Shown piece by piece: positions 1 through 64,000 of a DNA stretch of 64,000 nt. Position numbers and translations under genes: made by a program. The notes beneath the pieces are model-generated. The model searched no databases, had not been told where the DNA came from, and saw nothing but the letters and a program-made list of their open reading frames with translations. How positions within the stretch are numbered: the stretch's first letter is position 1; every line of letters begins with the position of its first letter. Source of the stretch: Paludibacter sp. (GTDB lineage Bacteria; Bacteroidota; Bacteroidia; Bacteroidales; Paludibacteraceae); contig JADGPS010000001.1 of the NCBI GenBank assembly GCA_017882285.1, forward strand, positions 86,984 to 150,983. The letters are read 5' to 3'.

Positions 1-1175
1 AAATAATATTCGTTCAATTTTGGTAATTCAATTTTCAAATTCGGAACGCCACCATCAATATGTGCAATCATTGTGCCGAGTTCAGCCATTTTGTTTACTT
101 CGTCCACACGTTTTCCGGCAAGGAAGTTCAAGCCATCGAGGTTATTTTGATCGTGTGGGAAAATTTTTGTATGATTGCTTTCTTTTACAGAAATAACAGT
201 TTCGAAGATGCTGCGTTCGCCTTCCTGAATCCATTGACCCATAGAGTGCAAGTCGGTTGTAAAATCTACTGAAGCGGGGAAAATTCCTTTATTTTCTTTT
301 CCTTCGCTTTCGCCATAGAGTTGTTTCCACCATTCTCCGATTAAGTGCAATTTTGGGTGAAAATTCACCAGGAGTTCAATTTTCTTGCCGTTTTTATACA
401 GTTCGTTACGAACAGCAGCATATTGAGCAGCAGGGTTTTCTTCGAATCGAGTTTCCTGTCCACATTTTGATTCCATGGTTACAGCACCCTTCACTAATTG
501 ACGAATGTCGAATCCGGCAACAGCAATTGGTAGTAAACCAACCGGAGAAAGAACAGAATAACGACCGCCGATATTATCTTCAATCACATAAGTTTTGTAA
601 CCTTCCTGAGTAGCCAATGTGCGCAATGCTCCATGTGTTTTGTCGGTTACTGCTACAATCAGTTTTTGAGCAGCTGCTTTGCCTTGTTGCTCTTCCAATT
701 GCGTTTTCAGCAAGCGGAATGCCAAAGCTGGTTCGGTGGTTGTTCCTGATTTTGAAATAGAAATGATACCGAAAGGTCTGGTTTTCAATATTTCCTGCAA
801 TTCGTACAAATAATCTTCACCGATATTTTGTCCGGCATAAACCACCACAGGCGATTTGCGTTCGGTTTGTAACCAGTCGAAGCTGTTCGAAAGAGAATCG
901 ATCACTGCTTTTGCCCCTAAGTAACTTCCTCCTATACCAATTACAACCACTATTTCACAATTTTCACGAAATCTTTTAGCAGTGTTTTCCAAATCGCTAA
1001 ATTGAGTCTCGTCGATAGAAGACGGCAAGTTTAACCAACCAAGAAAATCGCTTCCTTTTCCGGTACCACTGTGCAAAGCCCCATTAGCCGCAGCAACCTG
1101 CGCTTTGTATCCGGCTACATTTTGTTCGGACACAAATCCAAACGCTTTGTCGATAGATAATTTAATATTTTTCAT
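1..1175 (-). CDS. pgi: glucose-6-phosphate isomerase (C-terminus cut by window edge)
   Basis: Reading the minus strand from CAT at 1173-1175 gives [26 protein letters not shown]...[23 protein letters not shown]..., typical of PGI; open to the window edge, so absent from the ORF track. Confidence 0.93.
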
Positions 1176-1205
1176 TATTATAATAGTTTGATGTTTTTAC
1201 TTCGT

Positions 1206-1372
1206 GTTATTTGTTCGCTTCGCTCACGATATTAGGTTTCGCCGATATTTGTTCGCTTCCCTCACGATAGTAAGTCACTTTGCTCCTGATTCTAACCCAA
1301 TGAACCAATCAACTGATGAACCAATTAACTAATGAACCGATGAACAAATAAACCAGTTAACCAATCAACTAC
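1206..1372. repeat. intergenic word-repeat region
   Basis: TATTTGTTCGCTTCGCTCACGATA / ATATTTGTTCGCTTCCCTCACGATA direct repeats, then an AATGAACCAATCAACTGATGAACCAATTAACTAATGAACCGATGAAC... degenerate array. Confidence 0.8.
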
Positions 1373-2379
1373 TTCAGTTTCTCCGATAGTTTTCGAATTT
1401 CCATAGTGGGTGAACAGCGGTTATACAGTATTTCAAACATGGAATCCACAATCGGCATGTTAACCTGATAATTTTCGTTGATTTCGTGAATACATTTAGT
1501 GGCGTAATACCCTTCGGCAATCATTTCCATTTCAATCTGAGCTGTTTTTACCGAATAACCTTTACCAATCATGCTCCCAAAAAGTCGGTTTCGACTGAAC
1601 TTGGAATATGCAGTTACCAATAAATCGCCCAAGTATGCCGGTTCATTGATGTCTCGGTGAAAGGGGTTTGTGGCATTGCAAAAACGATTAATTTCCTGAA
1701 TTGCATTAGAAATCAATACTGCTTGAAAGTTGTCACCATATTTCAACCCGTGACAAATACCGGCTGCAATGGAATAAATATTCTTCATTACGGATGAATA
1801 TTCAATTCCCAATATATCATCACTTATAGAAGTACGAATAAAATTTGTTGTGAATCGTTGTGCCAAAATGCGTGCTGTGTCACGCGAACTGCAAGCTATG
1901 GTAAGATACGAAAGCCTTTCCAAAGCTACTTCTTCCGCGTGACAGGGTCCTGCCAAAACGGCAATATTGTCTTTCGGAACATTGTAAATTTGTTCAAAAT
2001 AATCTGAAACAATCATATTTTCATCCGGAACAATCCCTTTAATTGCTGATACAATAAATTTATTGTCCAAAGGCCGTCGAAGTTTCTTAAGATGTTGTTT
2101 CATAAACGGAGACGGCGTTGCAAAAATTAATATCTCCGAAGTACGTACTAATTTATTGATGTCGCTTGTAAAATGAATGCGGTCGGTGTCAAATTTCACA
2201 CCGGTGAGGTAAGATGGATTTTTGCTTAGTCGAATAAATTCATCTATTTGTTCTTGTCGACGCATGTACCAATTAATCTCTTCGGCATTAGTAAGTGCAA
2301 TTTTAGCAATTGCTGTGGCCCAACTACCGCCACCAATTACAGCAATTTTACTTCTTTCGTTAATCATTTGTTTTATCAT
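1369..2379 (-). CDS. gpsA: glycerol-3-phosphate dehydrogenase [NAD(P)+]
   Basis: 336 aa ORF; IAVIGGGSWATAIAKI Rossmann motif, AGPCHAEEVA, GIEYSSVMKNIYSIAAGICHGLKYGDN typical of GpsA. Confidence 0.94.
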   Translation of the reverse strand: MIKQMINERSKIAVIGGGSWATAIAKIALTNAEEINWYMRRQEQIDEFIRLSKNPSYLTGVKFDTDRIHFTSDINKLVRTSEILIFATPSPFMKQHLKKLRRPLDNKFIVSAIKGIVPDENMIVSDYFEQIYNVPKDNIAVLAGPCHAEEVALERLSYLTIACSSRDTARILAQRFTTNFIRTSISDDILGIEYSSVMKNIYSIAAGICHGLKYGDNFQAVLISNAIQEINRFCNATNPFHRDINEPAYLGDLLVTAYSKFSRNRLFGSMIGKGYSVKTAQIEMEMIAEGYYATKCIHEINENYQVNMPIVDSMFEILYNRCSPTMEIRKLSEKLK

Positions 2380-2432
2380 TCTTTCAACTTTTCCATAGTC
2401 CTAAACTTTGGAAAAGTTAGTATAAACTATTT

Positions 2433-4154
2433 CTACGCTTCTTCAATCCACTTTGCTACATCTTCTTTCGAAGGATTTGTCAGCTCCATTTTGTGTTTTT
2501 TATTCAATCCGCAAATATCCTGATGGAATTTATTTGGATTCAATCCTTTCAAATCATCAACAGTTTGAATTCCTGTTTTTTGAATTACAGCCACCCATTC
2601 TTCGGGAATTCCTAAAGCAACAAATTTTTCATTTCCATCCTTCTTAACAGTCTTTTCCGGTTTCATTTGCGGGAAGAAAAGTACTTCCTGAATAGCTACC
2701 TGGCCGGTCATCAACATCACAAGGCGATCCATACCAATTCCCATCCCAGAGGTTGGAGGCATACCGTATTCCAACGAGCGCACAAAGTCCATATCTATAA
2801 ACATGGCTTCGTCATCGCCTTTTTCGCTCAGATTAAGCTGTTCCTGGAAGCGTCCTAATTGATCAATCGGATCGTTCAGTTCAGAATATGCATTTGCAAT
2901 TTCTTTACCATTTACCATCAACTCGAAACGCTCGGTCAGTTCTGGGTTGTCGCGGTGGCGTTTGCACAAGGGCGACATTTCGCGTGGATAATCGGTGATA
3001 AAAGTAGGTTGGATATAGTTTTCTTCGCACTTTTCGCCGAAGATTTCGTCAATCATTTTGCCTTTACCCATGGTGTCGTCAACTTCGATATGCAATTGTT
3101 TGCACACTTCACGAAGTTGCACTTCGTCCATGCCGTTGATGTCGATGCCGGTGTATTCTTTGATGGCATCAATCATGGTGAAGCGTTTGAAAGGCGTTTG
3201 AAAGCTAATGGTTTTGTCGCCTACGGTGATTTCGTTGGTTCCGTTCACGTCCAGAGAGATTTTTTCAATCATGCTTTCGGTAAAATCCATCATCCAGTTG
3301 TAGTCTTTATAAGCCACATATATTTCCATAGCAGTAAATTCAGGATTGTGCGTGCGATCCATACCTTCATTGCGAAAGTTTTTGGAAAATTCATATACGC
3401 CTTCAAAACCACCAACAATCAGTCTTTTTAAGTATAATTCGTCTGCCACACGAAGATAAAGCGGCATGTCCAAAGCATTGTGATGCGTTGTGAATGGTCT
3501 CGCTGCAGCTCCACCGGGAATAGATTGCAAAATAGGCGTTTCCACCTCAATATATCCTTCAGCATTGAAATAATCGCGTATCGATTGATATACTTTGGTG
3601 CGTTTCAGGAAAATATCTTTGACGCCTTCGTTCACTACCAAATCTACATAACGTTGGCGATAACGCTGTTCGGGGTCTTCGAATGCATCGAAAGCCACGC
3701 CGTCTTTGTATTTTACGATCGGGAGCGGGCGAAGCGATTTGCTCAGTACGGTAAGTTCCTGTGTATGCACGCTTATTTCACCCATTTGGGTGCGGAAAAT
3801 GAACCCTTTGATACCAATAAAATCACCAATGTCCAACAGTTTTTTGAACACGATATTGTACATTTCGGGTTGTGCTTCGGTGTTGATGTCGTCGCGGCTC
3901 ACATATACCTGAATACGGCCTTTGGAGTCCTGTAGTTCAACAAAAGAAGCCTTGCCCATAATGCGGCGGCTCATAATACGGCCGGCTACGCAAACGGTTT
4001 TGCCGCTTTCTTCGTCTTTAAATTCAGCTTTTATATCGGTGGAAAATGCATCGGTTGGGTACAGGGCGGCAGGGTAGGGGTCAATGCCTAAATTGCGTAA
4101 TTCGTCCAGACTTTGCCGTCTGAACTGTTCTTGTTCGCTAAGTTCTGTGCTCAT
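2433..4154 (-). CDS. lysS: lysyl-tRNA synthetase (class II)
   Basis: 573 aa ORF; RYRQRYVDLVVN, FRNEGMDRTHNPEFTAMEIY, GMGIGMDRLVMLMTG class II motifs. Confidence 0.97.
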   Translation of the reverse strand: MSTELSEQEQFRRQSLDELRNLGIDPYPAALYPTDAFSTDIKAEFKDEESGKTVCVAGRIMSRRIMGKASFVELQDSKGRIQVYVSRDDINTEAQPEMYNIVFKKLLDIGDFIGIKGFIFRTQMGEISVHTQELTVLSKSLRPLPIVKYKDGVAFDAFEDPEQRYRQRYVDLVVNEGVKDIFLKRTKVYQSIRDYFNAEGYIEVETPILQSIPGGAAARPFTTHHNALDMPLYLRVADELYLKRLIVGGFEGVYEFSKNFRNEGMDRTHNPEFTAMEIYVAYKDYNWMMDFTESMIEKISLDVNGTNEITVGDKTISFQTPFKRFTMIDAIKEYTGIDINGMDEVQLREVCKQLHIEVDDTMGKGKMIDEIFGEKCEENYIQPTFITDYPREMSPLCKRHRDNPELTERFELMVNGKEIANAYSELNDPIDQLGRFQEQLNLSEKGDDEAMFIDMDFVRSLEYGMPPTSGMGIGMDRLVMLMTGQVAIQEVLFFPQMKPEKTVKKDGNEKFVALGIPEEWVAVIQKTGIQTVDDLKGLNPNKFHQDICGLNKKHKMELTNPSKEDVAKWIEEA

Positions 4155-4385
4155 AATCTTTTATATACAAATTGCTGCAAAAGTACAAAAAAAGGATGAA
4201 TAATATACATGTCACTAGTGCGATGTTTGTCCTTTCGACATAATAAAAACTATATTCTGAATAAATTTTTAAGACATTCTGCCTCAAATCAAAATAAAAA
4301 AAACCTTTTTCAACTTTTTCTTTCACAGTTTCCAAACTTAAATTATCTTTATCATCGATTAAACTTACCAATCATCAACAAACAA

Positions 4386-5813
4386 ATGATCGAATTAGAA
4401 ACGCTTTTCAAGCAACAAACTCACGAAAAACTACTAAGTAAAGAAGAACTATCCGCTTCCGGTTCCAATCGACGTTATTTTAGGTTGGAGAGTAAAAACA
4501 ACTCGATTATTGGCGTGGAAGGCACTTCCATTGAAGAGAATAAGGCATTTATTGAAATGGCTACTCATTTCCACAATCAGGGTTTGCCTGTTCCTCAATT
4601 CTTGGGACAAACTTCCGATGGACGTTTTTATATTCAGGAAGATTTAGGCGATACTTTGCTTTTTGATACTATTGCCGATGGTCGTAAAACAGGAGTTTTT
4701 CACGAAGGTGAAAAAGAAATACTTCGTAAAACCATGCGTAAACTGCCAGCCATTCAAGTTTTGGGAGCGCAAGGTTTTGATTTTTCGGTTTGTTATCCAC
4801 AACCTGAATTTAATGAACGTTCCATTTTGTGGGATTTGAATTATTTCAAATACTGTTTTTTGAAATCAACCGGACTCGATTTTCAGGAAAACCGACTCGA
4901 AGATGAATTCTCCAGGTTATCGGAGATTTTGTTGCGCTCTCACACCAATACGTTTATGTATCGCGATTTTCAGAGTCGGAATGTGATGATAAAAGACGAT
5001 GAACCCTATTTTATCGATTTTCAGGGAGGACGAAAAGGACCACTTTATTACGATGTGGCTTCATTCCTCTGGCAAGCCAAAGCAAAATACAATGATGAGT
5101 TACGTGAAGAGTTGTTGCAAACTTATTTGGACGCTTTACAGGAATTGATGCCGATTGATGAAGCTGATTTCAGAATACAATTAAAGCATTTTGTACTGTT
5201 TCGAACCTTGCAGGTGTTAGGTGCTTATGGTTTCCGCGGTTATTTTGAAAAGAAACCGCATTTTCTTCAGAGCATCCCATTTGCACTCGAAAATTTGCGT
5301 TCTATTTTACAAAATAAATTCTCTGAATATCCCTACTTGTTGGAGATATTAAAGAAAATGACAGAACTGAAACAATTCAGAGAGGTATCGGTTCGTAAGC
5401 CCTTAGTAGTAAAAATATACAGTTTTTCGTTTAAAAAAGGAATTCCGCAGGATGATTCGGGTAACGGAGGCGGTTTTGTGTTTGATTGTCGCGCCGTTAA
5501 TAATCCGGGGAAATATGAACGATACGCTCATTTTACAGGATTGGACGAGTCGGTTATACAATTTTTGGAAGAAGATGGTGAAATTCTTCATTTTCTGGAA
5601 CATGCATTCGAACTGACGGATGCTTCCGTAAAACGGTACAAAGATCGTGGATTTACCAATTTGATGATTAGTTTCGGTTGCACAGGCGGGCAGCATCGCT
5701 CAGTTTATTCTGCCCAAAAAGCAGCACAACATATCAGCGAGAAATTTGGCGTGGAGATACAATTAATTCATCGGGAACAAAATAAAGAACAACTATTTGT
5801 AGCGCGAGATTAG
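4386..5813 (+). CDS. aminoglycoside-phosphotransferase-fold amino-sugar kinase (AmgK-like) fused to a RapZ C-terminal-like domain
   Basis: ORF 4209..5813; likely start is the internal ATG at 4386 (MIELETLFKQQ). N-part has SGSNRRYFRLE and MYRDFQSRNVMIKDDEPYFIDFQGGRKGPLYYD (APH/AmgK type). C-part IYSFSFKKGIPQDDSGNGGGFVFDCRAVNNPG...ISFGCTGGQHRSVYSAQ resembles the RapZ/YvcJ C-terminal domain. Confidence 0.85.
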   Translation: MIELETLFKQQTHEKLLSKEELSASGSNRRYFRLESKNNSIIGVEGTSIEENKAFIEMATHFHNQGLPVPQFLGQTSDGRFYIQEDLGDTLLFDTIADGRKTGVFHEGEKEILRKTMRKLPAIQVLGAQGFDFSVCYPQPEFNERSILWDLNYFKYCFLKSTGLDFQENRLEDEFSRLSEILLRSHTNTFMYRDFQSRNVMIKDDEPYFIDFQGGRKGPLYYDVASFLWQAKAKYNDELREELLQTYLDALQELMPIDEADFRIQLKHFVLFRTLQVLGAYGFRGYFEKKPHFLQSIPFALENLRSILQNKFSEYPYLLEILKKMTELKQFREVSVRKPLVVKIYSFSFKKGIPQDDSGNGGGFVFDCRAVNNPGKYERYAHFTGLDESVIQFLEEDGEILHFLEHAFELTDASVKRYKDRGFTNLMISFGCTGGQHRSVYSAQKAAQHISEKFGVEIQLIHREQNKEQLFVARD

Positions 5814-5838
5814 CCAAAGGCAACTAAAACGAAGGAAG

Positions 5839-6573
5839 ATGAAAGCAATGATATTTGCAGCGGGCTTGGGTACACGCCTAAAACCAGTTACCGATAATTT
5901 ACCAAAAGCATTAGTGCCAATTGCCGGAAAACCTTTGTTGGAGCATGTAATTCTGAAATTGAAATCTGCCGGTTTCGATGAAATTATTGTAAATGTGCAT
6001 CATTTTCCCGATCAGCTAATTGATTTTCTGAAAGCAAACAACAACTTTAGTATCCGGATTGAAGTTTCGGATGAACGCAATTTATTACTCGACACAGGTG
6101 GTGGTATTAGGAAAGCGGCATGGTTTTTCGATGATGAAAAGCCTTTTCTGGTGCACAATGTGGATATTCTTTCGAATGTAGATTTAAAAGTATTGTATCA
6201 CCAACATTTACGCACAAATAGTCTTGCCACCCTGGTTGTAAGCAAGCGTGATACTTTCCGGTACTTGCTTTTCGATGATAATTTGCGATTGAGTGGTTGG
6301 ATAAATGAGAAAACCGGTGAAACAAAACCGATAAATCTCAAGAAAATTGAATTGTACAATAAACTCGCTTTTGCAGGTATTCAGGTTCTATCACCCAAAG
6401 TTTTCGATTTAATGAAAAATCTTGAGCCGAAATTTCCAATTATGGATTTCTACCTGTCAAATGCAGCAAGTCAAACGATTACCGGTTTTGTGCCGGATAA
6501 TTACAATATGTTGGATGTTGGAAAATTGGATATATTGGATGAAGCAGAACGATTTTTAACACCTAATTCCTAA
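5839..6573 (+). CDS. sugar-phosphate nucleotidyltransferase, MurU-like
   Basis: 244 aa; MKAMIFAAGLGTRLKPVTDNLPKALVPIAGKPLLEH signature of the NTP_transferase family; directly downstream of the AmgK-like gene. Confidence 0.85.
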   Translation: MKAMIFAAGLGTRLKPVTDNLPKALVPIAGKPLLEHVILKLKSAGFDEIIVNVHHFPDQLIDFLKANNNFSIRIEVSDERNLLLDTGGGIRKAAWFFDDEKPFLVHNVDILSNVDLKVLYHQHLRTNSLATLVVSKRDTFRYLLFDDNLRLSGWINEKTGETKPINLKKIELYNKLAFAGIQVLSPKVFDLMKNLEPKFPIMDFYLSNAASQTITGFVPDNYNMLDVGKLDILDEAERFLTPNS

Positions 6574-6576
6574 AGG

Positions 6577-6616
6577 AAAGAGGCTGTCTCAAAATTGATT
6601 TTGTGACAGCCTCTTT
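6577..6616. terminator. hairpin terminator between convergent genes
   Basis: AAAGAGGCTGTCTCAAAA-TTGA-TTTTGTGACAGCCTCTTT, 18-nt arms with one mismatch, between the plus 5839..6573 and minus 6664..8409 genes. Confidence 0.75.
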
Positions 6617-6663
6617 GATTTTTTATATTCTCTATTTATAGAAATTTACTCCAAACCAGTCAA

Positions 6664-8409
6664 TTACCAGAAATACCAGTAGAATGCAGAACACAGAACT
6701 ACTACTCCGAGTGAAGCAATTACATCCCACTTGTTCCAGCTCTTAAAGATGAGTTTTTTGTAATCACCTGTGAAAGTGATAAACTCAACCTGTTGAGCGG
6801 TTGGTTTTTTAGTAAACAATGATACTACAACCATAAACAACATGATGAAGACAAGCAACCATATCTCAAAGATAAGCCAGTTAGTATGCCAAAACCAATG
6901 AGTGGATCCCCAGAACTGACCTGTCATTACGTCTTTACCTGTATTTGTAAAGATGTTGGTCAGCAAGCGTGCCATACCAATAAGAAAGCCTACTATTAAA
7001 CCTGCTTCACCAGCCTTAGGTGTAATTTTTTTGGAAAATATACCAAGTACGAATACTGCCACCATTGCAGGAGCGAGCAGCGATTGAATGCCTTGCAGAT
7101 AGGAGTAAAGGCTGCCGAGACTCATCATGACCGGTATCCATGCAATACCAAGGACAACTACAACGATGGTTGCAATACGGCCTACTAACACGTATCTGGC
7201 TTCGCTTTTACCTTTGAACATTGGCTTGTAAAAGTCTTCAGTAAACAGAGTAGCACAGGAGTTGAAGAATGCTGCCAACGAAGCAACCAATGCCGATATA
7301 AAACCGATGGTAACAATACCTTTTACTCCTGCGGGTAATACAAACTTAACCATGGAACCAAAGGCGGTATCCGGGTTAGTTAACGTAAAGCCGCTGTCGG
7401 GACGCGCTGCCAATGCGGCGGCTATCATACCGGGAATCAAAAACATGAAGACAGGTAATATTTTGAAATAACCGGCAGCGATTGTACCTCTTCGCGCACG
7501 CTTCATTACTACGTCACTAGCTTCGCCTTTTGATTGTCCGAGCACACGTTGAACGATGTGTTGGTCGGTAGCCCAATACCAAAAGCCGATAATTGAAGCT
7601 CCGATAAATACCCAAAAACCGGGATATTCGTCATACATCGGGTCGCCCGTCTCAAAGTGGAACATATGATTGGTACCGTATGCAACACCGTCTTTCCCAA
7701 CGTTCAGCGATCTTGAATAGTCCATCATGGCAGTCCAACCTTCAGTAATACTGCCGTGTCCGAGTGCCGACAATCCTAAGAAAAGCACAAGAAATGAACC
7801 AATGATAAGTATTGGTGTTTGAATTGCCGAGAGTGTCATCACACCCTTCATGCCGCCCAAAACGGTAAAGATCCCCGTTAATACAATTAATCCGATAGCT
7901 CCGTACCAGAATGGCAAGCCAAGAAGGCTCTCCAGAAAGATCCCTCCGGTAAATGCTGTTACACTCACTTTGGTCAGCACGTAAGCTATAAGTGTAATGA
8001 TTGACAGCCATGAACCAGCACGAGGTGTGTAACGATTTTTGAGGAAGTCGGGCATTGTAATGATTTTCCCCAATTTATTATTCATCAGTTGGTAGAACGG
8101 TACAAAGAGCCAACCCAAGATGAGAATCATCCAACCTTGCATCTCCCAGTGTGCCATACCTACACCTGCCTTGGCACCTGTGCCGGCAAGCCCTACAAGG
8201 TGTTCCGAGCCAATGTTTGCAGCAAAGATAGCCATACCAATGATATACCATGGTTCGCCTTTACCAAACAGGAAATCTTCGCTGTCGGCACCCTTTTGCT
8301 TACGATTGTGTTTTTGTACTGAACGCCATACAGCCCATGATACAGCACATATTCCGACTGCGATAATTACCCAGTCGAGCCAAATAAATTCATGTGAATT
8401 CCAATTCAT
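6664..8409 (-). CDS. sodium:solute symporter (SSS/SGLT family), probable arabinose/sugar transporter
   Basis: 581 aa multi-TM ORF; ANIGSEHLVGLAGTGAKAGVGMAHWEMQGW and FWYWATDQHIVQRVLG typical of SGLT-like SSS; follows arabinose genes on the same strand. Confidence 0.88.
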   Translation of the reverse strand: MNWNSHEFIWLDWVIIAVGICAVSWAVWRSVQKHNRKQKGADSEDFLFGKGEPWYIIGMAIFAANIGSEHLVGLAGTGAKAGVGMAHWEMQGWMILILGWLFVPFYQLMNNKLGKIITMPDFLKNRYTPRAGSWLSIITLIAYVLTKVSVTAFTGGIFLESLLGLPFWYGAIGLIVLTGIFTVLGGMKGVMTLSAIQTPILIIGSFLVLFLGLSALGHGSITEGWTAMMDYSRSLNVGKDGVAYGTNHMFHFETGDPMYDEYPGFWVFIGASIIGFWYWATDQHIVQRVLGQSKGEASDVVMKRARRGTIAAGYFKILPVFMFLIPGMIAAALAARPDSGFTLTNPDTAFGSMVKFVLPAGVKGIVTIGFISALVASLAAFFNSCATLFTEDFYKPMFKGKSEARYVLVGRIATIVVVVLGIAWIPVMMSLGSLYSYLQGIQSLLAPAMVAVFVLGIFSKKITPKAGEAGLIVGFLIGMARLLTNIFTNTGKDVMTGQFWGSTHWFWHTNWLIFEIWLLVFIMLFMVVVSLFTKKPTAQQVEFITFTGDYKKLIFKSWNKWDVIASLGVVVLCSAFYWYFW

Positions 8410-8445
8410 TTTTCGCTTTTATTAAATTTCTGATTAATAATTGTT

Positions 8446-9579
8446 TTATTTTTCTACGCCAAATTTATAGATACAAGTGCTCTTGTAAACTTTTCCCGGT
8501 TCGAGAATGGTAGAAGGCCATTGTGGTTTATTTGGACTGTCGGGATAATGTTGTGTTTCCAAACAAATTCCGGTACGTTGTTTATAAACAATACCATTTT
8601 TACCTTTTACCGTTCCATCAAGGAAGTTTCCTGTATATACCTGAACACCTGGCTCGTTGGTAAATACTTCAAGAGAAATTCCTGTAATGGGTGAAGTTAC
8701 TTTAGCAGCAAGTTTTGTAACATCGCCGGCAGTATTTAATACCCAGTTATGATCATATCCATTTCCATTTTTCAGTTGAATAAAATCATATTTGTTAATG
8801 TCGGTTCCTATCACTTTTGGAGTTCTGAAATCCATTGGTGTATCTTTTACCGAATCAATTGCTCCGGTAGTCATAAATGTACTGTCAACAGGTGTATAAC
8901 CATCAGCATTGATGTAAACTGTATTATCAGTTATAGGGTTAACCGGATTTCCAGAAAGATTGAAATAGGAATGATTACATATGTTAATCACTGTTTTCTT
9001 ATCGGTAGTAGCCTCAAAATTAATCTTGATTGCATTATCTGCAGTCAGAACGAAAGTAACTTTTGCAGTTACGTTTCCGGGAAAGTTTTGATCACCATCA
9101 GGAGATAAACGGGTCAATTCTATGGTTGTGTCATTCACCTGATTTACTTTTTGATAAACCTGATATTGCCAACCTTTTGGCCCACCGTGTAAACAATGAC
9201 CAAAATTATTTGGAATCAAATGAACAGTATCTCCATCTAAAACAAATCGAGCTTTGTTTATACGATTGGCATAACGACCGATAGAAGCACCAAAATCGCT
9301 CGGAATTTTTACATAATCGGCTACACTGTCAAATCCAAGAACAACATCCTGCATTTTACCTGCTTTGTCAGGAACCATTATTGAAACAATTCGACCACCA
9401 AAATTAGTAATGCAAACTTCCATTCCGGATGCATTTTTTAGCACATACAAACCTGTCGAATCTCCATTAATAACTTTCGTGAAGTCGGACTTAACCAACC
9501 CTGAAAGCGTTTTTTCGCTTTTCTCTTTACATCCCAGCATAAGCAGCGGAAGCAAAGCTAAATAAATCAGTTTTTTCAT
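8446..9579 (-). CDS. galM: aldose 1-epimerase (lipoprotein-like signal)
   Basis: 377 aa; ALLPLLMLGCKEK lipobox; NFGGRIVSIMVPDK, IGRYANRINKARF, LHGGPKGWQYQVY, NHSYFNLSG motifs. Confidence 0.92.
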   Translation of the reverse strand: MKKLIYLALLPLLMLGCKEKSEKTLSGLVKSDFTKVINGDSTGLYVLKNASGMEVCITNFGGRIVSIMVPDKAGKMQDVVLGFDSVADYVKIPSDFGASIGRYANRINKARFVLDGDTVHLIPNNFGHCLHGGPKGWQYQVYQKVNQVNDTTIELTRLSPDGDQNFPGNVTAKVTFVLTADNAIKINFEATTDKKTVINICNHSYFNLSGNPVNPITDNTVYINADGYTPVDSTFMTTGAIDSVKDTPMDFRTPKVIGTDINKYDFIQLKNGNGYDHNWVLNTAGDVTKLAAKVTSPITGISLEVFTNEPGVQVYTGNFLDGTVKGKNGIVYKQRTGICLETQHYPDSPNKPQWPSTILEPGKVYKSTCIYKFGVEK

Positions 9580-9600
9580 GTGTATTATTTTTAAATGTGT

Positions 9601-11268
9601 TTATGAAAGTTCTTTCTCTGTAAATTGACCCAGTTTGATATAGTCTTTATACAGTTCGTTATACAATGCTACATTAGCCGGATTTGGAAAGTATTCCTGA
9701 GCAAAGCCCATACCCATTGCTTTTTGAGCATCTTCAACTTTATCGTAAACGCCGGCAACAACCGCTGCAAACATTGATGCACCGAAAGCACAAGCCTGTT
9801 CAGCTTTAGCAACTTTTATCGGCATATTCAATACATCAGCCATGGTTTGCATTACAAAAGGTGATTTCAAAGCAATACCGCCAATACCAATAATCTCGTT
9901 GATTACCACTCCATTTTCGATAAAGCGATCAACAATTGCTTTTGATCCGTAGGCAGTTGCTTCAACCAATGCACGGAAAACCAATGGTGCAGAACTACCC
10001 AGATTTATACCTGTGATGGTGCCTTTTACCATTTGATTTGCATCCGGAGTACGACGACCATTCATCCAATCGGTTGCTAAAACGGTAGATTCTGAAACCG
10101 GAACTTTTGCTGCTTCTTCAGATAAAGCCGGAATAATCTGATCCAATGATTCTTCTATCAATTTTTGTTTCGTTTCTTCGTCAATCAGAGTTGATTTTGC
10201 CAAAATATTTTCAATTGGCCAGGCTACTAAACGTTTGAACCAGGCATAAACATCACCAAAAGCAGATTGACCGGCTTCCAAACCAACCATGCCGGGAATT
10301 ACCGAACCATCAACCTGACCACAAATGCCGGGAATCAGTTTGTCGCCCATTTCCTTGTAACTTGAAACCATAATATCGCAGGTAGAAGTTCCAATGATGC
10401 GAACCAAGGCTCCCGGTTTTACTTCTGCTCCAACTGCACCCATATGTGCATCGAAAGCTCCTGCAGCAACAGCCACTTTGGTAGTTAATCCCAAACGGGT
10501 TGCCCATTCTTCGGTAAGCATACCTACTTTTTGATCACTTGGGCAAGTGTCAGCATATAAGCGCTCACGAAATCCGGCCAAAACTGGATCTAATGCTACC
10601 AAAAATTCTTCTGATGGAAGTCCACCCCATTCATTCAGCCACATGGCTTTATGTCCTGAAGCACAACGACTGCGGTAAATATTATTTGCATCATTTGTTC
10701 CTGTAATTAATGCAGGTAACCAGTCGCAATGTTCAACTATCGAATAGGCTGCATTGCGCACTTTTTCATCAACACGCAAAACGTGTAATGCTTTTGCCCA
10801 AAACCATTCCGAAGAATAGATTCCACCTTCGTACGAAGTATAATCCACATTCCATTTTACAGACAAATCATTTATTTCCTGAGCTTCTTTAATTCCGGTA
10901 TGATCTTTCCATAATACAAACATCGCATTTGGATTTTCAGCAAATTCAGGTAATATTGAAAGCGGAGTTCCGTTTTTGTCGGTAAAAGCCGGAGTACTAC
11001 CGGTTGTATCAAACGCAATACCAACCACCTTTTCGGCAGTTCCAGCCGGACATTTTGCCAAAGCTGTTTTTACTGTATATTCCAGTCCTTCAATATAATC
11101 CAACGGGTGTTGGCGATATTGATTGGCAGTTGGAACACAGTATTTACCTTCCATCCAACGTGGATAATATTTTACAGCGGAAGCCATTTCAGCACCTGTG
11201 ATGGCATCAATAACCACCGCGCGACACGAATCGCTTCCATAATCTAAACCAATAACGTATTTGCTCAT
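9601..11268 (-). CDS. araB: ribulokinase
   Basis: ORF 9601..11316; likely start CAT 11266-11268 (MSKYVIGLDYGSDSCRAVVIDAITG); FGGY kinase motifs, GGIALKSPFVMQTMADVLNMPIKV. Confidence 0.94.
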   Translation of the reverse strand: MSKYVIGLDYGSDSCRAVVIDAITGAEMASAVKYYPRWMEGKYCVPTANQYRQHPLDYIEGLEYTVKTALAKCPAGTAEKVVGIAFDTTGSTPAFTDKNGTPLSILPEFAENPNAMFVLWKDHTGIKEAQEINDLSVKWNVDYTSYEGGIYSSEWFWAKALHVLRVDEKVRNAAYSIVEHCDWLPALITGTNDANNIYRSRCASGHKAMWLNEWGGLPSEEFLVALDPVLAGFRERLYADTCPSDQKVGMLTEEWATRLGLTTKVAVAAGAFDAHMGAVGAEVKPGALVRIIGTSTCDIMVSSYKEMGDKLIPGICGQVDGSVIPGMVGLEAGQSAFGDVYAWFKRLVAWPIENILAKSTLIDEETKQKLIEESLDQIIPALSEEAAKVPVSESTVLATDWMNGRRTPDANQMVKGTITGINLGSSAPLVFRALVEATAYGSKAIVDRFIENGVVINEIIGIGGIALKSPFVMQTMADVLNMPIKVAKAEQACAFGASMFAAVVAGVYDKVEDAQKAMGMGFAQEYFPNPANVALYNELYKDYIKLGQFTEKELS

Positions 11269-11278
11269 AATATTTTTT

Positions 11279-11340
11279 AATGCATAATTCACAATGCACA
11301 ATTCATTATTATGCATTGTGAATTATTAATTGTGAATTAT
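11279..11340. repeat. intergenic inverted repeat between araA and araB
   Basis: ATAATTCACAATGCA and TGCATTGTGAATTAT are exact reverse complements; followed by another near copy TTAATTGTGAATTAT. Confidence 0.8.
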
Positions 11341-12839
11341 CTAAGTGCTTTATTCAACATGTAATAAACTTCATTATTACGAATGTCTTGTTTGAATTGA
11401 CGAATATTGGTATCTTTATCAATAATCAACATTTCAATGTCTGCGATTTCAGCAAGGTCTTCCATCATCTCTGAGGTGATTGAGAAAGAAAAACTTGAAT
11501 GGTGAGTTCCACCTGCAGTAATCCAGGCACCGGCGCCTACTTCAAGGTTTGGTTGTGGAATCCATAAGGCACAAGCTACGGGTAATTTAGGCAATGCTTT
11601 TGGTTCAATTACTTTCACTTCGTTTACTATCATGCGGAAACGGTTGCCCATATCAACGATAGTTGCAGCGATACCTTCACCTTTATGAGCCTGGAAAATC
11701 ATGCGGGCACAAACACCTGCATCACCAATTCCCAGGAAGTGAACTTCGATACGTGGTTTTGATTCTGCTATCTCTGGGTTGATTTCCAACATGTGTGATT
11801 GAAGAATAGAACTTTTCGCACCGTCGAAATTCAACACATAATCTTCAAGGAAAGAACAACCACCGGGTAAACCTTTAGCCATAACCCACATGGTGCGAGT
11901 AAGAGCAGCAGTTTTCCAGTCGCCTTCAGCTCCGAAACCATAACCTTCGGCCATCAAACGTTGAGAAGCAAAACCCATCAATTGAGACATTCCTTCTAAT
12001 TCGTTGAAACTGGTGGTAAAAGCAGTTGCGCCTTTATCTTCCAGAAAGCGACGTAACCCGATTTCCTGAGCAGCAGCCTGACGTACTGAAATATGTTTCT
12101 CAGCACCTTTTTTGCAATCGTCGGCAAATTCGTAATTTTTTTCGTAGACAGCTATCAATGTATCAATTTCAACTTCGGTAACTGCTTCTACATAAGGAAC
12201 AAGTTTCGCAATCGGTGCATTATCTACATGGTAACCCAAACGGATTTCAGCTTCCACTTTGTCTCCATCGGTAACAGCCACATTGTTCATGTTGTCACCG
12301 AAACGGATGATTAGCATGTTTTGTGAATCTGCCCAACCGGCACAAACACGCATCCACGAAGAAATTTTCGCTTGAGTAGATTGATCTTTCCAGTAACCGA
12401 CAACAATTTTGCGAGGTTTGCGTAAACGGCTGGTAATAAATCCAAATTCACGATCTCCATGAGCTGATTGATTCAAATTCATGAAATCCATGTCGATTTC
12501 GCTCCATGGAATTTGTTCGTTGAATTGAGTGTGAAGATGCAACAATGGTTTTTTATAATCCATCAAACCGTGAATCCACATTTTAGCAGGGGAGAAAGTG
12601 TGCATCCAGGTAATAAGACCGAGACATTTGGTATCGCCGTTTGCTGCACGCATAATATCTGCAATTTCAGACGATGAGTTAGCAGTTCCTTTATAAACTA
12701 CTTTTACAGGAAGGTTACCCGATTGGTTCAACCCTTTTACCATTTCATTTGAGTGTGCGTCTACTTTTACGACCGCATCACCTCCGTACAGCAGCTGTGC
12801 TCCTGTTACGAACCATACTTCTAAATCTTTGAATTCCAT
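11337..12839 (-). CDS. araA: L-arabinose isomerase
   Basis: 500 aa; EVWFVTGAQLLYGGDAV, ITWMHTFSPAKMWIHGL, FGFITSRLRKPRKIVVGYW. Confidence 0.97.
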   Translation of the reverse strand: MEFKDLEVWFVTGAQLLYGGDAVVKVDAHSNEMVKGLNQSGNLPVKVVYKGTANSSSEIADIMRAANGDTKCLGLITWMHTFSPAKMWIHGLMDYKKPLLHLHTQFNEQIPWSEIDMDFMNLNQSAHGDREFGFITSRLRKPRKIVVGYWKDQSTQAKISSWMRVCAGWADSQNMLIIRFGDNMNNVAVTDGDKVEAEIRLGYHVDNAPIAKLVPYVEAVTEVEIDTLIAVYEKNYEFADDCKKGAEKHISVRQAAAQEIGLRRFLEDKGATAFTTSFNELEGMSQLMGFASQRLMAEGYGFGAEGDWKTAALTRTMWVMAKGLPGGCSFLEDYVLNFDGAKSSILQSHMLEINPEIAESKPRIEVHFLGIGDAGVCARMIFQAHKGEGIAATIVDMGNRFRMIVNEVKVIEPKALPKLPVACALWIPQPNLEVGAGAWITAGGTHHSSFSFSITSEMMEDLAEIADIEMLIIDKDTNIRQFKQDIRNNEVYYMLNKALR

Positions 12840-12911
12840 GATAGTTTGATTTTATTTGTTTTGTCTTTTAATTATTTGATATATGTTGAGAAATAAATCA
12901 CTGTCAACTGT

Positions 12912-13595
12912 TTACTGACCATAATATGCTCCCGGTCCGTGTTTGCGATAAAAATGTTTTTTAATCAGGTGTGGATTCATGGACAGATTTGGATTTACGC
13001 CGTAAGCGATATAGGCCATTTTGCCAACTTGTTCCATTACTATTGCATTGTGTACTGCATCGTGAGCATTTTTACCCCATGAGAATGGACCGTGGTTTTT
13101 TACTAATACACCCGGAATAAAGTCAGGATTCAATCCGTTGAATATTTCAACTACCACATTTCCTGTTTCCAGTTCGTACTCACCTTCAACTTCGGCTTGC
13201 GTCATGTCGCGCGTACAAGGAATGGCATCGCTGAAATAATCTGCATGCGTTGTTCCAATGTTTGGAATGTCACAACCGGCCTGAGCCCATGCTGTTGCGT
13301 AAGTAGAGTGGGTGTGAACGACACCGCCAATGTTCGGGAATGCTTTGTAGAATACAAGGTGTGTAGCAGTGTCCGACGAAGGTTTAAGTTTGCCTTCAAT
13401 CACTTTGCCGTCCAAGTCAACCACTACCATATCTTCGGCTTTCATGTCTTCGTACGAAACGCCCGAAGGTTTGATAACCACTAATCCGGTAGCTCGGTCA
13501 ATAGCACTCACATTTCCCCAAGTGAAAATAACTAATCCGTGTTTCACCAGATCCAGATTGGCCTGAAATACTTCTTGTTTTAGTGCTTCTAACAT
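12912..13595 (-). CDS. araD: L-ribulose-5-phosphate 4-epimerase
   Basis: ORF 12912..13658; likely start CAT 13593-13595 ([34 protein letters not shown]); class II aldolase motifs [14 protein letters not shown]. Confidence 0.95.
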
Positions 13596-13625
13596 AATTA
13601 TTTCTATAAAATTATTAATAAGGGT

Positions 13626-13641
13626 AATAAGTACACTTATT
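13626..13641. promoter_or_regulatory. candidate AraR operator (inverted repeat)
   Basis: AATAAGT-AC-ACTTATT, perfect 7-bp arms, in the araR-araD intergenic region; shares the AAGT...ACTT core with the palindrome at 14421. Confidence 0.5.
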
Positions 13642-13654
13642 GAATTAAAAAAAA

Positions 13655-14344
13655 TCAAATCGAAAAATGGAGTCCTTGTTGTATTAACTGATCGTATTTA
13701 TCTTTTATGAATCTGTAATAATAAGCTCCTTTTCGGGAATTGCTTTTATCTTTTTCATCCAGTTTTTCAAGGATATCCATTGCCAGAATTTTTTTTCTAA
13801 AATTTCGTTTGTCAATATCTTCCTGATAAATTGACTCGTATAAACTTTGTAAAGTTGGTAAAGTAAACTGTTCCTGCAGCAAATTAAAACCTATCGGCTT
13901 AACCGCAGCCCGGCGTTGCAATAAATTCAGAGTATTCTTTACCATCAGTGAATGGTCGAAAATAAGTTCTGGAAGTTGCGTAATTTTCACCCAGCGAGCA
14001 TCATATTTTTCGGCTAGCGAAGTATCAAACTTCTCAATATCAACAAGTGCATAATAAGCGATGGAGATTACGCGTTCCAAATCACGATTTATCTCACCAA
14101 AAGCACCAACCTGCTCCATGTAAATATCTTCAATGCCTGTATATTCGTCTACTACCCTTTTGGCTGCTTCATTAATGCTTTCGAATTTATTCACGAAACC
14201 ACCCATTAACGACCAACCACCCTGCATTGGTTCAAACGGTCGCTTTGCTATAAGTATATGCAATTCGTTTTCTCTGAACCCCATTATTATACAGTCAACA
14301 GCAACGTAATGCTTGTCTTTATTTTGATAAAATGCTGCAGTCAT
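13655..14344 (-). CDS. araR: Nudix-fold / winged-helix transcriptional regulator of arabinose utilisation (AraR/NrtR-like)
   Basis: 229 aa; [59 protein letters not shown], a degenerate Nudix box, plus a C-terminal region typical of NrtR-family wHTH; heads the ara operon. Confidence 0.85.
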
Positions 14345-14420
14345 TCGAATTAGGGGGAAATAAATATAAATAATGTATTGATTACTTGATATTTAATATG
14401 ATTTAAATTGCTCTTAAATT

Positions 14421-14443
14421 ACAAGTGTAAATTAAACACTTGT
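14421..14443. promoter_or_regulatory. candidate AraR operator (palindrome upstream of araR)
   Basis: ACAAGTGT-AAATTAA-ACACTTGT, perfect 8-bp arms, about 80 bp upstream of the araR start. Confidence 0.55.
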
Positions 14444-14699
14444 TTTTTGAATATGATTCATTATATATTATGTTTTACAACACATTTTATAAAGAGAAAT
14501 AGTGTATCCAATATAAAAGTCATATCTTAACACAATTCAGTAATTGGGAAAATTTAAATATTAAATTCTTTGGCTTTTCAATACTTTCTTCCAATTCAGA
14601 GACTTAAAGTTTTATTAAACGGATATGTTGAACGACTTGCTTACTTGCTCAGTTGCCAGATTGAAAATTGACCGCAATTCAACTTTATGAGGTAGGGTT

Positions 14700-15635
14700 T
14701 TATGGAATAATCATCTGAATTGCGTTCGGAATAATACTGATTTTGAACGGAGAAAATCCGTTTACAATAATCCCATCTGCTTCCAGCAAAGCGGCTTTGT
14801 TGCATTGAACCAGTAGACTTTGAGTTTGGAATGATTCTATTACCGGATGTTCCAACAATTTTCCATTAAAAATCCGAAGCAAAGCAGTAATAATGTCCCA
14901 GATAGTGGGTTTTTTAGCCATCATCACATCCATCAATCCATCGTAGGGTACAGCATTCGGATTTTGTTTCATGCCGCCACCGCTATAACAACCGTTGGCC
15001 ACATTCATGGTAAACATTCCATTGGTGATATTTCTTTCATCCGAAAAGATCCTTACTTTATGGGCTTTGTAGGTGAAAACAGCTCCGAGCAAGGCCAAAG
15101 TATAAAGAAAGGAGTGACTTCCTAAAACAGCTTTCAACCTGTGAGTGAGATTCACGACGGCTGCGTCAAGTCCTAGACCAATTGAATTAATAAAGAAATG
15201 AGATTCTTTAATGCCTTCCATATCATATTCCACTTTGCCAATATCAATCGACTGCGTTTTTCCTTTAAAAAATACGTCGATTGATTTGTTATAATCACGT
15301 GTTAATCCCCAAAACCGACCCCAGTCGTTGCCCGTTCCGCGTGGAATTAATGCAATTTTCAACGAACTTGTGTTTTCGATATTCGCACTGAAAATGCCGT
15401 TTATCACTTCACTCATGGTGCCATCCCCACCCAAAATCATTATGTTTTTATAGTTTTTATCAACAAAATATCGTGCAATCTTCGATGCATGACCGGCAAA
15501 TCGTGTTATCCTGTAATCAAATTCAATTCCGGCATGTTTTAAAGCCAGAAAAAGATATTTTCGTTGTTGTCGGAATTTCTTTTTTCCTGATTTAGGGTTA
15601 ATTATGATGGCCCAATGTTGCGGTGTGATGTCCAT
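14700..15635 (-). CDS. diacylglycerol/lipid kinase family protein (DagK/YegS type)
   Basis: 311 aa; HWAIIINPKSGKKK, ILGGDGTMSEVINGI, ALIPRGTGNDWGR motifs. Confidence 0.93.
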   Translation of the reverse strand: MDITPQHWAIIINPKSGKKKFRQQRKYLFLALKHAGIEFDYRITRFAGHASKIARYFVDKNYKNIMILGGDGTMSEVINGIFSANIENTSSLKIALIPRGTGNDWGRFWGLTRDYNKSIDVFFKGKTQSIDIGKVEYDMEGIKESHFFINSIGLGLDAAVVNLTHRLKAVLGSHSFLYTLALLGAVFTYKAHKVRIFSDERNITNGMFTMNVANGCYSGGGMKQNPNAVPYDGLMDVMMAKKPTIWDIITALLRIFNGKLLEHPVIESFQTQSLLVQCNKAALLEADGIIVNGFSPFKISIIPNAIQMIIP

Positions 15636-15680
15636 AAATTTACTCCGTGTTATTTGCTCCTTTTAGTCGCGTTATTCATC

Positions 15681-15847
15681 GTTATTTGTTCGCTTCGCTC
15701 ACGTTATTTACTTTGATACATTTGCCTCTCAGGCTTTATTTTGCTTTACGATATATTTTCAAATGTGTTAATCAATTTTTAAAAATAACAATTAATAACG
15801 CAAAGTAAATAACAACTAATAACGCGAAGCAAATAACTATAAATAAC
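15681..15847. repeat. intergenic word-repeat region with an internal inverted repeat
   Basis: GTTATTTACTTTG (15703-15715) and its exact reverse complement CAAAGTAAATAAC (15801-15813); repeated words GTTATTTG / CAAATAAC; 23 nt (15681-15703) identical to 1206-1228. Confidence 0.7.
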
Positions 15848-16911
15848 TAATTTTTCGTTAGATACAAATCCATCAACGTCAATGCAGCCATTGCTTCTAC
15901 AATAGGCACAGCACGCGGTAAAACACAAGGATCATGTCGGCCACGAGCTTCCAGTTCCACTTCGTTGATATGAATATCAAGTGTATTCTGTTTTTTCGAA
16001 ATAGTAGCTACCGGTTTGAATAAAACCCGAAAATATATATCTTGTCCGTTGCTGATTCCGCCCTGAATTCCACCAGAATTATTTGTTTTGGTCGTTACTT
16101 TGTCGCCAACTTTTACAAACGGGTCATTCATTTGCGATCCTTTCATGTTTACACCTTCAAATCCACGACCGTAATCGAAGCCATGAGTAGCGTTAATGCT
16201 CAACATGGCTTGTGCCAGTCGAGCTTGCAGTTTATCAAAAATCGGTTCACCCAATCCAACCTGAACGCCTTTAATAACACAGGAAATAATGCCACCTATA
16301 GAATCGCCTTCTTCTTTTAGTTGTTTGATATATTCAATCATTTTCTCAGCGGTTTCAGTTTCCGGACAGCGAACCACATTACTTTCGATTAATGACAAAT
16401 CAGCTGTTTCAAAAGTTTGCTTCATGGCAATGTGACCAACCTGTGAAGTGAAAGCGGTAATTTCAATTCCTTGTTTTTTTAATGCCAATTTTGCAATAGC
16501 TCCGGCGACAACGCGCGAAGCAGTCTCTCGCGCAGAACTTCTGCCTCCGCCACGATAATCACGTATTCCATATTTTTGTTGATACGTAAAATCGGCATGC
16601 GAGGGTCGATACACTTCTTTCAAATGGTCGTAATCTGAACTGTATTGATTTTCATTCCAGATAACAAAAGCAATCGGTGTTCCCGTAGTTTTTCCTTCGA
16701 AAATCCCCGACAGAAATTCTACTTTATCACCTTCTTTACGCGGTGTGGAAATGGCTGATTGCCCTGGACGACGACGATTTAACTCCTTTTGGATAAATTC
16801 TTCATCAATTTCAATTCCGGATGGACAACCATCAACAATTCCACCAATACCTTTTCCGTGGGATTCGCCAAATGAGGTGAATGTAAATAACTTTCCAAGT
16901 GTGTTCGACAT
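15847..16911 (-). CDS. aroC: chorismate synthase
   Basis: 354 aa; [53 protein letters not shown]. Confidence 0.97.
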
Positions 16912-17109
16912 AATATTTTGAAATGAATTATAAGTTTAGTTAGGAAAGTTCAGAATATAATCTTCAGTATAAAGTACAAAGTTATTCAAAAATTTTAAAT
17001 ACTGATTACTTTTTTGGAAAGGATTTATATCAAACTAAAAAAACAATGGATATTAAACGGTACGAAACCCCTTAATATCCACTATTTAAATTGTTGATTA
17101 TTAATTAAA

Positions 17110-17721
17110 TTAGTTACAGCCGCAACTGCTTCCGCAACTGCCAGCTTTTTCTTCTTTATCGTCGCATCCACAACTTCCATTATTGCAACTGCCATCGTCG
17201 CATCCACCTTCTCCACAACCATTACAACCACCGCCCATAAGTGCAGCTAATTCTTTTTCGGTAGCTTCGCGAACTTCAAGAACAGAACCTTTGAAGTGTA
17301 GATTTTCACCTGCTAATGGGTGGTTTAAATCAACTTTAACATGATTGTCGGTAATTGTTACAACCTGAGCATTGATACGGTTTCCTTCGCTATCCATTAA
17401 CGGAACTACATTGCCTTCGAAAATCATTTCTTCGTCAAGTTTACCATCAATTTCAAAAATAGTACGATCTAGATCTAAAACGCTTTCGTCATCATAAAGA
17501 CCGTAAGCATCTTCAGTATTAATTATGAAATCAAATTTGTCACCGGCCTGCATCCCAAACAAGTTTTCTTCAAATTTGGGAAGCATCATGCCTACACCGT
17601 AAATAAAACTCATTGGTTCATGAACAGTGGCTTTTTCCATCAATTCTAATTCTCCTTTTGTTTCGCCATCTACATACAATTCGTATTCTGCCGAAACTGC
17701 TTTGTTTGCTGTAATTTTCAT
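17110..17721 (-). CDS. slyD: FKBP-type peptidyl-prolyl isomerase, SlyD-like, with Cys-rich C-terminal tail
   Basis: 203 aa; FIYGVGMMLPKFEENLFGMQAGDKFDFII, VDLNHPLAGENLHFKGSVLEVREAT; tail GGGCNGCGEGGCDDGSCNNGSCGCDDKEEKAGSCGSSCGCN. Confidence 0.9.
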   Translation of the reverse strand: MKITANKAVSAEYELYVDGETKGELELMEKATVHEPMSFIYGVGMMLPKFEENLFGMQAGDKFDFIINTEDAYGLYDDESVLDLDRTIFEIDGKLDEEMIFEGNVVPLMDSEGNRINAQVVTITDNHVKVDLNHPLAGENLHFKGSVLEVREATEKELAALMGGGCNGCGEGGCDDGSCNNGSCGCDDKEEKAGSCGSSCGCN

Positions 17722-17826
17722 TTTTTATTTATTTGGTTTAAAATTATTATTGCATGTTTATATTAATCAGTCTATAATTGTTTTTCAAATGAAATTGTTC
17801 ATTGTAAAATGTTAAATGAAATAGAT

Positions 17827-20541
17827 TTAATACCAGGTAACGTTCGTTGTGCCATAACCGCTTTGTTTGTCGTATTTCAAATCCTTAAGCATACTGGAGT
17901 TCACCCCGATACGAAATGTGTACGATTTAAATAGTCCGAAAGGAACTATACTTCCCGACATGGTCCAACAATGCAAGTTTCTGGTAACGTTTACATTGGT
18001 GTAAGTAAATTGATTTGCTTTAAAATCATAGGAAGTGCTTGCAGAAATATTCCAATTTTTTGTTAATGAAATATGACCCGAAACACTTAAATTATGAGTA
18101 AAGCCCATTTTGTATTCCCGCCTTACTGTGTCTGGTATATTAGTACTCCCATAATTTATCGAATAATTAACACTTATATCCCATGGAATTGTAACTTTCT
18201 GATATCCATCTGCATCATTACTGGTTTTTTGATCTTTATTCAGATCATCCTTGCTGGGCAAATTGGTTGAATTTGAATTGTCTTTTGATGTATTTTTTTG
18301 ATCTGGATTGGTATTGCTTTTTGCAGATGATTTTTTCTTAAAGGTATCATTGTTAAATGTATAGCTATACGATGTACTCGTTCCCATGAAAAGTGGAAAG
18401 CCACCATGTTCCCAACGCAATTTATTAATCCTGACCAGAGATTTTCGATCGCTGCTTAAAGTATTCATGTAAGGATCAAAAGAGCCGTTTAAACTCAAGG
18501 TATAATTTTTACCTAATTTTATACGAAGATTTGTACTGAAAACAGACCATTGCATAGAGTCTACTGCCATATTATAGGAACCATTTACGGCAAAATTATC
18601 AATTAAACTGATTATATTGAATGGTTTTGTACCCGTTGTGTCTTTATCGTTTCGTACTTTCATTTCAACATTATTACTTAATGAAAAATTAATATTCCCT
18701 TGTTTTACCTTATTGGGAAAGTCGTTTAAGTAATGAGAGTATTGAACCTCTTCATCATGATAAACTAAAGGATTAGTTTTATCCACAATCGATTGTGTGT
18801 AAGTTCCATAAAATCCCCACATCGAATCTCCAAAATTTGGCATATAGCTGAATCCGACAGTTGGTGTTAAAACGTGGCGAATTCGATCAATTTTATCACC
18901 GAAAATGGATCGTATAGGTATAAAGAATCCGTAAAGTTTGGTGGATGCCGACACACCCATATTAAAATCGTAAACCCGGTTGAACCCTGAAACTGTATCT
19001 GTTTTTTCTTTTTGTCTTGTATTGTCCCAGGTCTTATTTACCGATTGGAGATACCAACGTTCAGAGTAATTAATTGTTGGAGAAATATTTATGTATTTAA
19101 ATAAATCGAAAGTTGCACTAATTGGAATGTTATGTTTCATGCTGTTTCTCCAATCACGCGCAAAAGACGAAGTCAATAATTTATTTTCTTTGGTATCAAT
19201 ACTATTTTCTAATGTCCCTGAGTATGACATGGAGATTTTTTCGTACCATCGCTCTTTCCCAACTGCATTTTTTCGTTTAAAAGGAAAAATTCTGCTCATT
19301 GAAATATTGATGTTTGGAAGTGTCAAGCTAATGGTCGAATCTTTTGTACGTTGGTTAATCAGCATACTTCCCGAAATGTTGAACGGACTGTCCGGAAAAC
19401 GTTGTGTAAATGAGACACTTGAACTTTTAGTGTTTTCTGAGTTTAAATTCGGGTTATAATAACTGTCAATATTACTACGGTTGTATCCACTTGTTGAAAA
19501 ATTAACGCTCGACGAAAAATTGAAAAACGGATTTGCTTTAGTGTCTTGTGAATGCGACCACCTGATACTCATATTGGTGGATTTGCTATAGTCGGGCAAA
19601 TCTTTTTCACCTATCACATCTTCTCGGTAACTAACACTAAGATTCCCTCTATATTTATAGCGTTTGAGGTATGTGGAAGTGGCTGTAACAGCCCAAGTTC
19701 CTTTGGTGTAAACGTCACCGCGCAATTCCAATTCGGCGTAATCATTTATTGCAAAATAATAACCGCCATTCGTTAACCCAAAACCACGAGTCAGTTCATC
19801 CTGAAAAGTTGGCATTAAAATTCCAGAAGAATATTTATCGGTAAATGGGAAGAATCCAAATGGAACGGCAATTGGCAATGGAACATCTTCGATGACAAGA
19901 TAAGCAGGTCCTGTAACAATATAACTTCCAGGTTTCACCTTAGCTCTTGTCAAATCAAGGTAAAAATCGGGATGTTCATGATTATCGCAAGTAGTATATT
20001 TTCCACCGGTCATACAAAGGATATCATTGCTTGTTTTTTTCGTTTTGTCACTGATTACATAACCTTCACCCTGCTTGGTTAGACCTTGACGAATATATCC
20101 TTTTTTTGTTTTTAAATTGTAGGTAAGTTCTTTGGAATTATATTCTGTTTTATTTTCAGAAAAAACAGGTTCTCCGATTTTTTTGCCTAAGCTGTCGATT
20201 TTACCTTTGGCAAAAACCGTGCTGCTATCCATTTTTATGCGAACAAATTCAGCTTTTAAATTGATATTCTTATACTTAATGTCAGATTTTCCGTAAAGGA
20301 TACCCGTTCCATTACCCAAAAAAACGACTGAATCCTGAGCACTGTAAACTATTTCGGCATCAATTAGATTTGAATTTTTCGTAGCAGAAGCTACAATTGA
20401 ATCATTTTTTTGCAATAAAGTATCTTTTTTTGAAGATGTACCTTTAGATTGGCTGAACCCACAAAAAGGTAAAGCGAACCATAAAAATAAAGGCAAGAAC
20501 AAAAATGCTTTGCTGAAATATAATCGGTTACAGATTTGCAT
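17827..20541 (-). CDS. lptD: LPS-assembly protein LptD-like outer-membrane protein
   Basis: 904 aa; IKYKNINLKAEFVRIKMDSSTVFAKGKIDSLGKKIGEPVFSENKTEYNSKELTYNLKTKKGYI (OstA-like) followed by a long beta-barrel region. Confidence 0.85.
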   Translation of the reverse strand: MQICNRLYFSKAFLFLPLFLWFALPFCGFSQSKGTSSKKDTLLQKNDSIVASATKNSNLIDAEIVYSAQDSVVFLGNGTGILYGKSDIKYKNINLKAEFVRIKMDSSTVFAKGKIDSLGKKIGEPVFSENKTEYNSKELTYNLKTKKGYIRQGLTKQGEGYVISDKTKKTSNDILCMTGGKYTTCDNHEHPDFYLDLTRAKVKPGSYIVTGPAYLVIEDVPLPIAVPFGFFPFTDKYSSGILMPTFQDELTRGFGLTNGGYYFAINDYAELELRGDVYTKGTWAVTATSTYLKRYKYRGNLSVSYREDVIGEKDLPDYSKSTNMSIRWSHSQDTKANPFFNFSSSVNFSTSGYNRSNIDSYYNPNLNSENTKSSSVSFTQRFPDSPFNISGSMLINQRTKDSTISLTLPNINISMSRIFPFKRKNAVGKERWYEKISMSYSGTLENSIDTKENKLLTSSFARDWRNSMKHNIPISATFDLFKYINISPTINYSERWYLQSVNKTWDNTRQKEKTDTVSGFNRVYDFNMGVSASTKLYGFFIPIRSIFGDKIDRIRHVLTPTVGFSYMPNFGDSMWGFYGTYTQSIVDKTNPLVYHDEEVQYSHYLNDFPNKVKQGNINFSLSNNVEMKVRNDKDTTGTKPFNIISLIDNFAVNGSYNMAVDSMQWSVFSTNLRIKLGKNYTLSLNGSFDPYMNTLSSDRKSLVRINKLRWEHGGFPLFMGTSTSYSYTFNNDTFKKKSSAKSNTNPDQKNTSKDNSNSTNLPSKDDLNKDQKTSNDADGYQKVTIPWDISVNYSINYGSTNIPDTVRREYKMGFTHNLSVSGHISLTKNWNISASTSYDFKANQFTYTNVNVTRNLHCWTMSGSIVPFGLFKSYTFRIGVNSSMLKDLKYDKQSGYGTTNVTWY

Positions 20542-20677
20542 CCGTTTGGTTTCTGGATTTCTAAATTAGGATGCAAATTTAATGAAAAAAAGGTAGTCTC
20601 ATTTAGTTATATCTTTTTTTTATGAATAATTTGAAAATTTACTCCATTCTTTCGCATTAGAAATTAGATAAAAACAT

Positions 20678-20685
20678 TACTTTTG
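20678..20685 (+). promoter_or_regulatory. Bacteroidetes-type -7 element (TACTTTTG)
   Basis: TACTTTTGCAC about 45 bp upstream of the amidase start; matches TAnnTTTG. Confidence 0.5.
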
Positions 20686-20729
20686 CACAAATAAAACAAA
20701 CCGATTCCTTTTCTTTCAATGGAATTTAT

Positions 20730-21986
20730 ATGCGATTAATAAAAAAGTATTTTGCTGTTTTTCAGTACTATATTTTAGTACTGGGAATTTGTGTCTCTTT
20801 ATCTGCCAATGCTCAGGATGTCAGATTTACTGTAGTTCTTGATGCCGGACATGGAGGTCATGATCCGGGTGCAATGGGTGATATTATGCGCGAAAAGGAT
20901 ATAAATCTATCCATAACGCTTGATTTGGGAACGATAATTGAACAAAATTTTAAAGATGTTAAGGTTGTTTACACCCGTAAAACAGATAAATACCTGACTT
21001 TGCAGGAACGAGCTGATGTAGTAAATAATCATCATGCAGATTTATTCATTTGTATTCATACTAATGCTGCACCTAGTCCTTCGGCTTATGGTGCCGAAAC
21101 TTTTACGCTCGGTCTTGCCAAAACAAAAGCTAATCTGGATGTGGCTATGCGTGAAAACTCAGTTATTACACTCGAAGAAAATTATAAAACCAAGTATCAT
21201 GGATTTGATCCAAATTCTGTCGATTCGTATATAATGTTCGAATTTATGCAGGATAAATATATTGATAGAAGTATTGATTTTGCTTCAATTATTCAAAAAC
21301 AATTCCTTAGTTATTGTAACCGTTCCGATCGTGGTGTTCGTCAGGCTGGGTTTTGGGTTTTACACCGTTCCGCATGTCCAAGTGTATTGGTCGAATTAGG
21401 ATTTATATCCAACCCTACAGAAGAACGTTATTTATCATCAGATCAGGGACAAAAAGAAATGGCAACGGCAATTTTCAATGCTTTCGTAGATTATAAAAGA
21501 GCTCATGATAAAAGATCAGGTCTTCAGACTTCGAATGTAACAAAAATAGACCAAAAGGTTAAAGTTGAAGAACATAAGCAACTTCAGGTTGCAAGAGCTG
21601 CTGAAGAAACGCCTAAAAAACTTGTTGTTAATACACAACAAAATCGTGTTACTGATACAGTTATAAAAATTATTTCAACAAAACAAACGCCGGTAATTGT
21701 AACTGTGACAGAGAGTAAGATAGTTCAGTCACCAATATTTAAAGTACAGCTTTTTGCTTCGAAAAAAAATGTTAAACCGAATGCCCCCGATTTTAAAGGA
21801 ATTAAAAATGTTGATTATTTTATAGAAAAAGGATTGAATAAATACACGATAGGTGCCGAAACTGACTATCAGAAAATTGAAAATATTAGAAATAAAATAC
21901 TTTCGAAATTTCCCAATGCTTTTATAATCGCGTTTGTTGGCGACCAGAAAATCTCAGCAAAAGAAGCATTAAAAACAATAAAATGA
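20730..21986 (+). CDS. N-acetylmuramoyl-L-alanine amidase (Amidase_3) with C-terminal SPOR-like region
   Basis: 418 aa; FTVVLDAGHGGHDPGAMG, FICIHTNAAPS, VELGFISNPTEE; C-terminal FKVQLFASKK...FIAFVGDQKI. Confidence 0.92.
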   Translation: MRLIKKYFAVFQYYILVLGICVSLSANAQDVRFTVVLDAGHGGHDPGAMGDIMREKDINLSITLDLGTIIEQNFKDVKVVYTRKTDKYLTLQERADVVNNHHADLFICIHTNAAPSPSAYGAETFTLGLAKTKANLDVAMRENSVITLEENYKTKYHGFDPNSVDSYIMFEFMQDKYIDRSIDFASIIQKQFLSYCNRSDRGVRQAGFWVLHRSACPSVLVELGFISNPTEERYLSSDQGQKEMATAIFNAFVDYKRAHDKRSGLQTSNVTKIDQKVKVEEHKQLQVARAAEETPKKLVVNTQQNRVTDTVIKIISTKQTPVIVTVTESKIVQSPIFKVQLFASKKNVKPNAPDFKGIKNVDYFIEKGLNKYTIGAETDYQKIENIRNKILSKFPNAFIIAFVGDQKISAKEALKTIK

Positions 21987-22032
21987 TGGATATATTTTTT
22001 ATAGAATCTTTATTATCAATATAATAATCAGA

Positions 22033-22944
22033 ATGAAAAGAAACTATTTCACGCGCGAAGTTAAGGTTGGACTAATGGCTATAGTTGCTATTTTTGTCTT
22101 ATATTTTGGATTGAATTTCTTGAAAGGAATTGATATATTTTCACCGGTAAGTTACTATTACGGTCGTTATGAAAATATTGGGGGATTGGTCCCATCGAGT
22201 CCGGTTTATATCAAGGGCTTTAAAGTTGGTCAAGTAGAAAAAGTCGTTTATGATTTTTCTAAAAAGGAGTCGTTTGTTATAAAAATATCCGTTTCTAAAG
22301 AAATAAAACTTCCCAAGGGAACAAAAATTGAATTATACGACGATGGTTTGATGGGCGGAAAAGCGATTCAGCTCATATTTGAACCGATTATTGCTTCTCA
22401 AATTATGCATCAACCCGGCGACACCATCGAGTCGAAAGTTGGTATAGGACTAATGGCTCAGCTTTCGGGCGATTTAATGCCTAAAATTGAGGGTATTTCC
22501 ACTCAGGCTGATTCGCTTATTCGTTCGGTTCGCGTGTTAGTAGAAAATAAAAACCTTAACAAAAGTTTAGCTTCAATTGAACATAGTACTGCCGATTTGG
22601 CGGTCAGCTCTTCGCAGTTAAAGAAAATGATGAATAACGATGTCCCTCGAATTCTAGGGGATGTAAATGTTCTTACTTCCGATTTCAAGCTGATTAGTGG
22701 GAACCTGAAGAAAATCGATTATGCTGCTACATTTGCGAGCATTAATCATACCATTGCTAACCTGAATCTGATTACAGATAAGATGAACAGTTCAGAGGGG
22801 ACAATTGGTATGCTTTTGAATAATAAAGAATTGTATATCAACTTGTCGAATACTGCTGCGAATTCTGATAAATTACTAATTGATTTGCAGAAGAATCCTA
22901 AACGATATGTACAATTTTCACTTTTTGGAAGTAAAACAAATTAA
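22033..22944 (+). CDS. MlaD/MCE-family membrane-anchored protein
   Basis: 303 aa; N-terminal TM then NIGGLVPSSPVYIKGFKVGQVEKV...ELYDDGLMGGKAIQL MCE motif. Confidence 0.9.
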   Translation: MKRNYFTREVKVGLMAIVAIFVLYFGLNFLKGIDIFSPVSYYYGRYENIGGLVPSSPVYIKGFKVGQVEKVVYDFSKKESFVIKISVSKEIKLPKGTKIELYDDGLMGGKAIQLIFEPIIASQIMHQPGDTIESKVGIGLMAQLSGDLMPKIEGISTQADSLIRSVRVLVENKNLNKSLASIEHSTADLAVSSSQLKKMMNNDVPRILGDVNVLTSDFKLISGNLKKIDYAATFASINHTIANLNLITDKMNSSEGTIGMLLNNKELYINLSNTAANSDKLLIDLQKNPKRYVQFSLFGSKTN

Positions 22945-23013
22945 CGATATTATTTATATCGATTCTAAATAGTAAATTGATATAAAAATAATTTCATTTA
23001 ATAATTTTCACAG

Positions 23014-23050
23014 CCGAAACCTTTTGAAAACAAGAGTTTCGGTTTTTTTT
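23014..23050 (+). terminator. rho-independent terminator
   Basis: CCGAAAC...GTTTCGG followed by a T run. Confidence 0.75.
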
Positions 23051-23340
23051 TCTTAGATAATTCCAATATTGCTTTCAAACTGTCAATAGCTTTAAAATCA
23101 ATGATATTGCAAAATTATTTCATATAATTATCTGTAAGTCAACGCATAAACTTAAAGCTCTGATATTAAAAATATTGAAATCTTAAAATATATGCAAAAA
23201 AATAATTGATTTTTTTATATCAGAAAAGTTTTGGAATTTTGTATGGCTGAAAAGAACCTCTTAAAAAGTGTTTAATTAATGCCCTTCTTTTATTTATTGT
23301 CATTACTAACCAAATCTATTTTTTTTGAAATTATCAAACA

Positions 23341-24732
23341 ATGTCGAATAATCACGATCAATTATGGAACCGCTGTCTGAACGTTATAAAAGACAATATC
23401 AGCGAAGCGTCATTTAATACCTGGTTTGCTCCAATAGTTTCTCTAAAATACGAAAATAACATATTTGTATTGCAGGTTCCCAGCCAATTTTTCGTTGAAT
23501 ACATCGAGGAGAAATACATTGATTTGTTAAGAAAGACTCTATATCGTGAAGTGGGAGTTGGAACACGACTTGAATATCGCGTAATGATTGATAGGTCGAA
23601 CGGAAAAGGTACTCAAATTCCAAGTAACGGCGAACAATCGAAAACAAAGTCAATCTCGTATGCCTCAAATTACATTAGCCCGTATAATAAACCTCAATTG
23701 CCCGAAATTGATCCACAATTGAATCCCGCTTATAATTTTAATAATCTGATTGAGGGAAATAGCAATAAATTGGCTCGTACAGCCGGTATCAGCATTGGGA
23801 ATGAACCCGGTAAAAATATTTTTAATCCCTTATTCATTTATGGTCAGTCGGGGGTAGGCAAAACTCATTTAGCAAATGCTATTGGTGTACTAACGAAACA
23901 ATTACATCCTGAAAAACGCGTGTTGTATGTTTCTGCCAATACTTTCCAAATACAATATACTGATGCTGTACGAAGTAATACGCAAAATGATTTTTTGAAT
24001 TTCTATCAAACTATTGACGTATTGATAGTAGATGACATACATGATTTTGCGGGGAAAACCGGTACACAAAATACCTTTTTCCATATTTTTAATCACTTAC
24101 ATCAAAGCGGAAAACAATTGATTTTAACGTCTGATAAATCTCCAATCGTTATTGTTGGATTAGAACAGCGTTTGCTTACCCGTTTCAAATGGGGTTTGTC
24201 AGCCGAAATCGAAAAACCGGATTTTGATTTACGTAAATCCATACTTCAAAGTAAAATCTACCGTGATGGGTTGGAAATTTCTGAAGAAGTTATAAATTTT
24301 ATAGCAGAACATGTTGTTGATAATGTTCGAGATTTAGAAGGAGTTCTCGTGTCACTTCTTGCTCATTCAACCCTGGCAAATATGCCTATTGATGTTACGT
24401 TAGCTGAAAAAATAATCAGCCGAATTGTAAATATAACACGTAAAGTGAATACTGTTGAAAGAATTCGCGATGTTGTTTGTGAGTATTTTTCACTCACGGT
24501 TGATGCAATTTCAACCAAAAGCAGAAAACGCGAAGTAGTTCAGGCTCGTCAGATTGCCATGTATTTATCAAAACAGTTGACAAAAAGTTCATTGTCGTCA
24601 ATTGGAAATACAATAGGTCAACGAGATCATACAACTGTATTGCATGCCTGTAAAATTGTTAACGATTTAATGGATTGCGATAAGAATTTCCGATCTAGTG
24701 TACGGGAAATTGAAGAAAAGCTCAAGATATAA
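23341..24732 (+). CDS. dnaA: chromosomal replication initiator protein DnaA
   Basis: 463 aa; NPLFIYGQSGVGKTHLANAIG Walker A, DVLIVDDIHDF Walker B, C-terminal IGQRDHTTVLHACK DnaA signature. Confidence 0.98.
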   Translation: MSNNHDQLWNRCLNVIKDNISEASFNTWFAPIVSLKYENNIFVLQVPSQFFVEYIEEKYIDLLRKTLYREVGVGTRLEYRVMIDRSNGKGTQIPSNGEQSKTKSISYASNYISPYNKPQLPEIDPQLNPAYNFNNLIEGNSNKLARTAGISIGNEPGKNIFNPLFIYGQSGVGKTHLANAIGVLTKQLHPEKRVLYVSANTFQIQYTDAVRSNTQNDFLNFYQTIDVLIVDDIHDFAGKTGTQNTFFHIFNHLHQSGKQLILTSDKSPIVIVGLEQRLLTRFKWGLSAEIEKPDFDLRKSILQSKIYRDGLEISEEVINFIAEHVVDNVRDLEGVLVSLLAHSTLANMPIDVTLAEKIISRIVNITRKVNTVERIRDVVCEYFSLTVDAISTKSRKREVVQARQIAMYLSKQLTKSSLSSIGNTIGQRDHTTVLHACKIVNDLMDCDKNFRSSVREIEEKLKI

Positions 24733-24977
24733 TAACATTTTGAAAATTAAAAGATTTGAAGAAAGCTGCATGAGAATTGCGGTTTTTTTTATGTAAAAAA
24801 CTCTTTGACCAAAATTTTTTCCAATTATTTAATAAAGTAAAATAAGTAGAAGTAAATCAGCGAGATGGATTGTTTTGTTGAAGATATAATTGCTTATTAT
24901 GCTGAAATTTGTTTAATCAAATTCGATATCAATAAAAAAAATGTTGTATTTTTACAACCGAAATAAAAAAGACAGAC

Positions 24978-25535
24978 ATGGTTTATAAATTCACAATACT
25001 ATCCGATGAGATAGATAATTTTGTAAGGGTAATTGCAATAGATCCAGAGGCAACTTTCTTCGACTTGCACAACTCAATTCTTGATTCGGTGAATTTTGAG
25101 AAGAATCAGATGACATCATTTTTTTTGTGTTCTGACGATTGGGAAAAAGGGCAAGAAGTTACTTTGGTTGAAATGGAATCGAGTTCGGAATACGATAATC
25201 TCGTAATGGATAGAACAAAACTGGAAGATTTAATATCTGATGAAAACCAAAAATTACTCTATGTGTTTGATATAATGTCAGATAGAGCGTTTTTCATGGA
25301 GTTAACTGAAATTGTTCCGAGAAAAAATCAGGATAAACCGATTTGTGTTAGGTCTGAAGGAAATCCACCGGAGCAAATAAAGGCTGACGAAGGATTATCG
25401 GTAACTCCAAAAACTAATTTGGACGAAAATTTCTACGGTGACGAAGATTATGAATTGGATGAGCTTGACAAAGAAGGATTTGGTGAAATGAATTTTGATG
25501 ACAGCAGTTTGTTTTCTGAAGATCCGAAATTTTGA
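24978..25535 (+). CDS. plasmid pRiA4b ORF-3-like family protein
   Basis: 185 aa; VYKFTILSDEIDNFVRVIAIDPEATFFDLHNSILDSVNFEKNQMTSFFLCSDDWEKGQEVTL resembles the pRiA4b ORF-3 family. Confidence 0.75.
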   Translation: MVYKFTILSDEIDNFVRVIAIDPEATFFDLHNSILDSVNFEKNQMTSFFLCSDDWEKGQEVTLVEMESSSEYDNLVMDRTKLEDLISDENQKLLYVFDIMSDRAFFMELTEIVPRKNQDKPICVRSEGNPPEQIKADEGLSVTPKTNLDENFYGDEDYELDELDKEGFGEMNFDDSSLFSEDPKF

Positions 25536-25625
25536 TTTAGTTACGAGTTTGAATATCTTGTTTTTCAGTTATAAGTCTGCGATATATATTCTGATTTAAA
25601 TTCACAATTTATAAATTATTTCCTA

Positions 25626-25661
25626 AAACAGAAAATAAAACTTGTTATTTTCTGTTTTTTT
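25626..25661 (+). terminator. hairpin terminator
   Basis: AAACAGAAAATAA-aacttg-TTATTTTCTGTTTTTTT. Confidence 0.65.
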
Positions 25662-25705
25662 ATTTAGTGCTAACTTATTCCCTTTTCAATCCATATTATC
25701 GAAAA

Positions 25706-26662
25706 ATGCAAAATACCGATAATTGTCAACCACCAAATGCCAACTGTCAACTAAATAAGACTTTGCTTGTCATTTTAGGGCCTACCGGAGTTGGAAAAAC
25801 CAATATCAGTTTGCGACTTGCAGAACATTTTGGTTGTCTGATTGTTTCGTCGGATTCAAGACAATTCTACAGGGAATTGAAGATTGGAACAGCTGCACCA
25901 ACTGATGAGCAATTAAGTAGGGTAACGCATTATTTTATTGGTTCACATTCTATTTTTGATGAATACAATGCCGGACAATACGAGCAAGATGTTATTGAAT
26001 TGTTAGATAAGCTATTTAAAAAACATGATGTTGTGATGCTGGTTGGTGGGTCGATGATGTATATCGATGCGATTTGTAACGGCATGGATGATATTCCGAC
26101 AGTAGACAATGAAACTCGTATTTTTTGGCAAAAACAATTTGCTGATTTTGGATTGGAGTTTATTCAAAACAAACTAAAACAGCTTGATCCAAAGCACTTT
26201 GACGAAGTTGATTTACAGAATCCTAAAAGGATTATTCATGCACTCGAAATTTGTAGTATGATCGGAAAACCCTATTCTCAACTAAGAACCGGACAACGCA
26301 AAACTCGCCCTTTTAATATTTTGAAAATCGGTTTAAACCGACAACGACAGGAACTCTACTACCGAATCAATGCCCGAGTGGATGAAATGATAGAGAAAGG
26401 TTTGCTCGAAGAAGCAACACGGTTTTATGAATACCGACATTTGAATACGTTGAATACAGTTGGATACAAAGAACTTTACGAATATATCGATGGAAACTGG
26501 ACGTTGGACTTTGCGGTCAATATGATTAAGCAAGATTCGCGTCATTATGCCAAGCGTCAACTGACTTGGTTTAATCGGGATAAAGAAATTAAGTGGTTTT
26601 ATCCGGAAAAGGAAGATAGGATTTTGGAATTTGTAAATAAAAGCATAAAAGAGTTTTCTTAA
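25706..26662 (+). CDS. miaA: tRNA dimethylallyltransferase
   Basis: ORF 25667..26662; ATG at 25706 likely; [58 protein letters not shown]. Confidence 0.95.
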
Positions 26663-27096
26663 CCATGTAATATTACCGGCAAGGAGAAAAAGATAAGTAA
26701 AAATCCTACTTCGTTTACATATTATCTGAAATCTATTGTTGGTACATTGCTTTCCAAGTATTTACGCCTTCTTCTACTTCGAGATAAATTTACCACCACT
26801 TCTTGACAAAATTATCAACTATTTTTTGCCATATTAAATCAATTTTAAATACGGATTTCACAAACGATACCGTTAAAGCTATTAAATGAATAAGTGTTAT
26901 TTCTTTTTTTTTCAAAAAAACAATATTTAACGTTTTGTATTCTTTCTCTTCATAAACAATCTACGTGATTGATATACATGATTTTAACCATATATTATTT
27001 ATGATTTTTTATTTCAAAAACAATAAAAAGCACAGTTAATAAATAATATTTTTAAAAAAAATATTTTTGATAGTTGGATTTTGAACTTTTTTACTG

Positions 27097-27104
27097 TACT
27101 TTTG
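27097..27104 (+). promoter_or_regulatory. Bacteroidetes-type promoter (-33 TTG at 27074-27076, -7 TACTTTTG)
   Basis: TTG-N20-TACTTTTG about 80 bp upstream of the 27187 ORF. Confidence 0.5.
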
Positions 27105-27186
27105 TTAATTCATTATCAACGAATATTTAAAAAGACAAGAAATAATGTATGTTCACTATATCTATTAATTCTTAAAATTCAAAAAA

Positions 27187-27531
27187 ATGGAAAACGAAAA
27201 CAAAATTCTCGACAAGTTATTGAAAGTGCCAATTTATACGGTTGGAGCTTTTACAATTGATGTTCAGAAACGACTTCTTACCATTAAGGGAGATTCGAAA
27301 AAACTGACTAACAAAGAATTACATTTGCTAATTATGTTATCTGCTAATACAAATGTTTTGTTAGAACGTAAATATTTGTTGGAATCAATCTGGGAAGAAA
27401 ACAACTATTTCAATGGCAGAAGCATGGATGTTTATCTTTGCAAACTGCGCAAATTATTAAGTGCTGATCCAAGACTTAATATTGTTAATATTCATGGCAA
27501 AGGATATAAATTAATTGCTCCAGCAAATTAA
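27187..27531 (+). CDS. stand-alone OmpR/PhoB-type winged-helix DNA-binding protein
   Basis: 114 aa; LTNKELHLLIMLSANTNVLLERKYLLESIWEENNYFNGRSMDVYLCKLRKLLSADPRLNIVNIHGKGYKLI = Trans_reg_C fold; no receiver domain. Confidence 0.88.
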   Translation: MENENKILDKLLKVPIYTVGAFTIDVQKRLLTIKGDSKKLTNKELHLLIMLSANTNVLLERKYLLESIWEENNYFNGRSMDVYLCKLRKLLSADPRLNIVNIHGKGYKLIAPAN

Positions 27532-27704
27532 TGTAAAGCATTTGACAAATAGGCTCAAGAAAAGGGATGTAAGAAATTATATCTCTTTTCTTTATCTTTG
27601 CAAATGGTTGGATGACAATCAATTTAATTTTATTGATAACTACTGAATGGTTAAATATTCTTGATTGTTTTGCTAATCAAAATGGAATCCGTACTTTTGT
27701 AACA

Positions 27705-27795
27705 TAAAAAAATGTGGAGAGATTTGGACTGCTTGCAACCACAGAAAAAAAATGCTAAACCGCAAACCCTTTCTGCCCTTAATAAAGTCCTCTAA
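27705..27795 (+). ncRNA. probable SAM-I-type (S-box-like) riboswitch in the metK leader
   Basis: gtggagagatttggactgcttGCAACCacagaaaaaaaatGCTAAAccgcaaacc matches by eye the conserved GCAACC...(G/T)GCTAAA core of S-box RNAs; lies about 130-220 bp upstream of metK. Confidence 0.65.
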
Positions 27796-27873
27796 AAAAT
27801 ACTTCCCGTTTTTTTGCATAGCAATCAACATTAACTTGTAAATTATTAAATCAATCATTTTGCAATACTATTA

Positions 27874-27892
27874 TTCGTTCGGTATGAACGAA
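27874..27892. promoter_or_regulatory. hairpin/inverted repeat in metK 5' UTR
   Basis: TTCGTTC-GGTAT-GAACGAA, perfect 7-bp arms, 36 bp before the metK ATG. Confidence 0.5.
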
Positions 27893-27927
27893 ATTGGGAA
27901 TTGTAAATGTTTAAATTGTAAATCAAA

Positions 27928-29208
27928 ATGGGATATTTATTTTCATCCGAATCGGTGTCAGAAGGTCATCCTGACAAAGTAGCCGATCAAATTTCAGATG
28001 CAATTCTGGACAATTTTCTTGCCTTAGACAAAGACTCAAAAGTGGCTTGCGAAACTTTGGTAACTACAGGACAAGTAGTGTTGGCAGGCGAAGTAAAATC
28101 ATCAGCTTATATCGATGTACAATCGGTCACACGTCGCGTGATTAATCGCATTGGTTATACCAAAAGCGAATATATGTTCGACGGGAATGCCTGTGGAATT
28201 TTCTCGGCCTTGCACGAGCAATCCGGTGATATAAACCGTGGTGTAGAACGCGAAGATCCAATGAATCAAGGTGCAGGCGATCAAGGAATGATGTTCGGCT
28301 ATGCTACTAATGAAACCAAAAACCTGATGCCGATTGCTCTCGATTTATCGCATGCATTGGTGGAAGAACTGGCAGCCATTCGTCGCGAAGGGAAAGTAAT
28401 GACTTACCTCCGCCCGGACTCTAAATCGCAGGTAACCATTGAATACGACGACAATAATAAACCGGTAAAAGTAAACACCATCGTTGTGTCAACGCAACAT
28501 GATGATTTTACTAAACCTTCGACTACAAAAACACAGTATGAGGCTGACGAAGAAATGTTGACTATTATTCGCGAAGATGTGAAAAACATTTTGATTCCAC
28601 GTGTAAAAGCATTAGACGTTCAATTTGCCCAATTATTTAAAGGCGATTATGTTTTGCATGTGAACCCAACCGGAAAATTCGTAATCGGCGGACCGCACGG
28701 TGATACCGGTTTAACCGGACGTAAAATTATCGTGGATACTTACGGTGGAAAAGGTGCTCACGGTGGTGGTGCTTTCTCGGGAAAAGATCCTTCAAAAGTT
28801 GATCGTTCGGCAGCGTATGCAGCTCGCCATATTGCAAAAAACATTGTAGCAGCAGGTCTTGCGAACGAAGTTCTGGTGCAGGTGGCTTATGCTATCGGTG
28901 TGGCTGAACCTATGAACTTATATGTAAACACGTACCAAACTGCTAAAGTGACACTTAGCGACGCTGAAATTGCCACAAAAATCGGAAAACTATTTGATAT
29001 GCGTCCAAAAGCCATTGAAGAAAGGCTAAAACTGCGTAATCCGATTTACGAAGAAACTGCTTCTTACGGTCACATGGGACGCACACCAATTGAAGTTACA
29101 AAAACTTTTAAAGATGGCAACGGAGCTGAAATCAGCCGTACCGTGGAACTCTTTACCTGGGAAAAAACTGATAAAGTAGTCGAAATCAAAACCGAATTTG
29201 GAATGTAG
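27928..29208 (+). CDS. metK: S-adenosylmethionine synthetase
   Basis: 426 aa; [55 protein letters not shown]. Confidence 0.98.
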
Positions 29209-29247
29209 AGATTGAAACCCGTTTTTACTGTTTTACTAAAAAGACTT

Positions 29248-29282
29248 AACAGGCTGACCATTTTGTTAGCCTGTTTTTTAAT
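29248..29282 (+). terminator. rho-independent terminator downstream of metK
   Basis: AACAGGCT-gaccattttgtt-AGCCTGTTTTTT. Confidence 0.75.
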
Positions 29283-29369
29283 TTTAATATAAGGAGAGCC
29301 TGAAACCATTTATAGAACAGTTCTGTCGACTAACTTTACATTACTCCCAAACAAAAGTGTGCGGAGCTT

Positions 29370-29900
29370 TTACTCTTTAATTTCTTCTCTTACTTCTTTC
29401 TCAAGAAGAAGTTCTTTGTCGTTTGTGATTGTATTTAATACATTTAGAACTTTACGATCAACATCTTCTGATATTTCCTTTATGCGATCTAACGTTCGCA
29501 CTTTTATTAAAGCTGCAACTTCCGAAAAATCAGTATCAATCCATAATTTTTCAGTTGATGCAAAACGGTGTATGTAGGATTTATTTGAAATTCTTGATTC
29601 AATGGTGTCATTTTGCTTCTTTATGTAAGTGTTAATATAGCTCATTACACTTATCGTACTGTAATCTTTTCTAAGTGACTTAATAGAATCATAGTAATTC
29701 GTAAAAACTTCATGAACCACCTTTTCAATTACATTTTTCTTGTCAACATTTTTTATACTGTCTGTTTTTGAAATTTCAGTTTTAGTTATTGATTGAATGA
29801 TATAAATTTTATCATAACATAAATTTTTACTTGAAATACAGGTTGCATAAGTTGCTGAAAACAAGAGAATACTAACGATTAATATGATTATCTTTTTCAC
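29370..29900 (-). CDS. hypothetical secreted protein
   Basis: 176 aa; N-terminal signal peptide MKKIIILIVSILLFSATYATC; no family recognised; one of two minus-strand genes in the right part of the window. Confidence 0.6.
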   Translation of the reverse strand: MKKIIILIVSILLFSATYATCISSKNLCYDKIYIIQSITKTEISKTDSIKNVDKKNVIEKVVHEVFTNYYDSIKSLRKDYSTISVMSYINTYIKKQNDTIESRISNKSYIHRFASTEKLWIDTDFSEVAALIKVRTLDRIKEISEDVDRKVLNVLNTITNDKELLLEKEVREEIKE

Positions 29901-30159
29901 TTGTTAATTTATTTATTGTACTTGTGATTCCAGTGCAAAATTAAGATGTGTAGCGGGATAAATTGTTATATTTTATTTTTAAAAATTTGTATAATTCACA
30001 CTTATTCTGTGAGTCAACATTTTTACATTAAATATGTGGATGGAAGGATTTTTTTTTACACATCATTAGAAAGTGTCTCATCCTGTAGAAATTTTTCTAC
30101 TGATTCAATAAAGAAATGTAATTACAATAAAATGAACAATTAAAATCAATAAATAGTTA

Positions 30160-30167
30160 TACTTTTG
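30160..30167 (+). promoter_or_regulatory. Bacteroidetes-type -7 element (TACTTTTG) upstream of marR gene
   Basis: TACTTTTG 15 bp upstream of ATG 30182 (39 bp upstream of the alternative ATG 30206). Confidence 0.45.
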
Positions 30168-30181
30168 TAACCATTTTTAAA

Positions 30182-30694
30182 ATGAACAATTATAGTTTTA
30201 TAACCATGTCAGAAAACAATATCATTTCTATTGATTCAGTCATCGAAAATCTAATTTCAATTCATCCATTACTATCAAAAACCTTCACCCGCTCTATTCG
30301 GCATAAAACCAATCTGAATCCGGGTTCGCTTTATGTGTTGGGTGTATTAACGCATTATGAAAAATTATCCATGTCCGAAATTGGGTGCAAATTGGCAATG
30401 CCGAAACCACATGTTACCAATCAGGTTGATAAGCTGATTGTTGAAAATATGGTTGAACGGTTTTTCGATCCTGCCGACAGACGGATTATCAATATCAGGA
30501 TTACTCCAAAAGGTATTGAAGATTTTAATGACATTAAACAGTCAATAAGTGAGGAGATGCGTCATAAACTGGAATTGTTAGATAACGAAACACTCGAAAA
30601 ATTATCAGTTGCTTCGCTTCAAGTGAAAGAAATTTTAATGACAATTGATATGGACAGAACAAAAACATCTGGAACTTGTTGTAAATCGGAATAA
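30182..30694 (+). CDS. MarR-family transcriptional regulator
   Basis: 170 aa; LYVLGVLTHYEKLSMSEIGCKLAMPKPHVTNQVDKLIVENMVERFFDPADRRIINIRITPKG = MarR wHTH; start may be the internal ATG at 30206. Confidence 0.92.
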   Translation: MNNYSFITMSENNIISIDSVIENLISIHPLLSKTFTRSIRHKTNLNPGSLYVLGVLTHYEKLSMSEIGCKLAMPKPHVTNQVDKLIVENMVERFFDPADRRIINIRITPKGIEDFNDIKQSISEEMRHKLELLDNETLEKLSVASLQVKEILMTIDMDRTKTSGTCCKSE

Positions 30695-30752
30695 ACAAAT
30701 AATTATTACATATTAACAATATTTCAAAAGGCAAAATATAACATTTACGAAT

Positions 30753-31751
30753 ATGAAAAAGGCAAAAAAAGATTGGAAAATTTACATTCCGCTCTCGGTA
30801 GTTATTTTGATAGTGATAATCGGCGGAATTTATTGGTACAAAGATTATTCGAGTTACATAAAAACGGATGATGCAGTAGTGGCATCGGATAATATCTCGG
30901 TGAGTCCGAAAATTATGGGTCGCATCAGCCGGCTTTATGCGCAAGAAGGCGATTCGGTAAAACAAGGACAACTGTTGGCTGAGTTAGATAGTGTAGATCT
31001 ATTGGCACAAAAACAACAGGTAATTGCGGCTAAAGCTCAAACTCAAGCTAATAAAGCTCAGACAGAAGCCAAATATCAATTTGATGAGAAAAACATCAAG
31101 GTCTTGCAAATTGGACTTGAAAAATCGAAAGAAGATTTTGATCGTGCAAATCTTCAATTTGCTGGTGGTGTTATCACGAAAGAACAATTCGACCACTTAA
31201 AAAAAACACAAGAAACGGCTCAGGCTCAATTGGAAGCGGCGAAAGCGCAGTTGGTGGTTTCGAAAACGATGATTATAAGTGCCGAAACAGCCATTGTAGG
31301 TGCTCAGGCACAAATTGGTGTGATTTCTACTCAGCTCAACAACACACGGTTACATGCACCGGTGGATGGTGTTGTAGCTAAACGTTGGTTGCTTCCGGGT
31401 GATATTACGCAACCCGGTCAATCAATCTACACCATAAATAACAACACCAAATTCTGGATACTCGTTTATTTGGAAGAAACAAAAATGGAAACTCTGCACC
31501 TCGGTCAAAAAGCTAAAATTTCGCTGGACACCTATCCCGACGTGATATTCACCGGTAAAATATTTACGATGTCTTCAACAACCGCTTCGCAATTTTCGCT
31601 AATTCCGCCCAACAATGCTTCGGGAAATTTCACCAAAGTGACGCAACGCGTGGCAGTTAAAATTTCGATTGACGGAACAGAAGGCGGACAAAAATTGTCG
31701 TCGTTCAATTTATTGACAGGTATGTCTGCTGTTGTTAAAATTATCAAGTAA
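30753..31751 (+). CDS. HlyD/EmrA-family membrane fusion protein
   Basis: 332 aa; TDDAVVASDNISVSPKIMGRISRLYAQEGDSVKQGQLLAELD, TRLHAPVDGVVAKRWLLPGDITQPGQ. Confidence 0.94.
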   Translation: MKKAKKDWKIYIPLSVVILIVIIGGIYWYKDYSSYIKTDDAVVASDNISVSPKIMGRISRLYAQEGDSVKQGQLLAELDSVDLLAQKQQVIAAKAQTQANKAQTEAKYQFDEKNIKVLQIGLEKSKEDFDRANLQFAGGVITKEQFDHLKKTQETAQAQLEAAKAQLVVSKTMIISAETAIVGAQAQIGVISTQLNNTRLHAPVDGVVAKRWLLPGDITQPGQSIYTINNNTKFWILVYLEETKMETLHLGQKAKISLDTYPDVIFTGKIFTMSSTTASQFSLIPPNNASGNFTKVTQRVAVKISIDGTEGGQKLSSFNLLTGMSAVVKIIK

Positions 31752-31753
31752 TA

Positions 31754-33400
31754 ATGCGGAAAATAACACATACACATAGATTTCGCCGCAAAATTCGAAA
31801 TAGCGATTCAGTTTATCACCCGAAAAGTAAATTTTACAAATGGTTTGTGTTGGCTAATGTCATGTTGGGTACATTTATGGCGGTGCTCGACAGTACCATT
31901 GTCAATGTGAGTCTTCCCAAAATTATGTCATCTTTCGGCGTGGGACTTTCTACCATTCAATGGGTGATTACGGCTTACATGCTTGCCATGGCCGTCATGT
32001 TGCCCACTTCAGGCTGGTTGGCGGATAAGTTTGGTTATAAACGGGTCTATTTCTGGGGATTGTTTCTCTTTACATTCGGTTCGTTCTTATGCGGTATGTC
32101 CAACGACGAAAATACGCTTATAATGTCGCGTATTATTCAGGGATTGGGTGCCGGAATGATCCAACCACTCGGAATGGCCATTATTATCAGGGAATTTCCT
32201 TATAATCAACGTGGTTTGGCACTTGGGTTCTGGTCCATAGCCTCTGCAGCTTCCGTATCATTTGGACCGCTAATTGGCGGTTATCTGGTGGATAATTTCA
32301 GTTGGCAACTCATTTTTGACGTCAATGTACCGGTCGGTATTTTGGCCTTGTTCTTCACTGTGGTAATTCAGCGGGAATTTGTCAGTCCCAATGCACGGAA
32401 ATTCGACTATATCGGCTTTATTTCGGTTATTATTTTCTTGCCGGTATTGCTTTTCGCACTTTCAGAAGGAAATGCAGCAACCAATTCCGCCGGCTGGTCA
32501 GCTCCATACATTTTGGCTTGTTTCGCCATTTCGGGTGTAGCACTGGCAGTTTTTCTTACCCATGAACTAACTACAAAAAATCCGTTACTCGACTTACGCC
32601 TGTTAGTGAATCGCAATTTCGGAATGAGTAACTTATTGATGCTGGTATTCAGTATAGGTATGTTCGGTAGTACATTTTTGTTACCCCTTTATTTGCAAAA
32701 TTCACTTGGTTACACGGCTTTGCAATCTGGAGCTGTTTTCTTGCCGGTGGGTATTATTCAAGGCGTAATGGCACCTTTGTCCGGTATATTTTCAGATAAG
32801 CTGAACCCGAGAATTCCTATTTTGGCTGGTGTCGGTTTATTGGTGTTTAGTTTTTATTTGAACTCAAATTTGTCGTTTCTCTCGGAACATTCGTTTATTA
32901 TGACAACTCTCTATCTCAGAGGTTTTGGCATGGGAATGATTTTTACTCCTTTGAGTTCGTTTTCCTTGTCAACCATTGCACACGATAAGATGGCGCAGGC
33001 TGCGAGTATAACAAATACGGTTCGTCAAATTGGAGGAAGTCTCGGTGTTGCATTGTTAAGTACCTTGTTAACGTCGCGCGTCAATTTTCATGCTCAAATG
33101 TATGGTGGAGCGGTTCAAGCCGGTTCGCAGGCATTTCAAAGTGCAACAAGAAATATGGCTTATTATATACAGCAACACGGTGGAGGTTCATTTGCCACAG
33201 CAATGAAACAAGGCCAGAGTCTGTTGATGTCGAATGTTAGTTCGCAAGCTTATATTCAGGGCATTGACGATGACTTTTTAATTGCTGCGTTAATAACTAT
33301 GTTAGGATTTATTCCTATTTTATTGCTGAAATCGAAAAGAAAAAGTCAAATAAATCAATTGAAAGGGGACTTAAAACCCCATGTAGAAATAATCGAATAA
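31754..33400 (+). CDS. DHA2-family MFS drug transporter (EmrB-like)
   Basis: 548 aa; LGTFMAVLDSTIVNVSLPKIM...IQWVITAYMLAMAVMLPTSGWLADKFGYKR. Confidence 0.95.
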   Translation: MRKITHTHRFRRKIRNSDSVYHPKSKFYKWFVLANVMLGTFMAVLDSTIVNVSLPKIMSSFGVGLSTIQWVITAYMLAMAVMLPTSGWLADKFGYKRVYFWGLFLFTFGSFLCGMSNDENTLIMSRIIQGLGAGMIQPLGMAIIIREFPYNQRGLALGFWSIASAASVSFGPLIGGYLVDNFSWQLIFDVNVPVGILALFFTVVIQREFVSPNARKFDYIGFISVIIFLPVLLFALSEGNAATNSAGWSAPYILACFAISGVALAVFLTHELTTKNPLLDLRLLVNRNFGMSNLLMLVFSIGMFGSTFLLPLYLQNSLGYTALQSGAVFLPVGIIQGVMAPLSGIFSDKLNPRIPILAGVGLLVFSFYLNSNLSFLSEHSFIMTTLYLRGFGMGMIFTPLSSFSLSTIAHDKMAQAASITNTVRQIGGSLGVALLSTLLTSRVNFHAQMYGGAVQAGSQAFQSATRNMAYYIQQHGGGSFATAMKQGQSLLMSNVSSQAYIQGIDDDFLIAALITMLGFIPILLLKSKRKSQINQLKGDLKPHVEIIE

Positions 33401-33456
33401 AATTTACATCTGCTCTTTAAGCTCCCTTAGGGAGTTCGGACAATAAATTCAAGAAT

Positions 33457-34791
33457 ATGAAATCAATTTATAAACTCTCAATAGCGTTGCTTCTATTACC
33501 ACTTATGGCGATTCAAGGGCAGAATATTGACAAACAAGTTGTTGGTGATTCTTTGACTCTTTCCAACATAATAAATTCGGTAATAAATAATTACCCGTCA
33601 CTTAAAAAAGCCGAAAAAGACATCCAATCGGAAAATGCAAAAATAGACCTTACAAAAACGGCTTATCTTCCCGATGTTAATTTCGCTACTTCCTACACAC
33701 GTTTAGGTCCTACAACTTCAATTACAATGCCTATCGGAGGCGTAAACAGAATATTACAGTTATATCCCGAAGATGTTTATTCTGCGGCTATTTCAGTTAA
33801 CGAAAATATTTATGATTTTGGTAAAACAACTAAAAGTGTTGCATTGAATGAGCAAAACAAAGAAATTGCTAAATTGTCGGTAACTCAAATAAAACAACGC
33901 TTATCATTGGCTTTAATGTTTAACTTTTATTCAATTGCATTTATTCAGGAAGCCATTATAATCAAGGATGAAGAGCTTAAAACATTAAATGAACATTTGA
34001 ATTTTGTAGAAAAAAAGGCTTCTACCGGATCGGCCACAAAATATGATATATTAACGACAAAAGTTCGTATTTCAGCCATCGAAAATCAAAAAACCGATTT
34101 ACAGACTGCATTACAGATTCAAAAAGGACAATTAAATTCATATCTTGGAAAATCTCAGGGAACGCAACTAGTCATTAAAAATGAATTGCTGATATCAAAG
34201 ATCATTCCATCAGTCGATTCACTTTGTAATATTGCATTTGCCAATCGGAATGAAATGAAAATTGCCCAACAAAAAGTAGCCATTTCACAATCACGCTTGA
34301 ATGTGGTAAAAGTACAGAACAATCCATCATTGAATTTTTTCGCTTCAGGTGGAGTCAAAAATGGCTATTTCAATGATTTTTTGCAAGATGTTCCCAAACT
34401 TAATTTTGCTGTGGGTGTAGGATTAAAAGTTCCGATTTTTGATGCCAACCGTTCGAAATATATTAAAATTCAAGCAAATGCAGATATTGAAGGGAATCAA
34501 CAGGAAACAGAACTCACACGAAGAAATATAACGAATGAGGTTGTGGAAAGCAAAGCCAATGCTCAGTCAGCATTAAAAAAAGTAACTCAGTCTGAATTGC
34601 AGTTGGAACAGGCAAAACAAGCATATTCTCTGGCAGAAACAAATTTTGAAGCCGGTGTAATAACAAACCTCGATTTGTTAGATAGTTTTACTTCCTTAGC
34701 AGAAAGTAAACTGGTTTTATTGAAAACAAAAATTGATTATACGGTAAGTTTGTATAAATTGAAAATCGCTTTAGGAGAGCAGATATATTAA
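33457..34791 (+). CDS. TolC-family outer membrane efflux protein
   Basis: 444 aa; signal peptide, LSNIINSVINNYPSLKKAEKDI, TNFEAGVITNLDLLDSFTSLAESKLVLLKTKIDY. Confidence 0.93.
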   Translation: MKSIYKLSIALLLLPLMAIQGQNIDKQVVGDSLTLSNIINSVINNYPSLKKAEKDIQSENAKIDLTKTAYLPDVNFATSYTRLGPTTSITMPIGGVNRILQLYPEDVYSAAISVNENIYDFGKTTKSVALNEQNKEIAKLSVTQIKQRLSLALMFNFYSIAFIQEAIIIKDEELKTLNEHLNFVEKKASTGSATKYDILTTKVRISAIENQKTDLQTALQIQKGQLNSYLGKSQGTQLVIKNELLISKIIPSVDSLCNIAFANRNEMKIAQQKVAISQSRLNVVKVQNNPSLNFFASGGVKNGYFNDFLQDVPKLNFAVGVGLKVPIFDANRSKYIKIQANADIEGNQQETELTRRNITNEVVESKANAQSALKKVTQSELQLEQAKQAYSLAETNFEAGVITNLDLLDSFTSLAESKLVLLKTKIDYTVSLYKLKIALGEQIY

Positions 34792-34952
34792 AAAAAATAT
34801 TTCAATAAATCATTATAGATGAACTGATCTTTACGGATTGGCTCATTTTTATTATTTAAAATACTTTGATTAAAATGTTTTGATTAATTTTGAGGTCAGA
34901 AATAAACAAATTCAGATTTTTAAAAAACAACAAACTGTCAATTAGCTACATT

Positions 34953-35648
34953 ATGCGAACAAACTTCTTAATCAAATGTCTTTTTATGAGCATATTATCA
35001 TTTATCAGTTTGCAACTCAATGCTCAGGATTGGGCAAATCTTAAAGGTTATCAAAATGAAAATGCAGCATTGACTGCACCTGCAAAAGGCGAAAACCGAG
35101 TTGTATTTATGGGAAATTCCATTACACAAGGCTGGAAGGAAACTCACCCCAATTTTTTCTCCGAAAATCCATTTATCGATCGTGGTATCAGTGGACAAAC
35201 CACTCCTCAAATGTTGATTCGGTTTCGTCAGGATGTAATTGCACTTCAACCTAAAGTAGTAGTAGTTCTAGCAGGGACAAATGACATTGCCTGTAATACA
35301 GGTCCATCAACGTTGGAAATGATAATGGATAATCTGTCATCGATGGCCGATGTGGCTAATGCCAATAAAATTAAAGTTATTTTATGTTCCGTGTTGCCTG
35401 CATACGACTATCCATGGAAAAAAGGAATGGAACCCAACATTAAAATACCGAAACTGAACAAAATGATTAAAGCATATTGCGAAAAAAAGGGATTTTACTA
35501 TCTGGATTTTTTCAGCGAAATGAATGATGGAAATAATGGAATGATAACCGAACTTACAACCGATGGCGTTCATTGCACAGCAAAGGGATACGATAAAATG
35601 GAATCAATGGTTAAACCAGCCATTGAAAAAGCATTGAAAACAAAATAA
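34953..35648 (+). CDS. SGNH/GDSL-type hydrolase (secreted)
   Basis: ORF 34890..35648, likely start 34953 (MRTNFLIKCLFMSILSFISLQLNAQ); RVVFMGNSITQGW, GISGQTTPQML, VLAGTNDIA, DGVHCTAKGYDKM blocks. Confidence 0.92.
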   Translation: MRTNFLIKCLFMSILSFISLQLNAQDWANLKGYQNENAALTAPAKGENRVVFMGNSITQGWKETHPNFFSENPFIDRGISGQTTPQMLIRFRQDVIALQPKVVVVLAGTNDIACNTGPSTLEMIMDNLSSMADVANANKIKVILCSVLPAYDYPWKKGMEPNIKIPKLNKMIKAYCEKKGFYYLDFFSEMNDGNNGMITELTTDGVHCTAKGYDKMESMVKPAIEKALKTK

Positions 35649-35804
35649 AATAGGCAAGACAAACGGATTGTTATTACTCAATTGCCCAAGAAAACGGAGG
35701 TAAAAATGGACGAAAGATTGATTATGGGAGACAAACCAATAATTGAATACCGAAAACACAGACAAGAATTGATGGATTTAAAATTTTAACCATACAATTT
35801 TCAC

Positions 35805-35843
35805 AAAAAAGCTGCCTCAAATTAATTTTGAGACAGCTTTTTT
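35805..35843. terminator. hairpin terminator (GCTGYCTCAAA family)
   Basis: AAAAAAGCTGCCTCAAA-ttaa-TTTTGAGACAGCTTTTTT between convergent genes. Confidence 0.75.
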
Positions 35844-35886
35844 AATATTTTCAAGAAAAAAAGATAGCGCCTAATTTCTTATAACT

Positions 35887-36348
35887 CTAGTCTTCAATTA
35901 CAGTACCTAAATTTACAACTTTCTCTTTACTTTTGAAATATAATTTTTCAAGATAGTCGATGTTGGGAAATTTAAATATTTTAAGTTCTTTATCAGTTTG
36001 ATCTGAAATTTTTTGGGAATCAGATAAATCCCTTAAAAGATATTTATCTTCCGAAAGCGCCACCCTACTGAATTCCTGACAGTTATTATCAAAAAGATAA
36101 GACACACTCTTATAATAAATAATTTTCAACCCTACCATAGTGGGAGCTTTGAAAATATTCATTTCATTCCCAAGTCGTTTAAGCGACTTTCTCGTATGCA
36201 GTAAAACCCTGAATGCACCCAGAGTTTCTGGAGAATTGGACTTCCAACTATTTTTATCGAAAACATAATTTACACCTTTTCGATACATGTTTTTTATAAA
36301 TTCAATACTAGTCTTTTTGAATTTCTTTGATTCTTTTGTGCGCTTCAT
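35887..36348 (-). CDS. hypothetical protein, Lys-rich
   Basis: 153 aa; no motif recognised; codon usage and isolation on the minus strand make it plausible, with a terminator between it and the upstream gene. Confidence 0.55.
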   Translation of the reverse strand: MKRTKESKKFKKTSIEFIKNMYRKGVNYVFDKNSWKSNSPETLGAFRVLLHTRKSLKRLGNEMNIFKAPTMVGLKIIYYKSVSYLFDNNCQEFSRVALSEDKYLLRDLSDSQKISDQTDKELKIFKFPNIDYLEKLYFKSKEKVVNLGTVIED

Positions 36349-36837
36349 CTTTATTTATTTTTATTGAAAAAACTGGTACCTATTATACATTTAATATTAA
36401 CGAAAAATGAAAAAAATGTTTTATGAAGTGATTAATATTTATTCCTTTAAGAAATACTTTATTATTTTTGTTCTGAGAGCATTAATCGTGCCAAATTGCT
36501 GCAAATTACAACAAAATGAGTGTAATTTTACTATTATTTATTTTTTAACGTACCTGCATGGTTTCAACTGTTCAAAAGTAGTTTGATTTTTGCAAAATTC
36601 ACACCACAAAGAATAAAATCACGTATGTTGAATTATACTTTTTAACTTACAAAAAACAATGCGTTTTATAAGTTCTCATTCTATCAAAAAGCAATAAAAA
36701 AATTGATTATCAAATAAATATAAACAAATTAATATAGAAAAAAATTAATAAAATTATCAATAAAGAAATCAGAATTTAACCAATGAAAACGCATTTACAA
36801 AATCTCAAATCAATTTTGTCAGCTTATAAATATTTTG

Positions 36838-36845
36838 TATCTTTG
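36838..36845 (+). promoter_or_regulatory. rpsA promoter (-33 TTTG at 36815-36818, -7 TATCTTTG)
   Basis: TTTG-N19-TATCTTTG matches the Bacteroidetes sigma-ABfr consensus; 72 bp upstream of the rpsA ATG. Confidence 0.7.
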
Positions 36846-36916
36846 CGCCCGTATATTGTAAAGTTATCATAATGTCTAACCTACTAATTTATTAGTAATT
36901 AAAAAAAATTTCAGAA

Positions 36917-39376
36917 ATGGAAGAAAACAAAAACATCGCGGAAGAAGTAGTTCCAACCGTGGTAGAAACAGTAAACGAAGAAACACAAGTAGTAGCCGAA
37001 GCTCCTGCTGTTGAAGAAACAATGATTGAAGAAGCACTTGTAGCAGAAGAAGTAGTTTCAGAAGAAGCACCGGTAGTTGAGGAAACAATTATTGAAGAAG
37101 CCCCAGTGGCTGAAGTAATATCTGAAGTTGAAGAAACTATCGTTAAAGAACCGATAGCCGAAGAAACTATCATTGAGGAAGCTCCGGTAACTGAAGAAGT
37201 AGCGACTGAAGAAGAAGCTCTGGCAGTAGAAGTTATCGAAGAAGCACTAGTGGCTGAAGTAGTAGCTGAAGTTGAAGAAACTATCATTAAAGAACCGATA
37301 GCCGAAGAAACTATCATTGAGGAAGCTCCGGTAGCTGAAGAAGTAGCGGCTGAAGAAGAAGCTCTGGCAGTAGAAGTTATCGAAGAAGCACCATCTGCTA
37401 AAGTAAAAGCTCCAAAACCAGTGCCGGCAGGTGATTTTGATTGGGATGCTTACGAAAACGGCATCACTATGACTGCTGATTCAAAAGCAGATTTAGAAAA
37501 AGTTTACGACAACACCTTGAATGCAATTAAAGACAAAGAAGTTGTTGAAGGAACGGTAATTTTGATAAACAAACGTGAGGTAGTCGTAAACGTAGGCTAC
37601 AAATCGGACGGCGTTGTGCCAATGAGCGAATTCCGCTACAATCCAGATTTGGCAGTTGGCGACAAAGTTGAAGTGTATATCGAAAGCCAGGAAGACAAAA
37701 AAGGACAATTAATCCTTTCACATAAACAAGCCCGTGCCACCCGCTCATGGGATCGCGTAAATGCAGCGCTCGAATCACAGGAAATTGTAAAAGGTTTCGT
37801 AAAATGCCGCACCAAAGGTGGTATGATCGTGGATGTATTCGGAATCGAAGCTTTCCTTCCCGGATCACAAATCGACGTGAAACCAATCCGCGATTACGAT
37901 GTATTTGTAAACAAAACAATGGAATTCAAAGTTATCAAAATTAACCACGAGTTCAAAAACGTTGTTGTTTCACACAAAGCGCTTATTGAAGCTGAATTGG
38001 AACTTCAAAAGAAAGAAATTATCGGTAAACTTCAAAAAGGTCAGGTTCTTGAAGGAACAGTTAAAAATATCACTTCTTACGGTGTATTTATTGACCTTGG
38101 CGGCGTAGATGGTTTGATTCACATTACCGACCTTTCATGGGGACGCGTTTCGCATCCTGAAGAAATCGTTGCATTGGATCAAAAATTGAACGTTGTTATC
38201 CTTGATTTCGATGACGAGAAAAAACGTATTGCTCTCGGCTTGAAACAACTTTCTGCTCATCCTTGGGATGCGTTGAGTACTGACTTGAAAGTTGGTGACA
38301 AAGTAAAAGGTAAAGTAGTGGTTATGGCTGACTACGGCGCATTTGTTGAAATCGCACAAGGCGTTGAAGGGTTGATTCACGTTTCAGAAATGAGCTGGTC
38401 TCAACACCTACGCTCTGCTCAAGATTTCTTGAAAGTAGGCGACGAAGTTGAAACAGTAATCCTGACATTAGATCGCGATGAACGAAAAATGTCATTGGGT
38501 ATCAAACAATTGAAATCTGATCCTTGGGACAATATCGAAGAACGTTACGCTCTTGGAACAAAACATACAGCTAAAGTTCGTAACTTTACCAACTTCGGTG
38601 TATTTGTTGAAATCGAAGAAGGCGTTGATGGTTTGATTCACATTTCTGACTTGTCTTGGACTAAAAAAGTAAAACACCCTTCTGAATTTACTCAAATTGG
38701 TGCCGAAATTGATGTTCAGGTATTGGAAATTGACAAAGCAAACCGTCGTTTGAGCTTAGGCCACAAACAACTGGAAGAAAATCCATGGGATGTATTGGAA
38801 ACAATGTTTACTGTTGACAGCGTTCACGAAGGAACTATTGTTGAAATGTTAGACAAAGGTGCAGTTGTTTCATTGCCTTATGGCGTTGAAGGATTTGCAA
38901 CTCCAAAACATTTGGTAAAAGAAGATGGATCGCAGGCACAGGTTGACGAAAAGTTAGCTTTCAAAGTAATTGAATTCAACAAAGATGCAAAACGTATCAT
39001 TCTTTCACACAGCCGCATTCACGAAGATGTAAAACGTGCTGAAAAAGGAGAATCAACTGCATCTACAGTTGAGGCACCTGTGAAAAAATCGGCTCCTAAA
39101 CGTGCTAAGAAAGAAGATGCTCCCGTAGCTTCAGCAACACCTGCTGCTGAAAAAACTACATTGGGTGATATTCAATCGTTATCCGATTTGAAAGATAAAA
39201 TGGATCTAGCTGCCGAAAAAGCTGCTAAAAAAGAAAAGAAAGCGAAAGAAGCTGAAGCTGTACCTGATGCAAAAGTGCTGGTAGTAGAAGCTCCTGTTAA
39301 GGAGGCACAAATTGTTGAAGTTCCTAAAAAAGCACATGCTAAAAAGGCAGCTAAAGATGCTACACTTGAAGCATAA
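36917..39376 (+). CDS. rpsA: 30S ribosomal protein S1 with repetitive acidic N-terminal extension
   Basis: 819 aa; six S1-like repeats by eye (e.g. GTVKNITSYGVFIDLGGVDGLIHITDLSW, GKVVVMADYGAFVEIAQGVEGLIHVSEMSW, AKVRNFTNFGVFVEIEEGVDGLIHISDLSW); about 170 aa Glu/Ala/Val-rich leader. Confidence 0.95.
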   Translation: MEENKNIAEEVVPTVVETVNEETQVVAEAPAVEETMIEEALVAEEVVSEEAPVVEETIIEEAPVAEVISEVEETIVKEPIAEETIIEEAPVTEEVATEEEALAVEVIEEALVAEVVAEVEETIIKEPIAEETIIEEAPVAEEVAAEEEALAVEVIEEAPSAKVKAPKPVPAGDFDWDAYENGITMTADSKADLEKVYDNTLNAIKDKEVVEGTVILINKREVVVNVGYKSDGVVPMSEFRYNPDLAVGDKVEVYIESQEDKKGQLILSHKQARATRSWDRVNAALESQEIVKGFVKCRTKGGMIVDVFGIEAFLPGSQIDVKPIRDYDVFVNKTMEFKVIKINHEFKNVVVSHKALIEAELELQKKEIIGKLQKGQVLEGTVKNITSYGVFIDLGGVDGLIHITDLSWGRVSHPEEIVALDQKLNVVILDFDDEKKRIALGLKQLSAHPWDALSTDLKVGDKVKGKVVVMADYGAFVEIAQGVEGLIHVSEMSWSQHLRSAQDFLKVGDEVETVILTLDRDERKMSLGIKQLKSDPWDNIEERYALGTKHTAKVRNFTNFGVFVEIEEGVDGLIHISDLSWTKKVKHPSEFTQIGAEIDVQVLEIDKANRRLSLGHKQLEENPWDVLETMFTVDSVHEGTIVEMLDKGAVVSLPYGVEGFATPKHLVKEDGSQAQVDEKLAFKVIEFNKDAKRIILSHSRIHEDVKRAEKGESTASTVEAPVKKSAPKRAKKEDAPVASATPAAEKTTLGDIQSLSDLKDKMDLAAEKAAKKEKKAKEAEAVPDAKVLVVEAPVKEAQIVEVPKKAHAKKAAKDATLEA
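37109..37396 (+). repeat. 144-bp tandem duplication inside rpsA N-terminal extension
   Basis: Copies 37109..37252 and 37253..37396; AEVISEVEETIVKEPIAEETIIEEAPVTEEVATEEEALAVEVIEEALV vs AEVVAEVEETIIKEPIAEETIIEEAPVAEEVAAEEEALAVEVIEEAPS. Confidence 0.9.
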
Positions 39377-39400
39377 TTAATAGCTGAAATTATTATTCAA

Positions 39401-39436
39401 AAATGGCTGTCCGAGATTTCGGACAGCCATTTTTTT
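39401..39436 (+). terminator. rho-independent terminator downstream of rpsA
   Basis: AAATGGCTGTCCGA-gatt-TCGGACAGCCATTTTTTT. Confidence 0.85.
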
Positions 39437-39549
39437 AATTAAAATGACTATGAAAGATTCTATCTATTTTATTTTAGAAAAAAATAAATATTAGTTTTCA
39501 TTAACATACGAAAATAATTGTCTGTTTTTGTAAGAACCAAATTTAAAAT

Positions 39550-39610
39550 ATGAGATTTAGAAAAAGACTAAAACTATTTCCTGGAGTTACACTTTAATCA
39601 AAAAGTTGCA
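39550..39610 (+). pseudogene. 5' fragment resembling a DUF4236-type N-terminus
   Basis: ATG at 39550 reads MRFRKRLKLFPGVTL-stop-SKS, resembling the MxFRFRKxxKxxPGVRLNLSKSG start of DUF4236 proteins; sequence then breaks down. Confidence 0.5.
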
Positions 39611-40004
39611 TTTTCAACTTGAATCTTGCAACCGTAAAAATAACTTGTTTTTTGAAGTGCTTGAAACTACATTTAATACTGACAAGATTATCAGCTTTAT
39701 GGACAGTTTTGTTGCTCAAACAATTAAGAAAACCGTTGTTATACTGGATAATTCACCTATTCATAAATCGAAGAAGTTCATAGCAAAAATGGAAGAGTGG
39801 AAAGAAAAAGATGTATTGATTTTCTTTTTACCACCGTACTCTCCAGAATTAAACTAAATTGAAATTCTTTGGCGTAGAATCAAGTATCAATGGATACTTT
39901 TTGATGCATATATCTGTTTTCAGAATCTCAAAGAACGTTTGTCGTATGTATTGACCAATTTTGATGTAAAATACGACATTATATTTAGCTACTACTTTAT
40001 ATGA
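39606..40004 (+). pseudogene. degenerate IS630-family transposase C-terminal half (internal stop)
   Basis: KKTVVILDNSPIHKSKKFIAKMEEWKEKDVLIFFLPPYSPELN-[TAA 39855-39857]-IEILWRRIKYQWILFDAYICFQNLKERLSYVLTNFDVKY; DDE/PPYSPELNxIE signature with an in-frame nonsense codon and no N-terminal half. Confidence 0.88.
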
Positions 40005-40086
40005 AGAATCGAAAAAAAAATTCTCCAAATTTCTGTAACTTGGGAATTATTAATAATTCATTATTTATTTTTAATTACTTATTTAG

Positions 40087-40094
40087 TATCTTTG
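40087..40094 (+). promoter_or_regulatory. thrS promoter -7 element (TATCTTTG)
   Basis: TATCTTTGCAC, 40 bp upstream of the thrS ATG. Confidence 0.6.
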
Positions 40095-40134
40095 CACTTC
40101 AAAATTTAAAAGCCATTTGTAAGGTTCAATAAAC

Positions 40135-42078
40135 ATGATTAAAGTAACATTCCCCGACGGTTCGGTACGCGAATTTGCCAAAGGCATTACCGGACTGCAA
40201 CTAGCTGAAAGTATCAGCTCCCGATTAGCACAAGAAGTGCTTGCTATCACAGTAAATGAAGAAATATGGGACTTGACCCGTCCAATCGAAACTGATGCAG
40301 CCATTAAATTGCATAAATGGGAAGATGAAGAAGCCAAACATGCCTACTGGCATTCGTCAGCTCACTTGATGGCCGAAGCCCTTCAGGAATTGTATCCGGG
40401 CACTAAATTCGGTATCGGTCCGGCGATTGAAAACGGTTTCTACTACGATGTAGATCCGGGTGAAGTAGCTATTAAAGAATCAGATTTGCAGACTATTGAA
40501 GCAAAAATGATAGAACTGGCAGCTCGTAAAGAAGCCATTGTTCGCAGCGACATAAGCAAAGCCGATGCGTTGAAACGTTTTGGTGATATTGGCGAAGTGT
40601 ATAAAACGGAGATGATTAACGATTTGGCCGATGGGACAATTACGTTGTACACACAAGGCAATTTCACCGATTTATGCAGGGGACCGCACTTGCCAAACAC
40701 AGGCGAAATAAAAGCGATCAAAGTGTTGAGTGTAGCAGGCGCCTACTGGCGAGGTGACGAAAAACGCAAACAGATGACCCGTATTTACGGTATCACTTTC
40801 CCTAAGAAGAAAATGCTCGATGAATATCTCGTGTTGCTCGAAGAAGCCAAAAAACGCGACCACCGTAAAATCGGTAAAGAATTGGAATTGTTTATGTTCT
40901 CCGAAATGGTGGGTAAAGGGCTACCCATCTGGTTGCCACGTGGAACTTCGTTACGCCTTCGGTTGGAAGATTTTTTAAAAAAAATACAACGACGTTTTGA
41001 TTATCAACAAGTAATGACACCGCATATTGGTAACAAACAATTGTACGTTACTTCGGGTCACTACGCAAAATATGGGAAAGATTCGTTCCAGCCAATTCAT
41101 ACGCCCGAAGAAGGTGAAGAATATTTGTTGAAACCAATGAACTGCCCGCATCACTGCGAAATTTACAAGTTCAAACCACGTTCGTACAAAGATTTGCCAC
41201 TTCGTTTGGCGGAATTTGGTACGGTTTATCGTTACGAACAAAGCGGTGAGTTGCACGGACTGACGCGTGTACGCAGTTTTACACAAGATGATGCACATAT
41301 TTTCTGTCGTCCCGATCAGGTGAAAGAAGAGTTTTTGAAAGTAATGGATATTATTTTTATTATTTTCAAAGCGTTGGAATTTGAAAACTTCGAAGCTCAA
41401 ATTTCATTGCGTGATCCGAATAATAAGGAAAAATATATTGGTACTGACGAAAACTGGGAAAAAGCTGAAAACGCTATTATTGAAGTTTGTAAAGAAAAAG
41501 GACTGAAAGCAAAAGTGGAATTAGGCGAAGCTGCATTCTACGGTCCAAAACTTGACTTTATGGTACGCGATGCTATTGGTCGTAAGTGGCAGTTGGGAAC
41601 TATTCAGGTGGATTATAATTTGCCTGAACGTTTTGAATTGGAGTACACCGGTGATGATAACCAAAAACACCGTCCGGTAATGATTCACCGTGCGCCGTTC
41701 GGTTCTATGGAACGTTTCGTGGCTGTTTTGATTGAACACACTGCGGGTAAATTTCCATTGTGGTTAACGCCCGATCAGGTTGTAATTCTGCCTCTCAGCG
41801 AAAAATTCAACGATTATGCATTCCAGATTGCTAAAGAAATGAACTCGCAGGATATTCGTGTATCAGTGGATGACCGCAACGAAAAAATCGGTCGTAAAAT
41901 CCGTGATAACGAATTGAAACGAATCCCTTACATGCTTATTGTTGGTGAAAAAGAAGCCGAAAATGGAGAAGTTGCCGTACGCCGTCAGGGCGAAGGTGAC
42001 AAAGGAACCATGAAAGTAACTGACTTTGCTAAACTGATTACCGATGAGGTGGATGCGTTGGTGAATCAATATAATTGA
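40135..42078 (+). CDS. thrS: threonyl-tRNA synthetase
   Basis: 647 aa; TGS domain start [67 protein letters not shown]. Confidence 0.98.
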
Positions 42079-42745
42079 TTAGACATAAGAACAAAGAGCC
42101 AAGAATCAAGATATAAAACACTAATCGGGTCAATCGGTGGCGTTTGTTCTGTTTTCAATGTTATTAAGATTTTCCGAGTTCCAAAATATTATTTTATAGA
42201 TTTTATAAGGAATTTTAATTAGATTATAAGCAAAATGCCCATTTTCTAGACAAATGTTTTTGTTTTAATTAAAATAAATATCAATTCGTATACTTTTTGA
42301 AACGTTTAGGAGTTTATTTAATAAGCAGAACAGAATATTCATTTCAATTTTAATGAGCAGATTTTAAAACGTTAAATTACTGAGTTGACAAATCAATAAT
42401 AAAATGATAAAAAACATGAAATTTTATTTTTAATCCATATCTTGCTTAAAGATCTGCGAAATAAGTGTATTAAAACTTATAAAAATGTAATATTTAAGTC
42501 GTTTTTATTCAACAACTAATTTAAGTCAGATTTTATATGTCTGGTTTTTAATTGTTTAAAAAAATATATAATTAAAATTTGTAAAAACATTGAACTATAA
42601 TGATTTTGTTATTATTTTTGTAGTCATTTTAATAACCGGATTAAGTATAAAAGCGATAAAAGTCTTGATTAAACTCAAAATATGAAATTGGAATTTCAGT
42701 TTAGACAAATAAATAAATAAAATTAATACTATTAAAAAAAACGTT

Positions 42746-43567
42746 ATGGCAAAGAATCAAAATCAACCAAAAAAAAGTAAACAATTTACTGGTATCAAGT
42801 CTTCAGGTCTTGTTATTTTAGCATGTTTTGTACTGGCAGTTGCAATTTTTCATTATGTGTTCGGTAATCCGGCTAATTTCATGAATAACGATTCCGCTAA
42901 CCATCCCTTGGATGGTAATTTATTAGGAACAATCTACAAAGGAGGTATTATCGTTCCAGTTATCCAAACTTTATTACTTACTGTTTTGGCATTAAGTGTT
43001 GAGCGTTTCTTTGCTATTAGAACAGCCCAAGGTAAAGGTAAATTAGTTAAATTTGTAGAAGATATTAAATCTACTTTGTCTAAAGGTGATATCAAAGCTG
43101 CAACTGCAATTTGTGATAAACAACAAGGTTCAGTTGCAAACGTTGTAACTTCAGCATTAGTTAAATACGCAGAAGTTGAAGAAGATAAAGATTTATCAAA
43201 AGAACAACAAATTCTTGCAATTCAAAAAGAAGTTGAAGAAGCAACTGCTTTGGAACTTCCCATGTTGAGCCAAAACCTTCCAATTGTTGCTACTATCACA
43301 ACATTAGGTACTTTGATGGGGCTGTTAGGGACAGTGATCGGTATGATTCGTTCATTTGCAGCTTTGGCTGGTGCTGGAGGTACTGACTCTATTGCACTTT
43401 CTCAAGGTATTTCTGAGGCGTTGATCAACACTGCTTTTGGTATCGCAACCGGTGCATTAGCTGTTATATCATATAACTATTTTACTAGCAAAATTGATTC
43501 AATTACTTACTGTATTGATGAAGTAGGTTTCTCTATCGTACAAACTTTTGCTGCAACTCACAAGTAA
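42746..43567 (+). CDS. exbB: MotA/TolQ/ExbB proton channel family protein
   Basis: 273 aa; TITTLGTLMGLLGTVIGMIRSFAALAGAGGTDSIALSQGISEALINTAFGIATG. Confidence 0.95.
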   Translation: MAKNQNQPKKSKQFTGIKSSGLVILACFVLAVAIFHYVFGNPANFMNNDSANHPLDGNLLGTIYKGGIIVPVIQTLLLTVLALSVERFFAIRTAQGKGKLVKFVEDIKSTLSKGDIKAATAICDKQQGSVANVVTSALVKYAEVEEDKDLSKEQQILAIQKEVEEATALELPMLSQNLPIVATITTLGTLMGLLGTVIGMIRSFAALAGAGGTDSIALSQGISEALINTAFGIATGALAVISYNYFTSKIDSITYCIDEVGFSIVQTFAATHK

Positions 43568-43590
43568 TCAACCTAAAATAAAGCGAAATT

Positions 43591-44202
43591 ATGTCTAAAG
43601 TAAAAGTAGCAAGGAAGAGTACCCGTATCGATATGACCGCGATGAGCGACGTTACTGTACTACTGCTGACTTTTTTCATGTTAACGTCTACGTTCGTGAA
43701 AAAAGAGCCGGTACAAGTAACAACTCCTGGGTCGGTATCCGAAATCAAAATACCTGAAACTAATATCCTGTCGATATTGATTGATCCGAAAGGGAAAGTA
43801 TTTATGAGCATGGATAAACAAGGCGATATGGTAGAAACCTTGACCAAAATGGGCAAAGATTATGGCTTAACATTTACTTCTGAAGAATTGAAGAAATTTA
43901 AAGTGTTATCCACATTCGGAGTACCAATAAAAAATATGAAGGCTTATTTAGCCATGAAAGCAGAAGAACAGGATAAAGTGCTTGCAAGTTTAGGTATTCC
44001 TTCTGATAGCATCGATAATCAGTTTAAGGACTGGGTTAAAAATGCACGTGCAACCAATCCGGATTTCCGTATTGCTATAAAAGCTGACCAAAATACGCCT
44101 TATAAAGTAATTAAAAATGTGATGGCTTCTCTTCAGGATTTGAGAGAAAACAGATACAATTTGATTACGTCACTGAAAAATGAAACTGCTAATAAAAAAT
44201 AA
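43591..44202 (+). CDS. exbD: ExbD/TolR family biopolymer transporter
   Basis: 203 aa; RIDMTAMSDVTVLLLTFFMLTSTF. Confidence 0.92.
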   Translation: MSKVKVARKSTRIDMTAMSDVTVLLLTFFMLTSTFVKKEPVQVTTPGSVSEIKIPETNILSILIDPKGKVFMSMDKQGDMVETLTKMGKDYGLTFTSEELKKFKVLSTFGVPIKNMKAYLAMKAEEQDKVLASLGIPSDSIDNQFKDWVKNARATNPDFRIAIKADQNTPYKVIKNVMASLQDLRENRYNLITSLKNETANKK

Positions 44203-44210
44203 ACAAAATT

Positions 44211-44870
44211 ATGGCTGAAATACAAAGTAACGAAGGCGGCGGGAAAAAGAAAAAAGGCGGCAGTAAACAGAAGAAGTTAAGTGTTCACATTGATTTCACA
44301 CCCATGGTGGATATGAATATGTTGCTTATTACTTTCTTTATGTTGTGTACATCATTGAGTAAACCTCAAACGATGGAAATTAATATGCCTAGTAACGATA
44401 AGAAAATCACTGAACAAGATAGAGATAAGGTTAAGGCTTCAGAAGCAATTACGCTGGTTTTAACAGGTGGTGATTCTATATTCTACTACTCCGGACTTCC
44501 TAATTATAAAGATTTTAATTCATTAAAAATATCTTCTTACAAATCAGATGGTATACGTGCATTTCTTTTAAAACGGAATACTCAAGCTGTTTATAAAATC
44601 AACGATTTGAAAGAGAAAAAAATGCAATTGAAAATTACTCAGGAGCAGTTTACAAAGCAAGTATCTGAAATTAAAAATGGAAAAGGTACTCCAGTTGTGA
44701 TTATAAAAGCCTCTGATAGAGCAACATATAGAAATTTGATCGATGCACTTGACGAAATGCAAATTTGTAATATCGGCAAGTATGTAATCGATAAAATTAC
44801 TCCGGGAGAAACGTTCTTGATTAAGAATTTTAGGACAAAAGGTGAACTTTCACGTAATGCAGTAAAATAG
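44211..44870 (+). CDS. exbD: second ExbD/TolR family protein
   Basis: 219 aa; HIDFTPMVDMNMLLITFFMLCTSL. Confidence 0.92.
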   Translation: MAEIQSNEGGGKKKKGGSKQKKLSVHIDFTPMVDMNMLLITFFMLCTSLSKPQTMEINMPSNDKKITEQDRDKVKASEAITLVLTGGDSIFYYSGLPNYKDFNSLKISSYKSDGIRAFLLKRNTQAVYKINDLKEKKMQLKITQEQFTKQVSEIKNGKGTPVVIIKASDRATYRNLIDALDEMQICNIGKYVIDKITPGETFLIKNFRTKGELSRNAVK

Positions 44871-44895
44871 TTAAACGCCTTAAAAAATATATAAG

Positions 44896-45696
44896 ATGGC
44901 TAAAATAGATTTAACTTCCTTAGAATGGCGTGAACTTATTTTTCAGGGTAAGAATAAGGAATACGGCGCATACAAAATGCGTAGTGAATCGGACAGAAGG
45001 CACAATATTGCCATGTTGATTATTGCAGTTGTAGCAGTTGTTGGCTTTAGTCTTCCTAAATTAATTGAAATGGCAACACCAAAGCAAAAGATTGTTAATG
45101 TAGATGTTATGAAAATGTCTTCATTAATAAAACCTGAGGTGAAAAATGACATTAAAAAAGTGGCACCTGTTGAACCACCTCCTGCTTTAAAAAGTTCTAT
45201 TCGTTTTACAGCTCCTGTCATTAAAAAAGACGAAGAAGTAAAAGATGAAGAACAAATGAAAAGTCAGGAAGAACTTACCAATACCAAAGTGGCAATTTCA
45301 GTTGCTGACGTTAAAGGTGTTGAAAATGGAAAAATTGATATTGCGGATGTAAAACAAGCTGTAACTCAGGAAGTTGAAGAAAAGGTATATACTGTTATTG
45401 AACAAATGCCTGTATTCCCGGGTGGAGAACAAGAACTTTTAAATTATATCAATAAAAATATTAAATATCCCGTTATTGCTCAGGAGAATGGTATTCAGGG
45501 TAAAGTAATTTTACGATTTGTTGTTTCTAAAACCGGTGTGGTTGATAAAGTTGAAGTAATTCGCTCACTTGATCCTGCTTGTGATAAAGAAGCAATCAGA
45601 GTTGTAAAATCACTTCCTCATTTTATTCCAGGAAAACAAAATGGCATGAATGTTGCCGTATGGTATACTTTACCGGTTACCTATAAATTAGAGTAG
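44896..45696 (+). CDS. tonB: TonB family energy transducer
   Basis: 266 aa; N-terminal TM, C-terminal NINKNIKYPVIAQENGIQGKVILRFVVSKTGVVDKVEVIRSLDPACDKEAIRVVKSLPHFIPGKQNG. Confidence 0.94.
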   Translation: MAKIDLTSLEWRELIFQGKNKEYGAYKMRSESDRRHNIAMLIIAVVAVVGFSLPKLIEMATPKQKIVNVDVMKMSSLIKPEVKNDIKKVAPVEPPPALKSSIRFTAPVIKKDEEVKDEEQMKSQEELTNTKVAISVADVKGVENGKIDIADVKQAVTQEVEEKVYTVIEQMPVFPGGEQELLNYINKNIKYPVIAQENGIQGKVILRFVVSKTGVVDKVEVIRSLDPACDKEAIRVVKSLPHFIPGKQNGMNVAVWYTLPVTYKLE

Positions 45697-45701
45697 TTTT
45701 C

Positions 45702-46643
45702 ATGCTGAAGTTCAAATTCTTATCTATTTTTTGTTTTTTACTGTTGTTCTCTTGTCAGAATAAAAGTAAAGATAAATTTACTGATACTTATTCATCCGGG
45801 GTAATTCCTATTGCAGTTGATGAAAATTTTCAGCCGATTATTCAGGAAGAGATAGATGTTTTTGAGGCTTTATTTCCCAAAACCGGCATTGTACCAAATT
45901 ATACAAACGAGGTAAATGCTATAAATCTATTATTGAAAGATAGTGTACGATTGGTTATTGCCACTCGTCCTCTATCTTCAAATGAAGAAAATTATCTTAA
46001 AGGTAAAAAGTTTTCACCGCACTCCTATAAGCTTGCTACTGATGGAATTGCACTGATAATCAATAACCACAACCCTGATTCATTAATTACATTAAATGAT
46101 ATCAGAAAAATTCTGACAGGTGAAGCTTTGAACTGGAAAGAAATTTATCCGAAATCTAAACTTGGAAAATTTCAGGTTGTATTTGATAATAAGAATTCGA
46201 GTACGGTTCGGTATGCAATCGATTCAATTTGCAACGGAATACCATTATCGAATAAATTATTTGCTCAAATCACAAACCCTGAAGTGATTGATTATGTATC
46301 GAAAACTCCGAATGCAATCGGAATTATAGGTGTAAACTGGTTAGGGAATCACAAAGACACAACCAATCTTTCATTTAAGAATGAAATCAGAGTTATGGCC
46401 GTTAGTGCCGAATCCGAAGCAACCGTTGCAAATAGTTATAGACCCTTTCAGGCTTATTTATTTTACGGATATTATCCTTTAACCCGTAATGTTTATATTA
46501 TCTTAAACGATCCAAGAGGTTCTTTGCCTTCAGGTTTTACTTCATTTTTAACTTTAGATCGTGGACAACGAATAATATTAAAATCAGGATTATTGCCGGC
46601 AACACAACCGGTTCGAATTGTAAATATTAAAGACGAACAATAA
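45702..46643 (+). CDS. PstS-like phosphate-binding-fold lipoprotein
   Basis: 313 aa; lipobox LLLFSCQ; PIAVDENFQPIIQEEIDVFEALFP...VRLVIATRPLS...DKNSSTVRYAIDSI..IGVNWLG. Confidence 0.85.
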   Translation: MLKFKFLSIFCFLLLFSCQNKSKDKFTDTYSSGVIPIAVDENFQPIIQEEIDVFEALFPKTGIVPNYTNEVNAINLLLKDSVRLVIATRPLSSNEENYLKGKKFSPHSYKLATDGIALIINNHNPDSLITLNDIRKILTGEALNWKEIYPKSKLGKFQVVFDNKNSSTVRYAIDSICNGIPLSNKLFAQITNPEVIDYVSKTPNAIGIIGVNWLGNHKDTTNLSFKNEIRVMAVSAESEATVANSYRPFQAYLFYGYYPLTRNVYIILNDPRGSLPSGFTSFLTLDRGQRIILKSGLLPATQPVRIVNIKDEQ

Positions 46644-46667
46644 ATAATTTATTTTAAAATATGCTAC

Positions 46668-48302
46668 ATGAAACGTAACTTTCTATTTCTCATTTTGACC
46701 TTTTTTGTTATCAATCTGTCTGCTGCAGAAGCTAAAGGTGCGCAAGGAATTGCATATTATAAAGCCGGTTTTCCACAAGTTGCAAAACCCCTTTTGTTGA
46801 AGGAATATGCATCAGATTCATTAACTAGATCTGAAACTTGTTTTTATCTTGGAAATATTTATTTCGGCGAAAATAAACCGGATTCAGCAGCAATTTATTT
46901 TAAAAAAGGATTAATTGGCAAACAGGTAAATGTATTGAATATCATCGGTTTGGCTATGCTTAAAGTAAAATCAAATCCGAAAGAAGCAGATCAAGACATT
47001 CAAAATGTTTTAAAATTGCCGACAAGCAAGAAAAACCCGGATTATTTTATTGCTGCTGCTAATGCCTATTTATTTAATGGTTTAATTGATCAGGCTGTTG
47101 TTTATCAAGAAAAGGCTAAGATTATTAAATTAAAATATTCTGCTTTAGCCGTATTGTCTGGTGATATTGAATATGCGAAAAAGAATGTTGGTCAGGCATG
47201 TAGCAATTATGAATTAGCCATACTCTATGACGATAATTGCAAAGAAGCTTATATTAAATATGCGCGTGCTTATAAAAATGTAAATACACCTTTAGCAATT
47301 GAAATGTTGAATCGTTTAAAACAAAAGGATCCTTCATTCTTATTGGTTGACAAGGAGTTAGCTGACATTTATTATGCAAATAACGATTTTGAAAAGGCGG
47401 CTGAGTTATATGGCAATTACTTAAAATCAGGAAATTCAAACGTTCAAGATTTCACAAAATATGCAATGACTCTCTTTTTAAATAAAGATTATGCAAAATC
47501 ACTGGAAATAACCAAAATGGGTCTTGAAAAATTGCCGCGTAATCCTGCTTTTAATAGGTTAGCCATGTATAATAATGTAGCATTAGAAAAATATGATGAA
47601 GCAATAAAATATGCAGATTTATTTTTCAATAAAACAGATAATCCGGATATTTCCTATTATGATTATACCTATTATGGTCAGGCATTGAGATCAACTAAAC
47701 AATATGATTTGGCTATCGAGCAATTTAAAAAGGCGCTGAAACTGGATTCAACACAAGTAGGCTTTTGGAAAGACATTTCTGACATGTACGGTGAAAAACC
47801 TGATTATCCAAATGCAATTTCAAGTTATCAAACTTATATGAAACATTTACCTCAGGAAAAGATAACCTCTGAAGTGCTTTACAATCTGGCAAGAATGTAT
47901 TATAGCTCTGGGACTGATCAAAACACTAAACCTGATGCCAAAAAAGATATTTTGCTTAAAGCAGATAGTCTCTTCGCACAAGTAGCTTCGTTGGAACCTA
48001 CAAATTATCGTGGAAATGCTTGGAGAGCTCGTACAAATGTTGAACTAGACCCGGAATTAACGCTTGGTTTGTCTAAACCTTATTATGATCAAACATTAAC
48101 ACTGGTTGAGTCGAAAGCTGATGTAAAATATAATCCGGTAATTATTGAATGTTCACGCTATTTGGGTTATTATTATTTCTTGAAAAAAGACTATCCGCAA
48201 TCTAAAATTTACTGGAATAAAATTCTTGCTATTGACCCTAAAAACGATATTGCTTTGAAAGCAATTGATGGTATTGACAACGCATTAAAAGGTAAAAAAT
48301 AA
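46668..48302 (+). CDS. tetratricopeptide repeat protein
   Basis: 544 aa; signal peptide; multiple TPR motifs (ADIYYANNDFEKAAELYGNYLK, YGQALRSTKQYDLAIEQFKKALKLDS). Confidence 0.88.
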   Translation: MKRNFLFLILTFFVINLSAAEAKGAQGIAYYKAGFPQVAKPLLLKEYASDSLTRSETCFYLGNIYFGENKPDSAAIYFKKGLIGKQVNVLNIIGLAMLKVKSNPKEADQDIQNVLKLPTSKKNPDYFIAAANAYLFNGLIDQAVVYQEKAKIIKLKYSALAVLSGDIEYAKKNVGQACSNYELAILYDDNCKEAYIKYARAYKNVNTPLAIEMLNRLKQKDPSFLLVDKELADIYYANNDFEKAAELYGNYLKSGNSNVQDFTKYAMTLFLNKDYAKSLEITKMGLEKLPRNPAFNRLAMYNNVALEKYDEAIKYADLFFNKTDNPDISYYDYTYYGQALRSTKQYDLAIEQFKKALKLDSTQVGFWKDISDMYGEKPDYPNAISSYQTYMKHLPQEKITSEVLYNLARMYYSSGTDQNTKPDAKKDILLKADSLFAQVASLEPTNYRGNAWRARTNVELDPELTLGLSKPYYDQTLTLVESKADVKYNPVIIECSRYLGYYYFLKKDYPQSKIYWNKILAIDPKNDIALKAIDGIDNALKGKK

Positions 48303-48320
48303 ATGCTGAAATAAAAATGA

Positions 48321-48358
48321 AGAGGCTGAGTCAAATTTATTTTGACTCAGCTTTTTTT
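48321..48358 (+). terminator. terminator at end of TonB-system operon
   Basis: AGGCTGAGTCAAA-tttat-TTTGACTCAGCTTTTTTT. Confidence 0.85.
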
Positions 48359-48514
48359 AATCTAAACAATTTAATTTTACAATTTAAGTTCAAAGTTTTT
48401 TTATACTTGCCTTTATCAGCCATTTTTTGAAATTTAATGTTCAGAATCTATTAATATTTAGTAATTTTGTCAGGTTTAATTATGTCATAATAGCAGTCTG
48501 TTTATTATCGTATT

Positions 48515-49804
48515 ATGCAACAATCTGAAATTCAAACAGTAAAACATCGATTTGGAATTATTGGAACTTCTGAATTGCTGAGTAGAGCAATTGATATTGC
48601 AGTACAAGTAGCCCCAACCGATTTATCGGTGTTAATTACAGGCGAAAGTGGTGTGGGTAAGGAGAATTTTCCTCAAATTATTCATTTTTATAGTCACAGG
48701 AAACACGGACCCTATATAGCCGTAAATTGTGGTGCCATTCCCGAAGGAACAATTGATTCAGAGCTTTTTGGCCATGAAAAAGGCTCTTTTACAGGCGCTA
48801 CAGCTGATAGAAAAGGTTATTTTGAAGTAGCAGATGGCGGAACAATTTTTTTGGACGAAGTAGGAGAATTGCCTCTTTCAACACAAGTTCGACTTTTAAG
48901 AGTACTTGAAGCCGGTGAATTTATAAAAGTAGGTTCATCTAAGACTCAAAAAACAAATGTTAGGGTTGTTGCAGCAACCAATCTGAATATGGCTCAGGCA
49001 ACCCGAGAAGGGAAATTCCGCGAAGATTTATTTTATCGATTAAATACCGTACCAATTGCAATTCCTCCTTTACGCGAGCGGAAGGAAGATATTGTGTTGT
49101 TATTCAGGAAATTTGCTTCTGATTTTGCTGAAAAATATCGCATGCCACCTGTAAAACTTACAGAAGATGCAAAACAACTTTTGACAAATTACTATTGGAA
49201 TGGAAATGTCCGTCAATTGAAAAATATAACTGAACAAATTTCAGTCATTGAACAACAACGGGAAATTTCGGCTCAGATATTAAGAACTTATTTGCCAAAA
49301 GATGAAATGGAACGTTTACCGGCTTTATTAACATCGTATTCAGGTGATAAAAAAACGTTTAACAGCGAAAGGGAAATACTTTATCAGGTACTTTTTGATA
49401 TGAAAAAAGACATGAATGATTTAAAGAAAATAGTTCATGACATTATAAATAATAAACAGGTTGATATTCAACAAGATGATATGAATTTTCAACCGGTATT
49501 TATTAATAAAAATGATAATTTATATTCAACTCCCACTAGCGGAATAGAAATAAAATCGGAGAAAGCGAATCGTGAAAACATTCAGTTTACTGCAAATATG
49601 GATGATATTGAAGACTTTCAGGAAGCCGATGAATATAATGTGTTGGAATCAGATTCAAAACCGACATCGTTGTCTGACATGGAACGTCAAATGATTAAAG
49701 ATTCCCTTGAAAAATATAGTGGAAAAAGAAAATTAGCAGCTAAAGAATTAAAAATATCAGAACGAACATTATATCGAAAAATTAAAGAGTACGGTATTGA
49801 ATAA
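48515..49804 (+). CDS. sigma-54 interacting transcriptional regulator (AAA+ and Fis-type HTH, no receiver domain)
   Basis: 429 aa; GESGVGKENF, ELFGHEKGSFTGATADRKGYFEVADGGTIFLDEVGELPLSTQVRLLRVLE, C-terminal KLAAKELKISERTLYRKIKEYGIE. Confidence 0.96.
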   Translation: MQQSEIQTVKHRFGIIGTSELLSRAIDIAVQVAPTDLSVLITGESGVGKENFPQIIHFYSHRKHGPYIAVNCGAIPEGTIDSELFGHEKGSFTGATADRKGYFEVADGGTIFLDEVGELPLSTQVRLLRVLEAGEFIKVGSSKTQKTNVRVVAATNLNMAQATREGKFREDLFYRLNTVPIAIPPLRERKEDIVLLFRKFASDFAEKYRMPPVKLTEDAKQLLTNYYWNGNVRQLKNITEQISVIEQQREISAQILRTYLPKDEMERLPALLTSYSGDKKTFNSEREILYQVLFDMKKDMNDLKKIVHDIINNKQVDIQQDDMNFQPVFINKNDNLYSTPTSGIEIKSEKANRENIQFTANMDDIEDFQEADEYNVLESDSKPTSLSDMERQMIKDSLEKYSGKRKLAAKELKISERTLYRKIKEYGIE

Positions 49805-49813
49805 GAGTTATTT

Positions 49814-50350
49814 ATGAGAAATAAAATCAAAATATTAATATCAAACAATTATTGTAATTGGATAATTTGCATTGGAGCAATTTTACTCGTCTCATGTACT
49901 ATTTCTTATAAATTTAATGGTTCGTCGATTGATTATACCAAAACAAAGACAATCTCAATTTCAGATTTTCCTAATACTGCAGAACTAGTTTATCCGCCTC
50001 TCTCACAGGAGTTTGCTGAAACCTTACGCGACTTGTATACCAAACAAACACGTTTGCAACAGACTAAAAAAGGGGGTGATTTGCATTTGGAAGGTGAAAT
50101 AATTGGTTATCAGTTAAATCCAATGGCAATCAGCGCCGATTCATATTCTTCTCAAACAAAACTGACATTAACAATTAAAGTGAGGTTTTCAAACGATAAA
50201 AATCCGGAAGATGATTTCGAAAAAACCTATTCGGCAATTCAAACATTCGATAGCAGTAAATTATTGAACGATGTTCAAGAGGAGTTAATTAAAGTAATGA
50301 TATCCGAAATTGTCGATAATATTTACAATGATACAGTTGCAAAATGGTAA
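49814..50350 (+). CDS. lptE: LptE family LPS-assembly lipoprotein
   Basis: 178 aa; lipobox LLVSCTISYKFNGSSIDY; typical Bacteroidetes LptE neighbourhood with sigma-54 activator and secG. Confidence 0.8.
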   Translation: MRNKIKILISNNYCNWIICIGAILLVSCTISYKFNGSSIDYTKTKTISISDFPNTAELVYPPLSQEFAETLRDLYTKQTRLQQTKKGGDLHLEGEIIGYQLNPMAISADSYSSQTKLTLTIKVRFSNDKNPEDDFEKTYSAIQTFDSSKLLNDVQEELIKVMISEIVDNIYNDTVAKW

Positions 50351-50402
50351 ATTGATTTCCATAATTCTTTAAATATCAGATTTATATGCCTTTAATTCAA
50401 CC

Positions 50403-51062
50403 ATGACCCATGAAGAGTTAATATCGCTTGTCAGACAACCGCAAACTGTTAATGCAGAGCAAGTGGCTGATTTAAAGGAAATGGTTGAGAGATATCCTTA
50501 TTTCGTTTCTCCGCGATTATTTCTGGCAAAAGCGTTGAAGCAATCTAATAATATTCATTCAACAGCAAATTTAAACGGAACTTCAGTATATTGTTCAGAT
50601 CGCCGTTGGTTTTATTACTATATAAATCCCGAAAAAATGGTTTCTGAAGAGCCTTACAGACATGAACGTGTCAGTAAAACATCTGGAAATTATTTTGATT
50701 TAATTGAAGCAATTGAATCTGAAGGTGGAGATTCAAAACAATCGTTGAAAAATCTTGCTGAAAAGCTTAAAGAAGCAAGAGTGATGGTAATTAAACATCC
50801 GGTAGAAAAGAATCAAGAACCGACTGTTTCGGTTCAAAAAATTAATGATAATGATTTAAACAAAAAACAATTCTCGGTTGATTTAAAATCTGTTGTTGGA
50901 GAAATTTCTGAAATTAACGCAAAAAAACTTATTTCAGAACGAAAATACAGAGAGGCTATTGAAATATTACGGGCTTTAAATTTGAATAATCCGAAAAAAA
51001 GTGTTTACTTTGCAGACCAAATTCGATTTTTAGAAAAAGTTATCTCATACTCAAAAAAATAA
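50403..51062 (+). CDS. conserved hypothetical protein
   Basis: 219 aa between lptE and secG; MTHEELISLVRQPQTVNAEQVADLKEMVERYPYFVSPRLFLAKALK; possible TPR-like helical repeat. Confidence 0.75.
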   Translation: MTHEELISLVRQPQTVNAEQVADLKEMVERYPYFVSPRLFLAKALKQSNNIHSTANLNGTSVYCSDRRWFYYYINPEKMVSEEPYRHERVSKTSGNYFDLIEAIESEGGDSKQSLKNLAEKLKEARVMVIKHPVEKNQEPTVSVQKINDNDLNKKQFSVDLKSVVGEISEINAKKLISERKYREAIEILRALNLNNPKKSVYFADQIRFLEKVISYSKK

Positions 51063-51069
51063 ACATATT

Positions 51070-51441
51070 ATGTACATTGCTATTATCATTTTAATTGTTA
51101 TTCTGTCTGTTTTATTGACTTTATTTGTATTAGTTCAAAATTCAAAAGGGGGAGGTTTAGCTGCCGGGTTTTCTTCTTCAAACCAAATCATGGGAGTTCG
51201 TAAAACAACCGATTTTGTTGAAAAAATGACATGGGGATTAGTTATAGGAGTTGTTGTACTTTCAGTATTGGCAGTTGGAATTCGTAAACATCAACCTGTT
51301 GGCGTATCAAACGAATCTGAAATTAAAGAACAATATCAACACGCTAAACAAGCTGAACCGGGCGTTGTGGCTCCTAATTTCGGAGAAAAACCCGAAGCAA
51401 CCAAAACTCCTGCTAAACCCGCTATTCCTGCCAAGAAGTAA
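51070..51441 (+). CDS. secG: preprotein translocase subunit SecG
   Basis: 123 aa; LFVLVQNSKGGGLAAGFSSSNQIMGVRKTTDFVEKMTW. Confidence 0.93.
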   Translation: MYIAIIILIVILSVLLTLFVLVQNSKGGGLAAGFSSSNQIMGVRKTTDFVEKMTWGLVIGVVVLSVLAVGIRKHQPVGVSNESEIKEQYQHAKQAEPGVVAPNFGEKPEATKTPAKPAIPAKK

Positions 51442-51462
51442 TTGGAATCAGAAAAATTATAT

Positions 51463-51500
51463 AGGGCGTATCAAATTTTTTTGATACGCTTTCTTTTTTT
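51463..51500 (+). terminator. rho-independent terminator downstream of secG
   Basis: AGGGCGTATCAAA-ttttt-TTTGATACGCTTTCTTTTTTT. Confidence 0.8.
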
Positions 51501-51573
51501 GAAACTTTAGAGTTCAAACGAATTTGATAAATTTTCACACACCAGGCAGTTAATTTTAATATTTAATAAGAAT

Positions 51574-52149
51574 ATGCTTCAAATAGATGATACTATAATA
51601 AGTCTTGATTTGCTGGATGAACATTTTGTGTGTGATTTGAATTCATGCAAAGGTATTTGTTGTATTGAAGGTGACGATGGCGCACCGTTGGAAGTGGATG
51701 AAGTAGAAATTATTGAAAATATTCTGCCAATTATTTGGAATGATTTAACTGAAAAATCAAAGGAAGTAATTCGAAAACAAGGTGTTTCGTATATTGATGA
51801 CGATGGTGAACCGGTAACTTCAATTGTGAATGGTGCCGAATGTGTTTTTACGTATATTGATAGTGACGGAATTTGTAAATGTGCTATTGAGAAGGCGTTT
51901 CGTGAAGGGAAAACTGATTTTTACAAACCAATCTCTTGCCATTTATATCCAGTTCGTTTGCAGAAGTATGATGAATTTATTGCCGTGAATTATCACAGAT
52001 GGAGTGTGTGTAATTGTGCTCGTACTTTTGGCGGAAAGTCGAGTGTACCTGTTTATCAGTTTTTAAAAGAACCACTAATTCGCAGGTTTGGTAAGGACTG
52101 GTTTGAACAACTTGAAATTGTCGATAAAGAATTAAAAAGCAGAAAATGA
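51574..52149 (+). CDS. DUF3109 family Cys-rich protein
   Basis: 191 aa; FVCDLNSCKGICCIEGDDGAPLEVDEVEII, CKCAIEKAF, SCHLYPVRL, VCNCAR. Confidence 0.85.
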   Translation: MLQIDDTIISLDLLDEHFVCDLNSCKGICCIEGDDGAPLEVDEVEIIENILPIIWNDLTEKSKEVIRKQGVSYIDDDGEPVTSIVNGAECVFTYIDSDGICKCAIEKAFREGKTDFYKPISCHLYPVRLQKYDEFIAVNYHRWSVCNCARTFGGKSSVPVYQFLKEPLIRRFGKDWFEQLEIVDKELKSRK

Positions 52150-52150
52150 A

Positions 52151-53401
52151 ATGAAAACAAACAGCGTAAAAGTTGAGATTATAACTATTGGTGACGAAAT
52201 ACTGATAGGTCAGATTGTTGATACCAATTCGGCATGGATGGCAACAGAACTGAATAAGTCGGGTTTTGAGATTGCACAAATTACTTCTGTTCATGACAAA
52301 GCAAATCATATCGTTGAATCATTAGATTTAGCGCTCAATAGGGTTGATATTATTTTGTTTACAGGTGGAATTGGACCTACTAATGATGATATTACCAAGC
52401 AAACTTTAACGAATTATTTTGACACAAAACTGGTTTTTGATGAATCAATTATTCGAAATATTGAACAATTGTTTTCAACAAGATCAAACTTTGTTATCAA
52501 TGAATTGACTCGAGCTCAGGCTATGGTTCCTGAAAAGTGTACGGTCATTCCAAATTTGGTTGGAACTGCGCCCATAACATGGTTCGAAAAAGACGGAAAA
52601 GTAATAGTATCGATGCCGGGCGTTCCTTATGAAATGAAACAGGCAATGAATTTGGAGATTATTCCCCGTTTGCAAAAATATTTTCAAACGCCGGCTTTGC
52701 TTCATAAAACGGTTCAGGTTTACGGTTATGGCGAGTCAGCTCTGGCATTAGAAATTGCCGATTGGGAAAATGAATTACCGGAAAATGTATCTTTGGCATA
52801 TTTGCCAAATTATGGTATAGTTAAACTTAGATTGAGTGGGACTTCAAATGACATTTTAGCTTTGGAATTTATTATAAATCAACAAATTGGCAAACTAAGT
52901 CAGATTCTTGGTTCTTCAATTGTTGCCTACGAAGATATACCAATTGCAGAATTGGTTGGTAATTTATTGATAACTAAAGGACTAATGGTGGCTACGGCTG
53001 AAAGTTGCACAGGTGGCAATATCGCTCATCAATTTACAATGATTCCCGGAAGTTCAGCCTTTTATAAAGGCTCTGTTGTCGCATATTCTAACGAAATTAA
53101 AACAAATGTTTTACAGGTTTATGCTGATGATATTGAAAAATACGGAGCTGTAAGTCAAATAGTGGTGATACAAATGGCAGAAAATGTACGAAAGTTATTG
53201 AAAACTGATGTTGCAATTGCGACCTCGGGAATTGCCGGTCCAACCGGTGGAACAGCTGATAAACCTATTGGAACTGTCTGGATTGCAATATGTTCAGAAG
53301 AAAAAACAGTAAGTCGTGAATTTCATTTTGGATCATTGCGCGAACAAAATATTGAAAGAGCAACACAAGCTGCATTGCTAATGTTGAAAGAAATATTATG
53401 A
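52151..53401 (+). CDS. cinA: CinA-family (competence/damage-inducible protein A / NMN amidohydrolase)
   Basis: 416 aa; EIITIGDEILIGQIVDTNSAWMATELN, LFTGGIGPTNDDITK, ATAESCTGGNIAHQFT, ATSGIAGPTGGTADKPIGTVW. Confidence 0.95.
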   Translation: MKTNSVKVEIITIGDEILIGQIVDTNSAWMATELNKSGFEIAQITSVHDKANHIVESLDLALNRVDIILFTGGIGPTNDDITKQTLTNYFDTKLVFDESIIRNIEQLFSTRSNFVINELTRAQAMVPEKCTVIPNLVGTAPITWFEKDGKVIVSMPGVPYEMKQAMNLEIIPRLQKYFQTPALLHKTVQVYGYGESALALEIADWENELPENVSLAYLPNYGIVKLRLSGTSNDILALEFIINQQIGKLSQILGSSIVAYEDIPIAELVGNLLITKGLMVATAESCTGGNIAHQFTMIPGSSAFYKGSVVAYSNEIKTNVLQVYADDIEKYGAVSQIVVIQMAENVRKLLKTDVAIATSGIAGPTGGTADKPIGTVWIAICSEEKTVSREFHFGSLREQNIERATQAALLMLKEIL

Positions 53402-53504
53402 ATTAAACTCAACATTATCAGTATTTTATTGATGATAATGACGAAGTGAGTATAATTATTGAAATTTAAAGAATAAAAAACTTGTACAATTAAAAAAAAT
53501 ACTA

Positions 53505-53512
53505 TACTTTTG
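53505..53512 (+). promoter_or_regulatory. rpmB promoter (-33 TTG at 53482-53484, -7 TACTTTTG)
   Basis: TTG-N20-TACTTTTGCAC, 46 bp upstream of the rpmB ATG. Confidence 0.6.
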
Positions 53513-53557
53513 CACACTGTTTTTGAGAAAAAATGTAAACAATAAAAAGATATAGAA

Positions 53558-53797
53558 ATGTCAAAAATTTGTCAGATTACCGGTAAAAAAGCAATGGTAG
53601 GAAACAACGTATCACACTCAAAACGTCGTACCAAAAGAACATTTGATGTGAACTTGTTTACAAAAAAATTCTATTGGGTAGAACAAGATACCTGGATTAG
53701 CTTAAATGTTTCTGCTAATGGGTTACGTACCATTAACAAAATTGGATTGGATGCTGCCATAAAAAAAGCGTCAGAAAAAGGGTATTTATACGCATAA
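53558..53797 (+). CDS. rpmB: 50S ribosomal protein L28
   Basis: 79 aa; [33 protein letters not shown]. Confidence 0.97.
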
Positions 53798-53816
53798 TAA
53801 GTAGGAGAATTACACA

Positions 53817-54005
53817 ATGGCAAAAAAATCGAAAGAAGCAAGAGTCCAAGTAATTTTGGAATGTACTGAGCATAAAGAAAGTGGTTTACCGGGGACATCA
53901 CGTTATATTACTGTGAAAAACAGAAAAAACACACCGGCACGTATGGAGTTGAAGAAATACAACCCCATTATGAAAAAAGTAACTGTTCATAAAGAAATTA
54001 AATAA
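53817..54005 (+). CDS. rpmG: 50S ribosomal protein L33
   Basis: 62 aa; [43 protein letters not shown]. Confidence 0.97.
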
Positions 54006-54015
54006 TATCTGAATC

Positions 54016-54168
54016 ATGGCTAAGAAATCGGTTGCATCTCTCCAAAAAGGAGAAGGACGTTCATTTGCAAAGGTTATTAAGATGGTGAAATCACCTAAAA
54101 CCGGTGCTTATATTTTTCAGGAAGAAATTGTTCAAAACGATAAAGTGAAAGATTATTTCGCAAAATAA
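54016..54168 (+). CDS. DUF4295 small protein
   Basis: Missed by the ORF track (50 aa): MAKKSVASLQKGEGRSFAKVIKMVKSPKTGAYIFQEEIVQNDKVKDYFAK; downstream of rpmG as in other Bacteroidetes. Confidence 0.85.
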   Translation: MAKKSVASLQKGEGRSFAKVIKMVKSPKTGAYIFQEEIVQNDKVKDYFAK

Positions 54169-54195
54169 TTTCATATCGTTCCAAAAAATAGAAAG

Positions 54196-54232
54196 AATCC
54201 TCTCATTTAATAAAATGAGGGGATTTTTTTTG
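54196..54232 (+). terminator. rho-independent terminator
   Basis: AATCCTCTCATTT-aata-AAATGAGGGGATTTTTTTT. Confidence 0.85.
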
Positions 54233-54324
54233 CTGTTAGCTCAAAAAAAAAACTTAATTTTGTACTTTAATTATTAGCTGATTAATCAATTAATAGTCAA
54301 CTAATTTACCAATAAACCAAAATA

Positions 54325-55275
54325 ATGGGACTATTTAATTTCTTTAATAAAGAAAAAAAAGAAACACTTGATCAAGGTTTGTCGAAAACCAAAGAAAGTG
54401 TTTTTTCGAAGTTGACGCGTGCAGTTGCCGGAAAATCGAAAGTGGATGATGAAGTGTTGGATAATCTGGAAGAAGTATTAATTACTTCGGATGTAGGCGT
54501 TGAAACTACTTTGCGCATTATCGAACGGATTGAAAAACGTGTTGCCCGAGATAAATTTGTGAACACCGACGAGTTGAATGTAATTTTGAAAGACGAAATA
54601 GCCGCTTTATTGGCTGAAAACAACTCTGATTCACCGGCTGATTTTGATGCAGTTTTACCAAAAACTCCTTATGTGATTATGGTGGTTGGTGTGAATGGGG
54701 TTGGAAAAACTACGACAATTGGAAAGTTAGCTTACCAGTTTACAAAAGCAGGGAAAAAAGTATATCTTGGTGCGGCTGATACGTTTCGTGCGGCTGCTGT
54801 TGATCAGTTGGTTATCTGGGGTGAACGTGCCGGAGTGCCTGTAATTAAACAAAAAATGGGTTCTGATCCTGCTTCGGTGGCTTATGATACTATTGCTTCC
54901 GCTAAAGCCAATAATGCCGATGTAGTTATAATTGATACTGCTGGTCGTCTACACAATAAAATCAACTTAATGAACGAGTTGACCAAAATTAAAAATGTAA
55001 TGCAAAAAATAATTTCTGATGCACCTCACGAAGTATTATTAGTGTTAGACGGTTCTACCGGACAAAATGCATTTGAGCAAGCTAAACAATTTACAAAAGC
55101 TACTGATGTTACTGCATTGGCCATTACCAAACTTGATGGGACTGCCAAAGGTGGTGTGGTTATAGGCATTTCCGACCAATTTAAAATTCCGGTAAAATAT
55201 ATAGGACTGGGTGAAGGCATAGAACATTTACAGGTTTTTGACCGGAATGAATTTGTGGCATCGTTGTTTGAATAA
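54325..55275 (+). CDS. ftsY: signal recognition particle receptor FtsY
   Basis: 316 aa; MVVGVNGVGKTTTIGKLAYQF, DTFRAAAVDQL, DTAGRLHNKINLMNEL, TKLDGTAKGG. Confidence 0.97.
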   Translation: MGLFNFFNKEKKETLDQGLSKTKESVFSKLTRAVAGKSKVDDEVLDNLEEVLITSDVGVETTLRIIERIEKRVARDKFVNTDELNVILKDEIAALLAENNSDSPADFDAVLPKTPYVIMVVGVNGVGKTTTIGKLAYQFTKAGKKVYLGAADTFRAAAVDQLVIWGERAGVPVIKQKMGSDPASVAYDTIASAKANNADVVIIDTAGRLHNKINLMNELTKIKNVMQKIISDAPHEVLLVLDGSTGQNAFEQAKQFTKATDVTALAITKLDGTAKGGVVIGISDQFKIPVKYIGLGEGIEHLQVFDRNEFVASLFE

Positions 55276-55278
55276 AAA

Positions 55279-56571
55279 ATGAATAAAGGAACTGTTGATA
55301 TTGTAACGCTGGGTTGTTCAAAAAATCTGGTTGATTCTGAACAGTTGATGCGGCAGTTTGATGCGCTTGGTTATAAAGTAAGGCACGATGCTGAAAATCC
55401 GGATGGTGAGATTGTTATTATCAATACTTGTGGGTTTATAGGTGATGCCAAAGAGGAGAGTATCAATACTATTTTACAGTTTGCCGATTTGCGCAAACAA
55501 AATAAGATTGGCAAATTATTCGTAATGGGCTGTTTGTCCGAACGATATGTAAAAGAGCTTAGTTCTGAAATTCCGGAAGTGGATAAATTCTACGGTAAGT
55601 TCAACTATAATAATATTTTGACTGATTTAGGTCAGGAATATCGTGCTGATTTACGGTTGGAACGAACGTTGACAACACCAAATCATTACGCTTACATTAA
55701 AATTTCCGAAGGTTGTAACCGGACTTGTTCATATTGTGCCATTCCAATTATTACCGGAAAACACCGTTCACGTCCGATGGAAGACATTGAAAATGAAGTA
55801 AAAGGTTTGGTTTCAAAAGGTGTAAAGGAGTTTCAACTGATTGCCCAGGATTTGTCATATTATGGACAGGATCGGTATAAAAAACTGAAGCTGGCTGAAC
55901 TGACTGAAAGGCTATCTGATATTCCTGGTGTAGAATGGTTGCGATTGCATTATGCTTATCCGGCTCATTTCCCTTATGATGTTTTAAAGGTTATGCGAGA
56001 ACGCAACAATGTTTGTAAGTACCTGGATATTGCTCTGCAGCATGTAAGCGATAATATGCTGAAACAAATGCGCCGAAATATAACAAAAGATCAAACTTAC
56101 CAACTGATAGAAAGGATTCGTACAGAAGTGCCAGGTATTCATCTGCGTACGACTTTATTGCTTGGTCATCCGGGTGAAACGGAAGCTGACGTGGAAGAAT
56201 TGAAAGAATTTGTTCGAAAAGCTCGTTTTGAAAGGCTTGGAGCATTTGCTTTTTCCAATGAAGAAGGTACTTTTGCATATAAAACATATAAAGATGATGT
56301 TCCGGAGGAAATAAAACATAGACGTGTTGATGAAATAATGTCCATTCAGCAAAGTATTTCTGCTGAGATTAATCAGGCTAAAATTGGAAAAACTCTTAAG
56401 GTGATGATTGACAGGGTAGAGGATAAGTATTTTGTGGGAAGAACCGAATTTGATTCGCCCGAAGTTGATCCGGAAGTATTGATTCCAATTTCGAAAAAAG
56501 GTGTTGTAAAAGGTCAGTTTTATCAGACTAAAATTGTGGATGCGACCGATTTTGATCTTTATGGTATTTAA
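55279..56571 (+). CDS. rimO: ribosomal protein S12 methylthiotransferase RimO
   Basis: 430 aa; VTLGCSKNLVDSEQLM, EGCNRTCSYCAIPIITGKHRSRPMEDI, TRAM-like C-terminus. Confidence 0.96.
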   Translation: MNKGTVDIVTLGCSKNLVDSEQLMRQFDALGYKVRHDAENPDGEIVIINTCGFIGDAKEESINTILQFADLRKQNKIGKLFVMGCLSERYVKELSSEIPEVDKFYGKFNYNNILTDLGQEYRADLRLERTLTTPNHYAYIKISEGCNRTCSYCAIPIITGKHRSRPMEDIENEVKGLVSKGVKEFQLIAQDLSYYGQDRYKKLKLAELTERLSDIPGVEWLRLHYAYPAHFPYDVLKVMRERNNVCKYLDIALQHVSDNMLKQMRRNITKDQTYQLIERIRTEVPGIHLRTTLLLGHPGETEADVEELKEFVRKARFERLGAFAFSNEEGTFAYKTYKDDVPEEIKHRRVDEIMSIQQSISAEINQAKIGKTLKVMIDRVEDKYFVGRTEFDSPEVDPEVLIPISKKGVVKGQFYQTKIVDATDFDLYGI

Positions 56572-56611
56572 ATTACTTCCTAACTTGTAACTTTATATTT
56601 GTAACTAACTT

Positions 56612-56902
56612 ATGAATCACAAAGAATTAATTTCGGCCATTTCCACAAAAATGAATGCTCCGAAAGCCGTAGTTGAAAAATTGCTGGAAACAACAATTTC
56701 AACTTGTACAGAGCTATTAGTGGACGAAAAAACAATTGGTTTTCAGAGTTTTGGAAATTTTGAAGTTAGAAAAAAGATGGAACGCTTATCGGTTCATCCT
56801 GCCACACAAATCAGAACCTTAATTCCGCCCAAATTAGTTGTGAACTTTAAACAAAGCAATATTCTGAAAGATAAACTTAAAGACCTGTCAAAGAATGAAT
56901 AA
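56612..56902 (+). CDS. HU/IHF-family DNA-binding protein
   Basis: 96 aa; MNHKELISAISTKMNAPKAVVEKLLETTISTCTELLVDEKTIGFQSFGNFEVRKKMER. Confidence 0.85.
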   Translation: MNHKELISAISTKMNAPKAVVEKLLETTISTCTELLVDEKTIGFQSFGNFEVRKKMERLSVHPATQIRTLIPPKLVVNFKQSNILKDKLKDLSKNE

Positions 56903-58160
56903 GGAAAAAATTTCATCTCAGGAAATAATTGATCTTATAGCATCAAAGGCATTGATCAGTAAACGCGCTGCAGAAGAGTTTATAAAAATGATGATTGCAA
57001 CTATTGAGGAAGCTTTGTTGGCGGGAGATATTGTGAAGATTAAAAACTTCGGAACATTTAAATTGCAATGGAATGAGCATCGTAAAAGTGTGAATGTTCA
57101 AACCGGAGAAGAAATCATTCTGGATGGTTATCATAAAGTCACGTTTATACCGGAAGCGTCTTTGAAAGACCTTGTAAACGAACCTTTTGCGCATTTAGAG
57201 CCTGTTCAGTTAGATGACGAAAACAATTTTGTTATTTCTGAAAAACATGAAATTGAGGTGTTGGATCCATTACGTATTTTCACAGAGCAAGCTTCTGAAA
57301 TCAAAGATATATTATCTGAAATACAGGCATTATCTGTAAGCTCAAAACCAGTTGCTTTGGAGGAACAAATTAAAGATCAAGAACAAACAGGTATTGAATT
57401 CGAATTAAGTAAAAAAAATGAACCTATAATTTTAGATAAAGAAAAAGTTATTGAACAAGCGATTGAACCTACTGAGATAATTTCAGAAGAACCAGTTTTG
57501 ATTGAACAAGAAGAAACTCAAATAATTTCAGAGTTAACAGATGATAAGATTGAAACATCGTCATTTTTAGAAAATGCAAAATCAAAAAACCGAAAAATTT
57601 GGTTTTCGGTGCTGATAATCTTACTGTTACTTGCCGGAACCGGATCAGGCCTTTATTTTTTATATCCACCTGCTAAGGACTTTACGGATTCAACTTATTT
57701 AAAAAGCAAAAAAACAATATTAAAAATGTCAGAAGGTGTGTCAATTACAGATATGCTAAACACAATTTCAAGTTGGGTTACACCTGAAACTAAACAAACT
57801 CCAATTCCCGAAACAATATTTATTCCAAAAGATACTTCAGCAATGGATTCAGTAACAGAGAAACCACAAATTGATAGTCTGCAGTACTTGTTTGATAATC
57901 CGAGAATTTACAGAGAGTATCTTGGTTCTGAGCGAATTAACCCGGGAAGTAGGTTAACTATAATTTCAAAACGCTATTATGGCAATAAAATCTTTTGGGT
58001 ATATATTTACGAAGCAAATAAAGACCATATTCCAAACCCGGATAATATTCCGGTTGGTACATTAATCAGAATCCCAAAAGTTGATTCTAAATTGATAGAT
58101 AGCACCAATCCACGCTGTATTCAAAAGGCAAAAGAATTGCATGATATTTATGTTGAATAA
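56895..58160 (+). CDS. HU-family DNA-binding domain fused through a TM helix to a C-terminal LysM-like domain
   Basis: 421 aa; HU domain (aa 1 to about 95: VKIKNFGTFKLQWNEHRKSVNVQTGEEIILDGYHKVTFIPEASLKDLV), acidic linker, TM (KIWFSVLIILLLLAGTGSGLYFLYPP), LysM-like SRLTIISKRYYGNKIFWVYIYEANKDHIPNPDNIPVGTLIRIPKV; start overlaps the preceding HU gene by 8 nt. Confidence 0.88.
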   Translation: MNKEKISSQEIIDLIASKALISKRAAEEFIKMMIATIEEALLAGDIVKIKNFGTFKLQWNEHRKSVNVQTGEEIILDGYHKVTFIPEASLKDLVNEPFAHLEPVQLDDENNFVISEKHEIEVLDPLRIFTEQASEIKDILSEIQALSVSSKPVALEEQIKDQEQTGIEFELSKKNEPIILDKEKVIEQAIEPTEIISEEPVLIEQEETQIISELTDDKIETSSFLENAKSKNRKIWFSVLIILLLLAGTGSGLYFLYPPAKDFTDSTYLKSKKTILKMSEGVSITDMLNTISSWVTPETKQTPIPETIFIPKDTSAMDSVTEKPQIDSLQYLFDNPRIYREYLGSERINPGSRLTIISKRYYGNKIFWVYIYEANKDHIPNPDNIPVGTLIRIPKVDSKLIDSTNPRCIQKAKELHDIYVE

Positions 58161-58214
58161 GCTCCAAAAGGCAATAATGATATTTTTTATATCTATCAAT
58201 TGATTTTGATTTAG

Positions 58215-58251
58215 AAGTTCTTCAATTTTTTACATTTGAAGAACTTTTTTT
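58215..58251 (+). terminator. rho-independent terminator
   Basis: AAGTTCTTCAA...TTGAAGAACTTTTTTT. Confidence 0.75.
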
Positions 58252-58410
58252 ATTCAAAATAAATAAAAAAAATGTCAGTTTATTCCTGCTAAATTCTTTC
58301 TATACTTAATAATCTAAATTGAGGTTAATAGTTATTAAATCAATGCTTTAACGCTTTTTTTAATGCTATATTTGCTCAACAAAAAACCAACAAAACAAAC
58401 ATAAAATAAT

Positions 58411-59406
58411 ATGATTCAATCTGTTGATATTAGGGAACTTAATGAGAGAATTGAAAAACAAAGCTCTTTTGTTGATGCATTAACCATGGGAATGGACAAA
58501 GTTATTGTCGGACAAAAGCATCTCGTGGAGTCATTATTAATCGGTTTACTCTCCGATGGTCACATTTTATTGGAAGGTGTACCGGGTTTAGCAAAAACGT
58601 TGGCTATTAAAACGCTTTCGGATTTAATTAAAGGAAAATTCAGTAGAATTCAGTTCACGCCTGATTTACTTCCTGCCGATGTTATTGGAACCATGATTTA
58701 CAGTCAGAAAAATGAAGAGTTCAGCATTAAAAAGGGACCAATTTTTGCTAATTTGATTTTAGCTGATGAAATAAACCGCGCACCGGCTAAAGTTCAGAGT
58801 GCTTTGCTCGAAGCGATGCAAGAACGTCAGGTAACTATTGGTGAACATACTTACAAATTGGATGAACCATTTTTAGTTTTGGCTACTCAAAACCCAATTG
58901 AACAAGAAGGAACGTATCCGCTTCCGGAAGCTCAGGTTGACCGTTTCATGCTGAAAGTGATTATCAATTATCCTAAAAAAGAGGAAGAAAAATTGATTAT
59001 CCGTCAAAATTTGTTGAAAGAAAAACCAACAGTTCTTCCTGTTCTTTCTCCACAAGAAATTATTGAAGCTCGCGATGTGGTTCGTCAGGTTTATATCGAC
59101 GAAAAAATTGAACGTTATATTATTGATATCGTTTTTGCTACTCGTTATCCGCAAGATTACGGTTTGGATTCACTGAAAGAAATGATTTCATTCGGTGCAT
59201 CGCCCCGTGCTTCAATTAATCTCGCTTTGGCATCACGTGCCTATGCATTTATTAAACGTCGTGGTTATGTAATTCCGGAGGATATCCGCGCCGTTTGCTA
59301 CGATGTTTTACGTCACCGTATTGGTTTGAGCTACGAAGCTGAAGCTAATAACATGACTTCCGACGAGATGATTACTGAAATTTTGAATACGGTTGAAGTA
59401 CCTTAA
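58411..59406 (+). CDS. MoxR-family AAA+ ATPase
   Basis: 331 aa; GHILLEGVPGLAKTLAIKTLSDLI, FANLILADEINRAPAKVQSALLEAMQERQVTIGEHTY, ATQNPIEQEGTYPLPEAQVDRF. Confidence 0.97.
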   Translation: MIQSVDIRELNERIEKQSSFVDALTMGMDKVIVGQKHLVESLLIGLLSDGHILLEGVPGLAKTLAIKTLSDLIKGKFSRIQFTPDLLPADVIGTMIYSQKNEEFSIKKGPIFANLILADEINRAPAKVQSALLEAMQERQVTIGEHTYKLDEPFLVLATQNPIEQEGTYPLPEAQVDRFMLKVIINYPKKEEEKLIIRQNLLKEKPTVLPVLSPQEIIEARDVVRQVYIDEKIERYIIDIVFATRYPQDYGLDSLKEMISFGASPRASINLALASRAYAFIKRRGYVIPEDIRAVCYDVLRHRIGLSYEAEANNMTSDEMITEILNTVEVP

Positions 59407-59407
59407 A

Positions 59408-59538
59408 TAATATGCTAATGTGCCAATTTGCTAATAAGCCAATAAATTGTTGGTGTGGTGAATAGGCAATAATATAAGATATTATTTATAGTTGAAAATT
59501 AGCATATTGGCACATTGTCATATTGGCAAATTGGAATC
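59408..59538. repeat. intergenic word-repeat region with mosaic inverted repeats
   Basis: ATATGCTAATGTGCCAATTTGC... on the left and TTAGCATATTGGCACATTGTCATATTGGCAAATTGG on the right: complementary words of 9-11 bp in shuffled order. Confidence 0.75.
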
Positions 59539-60405
59539 ATGGAAACCAGTGAATTAATAAAAAAAGTACGCAAAATTGAGATAAAGTCACGTGGCTTGTC
59601 GAAAAATATTTTCGCAGGTGAATACCATTCGGCTTTCAAAGGTCGTGGTATGACCTTTTCGGAAGTACGTGAATATCAATATGGTGACGATATTCGGTCC
59701 ATTGACTGGAATGTGACAGCTCGCTTTGGGCACCCCTACATTAAAATTTTTGAAGAAGAACGTGAGTTGACGGTTGTGCTGCTAATTGACGTTTCCGGTA
59801 GTCGTGAATTTGGTACGGTTTCTAAGCTAAAAAAAGATATTTTTACTGAAGTGGCTGCAACATTGGCTTTTTCAACAATTCAAAATAACGATAAAATTGG
59901 AGTAATTTTCTTTTCCGATAAAATTGAAAAATTTATTCCACCCAAAAAAGGTAAAAAACATGTGCTGCATATTATCAGAGAATTAATTGATTTTCAGCCC
60001 GAAAGTAATAAAACTGACATTGGTGGAGCATTACGCTATTTCACAAACGCGATTAAGAAAAGCTCAACTGCCTTTATTATTTCTGACTTAATAGACACTG
60101 ATTTTGAAAAGGAATTGACAATTGCAAGCCGAAGACATGATGTTGTGGCATTGCAGGTTTATGATATTAGAGAAACAGAATTGCCGGATGTGGGCTTGAT
60201 TAAGCTGAAAGATGCAGAAACCGATGAACGAATTTGGGTTGATACATCTGATAAACGATTGAGAACTAGTTATAAGCATGCCTGGGGCGAAAGTCAGTTA
60301 GCTTTGCAAAAATCTTTTACCAAATCAGGTGTTGATATGGTTTCAATGAGTACTTCCGACGATTATGTCCGGGCTTTGATGAAACTGTTTAAAATGAGAG
60401 CCTAA
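59539..60405 (+). CDS. DUF58 domain-containing protein (VWA-like, Bat operon)
   Basis: ORF 59515..60405, likely start 59539 (METSELIKKVRKIEIKSRGLSKNIFAGEYHSAFKGRGMTFSEVREYQYGDDIRSIDWNVTAR). Confidence 0.95.
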   Translation: METSELIKKVRKIEIKSRGLSKNIFAGEYHSAFKGRGMTFSEVREYQYGDDIRSIDWNVTARFGHPYIKIFEEERELTVVLLIDVSGSREFGTVSKLKKDIFTEVAATLAFSTIQNNDKIGVIFFSDKIEKFIPPKKGKKHVLHIIRELIDFQPESNKTDIGGALRYFTNAIKKSSTAFIISDLIDTDFEKELTIASRRHDVVALQVYDIRETELPDVGLIKLKDAETDERIWVDTSDKRLRTSYKHAWGESQLALQKSFTKSGVDMVSMSTSDDYVRALMKLFKMRA

Positions 60406-60414
60406 TTAATAATT

Positions 60415-60442
60415 TTACAATTGACAATTTACAATTGACAAT
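60415..60442 (+). repeat. 14-bp tandem direct repeat, 2 copies
   Basis: TTACAATTGACAAT x2, immediately upstream of ATG 60447. Confidence 0.85.
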
Positions 60443-60446
60443 TAAC

Positions 60447-61415
60447 ATGAGAAAATTCTTTATTTTCCTCTTTATTCCCTTTTTATTCGCGCATTCTAGT
60501 TTGTTTGCTCAAAAAATCACCGTTAATGCCAAATTGGATTCTACGGTTATCTGGATTGGAAGTCAGGCGCATTTGACATTCGAAGTTTCGCAACAACCAA
60601 ATCAAAAAGTGAATGTCCCCATTTTTTCTGATTCGATAACTGGAGGATTGGAAATTGTGGAGCCGGTAAAAACAGATACTGTAAAATCGTCTGATGGTCA
60701 TATTCTGGTTACTCAACGTTATTTAGTTACATCGTTTAAAGATTCACTTTTATACATTCCTTCTTTTCCATTTGTTTTGAATGGCGATACTGTTTGGTCT
60801 AAATCACTTTCGCTGAAAGTGGTTCAACCATTTAAAATTGATACAGCATCCAAAACGATAGCGGATATAAAACCGGTTTTCAATCCAAAATATGATTGGG
60901 CAGGTTTATTTAAAATTGTACTTCTGGTTCTATTGATTCTAATTTTATTAGCATTGTTTTATTATTTATTTCAAAAATACTTTAAGAAAAAACCGATATT
61001 GAATGAAACTGAAATAAAACTTCTTCAACCGGCTCATGTTGTAGCTTTAAATCAACTGGATAAAATTAAACAGGAAAAACTCTGGCAAAAAGGACGGCAT
61101 AAGGAATATCACACTGAGTTGACTGACGTAATTCGTGAATATATAGAGCGAATTTTCAATATTAACAGTATGGAAATGACCTCTGAAGAAATTCTCGAAC
61201 ATTTACGTTTGCTACGCAAAGAACAAAAGTCAACTTACCAAAGGCTGCAACAAATTTTACAATTGGCTGATTTAGTAAAATTTGCTAAATGGAATGTAAC
61301 TCCTGATGAACATGAATTAAGTCTTCTGAACGCATATTTATTTGTAAATCAGACTAAAGTAGAAGAAGTAAAACCTTTGGAAGAATTGAAAAAAGAGGAA
61401 ATTATCGAAAATTAA
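60447..61415 (+). CDS. Bat-operon membrane protein (signal peptide, one internal TM)
   Basis: ORF track start 60435 is TTG; ATG at 60447 gives MRKFFIFLFIPFLFAHSSLFAQ; TM IVLLVLLILILLALFYYLF. Confidence 0.85.
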   Translation: MRKFFIFLFIPFLFAHSSLFAQKITVNAKLDSTVIWIGSQAHLTFEVSQQPNQKVNVPIFSDSITGGLEIVEPVKTDTVKSSDGHILVTQRYLVTSFKDSLLYIPSFPFVLNGDTVWSKSLSLKVVQPFKIDTASKTIADIKPVFNPKYDWAGLFKIVLLVLLILILLALFYYLFQKYFKKKPILNETEIKLLQPAHVVALNQLDKIKQEKLWQKGRHKEYHTELTDVIREYIERIFNINSMEMTSEEILEHLRLLRKEQKSTYQRLQQILQLADLVKFAKWNVTPDEHELSLLNAYLFVNQTKVEEVKPLEELKKEEIIEN

Positions 61416-61464
61416 TTCGAGTTATTTTTGGTTTTCATTTATTTAAGCTATTATTTTATTAACA

Positions 61465-62448
61465 ATGACTTTTCATAATCCTGAATATCTGTTTTTACTT
61501 TTGCTTCTCATTCCAGTTGTGTTTTGGTACATTTGGGAGATGCAAAAATCTGATGCGAGTCTGCAAATATCGTCACATCGGAATTTGGCACAGTTTCCAC
61601 CTGGTAAAAAAATCAAATTTCGTCACATTCTTTTTATATTGAGAACTTTAACTATTGCTGCACTAATTGTTGCGTTAGCGAGACCACAAGCTTCAAACAG
61701 CTGGCGAACTCAAAATACAGAAGGAATTGACATCATGATGGCATTGGACATTTCAGGAACCATGTTGGCAGAAGATTTAAAACCAAATCGGTTGGAAGCT
61801 GCTAAAGCGGTTGCTTCAGAATTTATTCTTTCCCGACCGAATGATAATATCGGGTTGGTTGTTTTTGCTCGTCAAAGTTTTACCCAATGCCCATTGACTA
61901 TTGATCATGCAGTATTAATTAATTTGTTTAATAGCGTAAAATATGGTTTGATTGACGATGGAACGGCAATTGGACTTGGATTGGCAAATGCAGTAAACCG
62001 GATTAAAGACAGTAAAGCAAAATCGAAAGTAATCATTTTGTTGACAGATGGATCAAACAACTGTGGTGATATTGCTCCAATAACTGCTGCCGAAATTGCC
62101 AAAACCTTTGGAGTACGAATTTATACAATTGGGGTCGGAACAAATGGAATTGTAAATATTCCGGTGCCAACACCCCTTGGCATTCAATATCAGCAAATTC
62201 AGTCGCAATTTGATGCGAAATCACTTCAGAATATTGCCAACCTGACCGGTGGAAAATATTATAATGCAACTGATAATACCAAACTTCGTCAAATTTATCA
62301 GGAAATAGATAAGTTGGAGAAGACGAAGATTAGTGTACAACAGTACAGCAAAAAAGAAGAACAATTTTATATTTTCAGTTTGCTGGCATTCCTATTTTTA
62401 TTGCTGGAAATCCTTTTGCGAAATACAATTTTCAGAAGAATTCCATAA
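61465..62448 (+). CDS. batA: VWA domain protein BatA
   Basis: 327 aa; LALARPQ-like TM region, GIDIMMALDISGTMLAEDLKPNRLEAAK, LLTDGSNNCGDI. Confidence 0.92.
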   Translation: MTFHNPEYLFLLLLLIPVVFWYIWEMQKSDASLQISSHRNLAQFPPGKKIKFRHILFILRTLTIAALIVALARPQASNSWRTQNTEGIDIMMALDISGTMLAEDLKPNRLEAAKAVASEFILSRPNDNIGLVVFARQSFTQCPLTIDHAVLINLFNSVKYGLIDDGTAIGLGLANAVNRIKDSKAKSKVIILLTDGSNNCGDIAPITAAEIAKTFGVRIYTIGVGTNGIVNIPVPTPLGIQYQQIQSQFDAKSLQNIANLTGGKYYNATDNTKLRQIYQEIDKLEKTKISVQQYSKKEEQFYIFSLLAFLFLLLEILLRNTIFRRIP

Positions 62449-62481
62449 AGCAGAATAAAAACCTAAAACCCAGAATAAAAG

Positions 62482-63525
62482 ATGTTTAGATTTGCTCATC
62501 CCGAATTTTTATTTTTACTCTTGTTAATCCCAGTATTGATAGGTGTATTCATTTATACAAACATTTTAAAAAATCGAAATATAAAGAAATTTGGCAATCC
62601 TGCACTGATTGCTCAATTAATGCCAAATGTTTCGTTTGTTCGTCCGAAAGTAAAATTTTACATACAACTGGTTGTTATTTTGCTGTTGATCATAGTCTTA
62701 GCTCAACCGCAATTTGGAACAAAAGTTGAAAGTTCGAAACGTCAGGGAATTGAAGTAATGATTGCGTTGGACGTTTCAAATTCAATGATGGCTCAGGATG
62801 TACAGCCAAGTCGGCTAGAAAATGCAAAACAGGTTTTGTCGAAACTGATTGATGGAATGAACGAAGACAAAATCGGTTTGGTGGTTTTTGCCGGTGACGC
62901 TTATACCCAACTGCCAATTACAGCCGATTATGTTTCTGCTAAAATGTTTTTGTCTTCCATTTCTACACAAATGGTTCAACGTCAGGGAACTGCAATCGGA
63001 AGTGCTATTGATTTGGCTATAAAATCATTCGGACCGAAAAACAAAATCGGTAGGACAATTATTATAATTACCGATGGCGAAAATCATGAAGATGATGCTG
63101 TTGGCGCTGCGAAACTTGCTGCCGAAAATAACATCGTTGTTCATGTTATTGGAATGGGAAAAACTGATGGAGCACCAATTCCTGTACCCGGTACTATGAG
63201 TTTCTGGAAAGATAAAGATGGGAATGTCGTGGTTTCGAAGCTCAGCGAACAAATGTGCAAGGAGATTGCCATTTCGGGTAAAGGATTATATGTTCATGCC
63301 GATAACTCGAATAGTGCCTATCGGATAATAACAAGTCAATTAGATAAAATGGCAAAATCCGATATAAAAGCAAGCGTTTTTTCAGAGTATAATGAACAGT
63401 TTCAGTCATTTGCGATACTGGCATTATTACTTTTACTGGTCGATTTTTTCGTGTTTAATCGTAGAAATAAACGTTTGACAAGGGTTAAAATTTTTGATTT
63501 GAAAGATAAAGTCGCCAGGAATTAA
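62482..63525 (+). CDS. batB: VWA domain protein BatB
   Basis: 347 aa; GIEVMIALDVSNSMMAQDVQPSRLENAKQVLSKLID, IIITDGENHEDDAV. Confidence 0.92.
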   Translation: MFRFAHPEFLFLLLLIPVLIGVFIYTNILKNRNIKKFGNPALIAQLMPNVSFVRPKVKFYIQLVVILLLIIVLAQPQFGTKVESSKRQGIEVMIALDVSNSMMAQDVQPSRLENAKQVLSKLIDGMNEDKIGLVVFAGDAYTQLPITADYVSAKMFLSSISTQMVQRQGTAIGSAIDLAIKSFGPKNKIGRTIIIITDGENHEDDAVGAAKLAAENNIVVHVIGMGKTDGAPIPVPGTMSFWKDKDGNVVVSKLSEQMCKEIAISGKGLYVHADNSNSAYRIITSQLDKMAKSDIKASVFSEYNEQFQSFAILALLLLLVDFFVFNRRNKRLTRVKIFDLKDKVARN

Positions 63526-63550
63526 AAATTTATAAATTACAAATCAATCA

Positions 63551-64000
63551 ATGAAAAGAATATTTTATATATTGATGATGAGCACGTTGATATTGTCTGT
63601 CACGGCTCAAAAGGAAAGTGCTGATGTTCGCTCCGGGAATAAATTATATAAAGCCTCGAAATTTACCGAAGCTGAAATTGCTTATCGGAAAGGACTTCTT
63701 AAAAACAAAAATTCCTTTGAAGCCAATTATAATCTTGGTAATGCATTGTTTAGACAAAAAAAATATGCCGAAGCACTTGAGCAATACAATAATGCATTAG
63801 CTTTACAACCCAAAGAAAAAGAAAAAATTGCTGCAACTTACCATAATACCGGAAATTCATTATTGGTTGACAATAAAATAGAAGAAAGTATAAAAGCTTA
63901 CGAAAAAGCTTTGAAAAATAATCCGAAAGACAATGATACCCGATATAATCTTGCTTATGCTCAGGCATTGTTGAAAAAGCAACAAAACAAAGATAAAAAT
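63551..64000 (+). CDS. batC: TPR protein BatC (3' end beyond window)
   Basis: Open from ATG 63551 to the edge: MKRIFYILMMSTLILSVTAQKESADVRSGNKLYKASKFTEAEIAYRKGLLKNKNSFEANYNLGNALFRQKKYAEALEQYNNALAL; TPR repeats after batB. Confidence 0.88.
   Translation, partial: MKRIFYILMMSTLILSVTAQKESADVRSGNKLYKASKFTEAEIAYRKGLLKNKNSFEANYNLGNALFRQKKYAEALEQYNNALALQPKEKEKIAATYHNTGNSLLVDNKIEESIKAYEKALKNNPKDNDTRYNLAYAQALLKKQQNKDKN

Follow-up and report, generated by a model that had tools for sequence, protein, structure and literature searches.

The HU1/HU2-LysM locus

The window, a stretch of 64,000 nucleotides of Paludibacter sp. DNA, comes from an assembly of 3.18 Mb, and the named genomes nearest to it in the collection are MAGs of Paludibacter-type Bacteroidales. 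Within it are two adjacent forward-strand genes that both encode HU domains, with HU1 (56612..56902) encoding a stand-alone HU protein of 96 aa (PF00216, 8e-19) and HU2-LysM (56895..58160) encoding a protein of 421 aa in which the HU domain is followed by a linker, a transmembrane (TM) segment and a LysM-type domain. An ORF check finds both reading frames where the initial annotation had placed them, including the 8 nt that the two genes share. Upstream is a gene which, from family knowledge, we take to be of the ftsY type (54325-55275), it precedes one presumably of the rimO type (55279..56571, forward strand), a conserved upstream neighbour in Bacteroidales, whilst a frequent downstream neighbour, again named from family knowledge, is a presumed MoxR-type ATPase gene (58411..59406, forward strand). 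A consensus scan of the forward strand found no terminator 3' of the pair.

The HU2 domain (56916..57179, aa 8-95; PF00216 1e-18, AlphaFold pLDDT about 97) is followed straight away by the residues N-E-P-F-A-H-L-E (57177..57200), which contain a conserved N-x-P-F motif that is specific to HU2 and has its Asn in 99% of HU2s. The acidic linker (57201..57584) is modelled by AlphaFold with low confidence and is probably disordered. The region had been described as Glu/Ile-rich and a count of its composition agrees, with 25 Glu and 18 Ile in the about 122 aa between HU domain and TM segment and a net charge of -23, the median across homologues being 131 aa and -24. A helix is predicted inside the linker (57267-57335, aa 125-147, pLDDT up to about 89), it is apparently kept in close relatives with the consensus EQAxEIKxIL.

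The TM helix (57597..57662, about aa 235-256) has a K/R-rich N-terminal flank and contains the sole hydrophobic segment of the protein (aa 235-253, Kyte-Doolittle mean 2.14). Exactly one TM segment is found in 127 of 128 homologues and 113 of these 127 have an excess of K/R on its N-terminal flank, so that the single TM segment claimed at first is borne out and the N-inside topology is supported by the positive-inside bias. The LysM-type domain (57918..58079, aa 342-395) is recognised by profile and AlphaFold. The protein does not end at GTLIRIPKV, with which the initial annotation closed the LysM-like domain, as about 25 further residues are present, and the AlphaFold model has a C-terminal helix among them (58110..58154, aa 406-420).

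The LysM domain

The Pfam model of LysM (PF01476) scores 13.8 bits against the protein, under its curated cut-off of 20.9, and matches only 8 of 80 HU2-LysM homologues at E <= 0.01. The NCBIfam model PRK11198 matches the LysM region at 5e-7, which is also under the cut-off of that model. A LysM assignment by Pfam alone was therefore dropped and evidence was taken from profile-to-PDB comparison and from structure. A search with the single sequence reaches Kbp at 1e-4 and the family profile reaches the LysM of Kbp in the PDB at 4.6e-11. The AlphaFold model has the order beta-alpha-alpha-beta (E342-347, H354-362, H365-374, E390-394) at a pLDDT of about 97, and the model of a fused homologue superposes on Kbp (7pvc) with an rmsd of 1.3 over 51 columns of that model in Foldseek. 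The LysM-like C-terminal domain of the initial annotation is thus upheld by the Kbp profile match and the predicted fold, although not by the Pfam threshold.

Kbp is a cytoplasmic potassium-binding protein, and with this as the closest solved relative a LysM need not mean glycan binding. A family profile search also finds the same module at the end of OmpA-family proteins in close relatives, in one case after a beta-barrel and OmpA (L213:2079-3752 (-)) and in another, from the same genus as the window, after PD40 and OmpA (L214:466-3162 (+)). As these OmpA proteins are exported, a periplasmic and wall-related location of the LysM of HU2-LysM is supported by analogy.

Conservation of the gene pair

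In Bacteroidales 128 HU2-LysM loci were counted, from locus sets that partly overlap and include some near-duplicates, and HU1 is directly upstream in 125 of them. In 102 loci the two genes overlap, by 8 nt (56 loci), 4 nt (37) or 11 nt (9). Two of the three loci without an upstream HU1 are at contig ends, in the third (L045:979-2064) HU2-LysM directly follows rimO and the HU1 gene is apparently absent. On contigs that extend far enough, 88 of 116 loci have rimO immediately upstream and 63 of 118 have moxR at most 600 bp downstream. An architecture that recurs in over a hundred loci, HU2-TM-LysM with an HU gene upstream, is not a product of chance.

HU2-LysM is matched in 56 of the 61 genomes of the window's own family. 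For the order the figures are 77 of 393 genomes and 41 of 207 genera (E <= 1e-20), which is an upper estimate because a few of the matches cover only the LysM part. The architecture also occurs in Bacteroides, Dysgonomonas, Coprobacter, Barnesiella and others. Full-length matches in a class-wide sample were within the order Bacteroidales only, yet the system is not confined to that order, as a phylum-wide sample gave matches in 35 genomes of one family (f199) of another class, where the pair is present too. In all six loci of this family that were read (L229-L234) HU1 is just before or overlaps a gene with the order HU2, acidic linker, TM and LysM-like domain, the LysM-like tail of L234 being assigned by eye and not by search. 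The gene neighbourhood of the pair in f199 differs from that in Bacteroidales. Several of these loci have neighbours that include a HemW-like radical-SAM gene and a gamma-carbonic-anhydrase-like gene. The phylogenetic spread of the two-gene pair, which had been proposed as a check, thus extends to two classes of Bacteroidota.

In an IQ-TREE phylogeny of 90 HU positions the HU1s of both classes form one clade (ultrafast bootstrap 96) and the HU2s of both classes another (ultrafast bootstrap 100), with the two clades lying apart from ordinary HUs. Because HU1s and HU2s form separate clades that each span both classes, we infer that the pair has been passed on as a unit, either vertically or by transfer of both genes together, and was not assembled twice.

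A natural fusion of HU1 and HU2

In one genus of family f87 (L177-L202) HU1 and HU2-TM-LysM are a single ORF, all 26 genomes of the genus were matched and about 20 read as fusions. An AlphaFold model of one fusion (L186:898-2280 (-)), made from an alignment of 33 sequences, has both HU folds at a pLDDT of about 95-98 with about 10 residues between them and a pTM of 0.52. An alignment that pooled the fused proteins with HU1s and HU2s was set aside, as in it the HU2s fell on the fused HU1. In the manner of a Rosetta-stone protein the fusion backs the pairing of HU1 and HU2. The earlier suggestion that the two HU proteins are partners is therefore supported by their adjacency, by the clades that cross classes and by the fused-protein model.

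In Foldseek the fusion model best matches chains from structures of doublet microtubules (8snb_1K, 9e2g_2N, 9e78). These chains may be tandem HU proteins of the CCDC81 type; homologues of CCDC81 have been identified in such structures (PMC10105768, PMC11961760).

Divergence of the two HU domains

That HU1 and HU2 are HU proteins is certain from their sequences, the domain proposed for both scoring 68.1 bits for HU1 and 67.8 bits for HU2 against a PF00216 cut-off of 22.4, and 80 of 80 HU2 homologues being matched. HU1 was assigned to the HU fold by sequence profile only and HU2 by AlphaFold and Foldseek too, with the HU2 model reaching a TMt of about 0.86 at best to HU chains that are full-length or bound to DNA, and of about 0.85 to DNA-bound Anabaena HU.

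It is in the residues expected to touch DNA that the two domains differ. Positions 63 and 80, numbered by alignment to the HU of B. stearothermophilus, are established DNA contacts in HU/IHF. Position 63, the DNA-intercalating position, is Pro in HU1 of the window (codon 63, 56798..56800, forward strand) and in 98% of Bacteroidales HU1s. In HU2 of the window a Val is found where the intercalating Pro would be (codon 68, 57096..57098, forward strand) and 91% of Bacteroidales HU2s have Val or Ile at this position. Position 80 is K or R in 94% of HU1s and mostly Thr, Val or Ile in HU2s. Bacteroidales HU1 retains K/R at several DNA-contact positions together with a basic arm, whereas most of the saddle lysines are gone from HU2 in the lineage of the window. 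The median net charge is +9 for ordinary HUs (n=28), +5 for HU1 (n=111) and -1 for HU2 (n=114). The beta-arm is shortened in a few unfused HU2s and absent in some lineages. In the fusion genus the HU2 beta-arm is missing and both HU domains are acidic, each with a median net charge of -3. In f199 the proline is kept in all six sampled HU1s and HU2s, and as both partners keep it there its loss from the HU2 of Bacteroidales looks secondary.

From these residues, charges and arm losses, HU1 in the lineage of the window is likely to bind DNA, whereas for HU2 this is uncertain and for the fusion genus doubtful; with acidic HU domains in that genus and an arm that is gone or short, binding may in some cases have weakened or disappeared. 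Since HU2 is without the intercalating proline and most of the saddle lysines, HU1 is the better candidate for DNA binding, and if DNA is bound it is probably HU1 that does most of the binding, with HU2 as the membrane partner.

Proposed function

The products of the two genes may form one two-subunit inner-membrane HU module, which would link nucleoid DNA to the wall as a passive tether; whether this is so we regard as an even question. HU1 would pair with the HU domain of HU2 in the cytoplasm, as the gene overlap, co-inheritance and natural fusion suggest, and provide most of the grip on DNA through its intercalating proline and basic arm. HU2 would carry the module on a long, flexible acidic linker to the single TM helix, beyond which a periplasmic spacer could offer the LysM-type domain to peptidoglycan. 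The nucleoid DNA would be kept close to the envelope, with a putative role in the organisation or segregation of the chromosome. The initial proposal was also of a tether, and its domains, single TM segment, N-inside topology and HU1:HU2 partnership have been retained. Its single polypeptide that connects both ends gives way to a two-subunit module, because neither the intercalating proline nor most of the saddle lysines remain in the HU2 of this lineage.

Those same losses, together with the deletion of the arm in several lineages, are also what would be expected if the HU1:HU2 dimer or pseudodimer were a platform for docking proteins and the membrane protein positioned another cytoplasmic protein at the wall. 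A role as a protein-interaction scaffold has been proposed for CCDC81-type HU domains, and both the acidic HU domains of the fusion genus and the doublet-microtubule chains that head the Foldseek matches of the fused model, from structures with known CCDC81 homologues, fit such a role. This is the most credible alternative, although a good deal less probable than a tether, as Pro63 and K/R at several DNA contacts are retained by Bacteroidales HU1 and all of the sampled HU1s and HU2s of the other class have the proline. If HU2 no longer binds DNA, an HU would have been converted into a protein-docking module.

A protein that spans the membrane once, with a domain of a DNA-binding type on the inner side and one of a ligand-binding type on the outer, could also be a membrane-tethered regulator. 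Its LysM would sense load or fragments of the wall and the HU pair would alter transcription of neighbouring or other genes. The pair is often found beside moxR/bat genes (the 63 of 118 loci above). HU, however, has no strong sequence preference in its DNA binding, and with neighbours that differ in the other class and a linker that is long and probably disordered such a regulator is improbable. Slightly more improbable still is that HU1 and HU2 act separately, with HU1 a soluble nucleoid protein of the ordinary kind, linked to HU2-LysM by no more than co-transcription. HU1 does retain most HU features and is apparently absent at one locus (L045), but the pairing has been maintained across classes and contexts, the two reading frames overlap in translation and a natural fusion exists. 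The reverse topology, with HU outside, for instance on extracellular DNA, and an ion-responsive LysM in the cytoplasm as its closest solved relative Kbp might suggest, is very improbable given the positive-inside bias in 113 of 127 homologues, an HU1 with no evident signal peptide and the presence of the same LysM module on exported OmpA proteins.

To our knowledge, how the Bacteroidota chromosome is held and segregated relative to the envelope has been little studied. A conserved operon that brings two HUs together with an anchor in the membrane and a domain of a wall-binding type is a compact and testable candidate for a link between chromosome and wall. Among the cultured genera that carry it are Bacteroides, Dysgonomonas and Coprobacter, and the proposed split between HU1 and HU2 and the natural fusion offer clear handles for experiments.

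Comparison with known systems

No paper on an HU-LysM protein was found in the open-licence literature searched. Both HU domains share fold and sequence with the HU/IHF nucleoid proteins (PF00216), whereas HU2 is joined to a linker, TM and LysM, has a net acidic character and no longer has the proline that intercalates. E. coli Kbp (YgaU, BON-LysM) is the closest solved relative of the LysM, but in HU2-LysM a BON domain was not detected and the protein is membrane-anchored with an HU. The OmpA-family proteins (L213, L214) end in the same LysM variant by the same family profile, although they are exported and without HU.

HubP/FimV, polar landmark proteins of Gammaproteobacteria, have a periplasmic LysM, one TM segment and a long acidic cytoplasmic region, with HubP positioning oriC and the LysM of FimV needed for sacculus binding (PMC12918733). 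They show that a LysM-TM-acidic-cytoplasmic plan can work as a peptidoglycan anchor. HU2-LysM is like them in these three parts, but its domain order is the opposite and it has an HU where they have a C-terminal FimV TPR; a domain profile search gave no TPR/FimV match and no sequence relationship was found.

The plan of HU, membrane and wall domain is not unique to the pair, as an HU-CCDC81-TM-SPOR protein is encoded in the same genome (P0004, 309 aa; L036:1303-2229 on contig C140), with HU-CCDC81 domains 1 and 2 and SPOR (PF18174/PF18175/PF05036) all above cut-off and one hydrophobic segment. The gene of P0004 adjoins an rpsP-like gene. Proteins of this kind in Bacteroidota were reportedly described by Burroughs et al. 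2017, with a role in chromosome partition said to have been proposed. Of 119 genomes of the order 103 contain PF18175. The two systems are not mutually exclusive, since about 16 of 20 genomes, tallied by hand, have both (Fisher p 0.47). HU2-LysM scores 16.2 against the PF18175 cut-off of 35 and has no SPOR in Pfam, and by the tests made the pair lies outside both the HU-CCDC81-SPOR and the HubP/FimV families. A profile comparison for a possible descent of the CCDC81-type tandem HUs from the HUs of the pair gave weak scores, from three CCDC81 proteins only.

Both systems have cytoplasmic HU-type domains, one TM segment and a C-terminal domain of a peptidoglycan-binding type, but HU-CCDC81-TM-SPOR has two divergent HUs in one chain with SPOR, whereas the pair has two near-canonical HUs in two genes with LysM. 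It is tentatively suggested, with a little less confidence than in the tether itself, that a heterodimeric unit inherited in two classes links nucleoid to wall, with HU1 contributing the DNA contact and HU2 those to membrane and wall. Cells that also have HU-CCDC81-SPOR would then possess a second HU-membrane-wall tether of separate construction.
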